Of a DNA stretch of 48,729 nt, positions 1 through 48,729 are shown one piece after another. The position numbers and the translations under genes are program-made. The number at the start of each line of letters is the position of its first letter. Position 1 is the first letter of the stretch. This DNA comes from Subtercola vilae (lineage in GTDB: Bacteria; Actinomycetota; Actinomycetes; Actinomycetales; Microbacteriaceae): assembly GCF_004923255.1 (NCBI RefSeq), contig NZ_QYRT01000028.1, forward strand, positions 1 through 48,729. Direction: 5' to 3'. The notes under the pieces are model-generated. The model did not search any database, was not told the origin of the DNA, and saw only the letters and a program-made list of their open reading frames with translations.

Positions 1-793
1 CAGCAGGAGTGTCGGTTTCGAACTGGGGGCGCACCCTCGGGGACTGCAACGCTTCCAACAACGCCCGCAAACTGCCTGCTTGCAGGGGTGGGAGGAGGGC
101 GATCATTTTGGTCATCCCATCACCCTGAGCCGTGAACCTCACATACCGTTTCGACTGCAACACCCGGTCAGTGGGTTCCACACCGTCAGGGTCAAGATGC
201 GCCCGCACCCGCGACGCCAGCAAACCGATATCGTCCGCGGAGTACCGGAACCCACCCGAGATGTTCCGTGCAGCGTCGACCAACGCTTTTTCGGCGTCAC
301 GGATCTCCTGGGTGAACCCCAACTGGGCTGCGACGTCGGTCAGGTTACGAACGATCTGCGCCGCCGCATCCACACCCAAACTGCCATCCGTCAGGCCCTG
401 CTCGACGTGCGGGAAGTTCGACGGGATCACCACCCCATTGATCGACACCCCCGACCTGACACTCTTACCGAGCTTCAGCCAGCTGCTCGCGGTATGCCCT
501 GCCCCACCCGTCACCGCCGCCACCAGCTTCGGTACCGTCGTGAAATTCTGTGCCCGAGACAGCGACCCATCCCCCAACTCCGCCCGGGACCTCTCAGCCA
601 CCTCCCCCGCCAACCGCACACGCAACCCGTCCACTAACCGGCCCAGCTTCTCCGCATCTGCGATCCGCGACAACAATGCTTCATCGGCAAGCCCGAAGGG
701 CGCGGCAGCCCCACACCACCCCGCCACAACACCAACCACCTCATCAAAGGCAGCCCCGTCAGCAGCAGGCGAAGTGGTGGGCGATTCATTCAT
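1..793 (-). CDS. DUF222 domain-containing HNH endonuclease-family protein, 3' part cut off by window edge
   Basis: Reading leftward from an ATG at 793 the frame stays open to base 1, giving the first 264 residues (MNESPTTSP...). The content fits the DUF222 domain that precedes an HNH nuclease domain in the large actinobacterial 13E12/DUF222 family: an early helix around EKLGRLVDGLRVRLAGE, then a stretch around DDIGLLASRVRAHLDPDG. The HNH motif would lie beyond the window, so catalysis cannot be judged. Such genes are present in many copies in Microbacteriaceae and their role is not well defined. No strong ribosome-binding site is visible. The long plus-strand frame across the same bases has no family resemblance and is a shadow. 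Confidence 0.85.
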   Translation of the reverse strand, partial: MNESPTTSPAADGAAFDEVVGVVAGWCGAAAPFGLADEALLSRIADAEKLGRLVDGLRVRLAGEVAERSRAELGDGSLSRAQNFTTVPKLVAAVTGGAGHTASSWLKLGKSVRSGVSINGVVIPSNFPHVEQGLTDGSLGVDAAAQIVRNLTDVAAQLGFTQEIRDAEKALVDAARNISGGFRYSADDIGLLASRVRAHLDPDGVEPTDRVLQSKRYVRFTAQGDGMTKMIALLPPLQAGSLRALLEALQSPRVRPQFETDTPA

Positions 794-887
794 GACCCAA
801 GTCAACCACCAACCACTGACATTCACTCAACAAATCAGGCCCATAACGACCCCCACCAGAAAAGAATCTCAAAAAACTTTTTCGCCC

Positions 888-1901
888 CTAGAGCCAACCG
901 CGCTTCTTGAACGCGAAGTACAGCGCCACGCCCGATCCGAGCATCAACGCCAACGCAAACGGGTACCCGAGAAACCACTTCAGTTCGGGCATGTTTGTGA
1001 AGTTCATCCCGTAGATCGCTGCCACCAGTGTGGGAGCAAACAGCACCGCAGCCCACGACGAGATCTTCTTCACCTGCTCGCCCTGGGCGAGGCTCGTCTC
1101 GGTCATTCGCGTCATCTCGTCGTTCTGTTTCTGCGCGATGAGCGTCGAGTGAACCGTGAGGCCGTTTTCGAGAAGCGAACGATACGAATCAGCCCGCTCT
1201 GTGAGCCGGATGACATGGTCGAGCACGTCACGAAAGTGGCGTTTGATTTCGAGGTCGCCGTCGGCGCTGAGGCCTTCGACGAGGCGGCTGATCATGTCTT
1301 CGAGGGGGGTGGTGGCGCGCTGAAACGAGATGACTTCGCGCAGCAGGTCGTAGATGCGGCGGGAGACGTCGCGGTCGCCGCTGAAGATCTGGTCTTCGAT
1401 CTCGTCGATGTCGTTTTCGAGGCCCGAGAGTACGGGGGCATAGTCGTCGACGATGAGATCGAGGATGCCGTAGAGAATCGTGTGGGTGCCCTCGGCGAGC
1501 AGGTCGGGGTGCGCCTCGAGCCGGCGCCGAACTGCGTCGATGTCGGGGAAGTCGAAGTGGTTCACCGAGACCACGAAGTCGGGTCCGAGAAAGAGGTGCA
1601 CTTCACCGAACTGCACTTTTTCGACGTCGTCGAGGTACTTCGCGGGGCGCAGAACGATGAACAGCGTCTCACCGTAGCGCTCGAGTTTGGCGCGCTGGTG
1701 GCCGGTGAGGGCATCGGTCACGGCGAGGTGGTGCAGGCTCAGCTCGTCGGCGACGGCCTGTAGTTCGGCTTTGTCGGGCCGGTTCATATCGATCCAGGCC
1801 ACGCCCTGGTTGGCGCGCATGACCTCGAAGGTCTCGTCGAGGTTCTTTGGTTCGGCAGTGCGTCTGCCGTCGACGTAAACAGCGTTGTCGGTGATGGTCA
1901 C
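888..1901 (-). CDS. corA: CorA-family magnesium/cobalt transporter
   Basis: 337-aa protein, the usual CorA length. The family signature YGMNF is at residues 297-301 followed by MPEL at 304-307 in the periplasmic/extracellular loop, flanked by two transmembrane helices (about 277-296 and 313-333), with a basic C-terminal tail KKRGWL. The long acidic, helical N-terminal part matches the cytoplasmic funnel of CorA, which forms a homopentameric Mg2+ channel. The start is a GTG at 1901, nine bases after the stop of the upstream oxidoreductase gene, so the two are probably cotranscribed. After the stop the transcript is T-rich (TTTTTTGAGATTCTTTT near 858-878), which may help termination. Confidence 0.95.
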   Translation of the reverse strand: MTITDNAVYVDGRRTAEPKNLDETFEVMRANQGVAWIDMNRPDKAELQAVADELSLHHLAVTDALTGHQRAKLERYGETLFIVLRPAKYLDDVEKVQFGEVHLFLGPDFVVSVNHFDFPDIDAVRRRLEAHPDLLAEGTHTILYGILDLIVDDYAPVLSGLENDIDEIEDQIFSGDRDVSRRIYDLLREVISFQRATTPLEDMISRLVEGLSADGDLEIKRHFRDVLDHVIRLTERADSYRSLLENGLTVHSTLIAQKQNDEMTRMTETSLAQGEQVKKISSWAAVLFAPTLVAAIYGMNFTNMPELKWFLGYPFALALMLGSGVALYFAFKKRGWL

Positions 1902-1910
1902 GCAGTCAGA

Positions 1911-3593
1911 CTAATGGTGGATGCCCGGCTCTCCTTGCCCGCTGCCCTGGGCTTGCGCGGCGGCCGTCACTCGTTCGATCACGGCCATCGCCGCGCTGTG
2001 GCCGCCGAGGCCACTCACTGCTCCTCCTCGGCGTGAGCCTGAACCGCACAGCAGGATCCGCTCGTGCTCCGTCGCCACACCCCACCGCTGGGCGGGGGTG
2101 TCGAGCGGCTCGTCGTCGTCGGCGAAGGGCCAGCTGAGGGTGCCGTGGAAGATGTTTCCGCCGGGCAGGCGCAGCGCGTGCTCGAGGTCGAGGGTGGTCT
2201 TGGTTTCGATGCAGGGTCGCCCCCGGGCATCCAGCATCAGGCAGTCTTCGATGGGTTCAGCCAGAACGCTGTTCAGCGAGGCGAGCACGGCCGCCTGAAC
2301 TTCGTCGCGAAACGCGTCGTTGGTCTCCTCGGTGACGAGGCGGTGCGGCACGTGAAGGGCGAAGACAGTGAGGGTGTGGGCGCCGGCAGCGCGCAGTTCG
2401 GGCGAGAGGATGCTCGGGTCGGCCAGTGAGTGGCAGTAGATCTCAGCCGGCAGCGGCCGGGGGAGGGCGCCACTGGCGGCAGAGAGGTAGGCCGCATCGA
2501 GTTGGCTGTAGGTCTCGTTGATGTGGAAGGTACCGCCGAACGCGGCCTCGGGTGAGAGGGAGGGGTCGCGCAGGGCGGGCAGGCGGGTGAGCATGAGGTT
2601 GACCTTGGCCTGGGCGCCTTCGGGGGCGGCCGCACCCGCGGGCGTGCCGGGTGAACCACTCGCGGCGGAGAGCAGCCGCGCCAGCTCGGTGGGCGAGACG
2701 TTCGCCAGCACGGTGTCGGCGCGGAGGGTGTGCGGGCGGGCATCCAGAGCGTAGGTGACCTCACCGGTGGGCGACACGGCCGTCACGTCGGCACCGGTCA
2801 CGAGGGTGGCGCCGGCCGAGCGGGCGGCGGTGGCGAGTGCGGTGGTGACGGCTCCCATGCCGCCCACGGGTACATCCCAGTCGCCGGTGCCGCCGCCGAT
2901 GAGATGGTAGAGAAAGCAGATGTTCTGGGCGAGGTCGGCGTCGTGGGCGCGGGCGAAGGTTCCAATGAGGGCGTCGGTCAGTACGACCCCGCGCACGACG
3001 TCGTTCGCGAGGTGGCGCTCGATGACCTCGCCGATGGGTCGCTCGATCATGGAGTGCCAGAGATGGTCGGCGGCGAGGCGTTCGCGAAGGTCGCTGCGGC
3101 GGGGCAGGGGGCCGGTGAGGGTGGGCCAGACCACCTCGGCGAGGCGGCGAGTGTGCTCGTAGAAGTCGGTGAAGGGGTCGGCGTCGGCGGCGCCCCCGAT
3201 GGCGGCGAACGAGGCGCGGGTGGCATCGGGGTCGGCCGTGTCGATGAGGAGGCCGGCGGTGGCGCGCAGGTCGCCGTCGCCGGGGAGACCGGCGGTTCCG
3301 CGCGGCACCGGCGTGTACGACGAGTAGCGGCGCCGCACCAGGGTGAGGTCGAGCCCGAGTTCGGTGATGATCTGCTGCGGAAGAAGGCTCACAAGGTAGG
3401 AGTAGCGCGAGAGCCGGGCATCCACCCCCTCGAACGGGCTCGCCGAGACGGCCGCCCCGCCGAGCTCTGGCAGGCGTTCGAGCACCGTCACGGCGAGCCC
3501 GGCGCGGGCGAGGTAGGCCGCCGCGACGAGGCCGTTGTGGCCGCCGCCGACGATGACGACGTCGGCCGTGAGGGTGGCGGGTTCGCTGTTCAT
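1911..3593 (-). CDS. Phytoene dehydrogenase-like FAD-dependent oxidoreductase (PYROXD2/COG1233 type)
   Basis: 560 aa. The N-terminal Rossmann motif is VVIVGGGHNGLVAAAYLARAG (G16, G18 and G21 bind the dinucleotide), followed by the ERLPELGGAAVS segment typical of FAD-dependent amine oxidase/phytoene desaturase folds. The C-terminus has a second FAD contact region (LLCGSGSRRGGAVSGLGGHSA). This group is related to carotenoid desaturases, but no carotenoid genes lie nearby, so the substrate is unknown. ATG start at 3593, divergent from the DNA glycosylase. It ends nine bases before corA. Confidence 0.85.
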   Translation of the reverse strand: MNSEPATLTADVVIVGGGHNGLVAAAYLARAGLAVTVLERLPELGGAAVSASPFEGVDARLSRYSYLVSLLPQQIITELGLDLTLVRRRYSSYTPVPRGTAGLPGDGDLRATAGLLIDTADPDATRASFAAIGGAADADPFTDFYEHTRRLAEVVWPTLTGPLPRRSDLRERLAADHLWHSMIERPIGEVIERHLANDVVRGVVLTDALIGTFARAHDADLAQNICFLYHLIGGGTGDWDVPVGGMGAVTTALATAARSAGATLVTGADVTAVSPTGEVTYALDARPHTLRADTVLANVSPTELARLLSAASGSPGTPAGAAAPEGAQAKVNLMLTRLPALRDPSLSPEAAFGGTFHINETYSQLDAAYLSAASGALPRPLPAEIYCHSLADPSILSPELRAAGAHTLTVFALHVPHRLVTEETNDAFRDEVQAAVLASLNSVLAEPIEDCLMLDARGRPCIETKTTLDLEHALRLPGGNIFHGTLSWPFADDDEPLDTPAQRWGVATEHERILLCGSGSRRGGAVSGLGGHSAAMAVIERVTAAAQAQGSGQGEPGIHH

Positions 3594-3655
3594 GCCCCGA
3601 GCATAGGCCTGTCGGTTCGCGAGTGTCAGACGAACGACTTAGTCTTCTGAGCACG

Positions 3656-4645
3656 ATGGATGCACAGCTCAACGCCACACGGCAGACGGGCGTACGGCTT
3701 GCCACAGGCCGCTCCGTCGCCGCGCCCGCGCGTGCACCGCTCAGCACGGTGTACACGCCCGCGCACCCGGTGAACCTCCGCCAGACCGTCGGCCCGCTGC
3801 TGCGTGGGGTCACCGAACCCACCATGCGCTTCACCCCGAACGGGTTCTGGCGGGTCTCCCGCACCCCTCTCGGCCCGGTCACGCTGCACGTCGAGAGTCG
3901 CGGGGCTGACGTTCTGGCCACCGCGTGGGGCCCGGGCGCCGAATGGGCTCTGGATGCCCTGCCCGAGCTGCTCGGCAAATCAGACGACTGGTCGGGGCTC
4001 GACCTCAGCGCCGTGCCACCCCTCGCCGAGGTGCGGCGGCGCCACCCGGCCCTGTGGCTCACCTGCACCTCGCTCGTCTTCGAGACCCTGGTGCCCACCA
4101 TCCTCGAGCAGAAGATCACCACAGTCGAGGCGCGCAGGGCGTGGCGGTACCTCGTGGCGAAGTACGGCGAGGTGCCTCCGGGGCCCGCGCCCGAGGGCAT
4201 GCGCGTACAGCCGAGCGTGCGCGGCTGGCAGCTGATCCCGTCGTGGGAGTGGCACCGGGCGGGGGTCGGCCCCGAACGTTCGCGGGCCATCATGGCGGCG
4301 GCAGCGGTCGCCTCCGGGCTCGACCGTCTCGCGGCCGCCGGCCGTTCGGTGGCGGGCGTGCTCGAGAAGCTGCAGACCGTGAGCGGCATCGGCCCGTGGA
4401 CGGCGGCGGAGACGAGCCAGCGCTCGCACGGGCATCCTGATGCCGTCAGTGTCGGCGACTACCATCTTGCAGCCCATGTGGGGTGGGTGCTCATCGGCGA
4501 ACCGGTCGATGACGCGGGCATGCTCGAGCTGCTCGAGCCGTGGCGGGGGCACCGGCAGCGGGTGGTGCGGCTCATTCTGGCAAGCGGTGTTCCGAAGCCG
4601 CGGTTCGCGCCGCGCGCCACCATTCAGGATCACCGCTGGCACTAG
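3656..4645 (+). CDS. AlkA-like DNA-3-methyladenine glycosylase (HhH-GPD superfamily)
   Basis: 329 aa from the ATG at 3656; a GTG at 3623 would add 11 residues with no clear benefit. The helix-hairpin-helix is LQTVSGIGPWTAAE (from residue 239), matching the LQxxxGIGxWTA motif of AlkA. The catalytic aspartate is D268 in SVGDYHLAAHVGW, the counterpart of the DDYLI segment in E. coli AlkA. Family members excise alkylated purines by base flipping. The N-terminal ~120 residues resemble the AlkA N-terminal domain only loosely. It is not linked to an ada gene and seems monocistronic, divergent from the oxidoreductase. Confidence 0.85.
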   Translation: MDAQLNATRQTGVRLATGRSVAAPARAPLSTVYTPAHPVNLRQTVGPLLRGVTEPTMRFTPNGFWRVSRTPLGPVTLHVESRGADVLATAWGPGAEWALDALPELLGKSDDWSGLDLSAVPPLAEVRRRHPALWLTCTSLVFETLVPTILEQKITTVEARRAWRYLVAKYGEVPPGPAPEGMRVQPSVRGWQLIPSWEWHRAGVGPERSRAIMAAAAVASGLDRLAAAGRSVAGVLEKLQTVSGIGPWTAAETSQRSHGHPDAVSVGDYHLAAHVGWVLIGEPVDDAGMLELLEPWRGHRQRVVRLILASGVPKPRFAPRATIQDHRWH

Positions 4646-4680
4646 GCCGTGGCGGCCGGTCTGCGGGTTAGTGTCAGAGC

Positions 4681-7600
4681 ATGATCGAACACGCGGAGAA
4701 CCCCGGGGCAGCGGAGCTCGACGAGGCGCAGGCTGAGGCTGGGGTCGAGCAGGTCGAGCCCGGCAGCGCCGAAGTGCCCGGCGCGCCGGCCGGCCTCCCG
4801 GGGCTCGCCGACGAAGCGGCCCTGCTGGTGCGCGAGTGGCTGCGCGAAAGCGCTCAGCTGCCGCCCGACCCTTCCGAAGCCCGTCTGGCCGCCGCCCTGG
4901 CCGCACCCGAGACCCTCGCGTTCGCGCTCGACTTCGTCGACGGCGTCATGCGTCCCGACGACCTGGCCGTGGCGGCCGCGAACCTCGAGAAGCTCGCCGA
5001 ACTGGCGCCCGATGCGCTGCCGGCGCCGCTGCGTTCGGCCCTCCGCGCCGGCGGAACCGTGGGGCAAGCCCTGCCCTGGGCCGTCGTTCCGCTGGCGAAG
5101 CGGGCGCTACGCCAGGCCCTCGGACACCTCGTCATCGATGCCACCCCGTCGAAGCTCGCCGACTCCATCGCAGAGCTCACCGCCGACGGATCCCGCCTCA
5201 CGCTCACCCTTCTCGGCGACCCCGTTCTGGGCGATGCCGCGGCCGCGGCCCGGCTCGAGGGCATCCTCGCGCTCGTGCAGCGCGACGACGTCGATGCCGT
5301 CTCGCTGTCAGTGCGGTCGGTCGCCGCGAACGTCTCGCTGTGGGCCTTCGATGAGACGGTCGAACGCGTCGCACACGCGCTGGTTCCGCTGTACCGGGCG
5401 GCGTTGCCCGCTGCAGGCTCCGACCGGCGCGCCACGCTGATCACCCTCGACATCGAGCAGTACTGCGATCTCGATCTCACCATTGCCGTGTTCGAACGGG
5501 TGCTCGGCCGGCCCGAGTTTCTGAGGCTCGAGGCCGCAATCGTGCTGCAGGCATACCTTCCCGAGGCGCTCGGGGTGCTGCAGGGCCTGCAGCGCTTCAG
5601 CGCCGCGCGCGTCGAGCGAGGCGGGGCGCCGATCACCGTGCGGTTGGTGAAAGGGGCGAACCTGGCGGGCGAGGTCGCCGAGGCGGGCATCCAGAACTGG
5701 CCGCTGGCGACCTTCGACAGTGCGCTTCAGACTGACACGAACTTCAAGCGGCTGCTCGACTGGGCGTTGACGCCTGCGAGGCTGGATGCCCTCCGCATCG
5801 GCATCGCAACCCACAACCTGTTCGACATCGCTTTCGCCTGGTTGCTCGCCGAGCGGCGGGGGGTCACTGAGTGGGTGCACGTCGAGATGCTCTCAGCTGT
5901 GGCCTCGCTGGCGGCGGCGCACGCGCAGGTGGTGGCGCGGCACGTCGGCGGTCTGACGCTCTACGTGCCGGTGGTGCATCCGCGGGAGTTCGACGCGGCG
6001 GTCGCTCACGTGGTGGGGCAGCTCGGCGGGATGCTGGCGGGCGAAGGGTTTCTCCCGGCAGCGCTCGAGCTCGGGGCGGGCGACGCGCTGTTCGATCGGG
6101 AGCAGAAGCGGTTTCTTGCCTCGGTGCGGGAACTCGCGTCGGCGGAGGAGCTGAGTGAGGCGGGCCCGGGGGAGTCGGCGGTGGAGTCGGCTTCGGGGGC
6201 GCTGTCTTCGACGCTGAGCGAGGCCCGACCGAACCGAACGCAGAATCGCCTGCGGCCCGACGATCTTGCTGCGCGTGCGGCTGGTTCGTTGCCGCGTACC
6301 TCTGTTGGCGCACTCAATACCACGCCGAACACCGACCCGGCGCTGGCCGCGAACCGGGAGTGGGCGGCGCACCTGCTGAGCCGGGTTCCCGACTCGACGC
6401 TGGGCTCCGGCGGGGCATCCATCACAGCCGTCGACACCATCTCGATCACCACCGGGGCACTCGACGAGCTGCTCGACAACGCGGCCGAGGCGGGCGCGTC
6501 GTGGGGCGCCGAACCGCCCGCCGTTCGTGCAGCCGCCGTGCGCCGCGGCGCGCTCGCGCTCGAGGCGAACCGCGACCGGCTCGTCGAAGTGCTCGCGTCC
6601 GAGGTTGGCGCCACGATCGGCGAGGCCGACCTCGAGGTCAGCGAGGCCGTAGACGCTGCCCGCCTCTCTTCCGCGCAGGCTGACGAGGTCGGGCGTGTCG
6701 ACGGTGCGCGGTTCGTCTCGCCGCGCCTTCTCGTCGTGCTCGCCTCGGCGCAGCCCGCCGTATCGCTCCTGGCCGCAAATGTTCTGGGCGCCCTCGCTGC
6801 AGGTGCGGCAGTCATCGTGAGCCCGGCACCCGAAGCCCTTCGTTCGGCAACTGTGCTCGTCGAGGCGCTCTGGGAGGCGGGCATCCGGCGCGAACTCGTC
6901 ACGCTCTTCGACTTCGACTTCGACTTCGGTCGCGACGAATACGTGCTCGAGCGTGCGCTCGCCACGCATCCGGCGGTCGATCGCGTGCTGTTCTCGGGCT
7001 CGCACGAACTGGCCGTGCTGCTGCGCTCGGGGCGCCACGATCTTCGGTTCGGAGGTGAGATCGATGGCGCCGTCGCAAGGGGTGATGCTGCAGCATCCGG
7101 TACGGGCGCCGGAATGGGCCCTGCGACCGGCGACGCAACGGGTGCTACAGCGGGCGTCACAACGGGCGCGGCAACGGGCTCCGCGAACATCATCGTCGTC
7201 ACGCCCAGCGCCGACCTCGACCATGCGGTGGCCGACATCGTGGCGAGCGCGTTCGACCACGCCGGCCAGGCACGCTCGGCCGTGCACACGGTGATCCTGG
7301 TGGGGTCGGTTGCGAAGTCGGCCCGTTTTCGCCGCCAACTCGTCGACGCCGTCACCTCGCTGCGGGTGGGTACCGCTGATGACCCCGCAACGCAGGTCGG
7401 GCCACTCGTCGCTGCGGCGACGGGTGCGGTGCTGCAGGCGCTCACCACCCTTGGCCCCGGCGAGCACTGGCTCGTCGAGCCGCGCCAGCTCGACACCGAC
7501 GGCGCACTGTGGTCGCCGGGCGTGCGCACAGGAGTGGCTGCGGGCTCCGAGTTTCAGCGCGCCGAGCATCCGGTTCCCGTGCTGGGCCTCGTGCACGTTG

Positions 7601-8481
7601 CCACTCTCACCGAAGCGATCGAGTTGCAGAACTCCAGCGCGGGCGGGCTCACGGGCAGGCTGCACTCGCTCGATGCGCTCGAGGTGCGGCAGTGGGTGGC
7701 GCAGGTGTCGGCCGGCACTCTGAACGTGAACCGGGGAATGGCCGGAGCCGTGCTGCATCGGCAGCCGGTCGGGGGTTGGAACCGGGCATCCATCGGCCCA
7801 GCTGCCCCTGCTGGCGGCCCCGACTTCGTTGCGAGCCTCGTAGCGTGGCAGCCCGAGGAGGGTGTCGCCAGCTCGGAACTCAGCCTTGCCGGCCTCGAGA
7901 CCAGCGTCGCTGAGCTGCTCACCGCGGCCACGGCAGGGCTCGACTGGCGCGAGTTCGACGCTGTGCGCCGCGCCGCCGTGAGCGACGAACAGGCCTGGCA
8001 GCAGCGATTCGCTCCGCGTGACCGATCGCTCACCGTGCTCGAGATGAGCGTGCTGCGGTACCGCCCCGTCGCCGTGGTGATCAGGGTTTCTGAGGGTGAG
8101 CAGTTGCGCGACCTGGTGCGCTTGCTCGCCGCCGCGACCCGCGCCGGATCGCCGCTCGCGCTGAGCACTGCGTTCAAGCTGCCCCGGCCGCTCCGCGCGC
8201 TGCTGAAGGAGCGGCACGTGCGGGTCTTCGTTGAAGACGACTCCACGTGGCTGCAACGGGCGGCGGTCGTTGGTGACGGTGCGCCGAGAATCCGGATGCT
8301 CGGGGGCGACCCTCGCGCCCTGGCCGACGCGCTCGGCGGTAGCCCCGACGTGGCCGTCTACTCGGGGCCCGCCACGCTCGCGGGTCGCGTCGAGCTGCTG
8401 CCGTTCCTGCGGCAGCAGACGGTGACCGTCGCTGCGCACCGCGCTGCCACGTTGGCGCGTCTCGCCGACGGCCTGCTCTAG
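4681..8481 (+). CDS. PutA-like bifunctional proline dehydrogenase / L-glutamate-gamma-semialdehyde dehydrogenase homologue with altered active sites
   Basis: 1266 aa, colinear with the long actinobacterial PutA: proline dehydrogenase barrel (about 150-480), aldehyde dehydrogenase fold (about 590-1080) and a C-terminal ALDH-like domain (about 1100-1260). PRODH landmarks kept include VRLVKGAN (K324), ATHNLFDIAF and VEMLSAV. However, the proline-binding Arg-Arg-x-x-Glu of family members is G446-Q447-L-G-G450. In the ALDH half the catalytic cysteine (AGQ-x-C-SA) is R865 in AGQARSAV, the oxyanion Asn of WNFP is A690 in SAQP, and the cofactor Lys of KPAP is S714. A roughly 39-residue Gly/Ala/Thr insert lies at 797-835. 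The reading frame is intact, suggesting selection. It may be a paralogue with a changed or non-enzymatic role; a second, intact putA elsewhere cannot be excluded. Confidence 0.85.
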   Translation: MIEHAENPGAAELDEAQAEAGVEQVEPGSAEVPGAPAGLPGLADEAALLVREWLRESAQLPPDPSEARLAAALAAPETLAFALDFVDGVMRPDDLAVAAANLEKLAELAPDALPAPLRSALRAGGTVGQALPWAVVPLAKRALRQALGHLVIDATPSKLADSIAELTADGSRLTLTLLGDPVLGDAAAAARLEGILALVQRDDVDAVSLSVRSVAANVSLWAFDETVERVAHALVPLYRAALPAAGSDRRATLITLDIEQYCDLDLTIAVFERVLGRPEFLRLEAAIVLQAYLPEALGVLQGLQRFSAARVERGGAPITVRLVKGANLAGEVAEAGIQNWPLATFDSALQTDTNFKRLLDWALTPARLDALRIGIATHNLFDIAFAWLLAERRGVTEWVHVEMLSAVASLAAAHAQVVARHVGGLTLYVPVVHPREFDAAVAHVVGQLGGMLAGEGFLPAALELGAGDALFDREQKRFLASVRELASAEELSEAGPGESAVESASGALSSTLSEARPNRTQNRLRPDDLAARAAGSLPRTSVGALNTTPNTDPALAANREWAAHLLSRVPDSTLGSGGASITAVDTISITTGALDELLDNAAEAGASWGAEPPAVRAAAVRRGALALEANRDRLVEVLASEVGATIGEADLEVSEAVDAARLSSAQADEVGRVDGARFVSPRLLVVLASAQPAVSLLAANVLGALAAGAAVIVSPAPEALRSATVLVEALWEAGIRRELVTLFDFDFDFGRDEYVLERALATHPAVDRVLFSGSHELAVLLRSGRHDLRFGGEIDGAVARGDAAASGTGAGMGPATGDATGATAGVTTGAATGSANIIVVTPSADLDHAVADIVASAFDHAGQARSAVHTVILVGSVAKSARFRRQLVDAVTSLRVGTADDPATQVGPLVAAATGAVLQALTTLGPGEHWLVEPRQLDTDGALWSPGVRTGVAAGSEFQRAEHPVPVLGLVHVATLTEAIELQNSSAGGLTGRLHSLDALEVRQWVAQVSAGTLNVNRGMAGAVLHRQPVGGWNRASIGPAAPAGGPDFVASLVAWQPEEGVASSELSLAGLETSVAELLTAATAGLDWREFDAVRRAAVSDEQAWQQRFAPRDRSLTVLEMSVLRYRPVAVVIRVSEGEQLRDLVRLLAAATRAGSPLALSTAFKLPRPLRALLKERHVRVFVEDDSTWLQRAAVVGDGAPRIRMLGGDPRALADALGGSPDVAVYSGPATLAGRVELLPFLRQQTVTVAAHRAATLARLADGLL

Positions 8482-8547
8482 CCGCGCGCCCGCGGGCCGG
8501 GTACGGCGGCTCGCTGTGGGGAGGCAGCACACGTGGGGTGCAGCGCG

Positions 8548-8982
8548 TCAGACCGCGCGCAGCGCCTCGGCGATCGTCGCCAGCGCCGCGTCGTCGCCGA
8601 GCCCCAGCTCGCGCACGCGCCGCGCGTACTCGAGCGCCGCCACCTGCGCCTGGCGCTGAGGCCCGTCGCCGGTGGGCGCAACGGATGTGCCCCCGCGCCC
8701 GCGCGTGACGAGCACGCCGTCGCGTTCCAGCTCGCGGTAGACCTTCGCCACGGTGTTCGGCGCGAGGCCAAGTTGTTCGGCGAGCCGCCGAACGGGCGGC
8801 AGGGCAGCACCCGGTGCGAGAGTGCCACTTCGAACGTCGGTGAGCACCAGCACGCGCAACTGATCGGATGCGGTCGCCGCTGACCGTGCATCCATCGCCC
8901 AACTCGAAACCCCCGTGGTGCTCGCGCTGATGGCCTCCGCGCCTCCGCCGGCACCCCCGCCAGCCCCACTCTCGCCAGCCAC
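8548..8982 (-). CDS. GntR-family transcriptional regulator, YtrA-like (short effector region)
   Basis: 144 aa from GTG at 8982. The winged helix-turn-helix runs from DQLRVLVLTDVRSGTLAPGA through PPVRRLAEQLGLAPNTVAKVYRELERDGVL (about residues 40-95). It is followed by only ~45 residues, as in the YtrA subfamily, which lacks a large ligand domain. The start is chosen because an AAAAGG Shine-Dalgarno overlaps the stop of the upstream Lrp gene at 6-base spacing. The two regulators are therefore likely cotranscribed and coupled. YtrA members often control adjacent ABC exporters; none is present, so the target is unknown. The first ~30 residues are Gly/Ala/Ser-rich and probably disordered. Confidence 0.85.
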   Translation of the reverse strand: MAGESGAGGGAGGGAEAISASTTGVSSWAMDARSAATASDQLRVLVLTDVRSGTLAPGAALPPVRRLAEQLGLAPNTVAKVYRELERDGVLVTRGRGGTSVAPTGDGPQRQAQVAALEYARRVRELGLGDDAALATIAEALRAV

Positions 8983-8985
8983 CAG

Positions 8986-9414
8986 CTACCTTTTGATGAG
9001 GTTCGACAGCACGATGGCGCTGCGGGTGTGGTCGACGTTCGGAGCGATGCGCACTCGCTCAAGTGCCAGCTCGAGGCTCGGAATGTCTCTCGAACGCATG
9101 TGCACAATGGCATCTGCGCTGCCGGTCACGGTTCCGGCGTCGACGACCTCTGGAACGCCCGAGAGGATGCGCTTCAGTTCGGCAGGGGCGACGGTGCCGC
9201 GGCAGAACAGTTCGACGTAGGCTTCGGTCACTTTTCCGTCGAGCGAGGTGTCGAGCAGAACGGTGAACCCGCGAATGATTCCGTCGGCGATCAGCCGGTC
9301 GATGCGGCGCTTGACCGCCGATGCCGAGAGCCCGATGACCTGGCCGATGTCGCCGTAACCGGTGCGCGCGTTGAGCTTCAGGAGGTCGATGATTCGAAAG
9401 TCGAGGTTATCCAT
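8986..9414 (-). CDS. Lrp/AsnC-family transcriptional regulator
   Basis: 142 aa from ATG at 9414 (MDNLDFRIIDLLKLNARTG...). An AsnC-type helix-turn-helix (YGDIGQVIGLSASAVKRRIDRLIADGII) is followed by the RAM effector domain ending in DHTRSAIVLSNLIKR. An upstream extension to 9561 is possible in frame but lacks family similarity. It is divergent from the ddaH-like/rocD operon, a common arrangement for Lrp-type regulators that sense amino acids and control the neighbouring catabolic genes. Regulation by arginine or ornithine is an inference from context. Confidence 0.93.
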   Translation of the reverse strand: MDNLDFRIIDLLKLNARTGYGDIGQVIGLSASAVKRRIDRLIADGIIRGFTVLLDTSLDGKVTEAYVELFCRGTVAPAELKRILSGVPEVVDAGTVTGSADAIVHMRSRDIPSLELALERVRIAPNVDHTRSAIVLSNLIKR

Positions 9415-9426
9415 TCGAACGAGCTT

Positions 9427-9503
9427 ACGCACTTTTATTGCACGGGGTGTAGATTTGCGCCGCTTTCGAGCGCACGACGCCCACCTGTTGACATTAAGTG
9501 CGT
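9427..9503. promoter_or_regulatory. Divergent Lrp / ddaH-rocD control region with 8-bp dyad
   Basis: The short intergenic region carries a perfect inverted repeat, ACGCACTT at 9427-9434 and AAGTGCGT at 9496-9503, 69 bp apart. A TTGACA hexamer at 9488-9493 could be a -35 element for the plus strand, though no good -10 follows. Paired, spaced half-sites on a divergent promoter suit an Lrp octamer, but binding is not shown. Confidence 0.35.
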
Positions 9504-9579
9504 GCCACACTGGAGGCCTGGCGTGCTCCTCGGAGCCTCTCGGACAACGTCCGCCATCCACTCTTCTCGGAGGATGCCC

Positions 9580-10506
9580 GTGTCTACCCCACTAACCACC
9601 GCGCCCGTCACCCCCGCGCCCGTCACCCCCGCTGCCCAGCACGACCCCGTCACCCTGGCCACACCCGTGACTCCGCCCCTGCGCCGCGCGGCCCCGCACA
9701 CCTACCTCATGTGCCGCCCCGACTTCTTCACCGTCACGTACAAGATCAACCCGTGGATGGATCCGGCCATCCCCACCGACACTTCCCTCGCCCTCCGTCA
9801 GTGGCAGACGCTCTACGACACCTACATCGCCCTCGGCCACACCGTCGAACTCATCGATCAGATCGACGGACTGCCCGACATGGTGTACTCGGCCAACGGC
9901 GGTTTCGTCATCGACAACCTCGCCTACGGCGCCAGCTTCACCCATCCCGAGCGCCAGCCCGAGGGCCCCGCGTACATGCGCTGGTTCGCCGACGCCGGTT
10001 TCACGGTGGCCGAGCCCCAGAACATCAACGAGGGCGAAGGCGACTTCATGCTCGTCGGCGACACCATTCTGGCGGGCACAGGCTTTCGCAGCGCATCCAA
10101 CTCCCACGAAGAGGTTGCGCGGCTCTACGACCGCGAGGTCGTCACGCTGAACCTGGTCAACCCGAACTTCTACCACCTCGACACGGCCATTGCGGTGTTG
10201 AACCAGTCGGCCGACGAGGCTCCGGATGCTGCGACCATCGCCTACCTCCCGAGCGCTTTCGACGCCCCCAGTCGCGCCGAACTCGAGCGGCGCTACCCCG
10301 AAGCCATTCTGGTCAGCGAGGCCGATGCTGCCGTACTGGGCCTCAACTCGATCAGCGACGGATACAACGTGGTCATCGCCTCCCGCGCCACCGGCTTCGA
10401 GGCGCAGCTCCGGGAGCGCGGGTACAACCCCATCGGCGTCGACCTGTCTGAGCTACTGCTCGGCGGCGGCGGAGTGAAGTGCTGCACGCTGGAGCTGCGC
10501 CGATGA
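9580..10506 (+). CDS. ddaH: Dimethylarginine dimethylaminohydrolase / arginine deiminase-superfamily enzyme
   Basis: 308 aa from GTG at 9580. GGAGG at 9569-9573 is ideally spaced for this GTG and abuts the alternative ATG at 9574. The amidinotransferase (pentein) fold is recognisable: DMVYSANGGFVID, EGEGDFMLVGD, NPNFYHLDTAIAVL with the catalytic His, and GGGGVKCCTLEL with the nucleophilic Cys (about C301). Such enzymes hydrolyse N-omega-methylarginines to citrulline or act on arginine-like substrates. The stop overlaps the rocD start (ATGA), giving a coupled arginine/ornithine catabolic operon under the divergent Lrp. The first ~30 residues contain Pro-Val-Thr-Pro repeats and are probably unstructured. 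The exact substrate is inferred. Confidence 0.85.
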   Translation: MSTPLTTAPVTPAPVTPAAQHDPVTLATPVTPPLRRAAPHTYLMCRPDFFTVTYKINPWMDPAIPTDTSLALRQWQTLYDTYIALGHTVELIDQIDGLPDMVYSANGGFVIDNLAYGASFTHPERQPEGPAYMRWFADAGFTVAEPQNINEGEGDFMLVGDTILAGTGFRSASNSHEEVARLYDREVVTLNLVNPNFYHLDTAIAVLNQSADEAPDAATIAYLPSAFDAPSRAELERRYPEAILVSEADAAVLGLNSISDGYNVVIASRATGFEAQLRERGYNPIGVDLSELLLGGGGVKCCTLELRR

Positions 10507-11831
10507 GCGGGGCGGGCGGGGTGCAGGGGAACGCCGCTGCGACGCTCGATGGTGCGGGTCGGAGCGCGAGTGGCGAGGGTGCGGCATCCGGTGCCGGCTC
10601 GCTCACCGAGCAGGCCATCGCGCGCGAAGAGGCGCACGCCGCCCATAACTACCACCCGCTGCCCATCGTGGTCGAGTCGGGCGAGGGCGCGTGGGTCACG
10701 GGCGTCGACGGGCAGCGCTACCTCGACTGCCTCGCCGCGTACTCGGCCGTGAACTTCGGGCACTCGAACCCCGTGCTGCTGGGCGCCGCGCGTGCCCAGC
10801 TGGGGCGCATCACGCTCACGTCGCGGGCCTTTCACAACGACCAGCTCGGCCCGTTCGTCGAGGCGCTCGCCGCCCTCGCCGGCAAAGACATGGTGCTACC
10901 GATGAACACGGGGGCCGAGGCCGTCGAGTCGGGGCTCAAGGTCGCACGCGCGTGGGGGTACCGCGTGAAGGGCGTGCCCGATGGCCTCGCCAACATCATC
11001 GTGGCCGACGGAAACTTTCACGGCCGCACGATCTCCATCGTGAGTTTCTCCGACGACGCTTCGGCGCGCGACGGGTTCGGGCCGTTCACGCCCGGGTTCC
11101 GTTCGGTGCCGTACGGTGACGCGGCTGCTCTTGCTTCTGCGATTGACGAGAACACCGTCGCCGTGCTGCTTGAGCCCATCCAAGGCGAGGCGGGCATCAT
11201 CGTGCCGCCCGCGTCGTACCTGCCAGCCGTGCGGGAGATCTGCACGGCGGCGAACGTGCTGATGATCGCCGACGAGATCCAGTCGGGGCTCGGCCGCACC
11301 GGCAGCACCTTCGCGTGCGACCGGGTGGGTGTCGTGCCCGACCTGTACCTGCTCGGCAAGGCGCTCGGCGGGGGTATCGTTCCTGTCTCCGCCGTCGTCG
11401 GCAACGCCGATGTTCTGGGTGTTCTGCGCCCGGGCGAGCACGGCTCCACCTTTGGCGGCAACCCGCTCGCCGCTGCGGTGGGCCTCGCTGTCGTGAAGCT
11501 GCTCGCCACCGGCGAGTACCAGGAGCGAGCGGATGCCCTGGGCGCGCACCTGGCAGCGCGCCTCACGGCGCTTCTCGGCCACGGGGTCGTCGCCGTGCGC
11601 ACCGCGGGGCTCTGGGCCGGCATCGACATCGATCCCGCGCTCGCTTCGGGGCGCGAGGTCTGCGAGCGGCTCATGGTGCGCGGGGTTCTGGCGAAAGACA
11701 CGCACGGGTCGACCATCCGGCTGGCGCCGCCGCTCACGGTCACGCCGGCCGACCTCGACTTCGCGGTCGACCAGCTCGCGGCGGTGCTCGCGGAGCTCGC
11801 GGCGGCTGCGCCGCTCGCGCCCGTCGCCTGA
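10503..11831 (+). CDS. rocD: Ornithine--oxo-acid transaminase
   Basis: 442 aa from the ATG at 10503 that overlaps the previous stop as ATGA. Class III PLP aminotransferase. Landmarks are YLDCLAAYSAVNFGH near the N-terminus, LPMNTGAEAVESGLKVARAWGY, the DEIQSGLGRTG segment and the PLP lysine K286 in LLGKALGGG. These are the signatures of ornithine aminotransferase, which converts ornithine to glutamate-5-semialdehyde. The product is the natural substrate of the ALDH domain of PutA, whose homologue just upstream has lost its cysteine. The 3' end has a 22-bp tandem duplication that includes the stop codon. Confidence 0.93.
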   Translation: MSGAGGVQGNAAATLDGAGRSASGEGAASGAGSLTEQAIAREEAHAAHNYHPLPIVVESGEGAWVTGVDGQRYLDCLAAYSAVNFGHSNPVLLGAARAQLGRITLTSRAFHNDQLGPFVEALAALAGKDMVLPMNTGAEAVESGLKVARAWGYRVKGVPDGLANIIVADGNFHGRTISIVSFSDDASARDGFGPFTPGFRSVPYGDAAALASAIDENTVAVLLEPIQGEAGIIVPPASYLPAVREICTAANVLMIADEIQSGLGRTGSTFACDRVGVVPDLYLLGKALGGGIVPVSAVVGNADVLGVLRPGEHGSTFGGNPLAAAVGLAVVKLLATGEYQERADALGAHLAARLTALLGHGVVAVRTAGLWAGIDIDPALASGREVCERLMVRGVLAKDTHGSTIRLAPPLTVTPADLDFAVDQLAAVLAELAAAAPLAPVA

Positions 11832-11854
11832 CCCGCTCGCGCCCGTCGCCTGAC
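11811..11854. repeat. 22-bp perfect tandem duplication over the rocD stop codon
   Basis: Two adjacent copies of a 22-base unit starting CCGCTCGCGCCC and ending CCTGAC occupy 11811-11832 and 11833-11854. The first contains the rocD TGA at 11829-11831. The second reproduces the last codons and stop downstream. It looks like a recent slippage event without effect on the protein. Confidence 0.85.
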
Positions 11855-12395
11855 CCGATGGGCTCGTCGACTTTCCCGAGTCTGTCGTTGTGCGCCTTGC
11901 GTGGCGACGGTCTGGGGCAAGTCGATCGCCTCCGCCCGGTCGATCGGGCGTGAGCTGCTCGGCCATCCGAGTTCGACGTGCGCTTCGTGGTGGTCTCGTG
12001 CGCTGCGTGGCGCCACTGCGTGGCCGATGTGCGATGCCCGTCGCCCTCGTACTCCCCGCGCGGTCAGGGCGCGGTACGGGTGACGCGAGCCCACGAACAG
12101 GGCTTCGTTCTCGTGAGCATCAGCCAGAAGCGGTACACCCCACACCGCTGCGGCGGGGCCCACAGCAGAACGGGTGCTCGGGCATCCGCTGCCGAAGGGC
12201 CTCGCAGCGACTCCGGATGCCCGCTGGCCTCTCCCTGGCCCGAACCCCGCGAAGCGGAGTCACGATATCGGCGCGCCGAAGCCGCTGCGCACTGACGCCC
12301 GCCGCTCGCGCCTGCACGACACTGACCGCGCCGCTGCGGAGTTCCTCCGGGAGTGGTTGTGCACGGTTCGCGCTTCACCCTCCCACCGTCGTGAA
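11832..12395. other. Gene-poor spacer between rocD and the tandem surface-protein genes
   Basis: No frame on either strand resembles a known protein or has a convincing start. The left part begins with the duplicated rocD end. The stretch from about 12110 to 12195 is related to 13289-13375 downstream of the second tandem copy, so part of the spacer belongs to the duplicated unit. The roughly 200 bases at 12195-12385 have no counterpart there. I see no terminator or RNA gene. Confidence 0.6.
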
Positions 12396-13184
12396 CTACA
12401 CGAAGAGGCGGATGACGGCGCTCGCCGAGTTGTTGGTGGGGTTGGTGTCGCCGCCGGAGCCCGTCGGAATTGTGGTTCCGATGGTCACAGGGGCGCCTGC
12501 GAGGGTGATCTGCTGAAACTGAACCGTTAGCGGCTGAGAAGAAGCGCCTCCAGCGATGGGGGTGGCATAGATGAAGTAGAGGAAAGTGGGTGAGGTGGTG
12601 TCGAGTGTCCAACCAGCGCCGGCATAGGTGACTGCTCCCTTCAGGCTCTCGCTGGGCCTGTCAACGAAGACCGCAGTGGTACCGGTGCTCGGGTCGCTCA
12701 GCACGTTCTTCACGGTGACGATGTAGTTCACCGCTGTGGGGGTGTCGTTCGGCAGGATGCTCGGTTCGACCTCGGCGGTCGGAGTGAGGTCGATCAGCGG
12801 AAGGGGTGGCTCGGTCGGGGTGGATGTCACTGTGGGTGTGGGAGTCGGCGTGGCCGTCGCACCGCCGGACGGCGTTGGAGTTCCCGTGTTTGTGCCCGCC
12901 CCAGACCCCGTGCCCCCACCCGAACCGGTTGTCGACGTCGATACTGCCCCGGTGACCGGCCGCTCAGCGCACGAAGCCGAGTGCGCCGCCGCCTGCGCGG
13001 GGGGAGCCCCCGCCGTGCTGATCAGCGCCCCGCCGCCCGCGAGTAGCAGCACGAGCCCGAGCGCCGAAGCGCCGCGCTTGTGTTTGCGGAGCGCAAACCA
13101 CACCCCGACCCCGGCGGCGACGAGTACCACCCCGACGACGATCCACGAAACGACCGGCAAACCGGTACTGGCAAGACAATCCAC
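12396..13184 (-). CDS. Secreted/surface protein with N-terminal LAxTG-TM module, tandem copy 1
   Basis: 262 aa from the GTG at 13184, preceded by GGGAG at 5-base spacing; an in-frame TTG at 13196 would add four residues. Order: MDCLASTG (sortase-like LAxTG at residues 4-8), a transmembrane helix, RKHKRG, a second hydrophobic stretch ending at an AxA-like site (PPAQAAA), a Gly/Ser/Thr/Pro linker (about 80-130), then a ~130-residue domain with PTAEVEPSILPNDTPT and a C-terminal NPTNNSASAVIRLFV, reminiscent of DUF11/CARDB-type beta domains. An LAxTG-TM-basic segment normally sits at the C-terminus. The gene has a tandem paralogue immediately upstream (minus orientation). Function unknown. Confidence 0.75.
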   Translation of the reverse strand: MDCLASTGLPVVSWIVVGVVLVAAGVGVWFALRKHKRGASALGLVLLLAGGGALISTAGAPPAQAAAHSASCAERPVTGAVSTSTTGSGGGTGSGAGTNTGTPTPSGGATATPTPTPTVTSTPTEPPLPLIDLTPTAEVEPSILPNDTPTAVNYIVTVKNVLSDPSTGTTAVFVDRPSESLKGAVTYAGAGWTLDTTSPTFLYFIYATPIAGGASSQPLTVQFQQITLAGAPVTIGTTIPTGSGGDTNPTNNSASAVIRLFV

Positions 13185-13242
13185 TGCGACTCCCAAATGT
13201 TCTGGCGAGGCACCGTGGCACCTTCACCCTAAATGACTAACA

Positions 13243-13261
13243 CTCACATTACAGTAGTGAG
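13243..13261. promoter_or_regulatory. Inverted-repeat element upstream of tandem copy 1
   Basis: CTCAC and GTGAG arms separated by nine bases (13243-13261), about 60 bp before the start of copy 1 on the minus strand. The same element with nearly identical flanks occurs at 14244-14262 upstream of copy 2, so the promoter region was duplicated with the gene. A regulator site is plausible but unproven. Confidence 0.35.
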
Positions 13262-13393
13262 AGAAAATCGAATATTAGCCTCGTTATCGTGAGCATCAGC
13301 CGGAGGTGGTATCCCCCATTCCGCTGCGGCGGTGGCCACCGAAGAACGCGTGCTCGGGCATCCGGTGCCGAACGCTCAACTCACCGTCGTGAA

Positions 13394-14185
13394 TTACACA
13401 AAGAGGCGGATGATGGCGCTCGCCGAGTTGTTGGCGGGGTTGGTGTCACCGCCGGAGCCCGCGTCGATGGTGGTCGTGATCGCAACAGGAGCTCCCGCAA
13501 GAGTGATGTCCGGAAACTGCACAGTGAGGGGTTGCGAGGAGGCGCCGCCCGCAATTTGACTGGAATAGGTGAAGAAAACCTTATCGGGGGCTGACCTCGT
13601 CGAGTCGAGGGCCCATCCGCCACCGCCGAAGGAGACAGGCCCGCTGCTCTCGACGGGAATGACAACGGTGATCTCAACCGGGCCGGTGCTCGGGTCGCTC
13701 AGCACGTTCTTCACGGTGACGATGTAGTTCACCGCTGTGGGGGTGTCGTTCGGCAGGATGCTCGGTTCGACCTCGGCGGTCGGAGTGAGGTCGATCAACG
13801 GTGCGGGCGGTGCCGTGGTCGTAGGTGGGGGTGTCAACGTCGGGGTGGGCGTGGGAATCGGCGAGACGGTAGGGCTCCCCGATGGCGTCGGTGTAGCGGC
13901 GCCCGCGCCCGCGCCTCCACCCGACCCGGGCGTCGACGTCGATACCGCCCCGGCGACAGGCCGCTCAGCGCACGAAGCCGAGTGCGCCGCCGCCTGCGCC
14001 GGGGGAGCCCCCGCCGTGCTGATCAGCGCCCCGCCGCCCGCGAGCAGCAGCACGAGCCCCAGCGCCGAAGCGCCGCGCTTGTGTTTGCGGAGCGCAAACC
14101 ACACCCCGACCCCGGCGGCGACGAGCACCACTCCGACGACGATCCACGAAACGACCGGCAACCCGGTACTGGCAAGACAATCCAC
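13394..14185 (-). CDS. Secreted/surface protein with N-terminal LAxTG-TM module, tandem copy 2
   Basis: 263 aa from the GTG at 14185 with the same GGGAG spacing as copy 1 (in-frame TTG at 14197). The first ~70 residues are almost identical to copy 1: MDCLASTG, TM, RKHKRG, second hydrophobic stretch, PPAQAAA. The linker differs in length and composition (PTPTPTLTPP type). A central block of about 40 residues starting PLIDLTPTAEVEPS is identical at protein level and nearly so in DNA. The final ~85 residues diverge except for the ending NPANNSASAIIRLFV. Likely exported and surface-exposed; function unknown. It lies downstream of lldD on the same strand with a 107-bp gap and seems to have its own promoter. 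Confidence 0.75.
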   Translation of the reverse strand: MDCLASTGLPVVSWIVVGVVLVAAGVGVWFALRKHKRGASALGLVLLLAGGGALISTAGAPPAQAAAHSASCAERPVAGAVSTSTPGSGGGAGAGAATPTPSGSPTVSPIPTPTPTLTPPPTTTAPPAPLIDLTPTAEVEPSILPNDTPTAVNYIVTVKNVLSDPSTGPVEITVVIPVESSGPVSFGGGGWALDSTRSAPDKVFFTYSSQIAGGASSQPLTVQFPDITLAGAPVAITTTIDAGSGGDTNPANNSASAIIRLFV

Positions 14186-14292
14186 TGCGACTCCCAAATG
14201 TTCTGGCGAGGCACCGTGGCACCTTCACTCTAAATGACTAACGCTCACATTACAGTAGTGAGAGAAAATCGAATAAAGGAGAAAAGAAAGTG

Positions 14293-15555
14293 CTACCCGA
14301 TGTGCACCGGCGCCGAGGTCGCCCGCGCCCGCGGGATGAGTCGCTCGAGCTGCGTCACGTGCTCGGGCGTGAGCTCTTCGAGCGAGTTGACGCCGAGCAG
14401 CCGCATGGTGCGCACGATCTGGTCGCCGAGAATCTGAATCATGCGGTCGACACCCTCACGTCCACCCGCCATGAGCCCGTAGAGGTACGCACGCCCCACG
14501 AGTGTGAACCGCGCCCCGAGCGCCACAGCCGCCACGATGTCGGCACCCGACATGATGCCCGTGTCGAGGTGAACCTCGTACTCCGTGCCCACCTCGCGAA
14601 CAACTTCGGGCAGCAGGTGAAAGGGAATCGGTGCTCGGTCGAGCTGGCGGCCGCCGTGGTTCGAGAGCACGATTCCGTCGACGCCCAGGTCGGCGAGGCG
14701 GCGAGCGTCTGCGATGTTCTGCACACCCTTCACCACGATCTTGCCGGGCCACTGCGCCTTGATCCAGGCCAGGTCATCGAACGTCACGGTGGGGTCGAAC
14801 ATCGAGTCGAGCAGCTCGCCGACGGTTCCCGACCAGCGGTCGAGCGACGCGAAGGCCAGTGGCTCGGTGGTGAGAAAGTTGACCCACCATTCGGGCCGCG
14901 GCAGCGCGTTGATGATGGTGCCGGCCGTGAGCTGCGGCGGAATCGAGAATCCGTTGCGCTTGTCGCGCAACCGCGCCCCCGCCACAGGAACATCGACCGT
15001 CACGAGCAGGGTGTCGAATCCAGCCGCGGCTGCCCTCTCAACCAGAGCCATCGAGCGGTCGCGGTCTTTCCACATGTACAGCTGAAACCAGTTGCGACCA
15101 TTCGGGTTCGCAGCCTTGACGTCTTCGATCGCCGAGGTACCCATTGTCGACAGCGAGAACGGGATGCCCGCCGCAGCGGCCGCGCCAGCCCCCGCTATCT
15201 CACCCTCGGTCTGCATCATGCGCGTGAACCCGGTGGGCGCGATACCGAACGGCATCGAGACCGGAGCACCCAGAACATCCCAGCCCGTGGTGACCTTCGA
15301 CACGTCACGCAGAATCGACGGGTTGAACTGAATGTCTTCGAACGCCTGGCGGGCCCGCGCGAGGCTGATCTCGCCCTCGGCCGCGCCCTCGGTGTAGTCG
15401 AAGGCAGCTTTCGGGGTTCGGCGTTTCGCGATGTCGCGCAGGTCGGCAATGGTCAGTGCCGATTCGAGGCGACGCCGCTTCGCGTTCAGGTCGGGGGCCT
15501 TGAAGTGCATCAGGGGTGCGAGGTCGCGCACCTTCGGAATTCGACGGTCAACCAT
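14293..15555 (-). CDS. lldD: FMN-dependent alpha-hydroxy-acid dehydrogenase, probable L-lactate dehydrogenase
   Basis: 420 aa. The FMN-dependent alpha-hydroxy-acid dehydrogenase fold is clear: [24 protein letters not shown] near the N-terminus, [53 protein letters not shown], and the active-site [12 protein letters not shown] with catalytic His H300. This matches quinone-linked L-lactate dehydrogenase, which oxidises lactate to pyruvate at the membrane. Its ATG overlaps the stop of the upstream FadR/LldR-type regulator by 8 bases and an AAAGGA Shine-Dalgarno lies inside that gene, so the two are coupled. Glycolate or mandelate oxidation is a less likely alternative. Confidence 0.9.
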
Positions 15556-16372
15556 GAGTGAGTCCTTTCGGGGTGAGAGGCGGGGTGAGACGTGGGGTGA
15601 GGGGTGCCGTGCCGAAACCGGCCTCGGCGTAGTACTGCGAAATGTGGTCGTCGACGGTGGCCCGGGCGACGGCAGGGTCGCCCGCCTCGATGGCGGCGAC
15701 GATGGCGCGGTGCTCGCGTTTCAATCGGCTCGAGGTGGCCTGCCACGATGCGAGATGGGATGCCCCCGCCAGCGCATAGCTTTCGATCGAGTCGCGCAGC
15801 CCCGTCATCATGGCCGCGATGACCTCGTTTCCCGCAGCCTCGGCGAGCGAATAGTGAAATTGAGCGTCGAGCGCGAGAAACTCGGCCGTGGTGGGCTCGG
15901 CGTTTCCCGATACCTCCATAGCGTCGAGCAGTTCACGGGCCGCCGACAGATCGGGCTGGGCGAGCGCAGCGAGTTGCCCCGCGACGGCCGTCTCGAGAAT
16001 CAGCCGGGTGCTCACCACGTCGTCGACACGAAACCCCTGCGCCGCAACCTGAAGCCTGATCAACGACGACATTCCACCCGACGGCCTGGCGATGATGATG
16101 GCGCCCGAGCCGGGCCCCGACCCGGTCTGCGTGCGCAACAGGCCAAGCACCTCGAGCACGCGAAGGGCTTCGCGAACCGATGACCGGCCCACCCCCAGCT
16201 CGGCCGACAGCGTTCGCTCGGGCGGCAGGTGATCGCCCGGCACGAGGGCGCCCGAAATGAGTTGCGCCTCGATGTGGGCGAGCACGTCTTCCCATGCGCG
16301 GGTCGACGATGCGACCCCCGCGGCACCCCGCCCCGCACCGCTCGGCCTCACGAAATCGCCCACCCCGTGCAT
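15548..16372 (-). CDS. lldR: GntR/FadR-family (FCD domain) regulator, probable lactate repressor
   Basis: 274 aa from ATG at 16372; a GTG at 16363 has better Shine-Dalgarno spacing (AAAGGA) and is a real alternative. An N-terminal winged helix ([49 protein letters not shown]) is followed by an all-helical FCD ligand domain ([19 protein letters not shown] ... [20 protein letters not shown] ... [13 protein letters not shown]) with the metal/ligand Asp and His positions of that family. It sits in front of lldD with overlapping ends and has two tandem palindromes of the FCD-operator type directly upstream, consistent with an autoregulated LldR. The ligand is inferred to be lactate. Confidence 0.85.
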
Positions 16373-16399
16373 CCTTTCGCCGTCGAAGAAGAAAAACTG

Positions 16400-16423
16400 T
16401 GGTCTGACCATATGGTCTGACCA
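16400..16423. promoter_or_regulatory. Two tandem perfect operator palindromes upstream of lldR-lldD
   Basis: TGGTCTGACCA occurs at 16400-16410 and again at 16413-16423, each palindromic around its central base, with centres 13 bp apart. The form TGGTnnnACCA is the known operator pattern of LldR/PdhR-like FCD regulators. The pair lies 28-51 bp upstream of the lldR start, where it would overlap the promoter. Confidence 0.75.
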
Positions 16424-16524
16424 CACAATACAAGATTCCAGAGAAAAACGGAACCTGAAATTGTCATAGCTGGGTCATAGGCAAAGACCAGAACCCGCTG
16501 AGTCTGGCGGGAGAGTATCTCTGC

Positions 16525-17799
16525 ATGACCTCGCATGACTCCTCCCTCGCCCTGGACGTCGTGGTGCCCGTGTACAACGAGCAGAACGCGCTCGAGTCCT
16601 GCGTCAGACGCCTGGCTGCCTATCTCACCGAATCGATGTCGGTGGCCTGGCAGATCACCATCGCTGACAACGCCAGCGTCGATGCGACCCCCGAGATCGC
16701 CGACCGGCTGGCTGCAGAGATTTCCGCCGTGCGTGTCATCCATACGAAGCGCAAGGGTCGAGGCCATGCACTCAAGATGGCGTGGGGCTCGTCGACCGCA
16801 CACGTGCTCGCGTATGTCGACGTCGACCTGTCAACTGATCTCGCCGCCCTGCCGCCCCTGGTCGCTCCGCTGCTGTCGGGGCACTCCGACGTAGCCATCG
16901 GCACCCGGCTCTCCCGCTCGTCGCGCGTGGTGCGCGGCGGTAAGCGCGAGTTCATCTCCCGCAGCTACAACGTGCTGCTGCACGGCATGCTGGGCGCCAA
17001 CTTCTCTGACGCGCAGTGCGGTTTCAAAGCCATTCGTGCCGATGTTGCCGCCGCGCTCCTTCCACTCGTGCAAGACGACGCCTGGTTCTTCGACACCGAG
17101 CTGCTCGTCATCGCGCAGCGCAGCGGCCTGCGAATCCACGAGGTTCCCGTCGACTGGATCGACGACCTCGACTCCCGCGTCGAAATCGCCTCGACCGTGA
17201 AGCAAGACCTGCGCGGCGTCTTCCGCGTGGGCCGCGACCTCGCTCGCGGGGTCATCCCCGTGCAGTCGGTGTACGCCGAGCTCGGCCGTTCGCCCATCGG
17301 GCGTGTCGACCGGCCGTCGTTTCTCGGTCAGGTGGTTCGGTTCGCTGTGGTGGGCGGATGCTCCACCATCGCCTACGCCCTCCTCTACCTGCTCTCCCAG
17401 GGCCTCATCGGGTCTCAGGCCGCCAACTTCAGCGCGCTGCTCATCACAACCATCGCCAACACCTGGGCGAACCGGCGTTTCACGTTCGCCATTCGCGGGT
17501 CGGCAAAAGCTGTCACGCACCAGTTTCAGGGCTTGATCGTCTTTGCGCTTGCCTGGGTCATCACCTCGGGCTCGCTGCTCGCCCTGAACCTGTTCGCGCC
17601 GAGCGCGCCCACCGCGGTGGAGCTGATCGTGCTCACCGTTGCCAACCTCGTCGCCACCGCCCTGCGGTTCGTACTGCTGCGCCGCTGGGTGTTCAAGGCA
17701 CCCGCGGCTGAGCACACAACCGACCGCGAATGCACCTACGGCACCCCCGCCGCTGCCTCGGCCACCGAACATCCCACTCAGAAAGCGAGCGCCGCCTGA
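16525..17799 (+). CDS. Family 2 glycosyltransferase fused to a GtrA-like membrane domain
   Basis: 424 aa. Residues ~10-240 form a GT2 domain: LDVVVPVYNEQNALE, IADNASVDATPEIA, KRKGRGHALKMAW, the metal-binding DVDLSTDL, then DAQCGFKAIRAD and DTELLVIAQRSG as in dolichyl-phosphate-mannose-synthase-like enzymes. Residues ~270-395 hold four hydrophobic helices with the GtrA pattern (QVVRFAVVGGCSTIAYALLYLL ... ANFSALLITTIANTWANRRFTF). Such fusions make a polyprenyl-phosphate sugar and move it across the membrane. The stop overlaps the next ATG by one base, so it probably supplies the lipid-linked donor for the downstream GT39 enzyme. A GGGAGAG Shine-Dalgarno precedes the ATG. Confidence 0.9.
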   Translation: MTSHDSSLALDVVVPVYNEQNALESCVRRLAAYLTESMSVAWQITIADNASVDATPEIADRLAAEISAVRVIHTKRKGRGHALKMAWGSSTAHVLAYVDVDLSTDLAALPPLVAPLLSGHSDVAIGTRLSRSSRVVRGGKREFISRSYNVLLHGMLGANFSDAQCGFKAIRADVAAALLPLVQDDAWFFDTELLVIAQRSGLRIHEVPVDWIDDLDSRVEIASTVKQDLRGVFRVGRDLARGVIPVQSVYAELGRSPIGRVDRPSFLGQVVRFAVVGGCSTIAYALLYLLSQGLIGSQAANFSALLITTIANTWANRRFTFAIRGSAKAVTHQFQGLIVFALAWVITSGSLLALNLFAPSAPTAVELIVLTVANLVATALRFVLLRRWVFKAPAAEHTTDRECTYGTPAAASATEHPTQKASAA

Positions 17800-20009
17800 T
17801 GACCAGCAGCACTCTTCCCCGCCCGGTCAGCCCCGGCCGCACAGGCACCCCGTCTTCGAGCGACCTCAGCGCGCGCATCCGGAACCTCGGCCGTTCGCTC
17901 ATTCGCGGCCGCGCCACCAACGCAGTGTGGGAGCGCCCGGCTCTGCTCGGCCTGCTCATTCTCACGACCCTCGCCTACCTCTGGAACCTCTCGAACAGCG
18001 GCTACGCCAACGAGTTCTACTCGGCCGCCGTGCAGGCCGGCTCGCAGAACTGGGAGGCGTTTCTCTTCGGCTCGTCTGACGCCGGCAACTCGATCACGGT
18101 CGACAAGCCGCCCGCCAGCCTCTGGATCATGGCGCTCTCGGTGCGCGCCTTCGGCCTGAGCTCGTTCTCGATTCTGCTGCCCGAGGCCCTGATGGGCGTG
18201 CTCACCGTGGCCCTCGTCTACGTCATCGTGCGCCGGCACTTCTCGCCGGGAGCCGCCCTCATCGCGGGAGCCGTCATGGCCAGCACGCCGGTGGCGGCGC
18301 TGATGTTCCGGTTCAACAATCCCGATGCGCTGCTCGTTCTGCTGCTCACCGCCTCGGTCTACTTCACTCTGCGCGCCATCGAAAGCGGCCGCATGCGCTG
18401 GCTCCTGCTCGCCGGCGCCATGGTCGGCTTCGGCTTTCTCACCAAGCAACTGCAGGCCTTCGTCATCCTGCCGCCGCTCGTCGTCGCCTACGCCTGGGCC
18501 GCGCCCATCCCGTTTCGCCGCCGCATCGGGCACCTGTTCGCCGCGCTCGGCGCCGTCATCGTGTCGGCAGGCTGGTGGGTTGCGCTCATCGAACTCGTGC
18601 CCGCGTCGATGCGCCCCTACGTCGGCGGTTCGCAGAACAACGACTTCCTCGAACTGACCTTCGGCTACAACGGCTTTGGTCGCCTCACCGGCGCCGAAAC
18701 CGGCAGCGTCACCGGCGGCGCTGGCGGCGGCGCCACGACCGGCGGCCAATGGGGGGCCACCGGCTTCACCCGCCTGTTCGATGGCGAATTCGGCGGCCAG
18801 ATCGCCTGGCTCATCCCGGCAGCCCTCGCCCTGCTCGTCATCTCGTTTGTGCTCCTGCGTCGCCAGAAGCGAACGGATGCGCGCCGCGCCACCCTCGTCA
18901 TGTTCGGTGGCTGGCTGGTGGTGACCGGGCTGCTGTTCAGTTTCATGGCCGGAATCTTCCACGCCTATTACACGGTCGCTCTCGCACCTGCCATCGCGGG
19001 CGTCGTCGGAGCCGGCGCCGTTCTCCTCTTCAACACCCGCCGCCATCTCTGGGCCCGCCTCGTCTCGGCCGCGCTCGTACTCGTCACCGTCTTCTGGGCC
19101 TACTCGCTGCTGACGCGGGCGGCCGAATGGATGCCCTGGCTCAAGTTCGCCGTCGTCATCCTCGGTGTCGTGGCCGCCGTTCTGCTGGTCTTCCGGTTCA
19201 CGGTTCGCGCTCTACGAATCACGACCATCGTCGTCACCCTCACAGCGGTGCTCCTGGCGCCCACCGCGTACACCCTCGAAACCATCTCGGTCGGACACAC
19301 CGGCTCGATCGTCACGGCGGGCCCCACTGTCGCATCGTCAACCTCGTTCGGCGGCGGAGCGTTCGGTGCCCGCGGCGGGGCCGGCAACTTCGCCGGTGGC
19401 CGGCGCACGGCTGGCGGCGGCACGGCCGGAACCGGCGGTGCCGGTGGTGCGGGTACCGCTCCGCAGGGCGGCTTCGGCCAGCTCGGCGGCGGTACCGGTA
19501 CCGGCACCGGAGCTGGTACGGGTACGGGCACGACGGGCGGTATGGGTACGGGCGGTACGGGCACGGGAACGCCCGGCGGTACCGGCACCGGCACCCCCAC
19601 CGGCACCCGCGGCGGTGGCGGCGGCGGCGGAGGCCTGCTCGGCGGAGCCACGGTCAGCACCCAGGTCAGCGCACTGCTGAAGGCCAATGCTTCCAGCTAC
19701 ACCTGGGCGGCCGCGGCCATCGGCTCCCAGAACGCCGCCAGCTACCAGCTCGCCACCCAGGCGGCCGTCATGCCCATCGGCGGCTTCAACGGCAGCGACC
19801 CCTCACCCACCCTCGCAGGGTTCACGGCCGATGTGGCTGCGGGCAAGATCCACTACTTCATCTCCTCTGGCAACATCGGAACCTCGAACGGCGGCAGCTC
19901 CATCTCCTCCCAGATCGCGAGCTGGGTGGCCGCGAACTTCACCGCCACCTCCGTCGACGGAACCACCCTCTACGACCTGACCGCCGCCTCAACCACGGCG
20001 ACCAGCTAG
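17799..20009 (+). CDS. GT39/ArnT-like membrane glycosyltransferase with Gly-rich loop and extracytoplasmic C-terminal domain
   Basis: 736 aa from the ATG at 17799 that overlaps the previous stop by one base. The N-terminal half has about 11 membrane helices and the family features of YkcB-like mannosyltransferases: YANEFYSAAVQAGSQNWEAFLFGSSDAGNSITVDKPP, FRFNNPDALLVLLL and LTFGYNGFGRL. Residues ~517-621 are a low-complexity Gly/Thr stretch, then a ~115-residue soluble domain (STQVSALLKANASSYTW ... GGFNGSDPSPTLAGF) is predicted outside the membrane, as in YkcB relatives. It likely uses a polyprenyl-phosphate sugar made by its neighbour to glycosylate an extracytoplasmic acceptor; the acceptor is unknown. 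Confidence 0.87.
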   Translation: MTSSTLPRPVSPGRTGTPSSSDLSARIRNLGRSLIRGRATNAVWERPALLGLLILTTLAYLWNLSNSGYANEFYSAAVQAGSQNWEAFLFGSSDAGNSITVDKPPASLWIMALSVRAFGLSSFSILLPEALMGVLTVALVYVIVRRHFSPGAALIAGAVMASTPVAALMFRFNNPDALLVLLLTASVYFTLRAIESGRMRWLLLAGAMVGFGFLTKQLQAFVILPPLVVAYAWAAPIPFRRRIGHLFAALGAVIVSAGWWVALIELVPASMRPYVGGSQNNDFLELTFGYNGFGRLTGAETGSVTGGAGGGATTGGQWGATGFTRLFDGEFGGQIAWLIPAALALLVISFVLLRRQKRTDARRATLVMFGGWLVVTGLLFSFMAGIFHAYYTVALAPAIAGVVGAGAVLLFNTRRHLWARLVSAALVLVTVFWAYSLLTRAAEWMPWLKFAVVILGVVAAVLLVFRFTVRALRITTIVVTLTAVLLAPTAYTLETISVGHTGSIVTAGPTVASSTSFGGGAFGARGGAGNFAGGRRTAGGGTAGTGGAGGAGTAPQGGFGQLGGGTGTGTGAGTGTGTTGGMGTGGTGTGTPGGTGTGTPTGTRGGGGGGGGLLGGATVSTQVSALLKANASSYTWAAAAIGSQNAASYQLATQAAVMPIGGFNGSDPSPTLAGFTADVAAGKIHYFISSGNIGTSNGGSSISSQIASWVAANFTATSVDGTTLYDLTAASTTATS
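19348..19662. repeat. In-frame Gly/Thr-coding low-complexity tract
   Basis: Irregular tandem GGTACC/GGCACC/GGTACG-type hexamers encode a Gly-Thr-Gly-rich stretch of about 105 residues inside the glycosyltransferase. The tract keeps the reading frame and joins the last membrane helix to the C-terminal domain. Length variation between strains is likely. Confidence 0.8.
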
Positions 20010-20018
20010 CGGCCTCGT

Positions 20019-20037
20019 GGGGGCTCTGATCGCCCCC
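20019..20037 (+). terminator. Possible hairpin after the glycosyltransferase operon
   Basis: GGGGGC (20019-20024) and GCCCCC (20032-20037) can pair around a 7-base loop, ten bases after the stop. No U-run follows, so this is a weak candidate. Confidence 0.35.
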
Positions 20038-20085
20038 GGCTAAGCTGTTCAGCGTCGAAACTTCGCCGTCGAAAGGTTCTGGCTC

Positions 20086-20967
20086 GTGGGTCGTGTGTTC
20101 GTAGTGGGTTCGTTGAACGTCGACTCGGTCGTGCGAGTCGAGCGTCATCCCTCGCCCGGTGAAACCGTTCGGGGCGGCGACCTCGCCACCTTCTGGGGCG
20201 GCAAAGGCGCGAACCAGGCTGTCGCGGCCGCCGAAGCCGGGGCAGACGTCATCTTCATCGGCCGTGTCGGCGACGACCCCGAAGGCCACGCCTACCGCAC
20301 CCGCCTCGCCTCCCGCTCGATCGACGTCAGGCCCCTCGGCATCACCCATGGTGTCACCACCGGCCACGCCATGATCGCCGTCTCCGGCGACGGCGAGAAC
20401 ACCATCATCGTCTCGCCCGGCGCCAACGCCCGTGTCACCCTCGACGACCTCGCCCTCCTCCGCCCCGCCTCCTTCTCCGCCACCGACACCCTCAACACCA
20501 CCGACACGGCCTACGACTCCGAGCCGGGCGGCATCACTGCAGGAGATGTGCTGCTCGCGTCGCTCGAGCTCGACTTCGACGTGGTGTCCGAAGCGGTGCG
20601 CCTGGCTGCGGCCGCAGGGGCGCGGGTGGTGCTGAACCTCGCTCCGTTCGCCGTGCTGCCGGCCGGGGTACTGGCGCTGGCCGACCCCGTGATCGTCAAT
20701 GAGCACGAGGCAGAGGAGCTCCGGGCATCCGGAGCCCTGCCCCCCTCGGTGCTCATCACTCTCGGCCCTGACGGATCCCGCTGGGGCAGCACAACCGTGC
20801 CCGGCACCCGCGTCGACTCCGTCGTCGACACCACTGGGGCCGGCGACACCTACTGCGGAACCCTCGCCGCCCATCTCGCCGCCGGCGCCACCCCCGACGC
20901 GGCCATGCTTGCTGCCAGTGCCGCCGCCGCTCGCAGCGTCACCTGGCTGGGCGCCCAGCCCGCCTGA
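20086..20967 (+). CDS. rbsK: Ribokinase (PfkB family sugar kinase)
   Basis: 293 aa from GTG at 20086, with GAAAGG nine bases upstream. N-terminal VVGSLNVDSVVRVERHPSPGETV and GGKGANQAVAAAEAG are PfkB signature 1 with ribokinase character (N-x-D, GGKGANQA). C-terminal DTTGAGDTYCGTLAAHLA is PfkB signature 2 with catalytic D254. These features are typical of RbsK, which makes ribose-5-phosphate. There is an extra ~15-residue stretch around 140-150 (TDTLNTTDTAYDSEPG). It converges on the rhamnosidase gene and is not clearly part of the rhamnose regulon; another pentose as substrate is possible. Confidence 0.87.
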   Translation: MGRVFVVGSLNVDSVVRVERHPSPGETVRGGDLATFWGGKGANQAVAAAEAGADVIFIGRVGDDPEGHAYRTRLASRSIDVRPLGITHGVTTGHAMIAVSGDGENTIIVSPGANARVTLDDLALLRPASFSATDTLNTTDTAYDSEPGGITAGDVLLASLELDFDVVSEAVRLAAAAGARVVLNLAPFAVLPAGVLALADPVIVNEHEAEELRASGALPPSVLITLGPDGSRWGSTTVPGTRVDSVVDTTGAGDTYCGTLAAHLAAGATPDAAMLAASAAAARSVTWLGAQPA

Positions 20968-21046
20968 CCCCGCTCTGCGCCTCAGCCCCCGCCCCTGGTT
21001 CTCCGAGCGGGCCGTTGGCGACCCGCGTGCGCGCTGACGTGGGCCG

Positions 21047-23743
21047 TCAGGCAGCGGCCGACGTGAAGGTGTGCGCGCCGGGACCGACCGCGAGCAGGCG
21101 CCCGTCGGGCAGCTCGAGGGTGCCCGTGGTGCCGAGCGGCAGCGACACATCGACCGTGAGGCTGCCACCCCCCACCCGCCACGCGATCGAGACCGTTCCG
21201 TACGGCGACTCGTGCCGCGCACTCGCCGATGTCAGCCCCCCTCCCGGCCGCGGCGCGAACGCGACCGTGCGATACCCGGGCGACGCCGGCGCGAGCCCCG
21301 CCACCACGCGGTGCAGCCAGTCGGCCACGGCGCCGAGCGCGTAGTGGTTGAACGAGGTCATCTCGCCCGGGTTGATGGTTCCGTCGGGCAGCTGGCTGTC
21401 CCATCGCTCCCAGATCGTGGTCGCCCCGCTCGCCACGGTGTACAGCCACGACGGGCACTCCTGCTCGAGCAGCAGCGCGTAGGCGCGTTCCACCCCGCCG
21501 GTGCTCGTGAGGGCGTCGGAGACGACGTTGGTGCCGGCGAATCCGGTGGCGATGCGATTGCCCGCTGTTTCGACGAGCGACGCCAGGCGAGCACCGGCTC
21601 CCGCCACCTGGGCGGGAGTGGGCAGAAGGTCGAATTCGATGGCCAGCGCATAGGCGGTCTGGGCGTCGCTCGTGAGCCGGCCATCCGGAAGCACGTACTC
21701 GGCAGCGAACGCCGCCCGAACCTCGGCCGCCAGCGCGAAGTACCGCGCCGCATCGGCGGTGAGGCCGAGCACTTCAGCCGAGCGCGCGAGGTGCAGCGTC
21801 GACCACGCGAAGTACGCCGTCGCCACGAGGTACCGGTCGGTGAGCGCGTCGGCCGGGTCTTCGGGCGGCGCGGCGGGGTCGAGCCAGTCGCCGAGTTGAA
21901 ACCCGGTGTTCCACAGACGGCTGGGGCCCGCCAGCGACTCCATCAGGTCGACCCAGCCCTTCGCGCTCTCATACTGGGCCGCGAGGATGCCCGTGTCACC
22001 GAATCGCTCGTAGAGCACCCACGGGGTGAGCACCGCCACGTCACCCCACACCGCGCCGGGGCGAATCGGCGTCCACATCTCGCCGCCCGGAATCACCGGA
22101 ACGTACCAGGGCACCGTGCCGTCAGGCAGCTGCTCGGCCGCCACATCGCGAAGCCAGGAGCCGAGCATTCCCGAGCAGTCGTACAGAAAGGATGCCGTCG
22201 GAGCGAACACTTGAATGTCGCCTGTCCAGCCCAACCGTTCGTCGCGCTGGGGGCAGTCGGTGGGAATGTCGACGAAGTTGCCGCGCATGCTCCACCGCAC
22301 GTTCTCGTGCAGGCGGTTGACGAGCGGGTCTGACGATTCGAACCATCCGGTGCGCGCCATGTCGGTGTGGTAGACCCGGGCAACGATGTCGCCGGGCCGC
22401 AGTTCGCCCGGCCATCCGGTGACCTCGGCGTAGCGAAAACCGTGGATCGTGAAGCGCGGCTCCCACACCTCTTCGCCGCCGCCCGCGAGCGTGTAGCGGT
22501 CGGTCGCCGCGGCCCCCCGCAGCGGCCGCGTGTAGAGCTCGCCGTCGTGCAGCACTTCGGCGTGCCTCAGCGTCACGGTCTGCCCGCGTTCGCCTCGCAC
22601 CCGGATGCTCAGCCGACCCGACAGGTTCTGCCCGAAGTCGAGCAGGGTGGCGCCCGACGGGCTCGAGGTGACAGAGACAGGCTCGAGCTCTTCAGTCGAG
22701 CGCACTGGCGGCCCCTGCGGCGCGATGAGCACCGTAGCGTCGTGCGGCGAGACCACCACGGGGGTGAACCCGCTCGCGTCGAACCCGGGCGACGACCATC
22801 CGGGGCCCGCTACCTCGACGCCATTGCCCGCCCCCGCCGCACCCGCCTCGACCACGTCGCCCGACCCCGCCGTCACCCGCGCGTCGAACGTCTCGCCGTC
22901 GTACAGCTCGGTGAACCCGATCGGGCCGAACCCGGCCTGCCAGTCGGCGTCGGTCGCGACTGTCACCGTGCGCCCATCGTCGAGCGTCACCTCGAGCTGC
23001 GCGATGAGCGCCAGCTCGGTGCCGTACAGGTTGCGGTGGCCGCCGTTGAAGCCGTACCGCCCGCGAAACCAGCCGTCGGCGAGCCACGAGCCGATCACGT
23101 TGGCTCCGGATGCGAGGTGTGCGGTGACGTCGTACGTGTAGTACCGCAGGCGCTCGCCGTAGACGGTCCAGCCGGGGCTGAGGGCGTCGTCGCCCACGCG
23201 CTTGCCGTTGATCTCGACCTCGTAGAGGCCGTGCGCGGTGACGTAGAGGCGGGCCGAGGCGACGCCGGCGTCGAGCGTGAATTCTCGGCGGAGCAGCGGC
23301 GGGCGCCGGTCGGCTGCGTCGTCTTCGGCCCACGCGGGGCCGGCGGCGAGGGCGCTCCAGTCGCCGGGCTGCAGCAACCCTGCTTCGACCACGCCCTGCT
23401 CCGACCACTCGGAGACCGCGCCGAACACCGTGTCGGAGGTGGTTGCGGCGGTCGAGTCGGCGGCGCCCGCGCCGGCACCCCACACCCGCACGCGCACGGC
23501 CACCCGTTCGCGCGACGTGAGCGGGGCATCCGGCCACGCCACCAGCACCTGCTCGCCCGACACGATGCGGCCCGACGAGTGCACCTCGCCGCCGCGCTCG
23601 AACGACACCTCGTAGGCCGTCTGCACCCACTCGTTGTCGCCCGCGTCGCCGCTGGCCTTCCACGACAGCCGCGGCTCGGCCTCGCCGATGCCGAGGGCGT
23701 CGCGGTGGTGCTCGAACGTGGGTGCGGTGATGCTGACGGTCAT
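21047..23743 (-). CDS. Alpha-L-rhamnosidase, GH78 (first copy)
   Basis: 898 aa from ATG at 23743 (MTVSITAPTF...). Domain order matches GH78: N-terminal Ig-like/accessory beta domains (to ~400), then an (alpha/alpha)6 barrel with IPTDCPQRDERLGWTGD (496-508 region, carrying the acidic active-site residues) and GEMTSFNHYALGAV (E794), then a C-terminal beta domain. It removes terminal alpha-L-rhamnose. No signal peptide is present, so it probably acts in the cytoplasm on imported rhamnosides. It is the last gene of the rhamnose operon, 149 bp after rhaB; that gap is rich in GGTGCGG repeats and has no gene. An in-frame upstream extension to 24253 lies antisense-like over rhaB and is not real. Confidence 0.93.
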   Translation of the reverse strand: MTVSITAPTFEHHRDALGIGEAEPRLSWKASGDAGDNEWVQTAYEVSFERGGEVHSSGRIVSGEQVLVAWPDAPLTSRERVAVRVRVWGAGAGAADSTAATTSDTVFGAVSEWSEQGVVEAGLLQPGDWSALAAGPAWAEDDAADRRPPLLRREFTLDAGVASARLYVTAHGLYEVEINGKRVGDDALSPGWTVYGERLRYYTYDVTAHLASGANVIGSWLADGWFRGRYGFNGGHRNLYGTELALIAQLEVTLDDGRTVTVATDADWQAGFGPIGFTELYDGETFDARVTAGSGDVVEAGAAGAGNGVEVAGPGWSSPGFDASGFTPVVVSPHDATVLIAPQGPPVRSTEELEPVSVTSSPSGATLLDFGQNLSGRLSIRVRGERGQTVTLRHAEVLHDGELYTRPLRGAAATDRYTLAGGGEEVWEPRFTIHGFRYAEVTGWPGELRPGDIVARVYHTDMARTGWFESSDPLVNRLHENVRWSMRGNFVDIPTDCPQRDERLGWTGDIQVFAPTASFLYDCSGMLGSWLRDVAAEQLPDGTVPWYVPVIPGGEMWTPIRPGAVWGDVAVLTPWVLYERFGDTGILAAQYESAKGWVDLMESLAGPSRLWNTGFQLGDWLDPAAPPEDPADALTDRYLVATAYFAWSTLHLARSAEVLGLTADAARYFALAAEVRAAFAAEYVLPDGRLTSDAQTAYALAIEFDLLPTPAQVAGAGARLASLVETAGNRIATGFAGTNVVSDALTSTGGVERAYALLLEQECPSWLYTVASGATTIWERWDSQLPDGTINPGEMTSFNHYALGAVADWLHRVVAGLAPASPGYRTVAFAPRPGGGLTSASARHESPYGTVSIAWRVGGGSLTVDVSLPLGTTGTLELPDGRLLAVGPGAHTFTSAAA

Positions 23744-23892
23744 GGCTGCTTTTCTCTCTGAATCGACGCTGATCTGAAGGGGTGCTGCGGGGTCGTGCAG
23801 GTGGTGCGGGTGGTGCGGGCCGGGAAAGGCGGCGCGGGCGGTGCGCGGTGTTTCGCGTCGAGCTGGTCGCGCGAGGCAGCCCGCAGCCCGCC

Positions 23893-25392
23893 CTACCGCC
23901 CCCGCGGCCGGTACCGCGTCGGCCGGAACGTCGCCGACACGACCGCCCGCAACGCCTCGAGCGAGCTGCCCACGGGCACCATGCCCGCCGCGCGCGCTTG
24001 CACGAGAATGTTGCCAATGGCCGTCGCCTCCACCGGCCCCGCCAGCACGGTCAGCCCAGTGCGGTCGGCGGTCAGCTGGCAGAGCAGCTCGTTCAGCGAG
24101 CCGCCCCCCACGATGTGGATCGCCGAGACGGTCTTGCCCGTCAACTCCGCCGCCTGCTGCACCGTCGTGGCATACGCCACGGCCAGGCTCTCGAGAATCG
24201 AGCGCGTGAACTCGGCGGGGTTCTGAGGCACAGCGACCCCGTGTTCTCGGCACCAGTCGGCGATGCGCGACGGCATGTCTCCGGGGGTGATGAACCGGTC
24301 ATCCGCCGCGTCGAAGACGCTCACGGGTGCGGTGACAGCCGATGCTCGGGCGAGCAGTTCGGCGAGTTCGATGGGGGTTCCGGATGCCCGTTCCCACGTT
24401 CTGACCGACTCCGACAGCAGCCACAACCCTGACACATTCTTCAGGTACCGCACCCGCCCGTCGACGCCGCCCTCGTTCGTGAAGTTGGCGGCGCGGCCCT
24501 CCTCGCTCACAACGGGCGATTCGAGCTCGACTCCCACAAGCGACCACGTACCGCTCGAGATGTACGCGAAGTCGTCGTCGGTCGCGGGCACCGCGACCAC
24601 GGCCGATGCGGTGTCGTGCGAGCCCACGAGCGTGACCCCTACGCCCGGCCCGGCACCCAGGTCGGAGGCCACCTCGGGCAGCAGTCGCCCGAGCGAACTC
24701 CCGGGTTCGGCGAGCCGCGGAAGAAGGCCCGCAGGCAGCCCGAGGCGCGTCATCAGCTCAGCATCCCAGCCGCGCGTGTGCGGGTTCAGCAGCCCGGTGG
24801 TCGACGCGTTCGTGATCTCGGCGACGCCCACGCCGGTGAGCCAGTACCCGAGCAGGTCAGGTATCAGCAATACCGTGTCGGCCAAGGCGAGGTCTCCGGA
24901 TGCCCGGTCGGCAGCAAGCTGGAACAGTGAGTTGAACGGCAGATGTTGCAGCCCGTTCAACCGGTACAGTTCGGCCGGCCCGACCACCGAGTGCACGGCG
25001 GCAACCCCTGCCGTCGTGCGCTCGTCACGGTAGTTGTACGGAGCCCCGAGCATCCGGCCGCCCCGCAACAACGCGTAGTCGACCGCCCACGAGTCGACGC
25101 CGATCGACACCACGTCGGGCTCGTCGCGAAGTGCGCTGCGGAGCCCGGCGCCGACCGACCGGTACAACTCGAGGATGTTCCAGTGCAGCCCGAACGCAGC
25201 CTCGCCGCTCGCCTGGCCAGCGGCCGCTCCCGCACCCGCATCCGCATCCGCATCCGCGCGGCCTTCGTACACCCGCACAGGTTGATTCGGAAAGCGCGCC
25301 ACATGCTGCATGCGCACCTCACCGTCGCCCACGTACCCGAGGATCACCCGCCCACTCGTCGCCCCCAGGTCGACCGCGACAACCGCGCTCAC
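23893..25392 (-). CDS. rhaB: Rhamnulokinase
   Basis: 499 aa from GTG at 25392, with GGAGGAG six bases upstream. FGGY-family kinase: VVAVDLGATSGRVILG phosphate-1 motif at the N-terminus, GLHWNILELYRSV, SIGVDSWAVDYALL, YRDERTTAGV, the GSHDTASAVVAVP and YISSGTWSLVG segments, and IVGGGSLNELLCQL near the C-terminus. This is the rhamnulokinase pattern; it phosphorylates L-rhamnulose. A small Ala/Asp/Gly insert (about residues 43-60, ADADADAGAG) comes from a 6-bp repeat. The gene follows rhaEW after 94 bases that contain a 13-bp inverted repeat covering this start site. Confidence 0.93.
   Translation of the reverse strand: MSAVVAVDLGATSGRVILGYVGDGEVRMQHVARFPNQPVRVYEGRADADADAGAGAAAGQASGEAAFGLHWNILELYRSVGAGLRSALRDEPDVVSIGVDSWAVDYALLRGGRMLGAPYNYRDERTTAGVAAVHSVVGPAELYRLNGLQHLPFNSLFQLAADRASGDLALADTVLLIPDLLGYWLTGVGVAEITNASTTGLLNPHTRGWDAELMTRLGLPAGLLPRLAEPGSSLGRLLPEVASDLGAGPGVGVTLVGSHDTASAVVAVPATDDDFAYISSGTWSLVGVELESPVVSEEGRAANFTNEGGVDGRVRYLKNVSGLWLLSESVRTWERASGTPIELAELLARASAVTAPVSVFDAADDRFITPGDMPSRIADWCREHGVAVPQNPAEFTRSILESLAVAYATTVQQAAELTGKTVSAIHIVGGGSLNELLCQLTADRTGLTVLAGPVEATAIGNILVQARAAGMVPVGSSLEALRAVVSATFRPTRYRPRGR
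25236..25259. repeat. 6-bp tandem repeat within rhaB
   Basis: About four in-frame copies of a CGCATC-type hexamer encode the ADADADA stretch near the N-terminus of rhamnulokinase. Changes in copy number would keep the frame. Confidence 0.7.
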
Positions 25393-25465
25393 CGCCCGCT
25401 CCTCCCGCCGCCGCTCGTGAATCCGCCCGCGTTGGAGGAGAAGGAGGCGGTTGAGGAGCGGGCGG
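25392..25465 (-). promoter_or_regulatory. Inverted repeat able to mask the rhaB ribosome-binding site
   Basis: CCGCCCGCTCCTC at 25392-25404 is perfectly complementary to GAGGAGCGGGCGG at 25453-25465, with a 48-base loop. In the minus-strand transcript the 3' arm includes the GGAG core of the rhaB Shine-Dalgarno and reaches the first base of the GTG start. A 13-bp GC-rich helix would strongly limit initiation unless opened by translation of rhaEW or by a ligand or protein. Confidence 0.6.
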
Positions 25466-25486
25466 CGAGGGCGGCGGGCGGGTGGC

Positions 25487-27523
25487 TCATCGGAGGAAGG
25501 CGGCCGCGACGCCGGCGTCGACGGGGATGTGGAGACCGGTGGTGTGGGTGAGGTCGTGGCCGGTGAGCACGGCGACCGCGTTCGCGACGTGGTCGGGCAA
25601 TACCTCACGGCCGAGGATGGTGCGCTTGGCGTAGTACGCGCCGAGCTCCGCTTCGGGCACCCCGTACACCGCAGCGCGTTTCGCGCCCCAGCCGCCGGAG
25701 AAGATTCCCGAGCCGCGAACGACACCGTCGGGGTTGATGCCGTTCACTTTCACCCCGTGTTCGCCGAGCTCGACCGCGAGCAGGCGCACCTGGTGTGCCT
25801 GGTCGGCTTTCGTCGCAGAGTACGCAATGTTGTTCGGGCCCGCGAAAACCGAGTTCTTCGACGAAATGTAGATGATGTCGCCGCCCATCTGCTGGTCGAT
25901 GAGCACGCGGGCCGCTGCGCGCGACACCATGAACGAGCCTTTCGCCATGACGTTGTGTTGCAGGTCCCAGTCGGCGTCGGTGGTTTCGAGCAACGGTTTC
26001 GACAGCGACAGACCCGCGTTGTTCACGACGAGGTCGAGGCCGCCGAACGCGAGCACGGTGGCGTCGATCGCGGCCTGGATGTCAGAAGCCGAGGTCACAT
26101 CGGCGCGCACCCCGATTGCGACATCGGTCGAGCCGAGTTCGGCGGCAGCATCCTGAGCCTTCTGCAGGTCGAGGTCGGCGATCACAACGCACGCGCCGTC
26201 GGCCGCGAGCCGGGTCGCGATGGCCTTGCCGATTCCCGATGCTGCACCCGTGACGAGCGCGATACGCGTCGCATGCGACGCGGGTTTGGGCAGCCGGGCG
26301 AGTTTGGCTTCTTCGAGGGCCCAGTACTCGATACGAAACTTCTCTGCCTCATCGATCGGCGCGTACGTCGAGAGCGCCTCGGCACCGCGCATCACGTTGA
26401 TCGCGTTCGTGTAGAACTCACCCGCGACCCGGGAGGTCTGCTTGTTGGCCCCGTAGGAGAACATGCCCACCCCGGGAATCAGAACGATCGCGGGGTCAGC
26501 GCCTCGCATGGCGGGCGAACCTTCGACCTTGTTGCGGTCGTAGTACGCCGCGTACTCGGCACGGTATTCGGCGTGCAGCTCCTTCAAGCGGGCGATCGAC
26601 TCCTTGACCGTCGCGGTGCCGGGCAGGTCGAGGATCAGCGGCTTCACTTTGGTGCGGAGGAAGTGATCGGGGCATGACGTGCCGAGCGCACCCAGCCGGG
26701 GGTGCTCGGCCGAAGCCAGGAAGTCGAGTACCACGGGCGTGTCGGTGAAAGACCCGACCATGGGCCGGTCGACCGACGCGAGGCCGCGGATGCTCGCGCC
26801 GAGCGCGGCAGCTTTCGCGCGCCGCTCTTCTTCGGGCAGGGCCTCGTAACCGGCGAGTGCGGGCCCGAACGGCAGTGCGCGGCCGTGCTCGGCGATGTAC
26901 GCCTCAGCGGTGTCGATGATCCAGAGCGAGTTCGCTTCGGCCTCGTCTGACGTGTCGCCCCACGCGGTGATGCCGTGCCCGCCGAGAATGCAGCCCACAG
27001 CGGCGGGGTTGGCGTCTTTGATCGCGGCGATGTCGAGGCCGAGCTGAAAACCGGGGCGCCGCCACGGCACCCAGACCACCTTCGAACCGAAGATCGTGGT
27101 CGTGAGGGCTTCCCCGTCGGCCGCGGTCGCGACAGCGATACCGGAGTCGGGGTGCAGGTGATCGACGTGGGCTGCGTCGACGAGGCCGTGCATGGCCGTG
27201 TCGATCGAGGGTGCAGCGCCGCCCTTGCCGAACAGGGTGTAGTCGAACGCGGCAACCATTTCGTCTTCGCGCTCAACACCGGGATACACGCTCACGAGCG
27301 ATCGCAGCCGGTCGACCCGCAACACGGCGAGTCCCGCCTCTTTCAGCGTTCCGAGGTCGCCGCCCGAGCCCTTCACCCACAACAGTTCGACGGGCTCGCC
27401 CGTGACCGGGTCGAGTTCCAAACCCTTCGCAGAGGTGTTACCCCCGGCATAATTCGTGTTCCTCGCATCGGAACCCAGACGATTCGAACGAGCAATCAGT
27501 TCAGCTGCGGTGGTGTTGGTCAT
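25487..27523 (-). CDS. rhaEW: Bifunctional rhamnulose-1-phosphate aldolase / L-lactaldehyde dehydrogenase
   Basis: 678 aa. Residues 1-~400 are a class II aldolase domain (NYAGGNTSAKG ... HVDHLHPDSGIAV with metal-binding H122 and H124 ... GCILGGHGITAWG). Residues ~415-678 are a short-chain dehydrogenase with TGAASGIG at 425-432 and catalytic YSATK (Y568). This fusion is the known RhaEW type that cleaves rhamnulose-1-phosphate to dihydroxyacetone phosphate and L-lactaldehyde and oxidises the aldehyde to lactate. It lies three bases after rhaI (stop at 27527) and before rhaB, in the normal pathway order. It makes a separate lactaldehyde dehydrogenase unnecessary. Confidence 0.95.
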   Translation of the reverse strand: MTNTTAAELIARSNRLGSDARNTNYAGGNTSAKGLELDPVTGEPVELLWVKGSGGDLGTLKEAGLAVLRVDRLRSLVSVYPGVEREDEMVAAFDYTLFGKGGAAPSIDTAMHGLVDAAHVDHLHPDSGIAVATAADGEALTTTIFGSKVVWVPWRRPGFQLGLDIAAIKDANPAAVGCILGGHGITAWGDTSDEAEANSLWIIDTAEAYIAEHGRALPFGPALAGYEALPEEERRAKAAALGASIRGLASVDRPMVGSFTDTPVVLDFLASAEHPRLGALGTSCPDHFLRTKVKPLILDLPGTATVKESIARLKELHAEYRAEYAAYYDRNKVEGSPAMRGADPAIVLIPGVGMFSYGANKQTSRVAGEFYTNAINVMRGAEALSTYAPIDEAEKFRIEYWALEEAKLARLPKPASHATRIALVTGAASGIGKAIATRLAADGACVVIADLDLQKAQDAAAELGSTDVAIGVRADVTSASDIQAAIDATVLAFGGLDLVVNNAGLSLSKPLLETTDADWDLQHNVMAKGSFMVSRAAARVLIDQQMGGDIIYISSKNSVFAGPNNIAYSATKADQAHQVRLLAVELGEHGVKVNGINPDGVVRGSGIFSGGWGAKRAAVYGVPEAELGAYYAKRTILGREVLPDHVANAVAVLTGHDLTHTTGLHIPVDAGVAAAFLR

Positions 27524-27526
27524 GGT

Positions 27527-28696
27527 TCAGGCTCCCCAGCTCGCTTGTTGGCCGCCGACACGGGTTTCGGCGATGTTCTTCTGGTACCCCGAGGCGAGGT
27601 ACGCCTTCATCGGGTCGGCCGGCAGGCCGCGACCCTCACGCCACTCGGCCAGGGCCGGGCGAACGTCGGTGTAGAACGCGTCCATCAGAATGTTGTTGGC
27701 GCCGAGCACGTCTTCGGCATTCTGCGCGGCGTCGAGCGCTTCGGTGTCGACCAGCAACGCACGAGCCGTCATCTCCTGAACATTCAGCACCGAACGAATC
27801 TGGCCGGGAATCTTGTCTTCGACGTTGTGGCACTGGTCGAGCATGAAGGCAACCGGTGAGCCGGGGCCGTAGCCGCCGCCGCGCACGACCTCGAAGAGAA
27901 TTCTGAACAGCTGGAACGGGTCGGCCGCCCCCACGATGAGGTCGTCGTCGGCGTAGAAGCGCGAATTGAAGTCGAACGAGCCGAGCTTGCCGAGGCGAAG
28001 CAACTGCATGACGATGAATTCGATGTTCGTGCCGGGCGCGTGGTGGCCTGTGTCGAGGCAGACCAGGGCGCGGTCGCCGAGCGCGGAGACCTGGGCGTAC
28101 GAGGTTCCCCAGTCGGGAACATCGGTGTGGTAGAAAGCGGGCTCGAAGAATTTGTACTCGAGCACCATCCGCTGCGATTCACCGATGCGGTCGTAGATTT
28201 TCTGCAGCGAGTCGGCGAGGCGGTCCTGGCGGCCGCGCAGGTTGCCCTGGCCGGGGTAGTTGGTGCCGTCGGCGAGCCAGATCTTGAGGTCTTGAGATCC
28301 GGTCGCATCCATCACGTCGATGCACTCGAAGTGATGGTCGATGGCCTTCTGCCGGATACCTGCGTCGATGTGTGTCAGGCTGCCGAACTTGTACGCGTCG
28401 TCTTGGAACGTGTTCGAGTTCACCGTGCCCACCGTCACGCCGAGTTCGGCGGCTGTGTCGCGGAGAGCGTCGTAGTCGTCGACCTTGTCCCACGGAATGT
28501 GCAGCGCGACCTTGGGTGACAACCCCGTCACCTTGTTCACCTGCGCGGCGTCGGCCAGCTTCTCCTGGATGGTGCGAGGGGTGCCTGGTGTCGAGAACAC
28601 CTTGAAACGGGTGCCCGAATTGCCGAATGCCCATGACGGCAGCTCGATGACCTGCGACTCGAGCTGCGACAGTAGTGAACTGCTGAGTGTGCCCAT
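27527..28696 (-). CDS. rhaI: L-rhamnose isomerase (RhaI type)
   Basis: 389 aa. Xylose-isomerase-like TIM barrel of the Pseudomonas stutzeri L-rhamnose isomerase type: FKVFSTPGTPRTIQEKLADAAQV, VALHIPWDKVDDY, KIWLADGTNYPGQGN, LEYKFFEPAFYHTDVPDWG, CLDTGHHAPGTNIEF and FDFNSRFYADDDLIVGAADPFQLFRI. These hold the metal-binding Glu/Asp/His set of the family. It converts rhamnose to rhamnulose, the substrate of RhaB. It is the third gene of the minus-strand operon, 16 bases after the AraA-like gene. An AAAGGA Shine-Dalgarno precedes the ATG. Confidence 0.95.
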   Translation of the reverse strand: MGTLSSSLLSQLESQVIELPSWAFGNSGTRFKVFSTPGTPRTIQEKLADAAQVNKVTGLSPKVALHIPWDKVDDYDALRDTAAELGVTVGTVNSNTFQDDAYKFGSLTHIDAGIRQKAIDHHFECIDVMDATGSQDLKIWLADGTNYPGQGNLRGRQDRLADSLQKIYDRIGESQRMVLEYKFFEPAFYHTDVPDWGTSYAQVSALGDRALVCLDTGHHAPGTNIEFIVMQLLRLGKLGSFDFNSRFYADDDLIVGAADPFQLFRILFEVVRGGGYGPGSPVAFMLDQCHNVEDKIPGQIRSVLNVQEMTARALLVDTEALDAAQNAEDVLGANNILMDAFYTDVRPALAEWREGRGLPADPMKAYLASGYQKNIAETRVGGQQASWGA

Positions 28697-28712
28697 GATG
28701 ATGATCCTTTTC

Positions 28713-30167
28713 TTACTTCACTGAGACTTGACGAAACTCGATGCCCATGAGGCTTGCTGCTGCTTTGAAATCTGCCGCGCGGTGGCCGGTGGCCAGCGCC
28801 CAGTGGTGGTCGGTGCCGGTGGCGCTCCACTCGTCGACCCACTCACCTGGGTCGCAGCCGAAGTCGACGCGTGAGGTGGTGTTGCCGATCGCGAGCAGCG
28901 GGCCCGGCACGACGGTTCCTTCGGAGGCCACGAAGACGTAGCTGCCGTCGTGCTCCTGCCCCACGCCGAACACCGTCACGGGCCCGTGCTTCACGTCGAA
29001 CTCGACGCTCACGCCGTAGCCGCGCTTGCCGTGAAAGACACCGAGGCCGCGAAGAAGCGGGCCGCCCGCGCTGATGGCGAGGTGCGCCGGGCCGTCGTGG
29101 CCCATCTCGACCACGTTGTCGGTGAAGTTCAGCGCCTGTATCTCGGTGAACGACCCGCCCGCCCCGAGCGCGTGCGACGCAAGCATGGCGATGCTGGTGC
29201 GCAACTCGAACTCGCCGACCGTGGGGATGCCGCGGGCGGTGAGCAGGGATGCCCCCAGAATCATGCCCGCACCGAGACGTTCGTGCAGCTCTCCGCCGAG
29301 CCCCCGGTGGTAGTAGGCCAGCGAGTCGAGGTCGAAGTCGCCGATCAGCCGGTCGAGCCCCACTGAGACGCGGGCGCCCCACGCGAAGTCGTCGTCGTTC
29401 ACCGAGTCGTCGAGCGTGAACACTTCGCGGGCGAGTTGCATGCGCTCGCGAACCTCAGCATCGGTGACGGCATCGACTCGCACGCGCAGGTCGTCGAATT
29501 CGAGAATCTCGATGTGCGACCCGAAGGTGGTCGACACGGTGGTGAGGTCGGTCGAGACGTCGAGCATGCCCGGGTAGAGGTGACCCATCAGCCCGTGACG
29601 GGCGTTCTTCAGCCGCGCACTGACACCCGCCGCGTGCACCCAGCGCTCGATCCGCACCCAGGCCGACTCCTGCTTCAGATGACCCGAGACCGAACGAAAC
29701 GGGATGCTCGCCCGACGGAACACGTTCGCAACTTCAGGCACGGGGCACTGCCCGCAGTACGCGAGCCACTTGCCGGTGTCGAAGTTCGCGTGGTCCATCG
29801 CTTCGGTGGGCTGCAGATCGATCAGCAGTACGGGAGTGTTGGTTCGTTGGGCGATCGGCAGAACCATCGACGACGTGAGGTAGGTCGAGAGAAAGATGAC
29901 GATGAGGTCGCAGTCGGCCACGCGCAACTGCTCACCGGCCTTCAGCGCCTCGGGGGCATCCGACACGAACCCTGCATCGACCACGTCGGCGTCGAGCTGC
30001 CTGAACCGGTCGGTGATGTACCCGGCCGAGAGTTTCAGCTGCGGCAGAAGGTCAGGAAACTGCGGCCAGTAGGTGCCGAGGCCGCCCGAGACGAGCCCGA
30101 CGCGGGTCTTTCGCCGCGTGAACGGCTCGAGCGACGCATGCAGTGCGTTCGAGGTGGTGTGGGTCAT
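28713..30167 (-). CDS. L-arabinose/L-fucose isomerase-family protein
   Basis: 484 aa. It begins TRVGLVSGGLGTYWPQFPDLLPQL and continues with DLIVIFLSTYLTSSMVLPIAQRTNTPVLLIDLQP and a C-terminal half with GRLE-like EFELRTSIAMLASHALGAGGSFTEIQALNF and DHHWALATGH. This fits the FucI/AraA isomerase fold. It sits between a rhamnosidase and RhaI, so the operon encodes two unrelated sugar isomerases. It may handle arabinose, fucose or another sugar released with rhamnose from plant glycans. No araB or araD is near, so the downstream fate of such a product is unclear. Substrate not assigned. Confidence 0.78.
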   Translation of the reverse strand: MTHTTSNALHASLEPFTRRKTRVGLVSGGLGTYWPQFPDLLPQLKLSAGYITDRFRQLDADVVDAGFVSDAPEALKAGEQLRVADCDLIVIFLSTYLTSSMVLPIAQRTNTPVLLIDLQPTEAMDHANFDTGKWLAYCGQCPVPEVANVFRRASIPFRSVSGHLKQESAWVRIERWVHAAGVSARLKNARHGLMGHLYPGMLDVSTDLTTVSTTFGSHIEILEFDDLRVRVDAVTDAEVRERMQLAREVFTLDDSVNDDDFAWGARVSVGLDRLIGDFDLDSLAYYHRGLGGELHERLGAGMILGASLLTARGIPTVGEFELRTSIAMLASHALGAGGSFTEIQALNFTDNVVEMGHDGPAHLAISAGGPLLRGLGVFHGKRGYGVSVEFDVKHGPVTVFGVGQEHDGSYVFVASEGTVVPGPLLAIGNTTSRVDFGCDPGEWVDEWSATGTDHHWALATGHRAADFKAAASLMGIEFRQVSVK

Positions 30168-30208
30168 GGGCTGTTCCTGTGCAAGGGGATGGGTGCCGGG
30201 AGACGAAA

Positions 30209-32851
30209 TCAGGCGTGGGCGAGCGCCAGCGTCGACGTGAAGTGGTGTTGGCCCGAACCCACCTCGACGGTGTCTCCGCCGGGAACCACGACGGTCGCCG
30301 TGACGCCGGGGGGCACCTCGACGTCGAGTGTGAAGGCGTCACCCTCGAGAGACCAGGCCGAACGGATGAGGCCGCGCACACTTTCGTAACTGGCCGCGGC
30401 AGAGGTGAGCGAGCCGCCCACGCGCGGAGCGATGTGCAGGCGCTCGTAGGCGACCGACGTGGCCGCCTGCTCGATGCCGGCCACGTAGCGGTAGAGCCAT
30501 TCGCCAACAGAGCCCAGCGAGTAGTGGTTGAACGAGTTCATCTCCACCGCCTGGAACCCGGCGTGTTCGGTCCAGCCGTCCCACCGCTCCCAGATGGTCG
30601 TGGCGCCCTGGCGAACCGAGTAGAGCCACGAGGGGTACCGGTCGGTCTCGAGCAGGGCGAAAGCGAGGTCGTCGCGGCCGATCTCGCTGAGCACGGGGCA
30701 GAGCAGCGACACCCCGACGAACCCGGTGGTCAGCAACCCGTCATGCGCGTCGATCGCTTCGGCAAGGTGCTTCGCAGCGTTTTCACGGTGCTCGCCCGAA
30801 ACCAGGTCGAAGGCGAGTGCGAGCAGGTAGTCGGTCTGGGTGTCACCTTCAAGGCGGCCATCCTGACCCGTGAAGGTGTCGACGAAGGCCTGCTTGATGC
30901 GGGCGGCGAGCTCACCGTAGTGCGCGGCGTCGGCGGTCTTGCCGAGGGCTTCGGCCGACTTCGCCACGAGCTCGGCCGAGTGCGCGAAGTAGGCGGTGGC
31001 CATGAGCGGGCGCGGGGTGAGGGCATCGATCTGCAGCCAGTCGCCGTAGTGGTTGCCCACGCGGCGGGTCCAGATGAGGTTCGGGTTGTGCTTCTCGATG
31101 AAGTCGACCCAGCGGGTCATCGACTCGTACGAGGTCTCGAGCAGACGCAGATCGCCATACACCCGGTAGAGGTGCCACGGGATGATCACGCCGGCGTCGG
31201 CCCACGCCGGAGCCCCGTCGGCGAAGAACTGCGACACCACCGGTGCCACGTCGGGAAACGAGCCCTCAGCGGTCTGGGCGCCGCGTACGTCGGCGAGCCA
31301 GCGGGTGAAGAACGAGGCCACGTCGGCGTTCAGGGCCGCCGTGGGCAGAAAGACCTGGGCGTCGGCCATCCAGCCGAGCCGCTCGTCGCGCTGCGGGCAG
31401 TCGGTGGGCAGCCCTACGAAGTTGCCGCGTTGGCCCCAGGCGATGTTGCTGATCAGCTGATTGACGTCGGCGCTCGACGTGGTGATCGTGCCGGCGGGTG
31501 GCGTGGCGCTCGAGAGTACAACGGCCGTGACGCGCTCAAGCGGCACCGGCTCGTCGAGGCCCTCGATCTCGAGGTAGCGAAAGCCGTGCAGGGTGAAGGT
31601 CGGCTCGAAGACATTGCTGTCGGCGCCGGCCGACACGTACACGTCGCGCTGCTGGGCCGTGCGAAGGTTGGCCGTGTACAGCTCGTCATTCTCCAGCACC
31701 TCGCCGTGCTTCAGGATGATCGACCGATCAGCCGCGAGAGGCCCGAAGTCGACGCGCACGCGCCCCACCAGGTTCTGGCCGAAGTCGTAGAGCGCGCGGC
31801 CATGGGCATCGATGACCACGCTGATCGCGGGTAATTCATCGATGACCTCGATGGGGGCATCCACCTGGGCCAGAAACGTGCTGAAGTCGTCGGTGCGAGT
31901 GGCGACCGGCGCCCAGCCGGAGGCGTCGTACTCGGGTGTGTTCCAGGCGCCGAGGTCGCGGCGGGCATCGACGTACTCGCCCATGAGCAGGTCGGTGTAG
32001 AAGATGCGGCCGTTCGCGGTCTGCCAGCTGTCATCGGTCACGATGCGGTCGGTGCTGCCGTCGGCGTAGGTGATCTCCAGCTGGGCCCAGGCCTCAGAGG
32101 TGACGCCGTAGTGGTTGCCCTGGCGTCGGGCGTCGAAGCCAACGTAGCCGGCCCACCAGCCGTCAGCCAGCACGATGCCGATGGCGTTCTCGCCCTCCTT
32201 CACCTGGTCGGTGACGTCATAGGTCTGGTACTGCAGGCGCTCGGTGTAGTCGGTCCAGCCGGGGGCGAGTTCGGCGCTGCCGAGACGGTCGCCGTTGAGG
32301 TGCGCGGTGTAGATGCCGTGTGCGGTCGCGTAGAGGCGGGCGCTGGCGATGGGGCCGCGGGCCGTGAAGGCGCGGCGCAGGTACGCGGCCGGCGGAACGT
32401 GGCGCATCGAGGTGGGGATGTCGTCGTCGACGGGCGGGTCGAACTCGCGCTCGGGAATGTCGTACGTGGTGTCGGCAGCGACCCAGCCGCCCGCGAAGTC
32501 GTCTCGCTCGAGCAGGCCTGTCTCGAACCAGGCCGTGCCGGCCTCGATGACCGTCTGGTCGGTGTCTCTGAGCGTCAGGCTCCACGTGTAACGGGTGCGC
32601 GAGTTCAGTGGCCCGTCGTACGTGACCCCCACGGCGGTGCCGGCGTCGACCCAGCCCGTGCTCCAGGCCGCGCTGCCGATTGCGCTCTGGTCGGCGCTGC
32701 CCTCGGACGACACGTCGACCCTGTAGGCAGCAGCGGCGGCACCTGAAACGGTGCTCTTCAGTCGCCACGAGAGCCGAGGGGCTGAGATGTCGATGCCGAG
32801 AGGGTTTTCACGGTATTCGGTGCGCAGGGCGTAGGCCTGAAGAGTGGTCAT
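30209..32851 (-). CDS. Alpha-L-rhamnosidase, GH78 (second copy)
   Basis: 880 aa from ATG at 32851 (MTTLQAYALRTEYRENPLGIDISAPRLSW). Same GH78 plan as the 21-kb copy: N-terminal beta domains, LPTDCPQRDERLGWMAD (D484 onward), a barrel ending in AVEMNSFNHYSLGSVGEWLY, and a C-terminal beta domain. The two enzymes are clearly diverged, so they probably differ in aglycone or linkage preference. No signal peptide, so cytoplasmic. First gene of the minus-strand operon, directly behind the LacI-controlled divergent promoter. Confidence 0.93.
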   Translation of the reverse strand: MTTLQAYALRTEYRENPLGIDISAPRLSWRLKSTVSGAAAAAYRVDVSSEGSADQSAIGSAAWSTGWVDAGTAVGVTYDGPLNSRTRYTWSLTLRDTDQTVIEAGTAWFETGLLERDDFAGGWVAADTTYDIPEREFDPPVDDDIPTSMRHVPPAAYLRRAFTARGPIASARLYATAHGIYTAHLNGDRLGSAELAPGWTDYTERLQYQTYDVTDQVKEGENAIGIVLADGWWAGYVGFDARRQGNHYGVTSEAWAQLEITYADGSTDRIVTDDSWQTANGRIFYTDLLMGEYVDARRDLGAWNTPEYDASGWAPVATRTDDFSTFLAQVDAPIEVIDELPAISVVIDAHGRALYDFGQNLVGRVRVDFGPLAADRSIILKHGEVLENDELYTANLRTAQQRDVYVSAGADSNVFEPTFTLHGFRYLEIEGLDEPVPLERVTAVVLSSATPPAGTITTSSADVNQLISNIAWGQRGNFVGLPTDCPQRDERLGWMADAQVFLPTAALNADVASFFTRWLADVRGAQTAEGSFPDVAPVVSQFFADGAPAWADAGVIIPWHLYRVYGDLRLLETSYESMTRWVDFIEKHNPNLIWTRRVGNHYGDWLQIDALTPRPLMATAYFAHSAELVAKSAEALGKTADAAHYGELAARIKQAFVDTFTGQDGRLEGDTQTDYLLALAFDLVSGEHRENAAKHLAEAIDAHDGLLTTGFVGVSLLCPVLSEIGRDDLAFALLETDRYPSWLYSVRQGATTIWERWDGWTEHAGFQAVEMNSFNHYSLGSVGEWLYRYVAGIEQAATSVAYERLHIAPRVGGSLTSAAASYESVRGLIRSAWSLEGDAFTLDVEVPPGVTATVVVPGGDTVEVGSGQHHFTSTLALAHA

Positions 32852-32907
32852 TGTGCGGTGCAATCCTTTGATCTGCAAGGCAGGTCTTCGCTGACGCTGC
32901 GAAACAA

Positions 32908-32936
32908 TAATTACCACAATCGAAACGTTTCACAAA
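32908..32936 (-). promoter_or_regulatory. Promoter and LacI-type operator for the rhamnosidase-rha operon
   Basis: On the minus strand TTTGTG (32936-32931) and TAATTA (32913-32908) are spaced 17 bp and form a plausible sigma-70-type promoter 57 bp before the rhamnosidase start. Within the spacer lies the perfect palindrome GAAACGTTTC (32922-32931), the core of LacI/GalR-family operators. Binding there would block the promoter. Confidence 0.65.
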
Positions 32937-32996
32937 GCGCGTTGCGATATTCGATGGCGGCTCCAAGACGTTATTCTTCTGTTACTTTTTGGCATA

Positions 32997-33054
32997 TTGA
33001 CTAATGAACGTGTTCATGCGTAAGTTGTGCTGAGTTCACAGTTGAAACGAATCA
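32997..33054 (+). promoter_or_regulatory. Promoter and two LacI-type operators for the rhamnoside ABC operon
   Basis: TTGACT (32997-33002) and TAAGTT (33021-33026), spaced 18 bp, form a candidate promoter. The spacer contains TGAACGTGTTCA (33005-33016) and a second palindrome-like site, TGAAACGAATCA, lies at 33043-33054 just downstream of the expected start of transcription. With the site at 32922 this gives three operators in the divergent region, matching the LacI gene that ends the operon. Confidence 0.6.
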
Positions 33055-33074
33055 CAAGCGACGAGGAGGTCGTG

Positions 33075-33983
33075 ATGGCGTTAGAGCGCACAGCTCGACG
33101 ACGACCCGGTAAATCAAACTTCGGGGTCAAGCGCGGGGCATGGATCTTTTTGCTGCCTGCCGCGGCGATCTACCTGTTCGTTGTTCTGTGGCCGAGCATC
33201 CAGGGTGCCGGATTCGCGCTGACCGACTGGAACGGCCTCAACCCGGTCAAGAACTTCATCGGTTTCGACAACTTCGTGAAGCTGTTCAACGACCAGAAGG
33301 CCCTCACCTCGGTGTGGCACACGCTCGTGATCGCCGTCACCATCACCGTCGTGCAGAACCTCGTGGGGCTGCTGCTCGCCCTCGGGGTGAACACTCGCAT
33401 CAAGTCGCGCAATGTCTTGCGGGTCGTGCTGTTCGCTCCCGCGATCATCACGCCGGTGGCCACGGGGTACCTGTGGCAGAACCTGCTCGGCCAGAAAGGT
33501 GCGGTCAACGAGTTTCTCGGCTTTCTGGGGTTGCCGCCGCACACCTGGCTGGGTGACAGCAACACCGCCATCTGGGCTATCTGCGTGGTCATCGTGTGGC
33601 AGTTCGCCGGCTACTCGATGGTCATCTTTCTCGCCAACCTGCAGGGCATCTCGCAAGAGGTCATCGAAGCCTCGAAAATGGACGGCGCCGGGCCGATCAG
33701 GCGGTTCTGGTCGATCATCCGCCCCGAACTCGCGCCGTCGATCACGATCAACCTGATGCTCTCGATCATTGGCGGCCTGAAGATCTTCGACCAGGTCTGG
33801 GTCATGACCGGCGGCGGGCCGGGTGGCTCGACCGAGACGATGTCGACCTTTCTCTACAAGAACGCCTTCCAGTTCGGTGACTTCGCGTATGGCATCGCCA
33901 TTGCCGTGGTGCTGACCGTTCTGGTTGCCATCATCTCTGCCGGGCAGTTCGCGTTGCTCGGCCGCCAGAACAAGGGAGACTGA
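33075..33983 (+). CDS. Sugar ABC transporter permease (CUT1, MalF-like)
   Basis: 302 aa from ATG at 33075 with GAGGAGG upstream. Six membrane helices, beginning GAWIFLLPAAAIYLFVVLWP. The EAA motif that docks the ATPase is EASKMDGAGPIRRFWSIIRPELAP (about residues 200-223). GGGPGGSTETMSTFLY is typical of CUT1 permeases. It pairs with the next permease and the binding lipoprotein. No ATP-binding subunit is encoded here; in actinobacteria a shared MsiK-type ATPase usually serves such systems. Confidence 0.93.
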   Translation: MALERTARRRPGKSNFGVKRGAWIFLLPAAAIYLFVVLWPSIQGAGFALTDWNGLNPVKNFIGFDNFVKLFNDQKALTSVWHTLVIAVTITVVQNLVGLLLALGVNTRIKSRNVLRVVLFAPAIITPVATGYLWQNLLGQKGAVNEFLGFLGLPPHTWLGDSNTAIWAICVVIVWQFAGYSMVIFLANLQGISQEVIEASKMDGAGPIRRFWSIIRPELAPSITINLMLSIIGGLKIFDQVWVMTGGGPGGSTETMSTFLYKNAFQFGDFAYGIAIAVVLTVLVAIISAGQFALLGRQNKGD

Positions 33984-33986
33984 CCC

Positions 33987-34808
33987 GTGGAGCGTTACAC
34001 CTGGAAGACGGGCATCCTCGAAGTCGTCATGATCGTGGTGGCCGCGATCTTCTTCATTCCCCTTTTTGTGCTCATCAGTACTGCGTTCAAGGCCACCAAC
34101 GACCCTTCTGGTTCGCTGCAGCTGCCCGCCAATTTCACCTTCGTCAATTTCTCGAACGCGTGGACAGAGGGGCACCTCGGCAACGCGCTGGCCAACAGCG
34201 CCACGGTCACCGTGGTCAGCGTGATTCTGCTCATCGTGCTGTCATCTCTCGCGGCATACCCGCTGGCCCGGGTGACCAAGCGCTGGTCGAAGCTGGCGTT
34301 CGCCGGGTTTCTGATCGGGCTGCTGCTGCCCTTCCAGCTCGCCCTCATCCCGCTCTACCAGACCATGCGCGACCTGCACCTGCTCGGCACGGTATGGGCG
34401 CTCATTCTCTTCTACGTGGGACTGCAGATGCCGTTCTCGATCTTTCTGTACACCGGGTTTCTGCGGGCGCTGCCGATCGAATACGAAGAAGCCGCTGCCA
34501 TCGACGGCTCTGGCCTGTTCTCGACGTTCTGGCGGGTGCTTTTCCCGCTGCTTCGGCCCATCACCGGCACCGTGGCCATTCTCAACGTGATCACGATCTG
34601 GAACGACTTTCTCACGCCACTGCTCTACCTCAGCGGCTCAGGCCAGCAGACGGTGCCCGTGGCGCTGTTCGCCTTCGTCGGTCAGTACGTCTCGCAGTGG
34701 AACCTCGTCTTCGCCGGCCTCATCATCAGCATCTTCCCGATTCTGCTCGTCTACTTCCTCTTGCAGAAGACGGTTATTCAAGGCTTTGCCAGCGGGCTCA
34801 AAGGCTAG
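33987..34808 (+). CDS. Sugar ABC transporter permease (CUT1, MalG-like)
   Basis: 273 aa from GTG at 33987, three bases after the previous stop, with AAGGGAGA as Shine-Dalgarno. Six membrane helices. The EAA motif is EEAAAIDGSGLFSTFWRVLFPLLRP, followed by TIWNDFLTPLLYL, as in MalG/AraQ-type subunits. It completes the membrane part of the predicted rhamnoside importer. Confidence 0.93.
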   Translation: MERYTWKTGILEVVMIVVAAIFFIPLFVLISTAFKATNDPSGSLQLPANFTFVNFSNAWTEGHLGNALANSATVTVVSVILLIVLSSLAAYPLARVTKRWSKLAFAGFLIGLLLPFQLALIPLYQTMRDLHLLGTVWALILFYVGLQMPFSIFLYTGFLRALPIEYEEAAAIDGSGLFSTFWRVLFPLLRPITGTVAILNVITIWNDFLTPLLYLSGSGQQTVPVALFAFVGQYVSQWNLVFAGLIISIFPILLVYFLLQKTVIQGFASGLKG

Positions 34809-34878
34809 TCACATCAGCCGGCTCGGCAAGAAAGGCTTCGGCGTCTGTCGGGGCACCCACCACAAAGGAGACAATCAC

Positions 34879-36153
34879 ATGCGCTACAAAGCAGTAGGCG
34901 CCCTAGCGGCGAGCACGTTGCTCGTGCTCGGTCTGGCGGCCTGTTCCAACGACACCGGCGGCTCGTCGGCCAATGGCAAGACCACCCTCACCTGGGCCTC
35001 GACCACCAGTGAGAAGCCGGCCGTCGACGCCATCGTCGCGGCCTACGAGAAGGCGAACCCCGACGTCACCATCACCACCACGACGTCGGACACCGACAAC
35101 TACCAGACCACCCTCCGCACGCAGCTCTCGAGCGGCACTGCCCCCGATGTGTTCTTCGTGTGGCCAGGCGACGGCAACCCGATGGCCATGACGGTCGTTC
35201 AGAAGGCCGGCCTCATCGCCGACCTCTCGAATGAGCCATTCGCTGCGAACATCCCCGCCGGCATCAAGCCTGTCAGCCAGATCGGCGGTAAGACCTACAT
35301 CGCCCCCGTCACGTTCTCGGGTATCGGCGCCACCTACAACACCACGGCCCTCAAGGCGGCGAACCTGACGGAGCCCACCACGTGGACCGAGCTGCTCAAG
35401 TTCTGCGGCGACGCCAAGGCCATCGGCAAGGCCGCGTTCGCGCTCGCCGGCGGTACCCCGTGGAACACGCAGCTGATTCCCTACGCTTTGACACCGACGC
35501 TCGTCTACGGGCCCACGCCCACCTTCGCGGCCGACATGTCGGCCGGCAAAGTCACCTTCGCCACGTCGGCGTGGAAGACGGCGCTTGACAAGTACAAGCA
35601 GATGCAAGACTCTGGGTGCTTCCAAGACGGCGACCTCGGCACCGCCTACGAAGACGCCCTCAAGCTGGTCTCGACCGGTGACGCGTTCGCTTCGGTTCAG
35701 GTGAACTCCTCGATCACCGCGATGCAGCAGGCTGCCCCGAGCGGAACGACTTTCTCGTTCGACCCGCTGCCCGCAAACGATGACGCGACCTCGACCCGCA
35801 TGGCAGGCGCCGCCGGTGCATCGTACGGCGTGAATGCCTCATCGAAGGTCAAAGATGCCGCGATCAAGTTCGTCGACTACCTCGCGTCGGCGGATGGCAC
35901 TGCGGTGTACTCCACCGCCGCTGCCGGTATTCCGGCCATCCCGATCTCGACGTTCAAGGTCGACCCTGCTCTCGAGAACTTCGTGAAGTACCAGACCGCT
36001 GGCAAGACCGACCCGTTCATGGATCAGCTGTGGCCGAACTCCAAGGTTCAGCAGGTTCACTTCGAGGTTCTGCAGCAGCTGCTCGCCGGTTCGCTCTCCT
36101 CGACTGATGCACTGAAGCAGATGGATGCCGCCTACGCCGAGGGCGAAGGCTAA
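34879..36153 (+). CDS. Extracellular sugar-binding lipoprotein of the ABC transporter
   Basis: 424 aa from ATG at 34879, with AAAGGAGA at good spacing. A signal peptide with lipobox LAAC (C22) marks a lipoprotein. The mature part has the family 1 solute-binding fold (TLTWASTTSEKPAVDAIVAAYEKANPDV ... PDVFFVWPGDGNP ... YNTTALKAANLTEPTTWTELLKF). In this context it probably captures rhamnose-containing glycosides or oligosaccharides. A strong hairpin follows the stop and may favour high expression of this gene over the hydrolase downstream. Confidence 0.93.
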   Translation: MRYKAVGALAASTLLVLGLAACSNDTGGSSANGKTTLTWASTTSEKPAVDAIVAAYEKANPDVTITTTTSDTDNYQTTLRTQLSSGTAPDVFFVWPGDGNPMAMTVVQKAGLIADLSNEPFAANIPAGIKPVSQIGGKTYIAPVTFSGIGATYNTTALKAANLTEPTTWTELLKFCGDAKAIGKAAFALAGGTPWNTQLIPYALTPTLVYGPTPTFAADMSAGKVTFATSAWKTALDKYKQMQDSGCFQDGDLGTAYEDALKLVSTGDAFASVQVNSSITAMQQAAPSGTTFSFDPLPANDDATSTRMAGAAGASYGVNASSKVKDAAIKFVDYLASADGTAVYSTAAAGIPAIPISTFKVDPALENFVKYQTAGKTDPFMDQLWPNSKVQQVHFEVLQQLLAGSLSSTDALKQMDAAYAEGEG

Positions 36154-36165
36154 GCACCACCACCC

Positions 36166-36199
36166 GAGGGCCCGGTTCGCTCTTTCGAACCGGGCCCTC
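36166..36199 (+). terminator. Strong hairpin between binding protein and GH106-like gene
   Basis: GAGGGCCCGGTTCG (36166-36179) pairs perfectly with CGAACCGGGCCCTC (36186-36199) over a 6-base loop, 12 bases after the stop. There is no U-run, so it may act as a partial terminator or a 3'-end stabiliser that lets some transcription pass into the hydrolase gene. Confidence 0.75.
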
Positions 36200-36276
36200 G
36201 TCATACCCCGAACAACTCCGGCGCGGCACACAGTCGCGGCCCCGGCCCAGATCCAGCCGAAAGCAGCTCTCCCGTC

Positions 36277-39200
36277 ATGTCTGATGAACTCGTTCGTCGT
36301 TTCGAAGACCCCGCCCCCACCTACGGCCCCGTACCGCTCTGGTGGTGGAGCGGCGAGAAGCTCGAGCCCGCCCGCCTCCGCTGGCAGATGCAGCAGCTGG
36401 TCGCGCAGAACGTGCACCAGGCCGTGGTGATGAACCTCGCTCCGACCGGGCCGCTGTACGGCGCCCTCGCCGACGACCCGCCGTTCATGTCAGACGAGTG
36501 GTGGGTCATCTTCGAAGGTGCCTGCCGCGACGCAGACGAGCTGGGCTTCCAGCTCTGGTTGTACGACCAGATCGGCTTCTCGGGCGCGAACATCCAGGGC
36601 CACCTCGTCGCGGCGAACGCCTCGCTGGCCGGGCAGTCGCTCGGCAGCGTTCGGGTCGACGTTTCTGGCGAGACCACCGTGTCGGCCCCCGAGGGGTCGA
36701 CCGCGCTTGCGGCGTGGTTCATTGCTCCGGATGCCCCCACCTCGCTGCCCGTCACGCTCGACGGCAACGCCGCCACCATCTCTGCCGCGGGTGGCGCGCT
36801 CGTGGTGGCCTTCGCCGCCACCCGCGGTTTCGACTACTTCTCGCGCGACGCCTCGGCCGAGCTCATCGACGCCATCTTCGGCGAGTACTCCCGGCACGTG
36901 GGCCAGTGGTTCGGCACGGCAATCGGCGGCGTCTTCCAAGACGAACTGCCCGACATGCCCAGCTGGTCGAAAGACTTCGCGGCCGAGTTCGAGGCATCGG
37001 CGGGCTACGACCTGCTCACGCTGTTGCCGGCGCTCTGGGGCGACCCGCTCGCCGAGGGCGACACCCGCGACCCCGGCGTTGTTCGAGTCGACTACCACCG
37101 CACCCGCGCCCGGCTCGGCGAGGAGGCGTTCTTCACCCCCCTGGCCCAGTGGCTCGCGGGCGCCGGCCTCGAGTGTGGCTTCGACCAGCAGTCCCCCGCT
37201 CGTGAGGGCGACCCGGTGGGTGCCACCCGGCTCTACGGCGATTACCTCAGCACTCACTCGCAGTACGGCATTCCGGGCAGCGACCACTGGGGCGACTCGA
37301 AGATCCACAGCTCGATGGCGCACGCGAACGGCCACGAGCGGGTCTGGATCGAGTCGTTCCACTCGTCGGGCTGGGGCGGAACCCTCGAAGAGACCTATGA
37401 CTGGCTGAGCCCGTACTTCCGTCGCGGCGCGAACCTGTACGACCCGCACGCGGTCTACTACTCCACTCGGTCGGGGTGGTTCGAGTGGGCGCCGCCGTCG
37501 ACGTGCTGGCGCCAGCCGTACTGGCCCGCCTACGGTGAGTTCGCTCTGGCGATCGCCCGTATCTCGTCGACGCTGACGATGGGGGAGCACCGGGCATCCA
37601 CTGTTCTCTTCTACCCCACCGAGAGTGCACAGTTCGACGTGACGGTAGAGGGCTTCGACCTCGGCGAGCAGCGCTCCACTGCGCACTACCACGAGCTGAA
37701 CGGCGCCACCTCGTGGTTCGCCGAACGCCGCGGCCTGCTCGAGAGTGCCGGCGTCGACTACGACATTCTCGGCAGCGACACGGTCGCCCGCGCGGTCGTC
37801 GACGACGGCGAGCTCCTCATCGGCACCGGCCGGTTTGTGAACGTGGTACTGCCCGACGTGCGGGTCGTGAGCGCTGAAACCGCCCGCGTGCTGCTCGAGT
37901 TCGCCCTGAACGGCGGGCTCATCGTGGCAACGGGTGTGCTGCCGAGCATCTTCACGGGTGCCGACGAGAGCGTTGCGGCCGAGCTGCGTGATGGCTTCGC
38001 TCTGGCCTGTGAAGCCGGGCGGGTTCGCCTTCTCGAAAGCCCCGACGAGGTGGCGGCGGCACTGCTCTCGCCTCGGGTCGAGGTCACGGCCGACGCCCCC
38101 GTCATGCTCCGCCAGGTGGGCGACGCGCACCTGGTCGCCCTCATCGCGCACGACGAGCAGACCGGAACCGTGCAGCCCCTGCTGCCCGGCTTCGAAGACT
38201 CGGCCTGGGTCGAGGGTGGTGGCAGCTTCAACTGGAAGGTCTACTGGCACCAGCTCGCCACCGATGGCTACACCTTCGTGCCGCCCACCGGCCGGACGTT
38301 CACCGTTTCGGTCTCGGGGCTCGGCGACGCCCCGCTCACGGTTCAGCAGTGGGATGCGCGCACCGGCAAGCGGTACGCGGTGCCGTTCACCCACACTGAC
38401 GGAACCATCACCGTGCACTCGGAGTTCTCGAGCGGCTCGATCGAGTTTCTCGTCATCGCGCCGTCGCTGCCAGAGCCCACGGGCAACCGCCAGGGCGACC
38501 TCGAGACCACGCTCGTGCTCGACGGTGACTGGGGCCTGACGGCCGAGTCGACGCTCGACAACCAGTGGGGTGACCTCGGCGCGAAGAGCGAGACCGGCAT
38601 CATTCCCATTCAGGTCTGGCAGTTCGAGCACGAAACCGATGAGGCACCCGAAGCGGGCTTCGCCACCGGCGACACTGTGACGGCCACCTTCGGCCCGCTC
38701 GCGCTGGTCTCGGGCCCGGGCGACGACTGGAAGCCGTCGACGTTCTCGCTCTCGCGCGGCATTCAGAACGACACCATTCACGACGAGACCCTCGGCCCCA
38801 ACGGCTACGTTCCCGAAGAGTTCTTCGCCTGGGCCGACGCCCAGGCCGGCGAGACCTACCGGGTTCGCGCCACCATCGAGGTGCCAGAAGGCGACGCCCT
38901 CACATTGGTCGTCGGCACCAACGGCACCCGCATCGTGCGCCTCGACGGAGCACTGGCCCCGACCACCGGTGACGGCTACCTCAGCCACACGCCGGTGTCG
39001 CCCGCTGCCGCCGTCGACCTCGAACTCGAGATCACCGCAGTGACCACCCAGCCGCTGCGGGCGTACTTCGCCCTCACGAGTGACGTCTCCGCTTTCGCCC
39101 GCCCCGAGTGGATCGTGCCGGCCGACGGCTCTGCCCGCTCGACCGGGGTCACCTTCAGCACGAGCTTCGAGCTCGACGGCAGCGAGACCGACCCGCGCAT

Positions 39201-40230
39201 CCAGGTCTCGAGCGAAGCGCCCACCATCATTCTGGTGAACGGCACCGAGGTGGGCCGGCAGGGCGACTTCGACCCCTACAGCGTCAAGCGCTTCACCCGC
39301 GTGCACCCGTACAACGTGGGTGCGCTGCTGCACGAGGGCAGCAACGTCATCGAAGTCAACTGTGTCGACGTGGGGCGCCCCATCGCGCTGCGGGTCGACT
39401 CCGTGCCGCGCGTGTTGGGTGGCCTGGGTCTTGCGACCACCACCTCGTGGGCGGCCACCCGCGAGGGCGACCCCATCGCACTGGCCTACCGGCTCGCCCA
39501 GTGGGAGGACCCCCGTTACGGCTGCATCGTGCCACGCCCGCACCCGCTGCAGGCGGCCACCTGGCTCGAAACCGAGGCGCAGAGCGACACCGTCGTCTCG
39601 CTGGTTCCGGATGCCCGGCCGGCCCCCGGCCGCACCGAACGCCTGCGCTTCGCCGTGCCCATCGGCGCCACCCGCATCGAGGTGCCCTCGGCACAGCCGT
39701 TCACCGTCTCAGCCAGCGCGGGCCTCACCGTGACGCAGAGCGGAGCCGTATTGCAGCTGGCGCGCCCTGCCGCCGCCGGCGAGACGATCACGCTCGTCTT
39801 CACGCCGCAGGGCGGCCGTCGCGGTGGCGCGCTGCTCGACGGGCCGCTGACGGTCGAGACCGGCGAGCAGGCTGCAGAGCTTCTGCCGTGGTCAGAACTC
39901 GGGCTCGGCTCACTCGGCGGTGCGGTGCACTACCGGCGGAGCATCCGGGTGCCAGAGGGCAACGCGGCGGCGACACTGCTCGATCTGGGTGCGGTGCGCG
40001 GCACCGCGAGCGTGTCGATCGACGGCACTGTGGCGACGACGCTGTTCGCGGCTCCCTGGGTTGCCGATCTCAGCGACTTCGTCAAGCCCGGTACCGAACA
40101 CGAGCTCGTTGTCACCGTGCGCGGTACCTTGGCGCCGTACGTGCAGTACGCTTCCCCCACGTCTGCTGTCATGGCAGGCCAGACGGTGCACGGGCTCTTC
40201 GGGCCGGTGCGGTTGGTGAAGCGGGCCTGA
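36277..40230 (+). CDS. Large glycoside hydrolase, GH106-like (probable alpha-L-rhamnosidase)
   Basis: 1317 aa. N-terminal region PLWWWSGEKLEPARLRWQMQQLVAQNVHQAVVM and FQLWLYDQIGFSGANIQGHL fits the large TIM-barrel hydrolases related to GH106. GVFQDELPDMPSWSKDF and WIESFHSSGWGGTLEETYDW hold acidic residues suited to catalysis. The C-terminal ~500 residues contain beta-sandwich, galactose-binding-like parts (LTLVVGTNGTRIVRLDG, VHYRRSIRVPEGNAAATLLDLG). There is no signal peptide. It follows the ABC genes and precedes the LacI regulator, so it is part of the same regulon. The GH106 label is from motif resemblance, not a full alignment; a different hydrolase family with the same fold is possible. 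Confidence 0.62.
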   Translation: MSDELVRRFEDPAPTYGPVPLWWWSGEKLEPARLRWQMQQLVAQNVHQAVVMNLAPTGPLYGALADDPPFMSDEWWVIFEGACRDADELGFQLWLYDQIGFSGANIQGHLVAANASLAGQSLGSVRVDVSGETTVSAPEGSTALAAWFIAPDAPTSLPVTLDGNAATISAAGGALVVAFAATRGFDYFSRDASAELIDAIFGEYSRHVGQWFGTAIGGVFQDELPDMPSWSKDFAAEFEASAGYDLLTLLPALWGDPLAEGDTRDPGVVRVDYHRTRARLGEEAFFTPLAQWLAGAGLECGFDQQSPAREGDPVGATRLYGDYLSTHSQYGIPGSDHWGDSKIHSSMAHANGHERVWIESFHSSGWGGTLEETYDWLSPYFRRGANLYDPHAVYYSTRSGWFEWAPPSTCWRQPYWPAYGEFALAIARISSTLTMGEHRASTVLFYPTESAQFDVTVEGFDLGEQRSTAHYHELNGATSWFAERRGLLESAGVDYDILGSDTVARAVVDDGELLIGTGRFVNVVLPDVRVVSAETARVLLEFALNGGLIVATGVLPSIFTGADESVAAELRDGFALACEAGRVRLLESPDEVAAALLSPRVEVTADAPVMLRQVGDAHLVALIAHDEQTGTVQPLLPGFEDSAWVEGGGSFNWKVYWHQLATDGYTFVPPTGRTFTVSVSGLGDAPLTVQQWDARTGKRYAVPFTHTDGTITVHSEFSSGSIEFLVIAPSLPEPTGNRQGDLETTLVLDGDWGLTAESTLDNQWGDLGAKSETGIIPIQVWQFEHETDEAPEAGFATGDTVTATFGPLALVSGPGDDWKPSTFSLSRGIQNDTIHDETLGPNGYVPEEFFAWADAQAGETYRVRATIEVPEGDALTLVVGTNGTRIVRLDGALAPTTGDGYLSHTPVSPAAAVDLELEITAVTTQPLRAYFALTSDVSAFARPEWIVPADGSARSTGVTFSTSFELDGSETDPRIQVSSEAPTIILVNGTEVGRQGDFDPYSVKRFTRVHPYNVGALLHEGSNVIEVNCVDVGRPIALRVDSVPRVLGGLGLATTTSWAATREGDPIALAYRLAQWEDPRYGCIVPRPHPLQAATWLETEAQSDTVVSLVPDARPAPGRTERLRFAVPIGATRIEVPSAQPFTVSASAGLTVTQSGAVLQLARPAAAGETITLVFTPQGGRRGGALLDGPLTVETGEQAAELLPWSELGLGSLGGAVHYRRSIRVPEGNAAATLLDLGAVRGTASVSIDGTVATTLFAAPWVADLSDFVKPGTEHELVVTVRGTLAPYVQYASPTSAVMAGQTVHGLFGPVRLVKRA

Positions 40231-40302
40231 AAGCGGGCCTGAACGCGGCTCGGCCGAGTGCGGAGCAGATGATTCGAGAGTGTGTGACGAAAGGGTGACG
40301 AC

Positions 40303-41340
40303 ATGGCAGCAGTGAACGTTCGTGATGTCGCTGCCCTGGCCGGGGTGTCACTCGGCACGGTCTCGAATGCGCTGAACCGGCCAGACCGGGTGTCGCCGTC
40401 GACCCTGCGACGGGTGCACGATGCCATCGACAAGCTCGGTTTTGTGCGCAATGACGCGGCCCGGCAGTTGCGAGCCGGCCGCAGCCGGAGCATCGGGCTG
40501 CTGGTGCTCGACATCGGCAACCCGTTCTTCACCGACCTCGCCGAGGGCGCCGAAGACCGGGCGTCAGAGGCGGGGTTCGCCATGCTGCTCGGCAACAGCC
40601 ACGGCAGCGCCGCCCGCGAGACGGCGCACCTGGCGCTGTTCGAAGAGCAGCGGGTGCGCGGCATGCTCATCTCGCCCGTGGCGGAGATCTGGCCCCAGGT
40701 GACGCGCCTTCGCACCCGAGACATTCCCACCGTTCTGGTCGACCGCGCCATCTCCGACACCTCGTTCTCCTCGGTGTCGGTCGATGACGTGGCCGGCGGC
40801 GCGCTCGCCGTGGAACATCTGCTGTCGATCGGCCGGCGCAAGATCGCGTTCGTCGGCGGGCCCACCAAGATCAGGCAGGTCGCCGACCGGCTCGAAGGGG
40901 CCAGTCGAGCCCTCAACTCGGTGCCGGGTGCCACCCTCGAGGTGCTGGGCACACGGGCCCTCACTGTGCTCGAGGGTCGGCGCATCGGCGAACTCATCAC
41001 CGCCAGAGCGCCGGGAGCCAGGCCCGACGCCGTGTTCGCCGCCAACGATCTGCTCGCCGTAGGAGTGCTGCAGGGACTCACCATGGTGAGCAACCTGCGG
41101 GTACCCGACGACATCGCCCTCATCGGGTACGACGACATCGCGTTCGCGTCGGCCACCGTGGTGCCGCTCACTTCCATTCGCCAGCCGAGCACGCTCATCG
41201 GCCGCACCGCCGTCGAACTGCTGCTCGCCGAGTCAGAGAACTCGGCAGATTACGAGCCCCAGCAGGTGGTGTTCGCCCCCGAACTCGTCGTGCGCGACTC
41301 GACCGCTCTCGTCGTGGCCGAGCCGGTGCTCGCGGGCTGA
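40303..41340 (+). CDS. LacI-family regulator of the rhamnoside locus
   Basis: 345 aa from ATG at 40303, with GAAAGGG upstream. N-terminal helix-turn-helix VNVRDVAALAGVSLGTVSNALNRPDRVSPSTLRRVHDAIDKLGF with the hinge helix (AARQLRAGRS), then a periplasmic-binding-like ligand domain (IGLLVLDIGNPFFTDLAEGAEDRA ... PDAVFAANDLLAVGVLQGL ... IALIGYDDIAFASA). It probably binds the GAAACGTTTC-type sites at 32922-33054 and responds to rhamnose or a rhamnoside-derived sugar. It ends the plus-strand operon, 72 bp after the hydrolase. Confidence 0.93.
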   Translation: MAAVNVRDVAALAGVSLGTVSNALNRPDRVSPSTLRRVHDAIDKLGFVRNDAARQLRAGRSRSIGLLVLDIGNPFFTDLAEGAEDRASEAGFAMLLGNSHGSAARETAHLALFEEQRVRGMLISPVAEIWPQVTRLRTRDIPTVLVDRAISDTSFSSVSVDDVAGGALAVEHLLSIGRRKIAFVGGPTKIRQVADRLEGASRALNSVPGATLEVLGTRALTVLEGRRIGELITARAPGARPDAVFAANDLLAVGVLQGLTMVSNLRVPDDIALIGYDDIAFASATVVPLTSIRQPSTLIGRTAVELLLAESENSADYEPQQVVFAPELVVRDSTALVVAEPVLAG

Positions 41341-41368
41341 GCGCGCTTGTGGCGCACCGAGAAGGTCG

Positions 41369-42010
41369 TCACGAGCTGAGGTAGCGCAACCAGACGGTCG
41401 CGTTCTTGCAGGCATCCTGGTTCACCGGTTTGTTGATGAAGCCGATGGATGCCCCACCGAACGCCGCGCCCTCACCGGGGTCGATCGTGCGGTTCACCGC
41501 CATCTCCGAGTTCGCCAGTTCGTAGTCGCTGGCATCGCACGCGGCGAGGGGTGATCCGTCTGCGGCGGTGACCGCGCTGATACTGACGGTGATGCGGGTG
41601 ACGTAGACGCTGTGGGCGCCGTCGTTGGAGACGATGCCGGCGAGGGCGCTGGCCGGGGCATCCGGAGCCAGCCCCGCGTTCGTGGAGGTCTGCACGATGG
41701 CGAGCGTCACGGTTCTGTCGGGGGTGTCGCCGTCATTGCCCTGATCTTCCGAGCCGATGCCGCCCGGGCCGCCGATGCCCGGCGTGCACTGCCCGACGGT
41801 CACCGCCAGTGCGGGCGAGGCCGGGCCGCTCGCCGTACCGAGCATTGCCGCCGCGACCGCAAGCAGCACCATTGCGGCCGAGAGTCTCCTCCGACCGCGC
41901 CGCCGACTCCGCGCGAGCAGCACGAGCACGCCCACCAACACGAGCGCCAGCGCGACTCCGAGCGGCCAGAGCGGTGCCAGGCCGGTGTTCGCCAGCGGTT
42001 CGCACGTCAC
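41369..42010 (-). CDS. Exported protein with N-terminal LAxTG-TM module and TasA-like C-terminal part
   Basis: 213 aa from the GTG at 42010 (MTCEPLANTG), which overlaps the upstream stop as GTGA. Order: LANTG at residues 6-10, a hydrophobic helix (LAPLWPLGVALALVLVGVLVLLA), basic SRRRGRRR, a second hydrophobic helix ending in an AxA site (SPALA), then a ~145-residue domain. That domain ends CDASDYELANSEM ... NKPVNQDACKNATVWLRYLSS, closely like the end of the TasA-like protein at 43602 (CSAADY ... NQNACKGAAVPLYFAAS). The N-terminal layout is the same as in the tandem genes at 12-14 kb. An internal ATG before VLLAVAAAMLG could give a protein with a normal signal peptide. Confidence 0.75.
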   Translation of the reverse strand: MTCEPLANTGLAPLWPLGVALALVLVGVLVLLARSRRRGRRRLSAAMVLLAVAAAMLGTASGPASPALAVTVGQCTPGIGGPGGIGSEDQGNDGDTPDRTVTLAIVQTSTNAGLAPDAPASALAGIVSNDGAHSVYVTRITVSISAVTAADGSPLAACDASDYELANSEMAVNRTIDPGEGAAFGGASIGFINKPVNQDACKNATVWLRYLSS

Positions 42011-43545
42011 AGCGTCACGTTGAAGGCCGTGCTGAGAATGCTGGTTGCACCCGTCGAGGCAGCCTGCAGGGTGTACCCGTTGCCCACGGCGAGCAGCCCG
42101 TTGATCTGAATGGTACTGAAGGTTGCCGTACCGCTCACCGCCGTCACCGTGGTGGTGCCGCCGATGGTGCCGAGCAGCCCGAGCAGGCTCGAGTTCGCGC
42201 TGATCGAGAGCGTGACCGCGCCCGATCCCACGTTGCCGAACTGGTCGGCGATCGTCACCTGCAGCGCCGGAGTCATGTTCGTGTTCTGTTTGACGCTCGC
42301 CGCCGGGTTCACCGTGAACGTGAGCACTGGTGTGCCGATGGTGATCGTCGCTGTCTGTGTGGCGGAGGTGAGCCCGGTGATCGCCGCCGTCAGGGTGGGT
42401 GTGCCAACCCGCTTGTCGCCGTAGAAGAACGTCGTCGTGCTCACCCCGGCGGCGAAGCGCACCAGAGCAGTTGTCGTGGCAACGGTGGTCGGGGCGAAGA
42501 CGGTGCCCGTGGTGCCGGCCGTCGACGTGGTGGTCAGCACCACCGTGTACCCGCCGGTCGGTGCAATCGCAGCGTTGTCGAACGCATCCTGCAGCGCCAG
42601 GGTCACCGGCCCGAGGTTGGCGCTCGCCGAGGTGGTGGCGGTCAGGGCCGCCGACGTGAAGACCACTTTGCTGGGCGCGGCCGCGGTCACGGTGAACGCC
42701 GAACTGGTGGCGCCCGTGAGCCCGGTACTGGATGCCGCCAGCGTGTACCCGACGCCGGCCTTGTTCACCGAGAGGGTCGAGAAGGTGGCCACACCGCTCG
42801 CGTTCGTCGTGGCGGTGAGGGTTCCCGACAGCGTTCCCGCCGCCGGGTTCGTGGCGATGGCGAGTGTGATGCTCGTTCCGGCCACCGGTACGGCCACGCT
42901 GGCCGACGTCTCGACGGTGACGGCAACGCCCGGGCTGACGGCGACCCCGGCCACCACGGCCGAGGGCTGCGTGGTGAAGACCAGCTTGGTCGGGATGCCC
43001 ACCACGACGGCTGCGCTGGCGGTACTCGAGGCCGTCCATGTAGCGCGTACGGCGATGACGGTGTACGTGTAACTGCCGTTCACCGTCACGGTGTCGCTGC
43101 AGGAGAGCGCAGTGATCAGGGCGCTCGCCGAGGTGCCGCACGCAGCAGAGGCCACGCTGCCGATCGTGCGCGTGACGTAGTAGCCGGTGGGCGCCGGAAC
43201 GCTGCTCGACGCGGTGAAGCTCACGGTGAGTGTTCCCGTGCTGGTCGCCGGAACCGTCACGGCCGTCGCCGGGTTCAGTGTTCCCGTTGTCGCTGTGCCT
43301 ACGCCCTTGCCGGTCGAGCGCCAGAACGCTTCAGCGGGGCTGGAGCCGGCCCCGCCCGCCAGTGCCAGCACCAGAACGAACGCCAGAACCGCCAGGCCCC
43401 ACCTCGCGGAGCCCCATTTCACTGTGCCCCATTTCACTGTGCCCCACCTCGTCGTGCCCCACCTCGCGGCGCGCACGACGAACGGCAGGGCGCCCCACGA
43501 TGTTCCGTGAGACTCCCTGCCGTGTCGGGGTGGTGCGGTGTTCAT
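42007..43545 (-). CDS. Secreted multi-domain beta protein with SipW-type signal (TasA-related N-terminus)
   Basis: 512 aa from ATG at 43545. An unusually long n-region contains WG-x-x-K/R pentapeptide repeats, followed by a hydrophobic core and AEAFWRSTGKGVGTATTG, the hallmark of SipW-dependent-type signal peptides (compare AYWTSTGTGVGSATTG in the next gene). The rest is Thr/Ser/Ala-rich with three or four Ig-like repeats (KLVFTTQPSAVVAGVAVSPG ... KVVFTSAALTATTSASANLGPVTLALQDAFDN ... LTFTVNPAASVKQNTNMTPALQVTIADQFGN). GTG codons at 43437 and 43422 could start a shorter protein with an ordinary signal peptide. It has no C-terminal anchor of its own, but a sorting-signal frame begins at its stop codon. 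Probably surface matrix or adhesin; function unproven. Confidence 0.8.
   Translation of the reverse strand: MNTAPPRHGRESHGTSWGALPFVVRAARWGTTRWGTVKWGTVKWGSARWGLAVLAFVLVLALAGGAGSSPAEAFWRSTGKGVGTATTGTLNPATAVTVPATSTGTLTVSFTASSSVPAPTGYYVTRTIGSVASAACGTSASALITALSCSDTVTVNGSYTYTVIAVRATWTASSTASAAVVVGIPTKLVFTTQPSAVVAGVAVSPGVAVTVETSASVAVPVAGTSITLAIATNPAAGTLSGTLTATTNASGVATFSTLSVNKAGVGYTLAASSTGLTGATSSAFTVTAAAPSKVVFTSAALTATTSASANLGPVTLALQDAFDNAAIAPTGGYTVVLTTTSTAGTTGTVFAPTTVATTTALVRFAAGVSTTTFFYGDKRVGTPTLTAAITGLTSATQTATITIGTPVLTFTVNPAASVKQNTNMTPALQVTIADQFGNVGSGAVTLSISANSSLLGLLGTIGGTTTVTAVSGTATFSTIQINGLLAVGNGYTLQAASTGATSILSTAFNVTL
43396..43470. repeat. Five 15-bp tandem repeats in the signal region of the 512-aa protein
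   Basis: Units of the form GCCCCA(T/C)(T/C)TC(A/G)... at 43396, 43411, 43426, 43441 and 43456; the second and third are identical. They encode tandem WG-x-x-K/R pentapeptides before the hydrophobic core of the signal peptide. Being 15 bp they preserve the frame when copy number changes. Confidence 0.85.
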
Positions 43546-43601
43546 GGTTCAGCTGTCCGTTCCCGGCGCTCCTCGGGTGGTGGGGGCCAGGCCCCTGGCG
43601 G

Positions 43602-44078
43602 CTAGCTGGCTGCGAAGTACAACGGAACAGCGGCACCCTTGCAGGCGTTCTGGTTCGCTGCTGTGTTGTTCATGGTGATGGTCACGGTGCCGGTGAGGGT
43701 ACCAGCGGGGGCAATGGTGCCGAAGATCACGACGGGGGTGCCCACCGTGTAGTCGGCAGCCGAGCATCCGGGAACCGTGGTCCAGGCAGCACCGGTCGAC
43801 GTGGCGACGGCCGCGGTGATGGCGGTGAGGTTCTGGTTGCCGGTACCGGGGTTCGTCACGATGAAAGTGACGGTGTCGGTGGGGCCACCGGGCGTGAGGG
43901 CTGAGCCGGCCGTTGTCGAGGCGATGGTGAAGGCGGTGTCGGTGCCCGTGGTGGCGCTGCCGACGCCGGTGCCCGTCGAGGTCCAGTAGGCGAAGGCTGC
44001 GCCGCCTCCGGCGAGAACGAGAACGGCTGCTGTCACGATGACTGCGATGCGCTTCTTGCTGCTTGTGAATCTAGACAT
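43602..44078 (-). CDS. SipW-dependent-type signal peptide protein (TasA/camelysin-like)
   Basis: 158 aa from ATG at 44078, with GGGGGA five bases upstream. N-terminal KKRIAVIVTAAVLVLAGGGAAFAYWTSTGTGVGSATTG is the classic SipW-type signal. The mature domain of ~120 residues is Thr/Ala/Gly-rich with a Cys pair (GCSAADY and NQNACKG) and ends PLYFAAS, resembling TasA/CalY-type fibre or matrix proteins. It heads a three-gene minus-strand operon (56 bp to the next start). No SipW signal peptidase gene is in the window. Role as a surface fibre subunit is inferred from similarity in layout. Confidence 0.85.
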   Translation of the reverse strand: MSRFTSSKKRIAVIVTAAVLVLAGGGAAFAYWTSTGTGVGSATTGTDTAFTIASTTAGSALTPGGPTDTVTFIVTNPGTGNQNLTAITAAVATSTGAAWTTVPGCSAADYTVGTPVVIFGTIAPAGTLTGTVTITMNNTAANQNACKGAAVPLYFAAS

Positions 44079-44137
44079 TTTTCCCCCAGGGGTCGGCAAC
44101 ACGGCGATCGCGATGTTCGGCGTCATCACATCAGTTC

Positions 44138-44163
44138 TGTCACCAGCACGGGGGCATGTCACC
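44138..44163. promoter_or_regulatory. TGTCACC direct repeat in the TasA-like / ATP-grasp divergent region
   Basis: TGTCACC at 44138-44144 and 44157-44163, 19 bp apart (about two helical turns), lies 60-85 bp upstream of the TasA-like gene. It could be a binding site for a dimeric regulator. No clear -35/-10 pair is seen next to it. Confidence 0.3.
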
Positions 44164-44279
44164 CTAACTGTGCAAGAACGCCGACACCTGCGTACCCCGT
44201 TCTGACCACGGCTGAAGCGCGTGTGAGCCGCAAATATCCCAGAAACACACCGGCAACACACGGCCACTAGGCTCGCACC

Positions 44280-46013
44280 ATGGTTGACCTGTTCGCCGGC
44301 TATGGCGCCACACTCCTGCCCCGTAAGCCCATCAAAGGGGCGCCCGCCTTCGACGAGATGTTCCCTGAGCCGAGCTCGTCATCGCCCGTCGAAGCCCGCG
44401 CTGCGTACAAAGACATCTACAACGCGCTGGCTCGCATGACGCAGGAAGAACTGCGTGGTCGCACCGACGCACTCGCCAGTTCGTACCTCGCCCAGGGTGT
44501 GACGTTCGACTTCGCGGGTGAAGAGCGGCCCTTCCCGCTCGACGCGGTTCCCCGGGTCATCGAACAGAAGGAGTGGGTGAACGTCGAGGCGGGCATCAAG
44601 CAGCGCGTTCGTGCGCTCGAAGCCTTTCTCGCCGACATCTACGGGGCGCAGTCGGCGGTGCGCGACGGGGTGATTCCGGCCGGGCTGGTGAGTTCATCCA
44701 GTCACTTCCACCGAGAGGCGGCTGGCATCGTCTCGGCGAACGGCGTGCGCATCCAGGTCTCGGGCATCGACCTCATTCGCGACGAGCAGGGTGCCTGGCG
44801 CGTGCTCGAAGACAACGTGCGGGTTCCCTCGGGTGTGAGCTACGTCATCTCGAACCGCCGGGTGATGGCGCAGACACTGCCCGAACTCTTCGTATCGATG
44901 CGGGTGCGACCGGTGGGTGACTACCCCAACAAGCTGCTGCAGGCGCTGCGGGCAAGCGCCCCCGAGGGTGTCGAAGACCCCAACGTGGTCGTGCTCACGC
45001 CCGGCGTCTACAACTCGGCCTACTTCGAGCACACCCTGCTCGCCCGCCTGATGGGCATCGAGCTCGTCGAGGGCCGCGACCTGTTCTGCTCCGGCGGCCG
45101 GGTCTGGATGCGCACCACCGCCGGCCCCACCCGCGTCGACGTCATCTACCGACGTGTCGACGACGAGTTTCTCGACCCATTGCAGTTTCGTGCCGACTCG
45201 ATGCTCGGCTCGCCCGGCATTCTGCTCGCGGCGCGCCTGGGCAACGTCACCATCGCGAACGCGGTGGGCAACGGCGTGGCCGACGACAAGCTCGTCTACA
45301 CCTACCTGCCCGACCTGATTCGCTACTACCTCAGCGAAGAACCGCTTCTGCCCAACGTCGACACGTGGCGGCTCGAAGACCCGGGAGCCCTCGAAGAGGT
45401 GCTCGACCGGCTGAGCGAGCTCGTGGTGAAGCCGGTCGACGGCTCGGGTGGCAAGGGGCTCGTCGTGGGCCCGGCAGCCTCGGCGAAAGAACTCGACGCT
45501 CTTCGCAAACGCCTGCTCAAAGACCCCCGCGGCTGGATCGCGCAGCCCGTGGTGCAGTTGTCGACCATTCCGACCCTGGTCGAAGAGGGCATGCGCCCGC
45601 GGCACGCCGACCTCCGCCCGTTCGCGGTGAACGACGGCAAAGACATCTGGGTGCTGCCCGGCGGCCTCACGCGCGTGGCTCTTCCCGAGGGTGAGCTCGT
45701 GGTGAACTCCTCGCAGGGCGGAGGCTCGAAAGACACCTGGGTGGTGGGCTTCGCGGGTGGTTTCTCGCCCATCGACGGCACGGCGCAGGTGGCCCAGAAC
45801 ATTCAGGGGCTGGTGGCCGACCAGGCTGCGAACACGCAGGCCATCCCGATCGTGAAGCACGTGCCCGACCAGTCACCCTACGACAAGCCGCGCTCGCACC
45901 AAGACCAGCAGGAGCAGCAACAGCAGGAGCAGCAGCAGCAGCACGCCCCCTTGCCGCCGCTGGTGCTGGGTGAGAAGCTGACTGCCGTCGACACCACCGT
46001 GGGAGCCGAGTAA
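44280..46013 (+). CDS. Circularly permuted ATP-grasp protein (COG2308, DUF404/DUF407)
   Basis: 577 aa. The N-terminal part (FDEMFPEPSSSSPVEARAAYKDIYNALARMTQEEL) and the core IDLIRDEQGAWRVLEDNVRVPSGVSYVISNRRVM ... VVLTPGVYNSAYFEHTLLARLMGIELVEGRDLF ... VVKPVDGSGGKGLVVGP ... QPVVQLSTIPTL match the DUF404/DUF407 type 2 circularly permuted ATP-grasp family. It is followed, with one-base and four-base overlaps, by an alpha-E protein and a transglutaminase-like protein, the conserved trio of this system. ATP-grasp chemistry suggests a peptide or amide ligase; the substrate is not established. The C-terminal tail is Gln-rich from CAG/CAA repeats. Confidence 0.9.
   Translation: MVDLFAGYGATLLPRKPIKGAPAFDEMFPEPSSSSPVEARAAYKDIYNALARMTQEELRGRTDALASSYLAQGVTFDFAGEERPFPLDAVPRVIEQKEWVNVEAGIKQRVRALEAFLADIYGAQSAVRDGVIPAGLVSSSSHFHREAAGIVSANGVRIQVSGIDLIRDEQGAWRVLEDNVRVPSGVSYVISNRRVMAQTLPELFVSMRVRPVGDYPNKLLQALRASAPEGVEDPNVVVLTPGVYNSAYFEHTLLARLMGIELVEGRDLFCSGGRVWMRTTAGPTRVDVIYRRVDDEFLDPLQFRADSMLGSPGILLAARLGNVTIANAVGNGVADDKLVYTYLPDLIRYYLSEEPLLPNVDTWRLEDPGALEEVLDRLSELVVKPVDGSGGKGLVVGPAASAKELDALRKRLLKDPRGWIAQPVVQLSTIPTLVEEGMRPRHADLRPFAVNDGKDIWVLPGGLTRVALPEGELVVNSSQGGGSKDTWVVGFAGGFSPIDGTAQVAQNIQGLVADQAANTQAIPIVKHVPDQSPYDKPRSHQDQQEQQQQEQQQQHAPLPPLVLGEKLTAVDTTVGAE
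45896..45945. repeat. CAG/CAA-type tract coding a Gln-rich tail
   Basis: An imperfect run of CAG, CAA and GAG codons near the 3' end of the ATP-grasp gene encodes a Gln/Glu stretch of about 16 residues. It lies outside the conserved domain and is probably variable. Confidence 0.8.
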
Positions 46014-46945
46014 TGCTGAGCCGTATTGCCGAAAGCCTGTTCTGGATCGGGCGCTACATCGAACGAAGCGACGGCACCGCCCGCATTCTCGACGTGCACC
46101 TGCAGCTGCTGCTCGAAGACCCGTGGATCGAGGAGAACCTCGCCTGCCGTTCGCTGCTGGCGGTGATGGGCGCCGAGATACCTCCGGATGACCATGAACT
46201 GACCCGCGCCGACGTGCTGGCGATTCTCGCGGTCGACCGCGCGCAGCCCGCGTCGATCGCCTACTCGCTGGGCGCCGCTCGCGAGAACGCGCGGCGCGCC
46301 CGCGAGATCGTGTCAACAGAGCTGTGGGAGTGCCTGAACACGACTCGCGCAAAGATGCCGCGAAAGATCGCCGTCGAGAAGACGCACGAGTTCTTCGCCT
46401 GGGTGCGCGAGCGCTCGGCGCTGGCCGTGGGAATTCAGGAGTCGGCGGCCTCGCGCGACGAGGCGTGGCACTTCTTCACCCTCGGCCGCTCGCTCGAACG
46501 GGCCGACATGACGGCCCGTCTGCTCGCGACCCGCTCGCTCACCGAGGCCAGCGGCCCGTCGTGGACCACGATCCTCCGCTCGTGCGGGGCCTATGAGTCG
46601 TACCTGCGCACCTACCGCGGCGTACCCTCCGCCCGCAACGCCGCCGAGTTTCTGCTGCTCGACCGGCTCTTTCCCCGCTCGATTCTGTTCTCGGTCTCCC
46701 GTGCTGAGCAGAGCCTTCGCGACATCGAACCCCGAAACACCCGGCTTGCCGTCACCGACCAGGCCCAACGCCTGCTCGGACAGATTCGCAGCCAACTGGA
46801 GTACCGACCGATCATGGACATTCTGCACGACCTGCCGCACCAGATGGACCTGGTTCAAGAGGCCACAAGCGAGGCATCCGAGGCCATTCGCCAGCGCTAC
46901 TTTCCAACCAATGCGGCGCCGAGCTGGGTGGGAGAGAACGTATGA
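46013..46945 (+). CDS. Alpha-E domain protein (COG2307, DUF403)
   Basis: 310 aa. It starts at an ATG inside TAATG, overlapping the ATP-grasp stop by one base. MLSRIAESLFWIGRYIERSDGTARILDVHLQLLLEDP and FFTLGRSLERADMTARLLATR are the repeated R-x-x-E-R-x-D/A signatures of the all-helical alpha-E family. The partner ATP-grasp and transglutaminase genes flank it. It is thought to work with the ligase, but its activity is unknown. Confidence 0.92.
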   Translation: MLSRIAESLFWIGRYIERSDGTARILDVHLQLLLEDPWIEENLACRSLLAVMGAEIPPDDHELTRADVLAILAVDRAQPASIAYSLGAARENARRAREIVSTELWECLNTTRAKMPRKIAVEKTHEFFAWVRERSALAVGIQESAASRDEAWHFFTLGRSLERADMTARLLATRSLTEASGPSWTTILRSCGAYESYLRTYRGVPSARNAAEFLLLDRLFPRSILFSVSRAEQSLRDIEPRNTRLAVTDQAQRLLGQIRSQLEYRPIMDILHDLPHQMDLVQEATSEASEAIRQRYFPTNAAPSWVGENV

Positions 46946-47787
46946 ACCGCTTGCGTATTCGCCACGTCACCGGCTATCGCTACGAGGGCGAGGTGCAGGC
47001 GTCGTACAACGAGGCCCGCATGCTCCCCGTGTCGAGCGAGGGCCAGTTCGTGCTCTACTCGAACCTCGACATCACCCCGCTCTCGTCGAACCACACGTAC
47101 CTCGACTACTGGGGAACCCGCGTGTCGTCGTTCGAGGTGCTCACACCCCACAAAGAGCTGAGCCTCACGGCGAACTCGTTGATCGAGGTTCGGCCGCGCG
47201 AGCATCCGCCCCACGTGCTGACCTGGGATGCCCTGCGTGACGCTGCGGCGAAGGTGACGTCGACCATCGAGCAGGTCAAGCAGACCGGGCTCACCGAGCC
47301 ACCAGACGAGGTTGCCGCACTCGCCCGGGAGATCGCCGCCCGGTACGACAACGCGTGCGACGCGGCGCTCGAGATCTGCAGCGAGATCGGCCGTCAGGTG
47401 CAGTACATGACGGGGGTGACCGGCGTGCACACCAACGCCCGGGAGGCGTGGGTCGAGAAGAAGGGCGTCTGCCAGGACATCACGCACATCGCGCTCGGCG
47501 CACTTCGCTCGGTCGGAATTCCGGCGCGCTACGTGTCGGGCTACCTGCACCCGAAACCGTCGGCCGCGGTCGGCGAGACCGTCACCGGTGAGTCGCACGC
47601 GTGGGTCGAGTGGTTCTGCGGTGACTGGCGCGGGTTCGACCCCACCAACTCCATCGACATCGGCGATCGGCACGTCACAGTGGGTCGCGGGCGCGACTAC
47701 AACGACGTCGCGCCGCTGCGCGGGGTGTACGCGGGGCCGTTCGGATCGCGCTTGTTCGTGAAGGTCGAGATCACGCGCGAGGTGTGA
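46942..47787 (+). CDS. Transglutaminase-like cysteine protease-family protein (COG1305)
   Basis: 281 aa; ATG overlaps the previous stop as ATGA. N-terminal beta domain (RIRHVTGYRYEGEVQASYNEARMLP) typical of the COG1305 subgroup that accompanies alpha-E proteins, then the transglutaminase core with catalytic C177 (KKGVCQDITHIALGALRSVGIPARYVSGYL), H219 (ESHAWVEWF) and D233 (WRGFDPTNS). The triad is complete. It likely hydrolyses or forms an amide or isopeptide bond made or recognised by the other two proteins. No signal peptide, so cytoplasmic. Confidence 0.93.
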   Translation: MNRLRIRHVTGYRYEGEVQASYNEARMLPVSSEGQFVLYSNLDITPLSSNHTYLDYWGTRVSSFEVLTPHKELSLTANSLIEVRPREHPPHVLTWDALRDAAAKVTSTIEQVKQTGLTEPPDEVAALAREIAARYDNACDAALEICSEIGRQVQYMTGVTGVHTNAREAWVEKKGVCQDITHIALGALRSVGIPARYVSGYLHPKPSAAVGETVTGESHAWVEWFCGDWRGFDPTNSIDIGDRHVTVGRGRDYNDVAPLRGVYAGPFGSRLFVKVEITREV

Positions 47788-47865
47788 GGGGCGGCCGGCG
47801 CGGGCGGCTGGGCCAGGCGGCTGGCCCAGACGGCTGGCGTGCAGCCTGCGGTGGCACAATGAAGC

Positions 47866-48720
47866 GTGGCTACTTTCAACGATGAACAGGGCGTGCCGAT
47901 CAGCTACTACCAGTGGCTGGTTCCGGATGCGCGGGCGATCGTGCAGCTCGCACACGGGCTCGGCGAGTACGCACTGCGCTACGAGCAACTCGCCATCGAG
48001 CTGAACAATGCGGGCTACTCGGTGTACGCGAACGATCACCGGGGCCACGGTCAGACCGGCCTCGCCCAGTACGGCGGCGATCGGGCGAAACTGGGGCGGC
48101 TCGGCCCCGGCGGACTGAGGGCCACGGTGGCGGGCATCCGGCAGTTCACGGCGCTCATCAACAGCCAGAACCCGGGCGTTCCCATTGTGCTGCTCGGGCA
48201 GAGCTGGGGCTCGCTGATGGCGCAGAAGGTGTTGAACCTGTCATCGGCGCCCTACGCCGGGGCAGTACTGGTGGGTACCGCGTACCGCATGCCGGGTTCG
48301 ATGGATGGCGGTGACCTCTCGCGTCGGCACCGCCCGGCCGACGGATCGGGCCACGGCTACGAGTGGCTGAGCCGCGACGTGGCCGTGCAGACCGCCGCCG
48401 CGGCCGACGACCTCATGTTCGATGCGAAGGTGCTCGCCCTCTTCGGCGTGGCCGACGGGCTGCGGCTCTTCGGGCGGCCGGCGCGCGGGCTCGACTCCGA
48501 GGTTCCCGTGCTGATACTGGCTGGAACCGACGACGTTCTGGGCGGCGAGCAGAGCGTGCAGAAGCTGGCCGCCGCCTACCGCGCCAGAAGCGGCCTGCAC
48601 GATGTGACGGTCATCACGTATCCGGATGCCCGCCACGAGGTTCTGCGGGAGACCAACCGCGACGAGGTCGTCGCCGACCTCCTCGCCTGGCTCGGCGCCC
48701 GCTTCGTCGCCACCCCCTGA
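47866..48720 (+). CDS. Alpha/beta hydrolase (serine aminopeptidase S33 / monoacylglycerol lipase-like)
   Basis: 284 aa from GTG at 47866. LAHGLGEYALRYEQLAIELNNAGYSVYANDHRGHGQTG is the HG-x-x-E oxyanion region of monoacylglycerol lipase-type Hydrolase_4 proteins. The nucleophile is S113 in LLGQSWGSLMAQ, the acid is D222 or D223 in LAGTDDVLGGEQSV, and the base is H257 in YPDARHEVLRETN. It follows the transglutaminase after 78 bases and may or may not share its operon. Substrate unknown. The last nine bases of the window are noncoding. Confidence 0.9.
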   Translation: MATFNDEQGVPISYYQWLVPDARAIVQLAHGLGEYALRYEQLAIELNNAGYSVYANDHRGHGQTGLAQYGGDRAKLGRLGPGGLRATVAGIRQFTALINSQNPGVPIVLLGQSWGSLMAQKVLNLSSAPYAGAVLVGTAYRMPGSMDGGDLSRRHRPADGSGHGYEWLSRDVAVQTAAAADDLMFDAKVLALFGVADGLRLFGRPARGLDSEVPVLILAGTDDVLGGEQSVQKLAAAYRARSGLHDVTVITYPDARHEVLRETNRDEVVADLLAWLGARFVATP

Positions 48721-48729
48721 CCCACCCAC

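Follow-up and report, generated by a model that had tools for sequence, protein, structure and literature searches.

The PutA locus and its neighbours

We analysed a window of 48,729 nucleotides from Subtercola vilae (contig NZ_QYRT01000028.1), in which positions 4681..8481 of the forward strand encode a 1266-aa PutA paralogue, P0001. On the basis of the open reading frame, a domain search and alignments we assign it to the type-2 PutAs and predict that it is catalytically dead. The frame starts with ATG and runs for 1266 codons with zero internal stops. Pfam returned matches above cut-off to Pro_dh (residues 161-436, E 7e-36) and Aldedh (E 1e-51) and no domain beyond these two; the NCBIfam PutA models match with scores far under their cut-offs. 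Proline dehydrogenase (PRODH) and P5C dehydrogenase domains on a single chain place the protein in the PutA family. The closest solved structure is 5ux5, the PutA of Corynebacterium freiburgense, with an alignment that spans both halves, and a fold model, whose input alignment included canonical sequences, predicts an intact PRODH barrel, as in a PutA. Judged by its sequence, P0001 has the full PutA domain plan of PRODH, aldehyde dehydrogenase (ALDH) and C-terminal domains.

In PMC5293562, PutAs that have a C-terminal domain and lack the ribbon-helix-helix domain are type B. P0001 shares domain order, length and C-terminal extension with the type B enzyme 5ux5, its best match in both sequence and fold, but differs from it in that residues of both active sites are replaced and a canonical PutA is also encoded in the genome. 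This second PutA is of type 1. Between the Glu and Cys motifs of P0001 lies a low-complexity insert rich in G, A and T (residues 797-829; 7069..7167, forward strand), which other copies from the genus lack at this position and which a short tandem repeat (7129-7179) overlaps. An 879-codon antisense ORF overlies the gene.

A sequence match to a -10-like hexamer of the form TANNNT (TAGTGT; 4669..4674, forward strand) ends 6 nt upstream of the ATG, a spacing that fits leaderless transcription. The hexamer is found at the same spacing in 12/12 orthologues of the genus. More widely, it lies 6-7 nt from the start in 36/38 dead and 38/55 canonical type-2 PutAs, in 1/49 type-1 and in 2/6 type-1b PutAs. 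Downstream, a small GntR-type regulator (8548..8982, reverse strand) adjoins the gene; no match to it was found at the corresponding locus of the five further species of the genus with a dead copy. The conserved neighbours are an Lrp/AsnC regulator (8986..9561, reverse strand), a dimethylargininase (DDAH; 9670..10506, forward strand, approximate start) and an ornithine aminotransferase of the rocD type (10479..11831, forward strand).

Active-site residues

P0001 was aligned with 10 canonical PutA1 sequences and the 6 canonical orthologues of its genus. In the PRODH half the canonical substrate Lys is S210 (codon 5308..5310; this and all codons below on the forward strand), and the canonical R-R-L-E-E-x reads G446-Q447-L-G-G450-M451 (6016..6033), with G446/Q447 at Arg-Arg and G449/G450 at Glu-Glu. 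In the ALDH half, Q691-P692 (6751..6756) replace the oxyanion Asn and the aromatic-box Phe, S714 (6820..6822) the cofactor Lys and R865 (7273..7275) the catalytic Cys. V1030 stands where the QPFGG motif has its Phe. The catalytic-base Glu (E793) and the substrate-contact Tyr (Y428) are retained, as are all six of D257, Q290, R321, K324, H378 and N379, which we take to be the flavin-site motif residues of the PRODH half.

An earlier sequence-only reading had described a full PutA domain plan with residues of both active sites replaced, and the Pfam matches, 5ux5 and the 16-copy alignment confirm this: Arg-Arg, the wider Arg-Arg-x-x-Glu-x motif, the catalytic Cys and the cofactor Lys are lost where it had placed them. 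It was also right that the oxyanion Asn is gone, but its label, A690, was off by one, A690 aligning with the preceding Trp. The substitutions of the substrate Lys, of the Phe after the oxyanion Asn and of the QPFGG Phe go beyond what it had listed.

According to PMC12398946, the PRODH substrate residues of SmPutA are K265, R488 and R489, its ALDH nucleophile is C844 and its oxyanion Asn is N707. P0001 lacks this Lys, Arg and Arg (S210, G446 and Q447 instead), and has R865 and Q691 in place of the nucleophile and the oxyanion Asn. We selected 33 site residues that do not vary among the 16 canonical copies; P0001 retains 17 of these, compared with 331/456 other invariant residues (Fisher p 0.016). 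The same test on the other five dead orthologues of the genus gave p values of 1.1e-4, 4.8e-6, 0.0032, 0.0059 and 0.0031; the six copies share ancestry, so the six values are not independent. By these counts, the loss of site residues in P0001 exceeds chance.

Dead orthologues and the constraint on them

All 12 genomes of the genus hold an orthologue at a single syntenic locus, canonical in six species and dead in six, and the six dead copies form one clade. Their residues vary between species: the substrate-site substitutions are not common to all, and each of the other five lacks three or four of the six flavin-site residues kept by P0001. The ALDH Cys was found in no dead copy (a break in G008 takes in this site). 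Columns in which the dead copies agree on a residue that the canonical ones lack are few, 10 in the genus and 6 in the largest dead clade (three of the 6 at one linker position), and a new active site shared among the copies was rejected on these counts. Sequencing error or chance was rejected, as changed copies occur in six species of this genus and in another 14 genera.

Two dead orthologues have the broken frame of a pseudogene, G002 with an in-frame TAA and G003 with an insertion-sequence-like element; in G008 a stretch of ALDH is missing and the copy is split across two contig ends. Because one copy carries a stop and another an insertion, loss of the dead PutA is under way in the genus. 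P0001 itself, with an intact frame and omega (dN/dS) below 1, shows neither the broken frame nor the neutral evolution of a pseudogene.

Omega was estimated with our own likelihood code, and fits that reached a parameter bound were left out (for PRODH, G001 paired with G003 and with G004, and L215/L216; overall and for PRODH, L212/L220). In two species whose copy was dead already at their common ancestor, omega was 0.22 and neutrality was strongly rejected; active orthologues of the genus gave 0.05-0.06, and in the catalytic domains the dead copies exceed the active ones in omega by a factor of nearly three. Because the neighbour gene FADox, which has no known defect, gives 0.149 (G003/G004), 0.22 is relaxed yet not outlandish either way. 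On the long, nearly saturated branch to P0001 (G000), omega was 0.158 for PRODH, 0.162 for ALDH and 0.108 for the C-terminal domain. Retention by selection is seen in the dead clade and similar copies, and on P0001's own branch through this nearly saturated model only. Our first PutA tree took in L109 and L111 with wrong ORFs, and two later trees omit both. Compared with the neighbouring genes, the dead copies have branches several times as long.

By dN/dS and conservation, the C-terminal domain (residues 1086-1266, approximate bounds; 7936..8478, forward strand) is under the strongest constraint in the dead copies, and within the genus residues 1146-1205 (8116..8295, forward strand) are equally conserved in dead and active orthologues. 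The parts retained in dead copies are the C part of ALDH and the C-terminal domain. DNA-level constraint on residues 1146-1205 was rejected, fourfold sites there being about as variable as elsewhere. The open frame is weak proof of function: neutral simulation over the G003/G004 range gave means of 2.7-9.3 stops with some zero-stop runs at the two lower divergences, and this GC-rich DNA also holds the long antisense ORF. The earlier claim against simple decay thus had the right outcome, with dN/dS well under 1 in the dead clade, but its argument from an intact frame was weak, two of the six dead copies in the genus being interrupted. By its dN/dS the dead PutA of the genus is not neutral debris.

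Beyond the genus, 32 further type-2 PutAs with changed catalytic sites occur in 14 other genera of the family, 28 of them heavily changed, across 11 genera; close pairs of dead copies there give dN/dS of 0.014-0.08. Of the other PutA type, 55/55 copies read are canonical. In our first survey, 38/38 genomes with a changed type-2 copy also hold a type-1 or type-1b PutA, intact in 37 (in G203 the type-1 copy is split in two ORFs), and a changed copy was found in 0/35 genomes where type-2 alone was read, of which at least three (G087, G115, G200) hold another PutA or pieces. L142 (a contig-end fragment), L158 (the split type-1 of G203) and L181 (in pieces, G115) had been dropped before these counts. 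The resulting association table (38/18/0/35) was set aside, the species being related and G087, G115 and G200 having a second PutA or pieces; the dead-only genomes came from elsewhere. These are G105, G145 and G218, all rated 99% complete, in which a dead PutA is present and a canonical one was not found. In an 18-genome follow-up, 12 genomes held nothing but canonical copies, G169 and G282 each had one canonical and one dead copy, G145 and G218 had the dead copy alone, the canonical query had no match in G105, and G019, split between frames, was left unjudged. To look beyond the family, an order-wide search with part of a dead copy was run, and it matched 78/119 genomes. Among the 20 loci fetched from these, 19 are canonical at readable sites bar one His-to-Met change, and the twentieth is the P0001 locus itself.

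Explanations for the retained copies

The explanation we favour, with moderate confidence, is that P0001 is a pseudoenzyme: a type-2 PutA that was freed from catalysis and kept full-length for a non-catalytic job. This was among the earlier suggestions, and it is strengthened by an enzyme homologue missing the catalytic motifs of both sites, a kept frame and a dead-clade dN/dS well below 1. With a type-1 PutA in the same genome, the type-2 PutA of the lineage would have been released from catalysis. The protein would be produced and folded, neither catalytic step would be possible for it, and it would act through binding by its C-terminal domain and adjoining ALDH half; its role would be that of a scaffold or regulator, not of a dehydrogenase. 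In our reading the PutA pseudoenzyme is a recurrent one, and the function for which it is retained is predicted to sit in the C-terminal domain. Tentatively, native PutA may have been converted to a large non-catalytic protein several times independently in this one actinobacterial family, the C-terminal domain having a separate function that has nothing to do with proline oxidation and is important enough to be kept even without a proline-oxidising PutA; P0001, its flavin site in place, would be an early stage.

Slow decay of a redundant paralogue, with omega of 0.15-0.22 marking weak or past selection and eventual loss, would account for the two interrupted orthologues and the gapped third, the unlike residues between species, the long branches and the raised catalytic-domain omega. 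We regard it as unlikely, because neutrality is rejected for the pair dead at its ancestor, residues 1146-1205 are conserved as in active copies, the promoter-like hexamer persists in 6/6 dead orthologues, and in other genera the omega of dead copies is similar to that of working enzymes. In a prozyme-like model, the dead copy would serve the canonical type-1 PutA as an obligate subunit without catalysis of its own, or as an allosteric partner. The retained ALDH C part and C-terminal domain agree with this, as do the survey counts, but such an association may mean no more than that a genome with a second PutA can afford to lose the first. The three dead-only genomes, in which no live paralogue was found beside the dead one, refute the model as a general rule, and we think it improbable.

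The suggestion of a dehydrogenase for another substrate is not supported for the ALDH half, where replacements differ by lineage and the Cys is missing from every dead copy (with the G008 site in a break). Because P0001 keeps the flavin-site motif residues, a PRODH half of this protein that oxidises something other than proline retains a very small probability; the substrate-contact Tyr and the predicted barrel are also in its favour, with the substrate Lys and Arg-Arg gone. Against it stand the flavin-site losses in the five other dead orthologues and substrate-site substitutions that are not common to all copies.

For a retained pseudoenzyme there are partial parallels. ALDH16A1 (PMC10650815) is an ALDH-superfamily pseudoenzyme kept without catalytic residues, like P0001, and has reported protein interactions; it is, however, human and from one enzyme superfamily, whereas P0001 is a bacterial PRODH-ALDH fusion hit in both modules and apparently arisen more than once. 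The dead deoxyhypusine synthase paralogue of trypanosomatids, an example of a prozyme (PMC3663545), is likewise kept alongside a related enzyme, but three genomes here hold a dead PutA with no live one found, and a complex is hypothetical. PMC5293562 describes the PutA C-terminal domain as assisting the enzyme and perhaps its membrane switching. The present copies form a natural protein set in which the catalytic halves are mostly unconserved and the C-terminal domain is conserved, so that selection on this domain without catalysis is possible, and they are ready material for finding its function. For dead copies, annotation as 'bifunctional proline dehydrogenase/P5C dehydrogenase' would mislead, which matters to metabolic models. 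The changed PutAs form a graded series, from the PRODH Lys alone or a few sites, through both active sites, to the flavin residues, along which a route from enzyme to pseudoenzyme is testable.

Active sites of the window's PutA and its canonical paralogue

We aligned P0001, the 1,266-residue type-2 PutA (PutA2) encoded by the window's ORF at 4681-8481 (+), with 16 canonical PutAs from the genus, matching the motifs to SmPutA residues ourselves. The contacts described for SmPutA (PMC12398946) are K265, R488, R489 and Y473 in the proline dehydrogenase (PRODH) domain and C844, N707, E810, F708 and F1010 in the aldehyde dehydrogenase (ALDH) domain. Their equivalents in P0001 are S210, G446, Q447 and Y428, and R865, Q691, E793, P692 and V1030, respectively. 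On this alignment P0001 is without the charged PRODH substrate residues and without the ALDH nucleophile and oxyanion Asn. The sequence-only reading had already placed G446 and Q447 at the PRODH Arg-Arg and R865 at the nucleophilic Cys, and both assignments were upheld; A690, which it took for the oxyanion Asn position, aligns instead with the Trp preceding the Asn, the Asn itself aligning with Q691. P0001 does retain the ALDH base Glu, a Tyr of PRODH and six further motif residues, which we take to be those of the flavin site.

The genome does contain a second, canonical putA, the possibility raised from sequence alone: a type-1 copy (PutA1) with an open frame of 1178 codons at G000:C60:17481-20972 (-), 46% identical to P0001. 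Across the genus, PutA1 was detected in 10 of 12 genomes, being absent from the matches of G007 and of G010 (rated 86% complete), both of which retain a canonical PutA2. A PutA2 orthologue is present in all 12; the genus alignment scores it as canonical in G005, G006, G007, G009, G010 and G011 and as dead (active-site residues replaced) in the window's genome (G000), G001, G002, G003, G004 and G008. G010 also has a second end piece of PutA2 (L049), part of which recurs as an inverted copy at a contig end; mixed strains or an assembly artefact probably account for it.

Divergence and constraint within the genus

Wherever contigs permit a view, PutA2 of the genus adjoins AlkA-like, Lrp, dimethylargininase (DDAH) and ornithine aminotransferase (OAT) genes. 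A conserved neighbour in the window, at 3623-4645 (+), has no Pfam match, and we read its product as a putative DNA glycosylase. Between the window and the other five dead species, best segments are 91-95% identical for DDAH and 84-90% for OAT, against 39-54% for PutA2. All six dead copies group in a single clade (support 1.0) and sit on long branches; those of the neighbouring genes are short. The residue at the Cys position is R, R, S, P and P in G000 to G004 and falls within a break in G008, and the KPA-motif Lys is still K in the dead copy of G003. Since the replacing residues differ between dead species, some of the catalytic losses postdate the species split.

The G003-G004 pair, whose dead residues are shared, gave an omega (dN/dS) of 0.219 over 1153 codons (PRODH 0.283, ALDH 0.201, C-terminal domain 0.102). 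In simulations (20 runs each), a true omega of 1 was estimated at 0.885-1.176 and one of 0.219 at 0.186-0.287. Comparison of dN/dS among close relatives, proposed in the sequence-only reading, thus places the dead pair far below neutrality, but also finds it relaxed relative to three active PutA2 pairs of the genus (0.050-0.061). Other genes of the pair ranged from 0.001 (Lrp) to 0.149 (FADox), and differences at codon positions 1/2/3 were 97/76/192 in PutA2 and 32/29/164 in PutA1. A tree model of the catalytic domains gave omega 0.15 on dead branches versus 0.05 on active ones, and holding the dead branches at 1 made the fit far worse.

Constraint on the dead copies of the genus is relaxed, and some of them are visibly interrupted. 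The G002 copy has an in-frame TAA; that of G003 is interrupted by an element that carries inverted terminal repeats and lies on the ends of two contigs; and that of G008 lacks part of the ALDH domain and is divided between two contig ends, through either deletion or assembly. That makes two interrupted copies and one gapped copy among the six, and because this damage lies in sister species, retention of the window's own copy carries moderate weight. The G003 element (end of L040, start of L060) resembles an insertion sequence, with inverted ends of about 24 bp.

Changed PutA copies across the family

Outside the genus we read 129 PutA loci, drawn from a family-wide search (299 genomes, 241 of them matching) and from a search of 40 two-copy genomes, a non-random sample chosen for closeness to the query and for two copies per genome. 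Scored at 13 sites, 94 were canonical, 32 changed and 3 fragments or split. The changed copies span 14 genera (11 for the 28 heavily changed ones) and, with those of the genus, number 38, of which 34 are heavily and 4 partly changed. PutA ORFs in pieces within one locus (L181 in G115, L158 in G203) reflect damage or assembly error. Every changed copy falls in the type-2 part of the PutA tree; all 49 type-1 copies and all 6 copies of a separate tree group that we label type-1b are canonical throughout. Changed copies occupy the Subtercola genus, g49/g75/g80, a large group including g4, g19, g24, g20, g73, g47, g51, g6 and g14, then g17, and two positions inside g76, where both are only partly changed. 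We count at least three origins, because long branches may pull some copies together, and consider five likely. The PRODH Lys is missing from 38 of 38 changed copies, which suggests that the proline site was lost first.

Dead copies of other genera are under strong selection. Close pairs gave omega 0.079 (g80), 0.022 and 0.014 (g73, one sequence common to both) and 0.062 (g51). Pairs further apart gave 0.040, 0.082 and 0.032, the last of these near saturation; the range across nine canonical pairs was 0.016-0.065. Columns conserved to 90% in dead versus canonical copies number 17 versus 198 in PRODH, 44 versus 191 in ALDH and 22 versus 35 in the C-terminal domain.

All 12 PutA2 genes of the genus carry a TANNNT hexamer 6 nt before the ATG, a motif given as the usual -10 element by a published start-site map (PMC3898074). 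It lies 6-7 nt before an in-frame ATG in 36/38 dead and 38/55 canonical type-2 copies, 1/49 type-1 and 2/6 type-1b copies; three control spacings gave 0, 3 and 1 of 142.

Partners, neighbourhoods and a possible binding role

In the first survey a type-1 or type-1b copy accompanied the changed copy in every genome (split in G203), as would be expected of an obligate partner of a live PutA. Follow-up of 18 genomes found only a dead PutA in G145 and G218, and one dead plus one canonical copy in G169 and G282. Searching G105 with a canonical query at E 1e-60 gave zero matches, and with a dead query the single PutA returned was a dead one; the control, G024, gave both its copies. The three dead-only genomes are all rated 99% complete, and an obligate partnership is therefore ruled out as a general rule. 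Type-2 PutA is the sole PutA type in many genomes. We propose that it became dispensable as an enzyme, mostly where the genome holds a second PutA, and that the dead form would then have been retained for something in its C-terminal half, acting by binding rather than catalysis. Open-access literature yielded no PutA or proline dehydrogenase pseudoenzyme or dead paralogue among the matches listed, and none pairing proline dehydrogenase with "pseudoenzyme".

Neighbourhoods of dead PutA genes vary: Lrp-DDAH-OAT occurs in g80 and one g76 genome; g49 and g75 have FADox; and g14, g47 and g6 have an ABC-transporter operon (ABC_sub_bind, BPD_transp_2, ABC_tran; Pfam annotation of one genome). In these last three, dead PutA ends the apparent operon (L226 5275-11984, L227, L229, L244), whose TrpX-like transporter scores under the NCBIfam cut-off and which is accompanied by a divergently oriented GntR/FCD regulator. 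A GlcD-like FAD-linked oxidase adjoins dead PutA in g20 and g73 (L233 11563-13266; homologues in L231, L232 and L234). Elsewhere in the window, two ORFs in tandem at 12396-13196 and 13394-14197 (-), 266 and 267 aa long and given TTG starts in the ORF listing, are nearly identical over their first 80 residues and then diverge, with a Pro/Thr-rich stretch; they resemble a duplicated pair of surface or secreted proteins.
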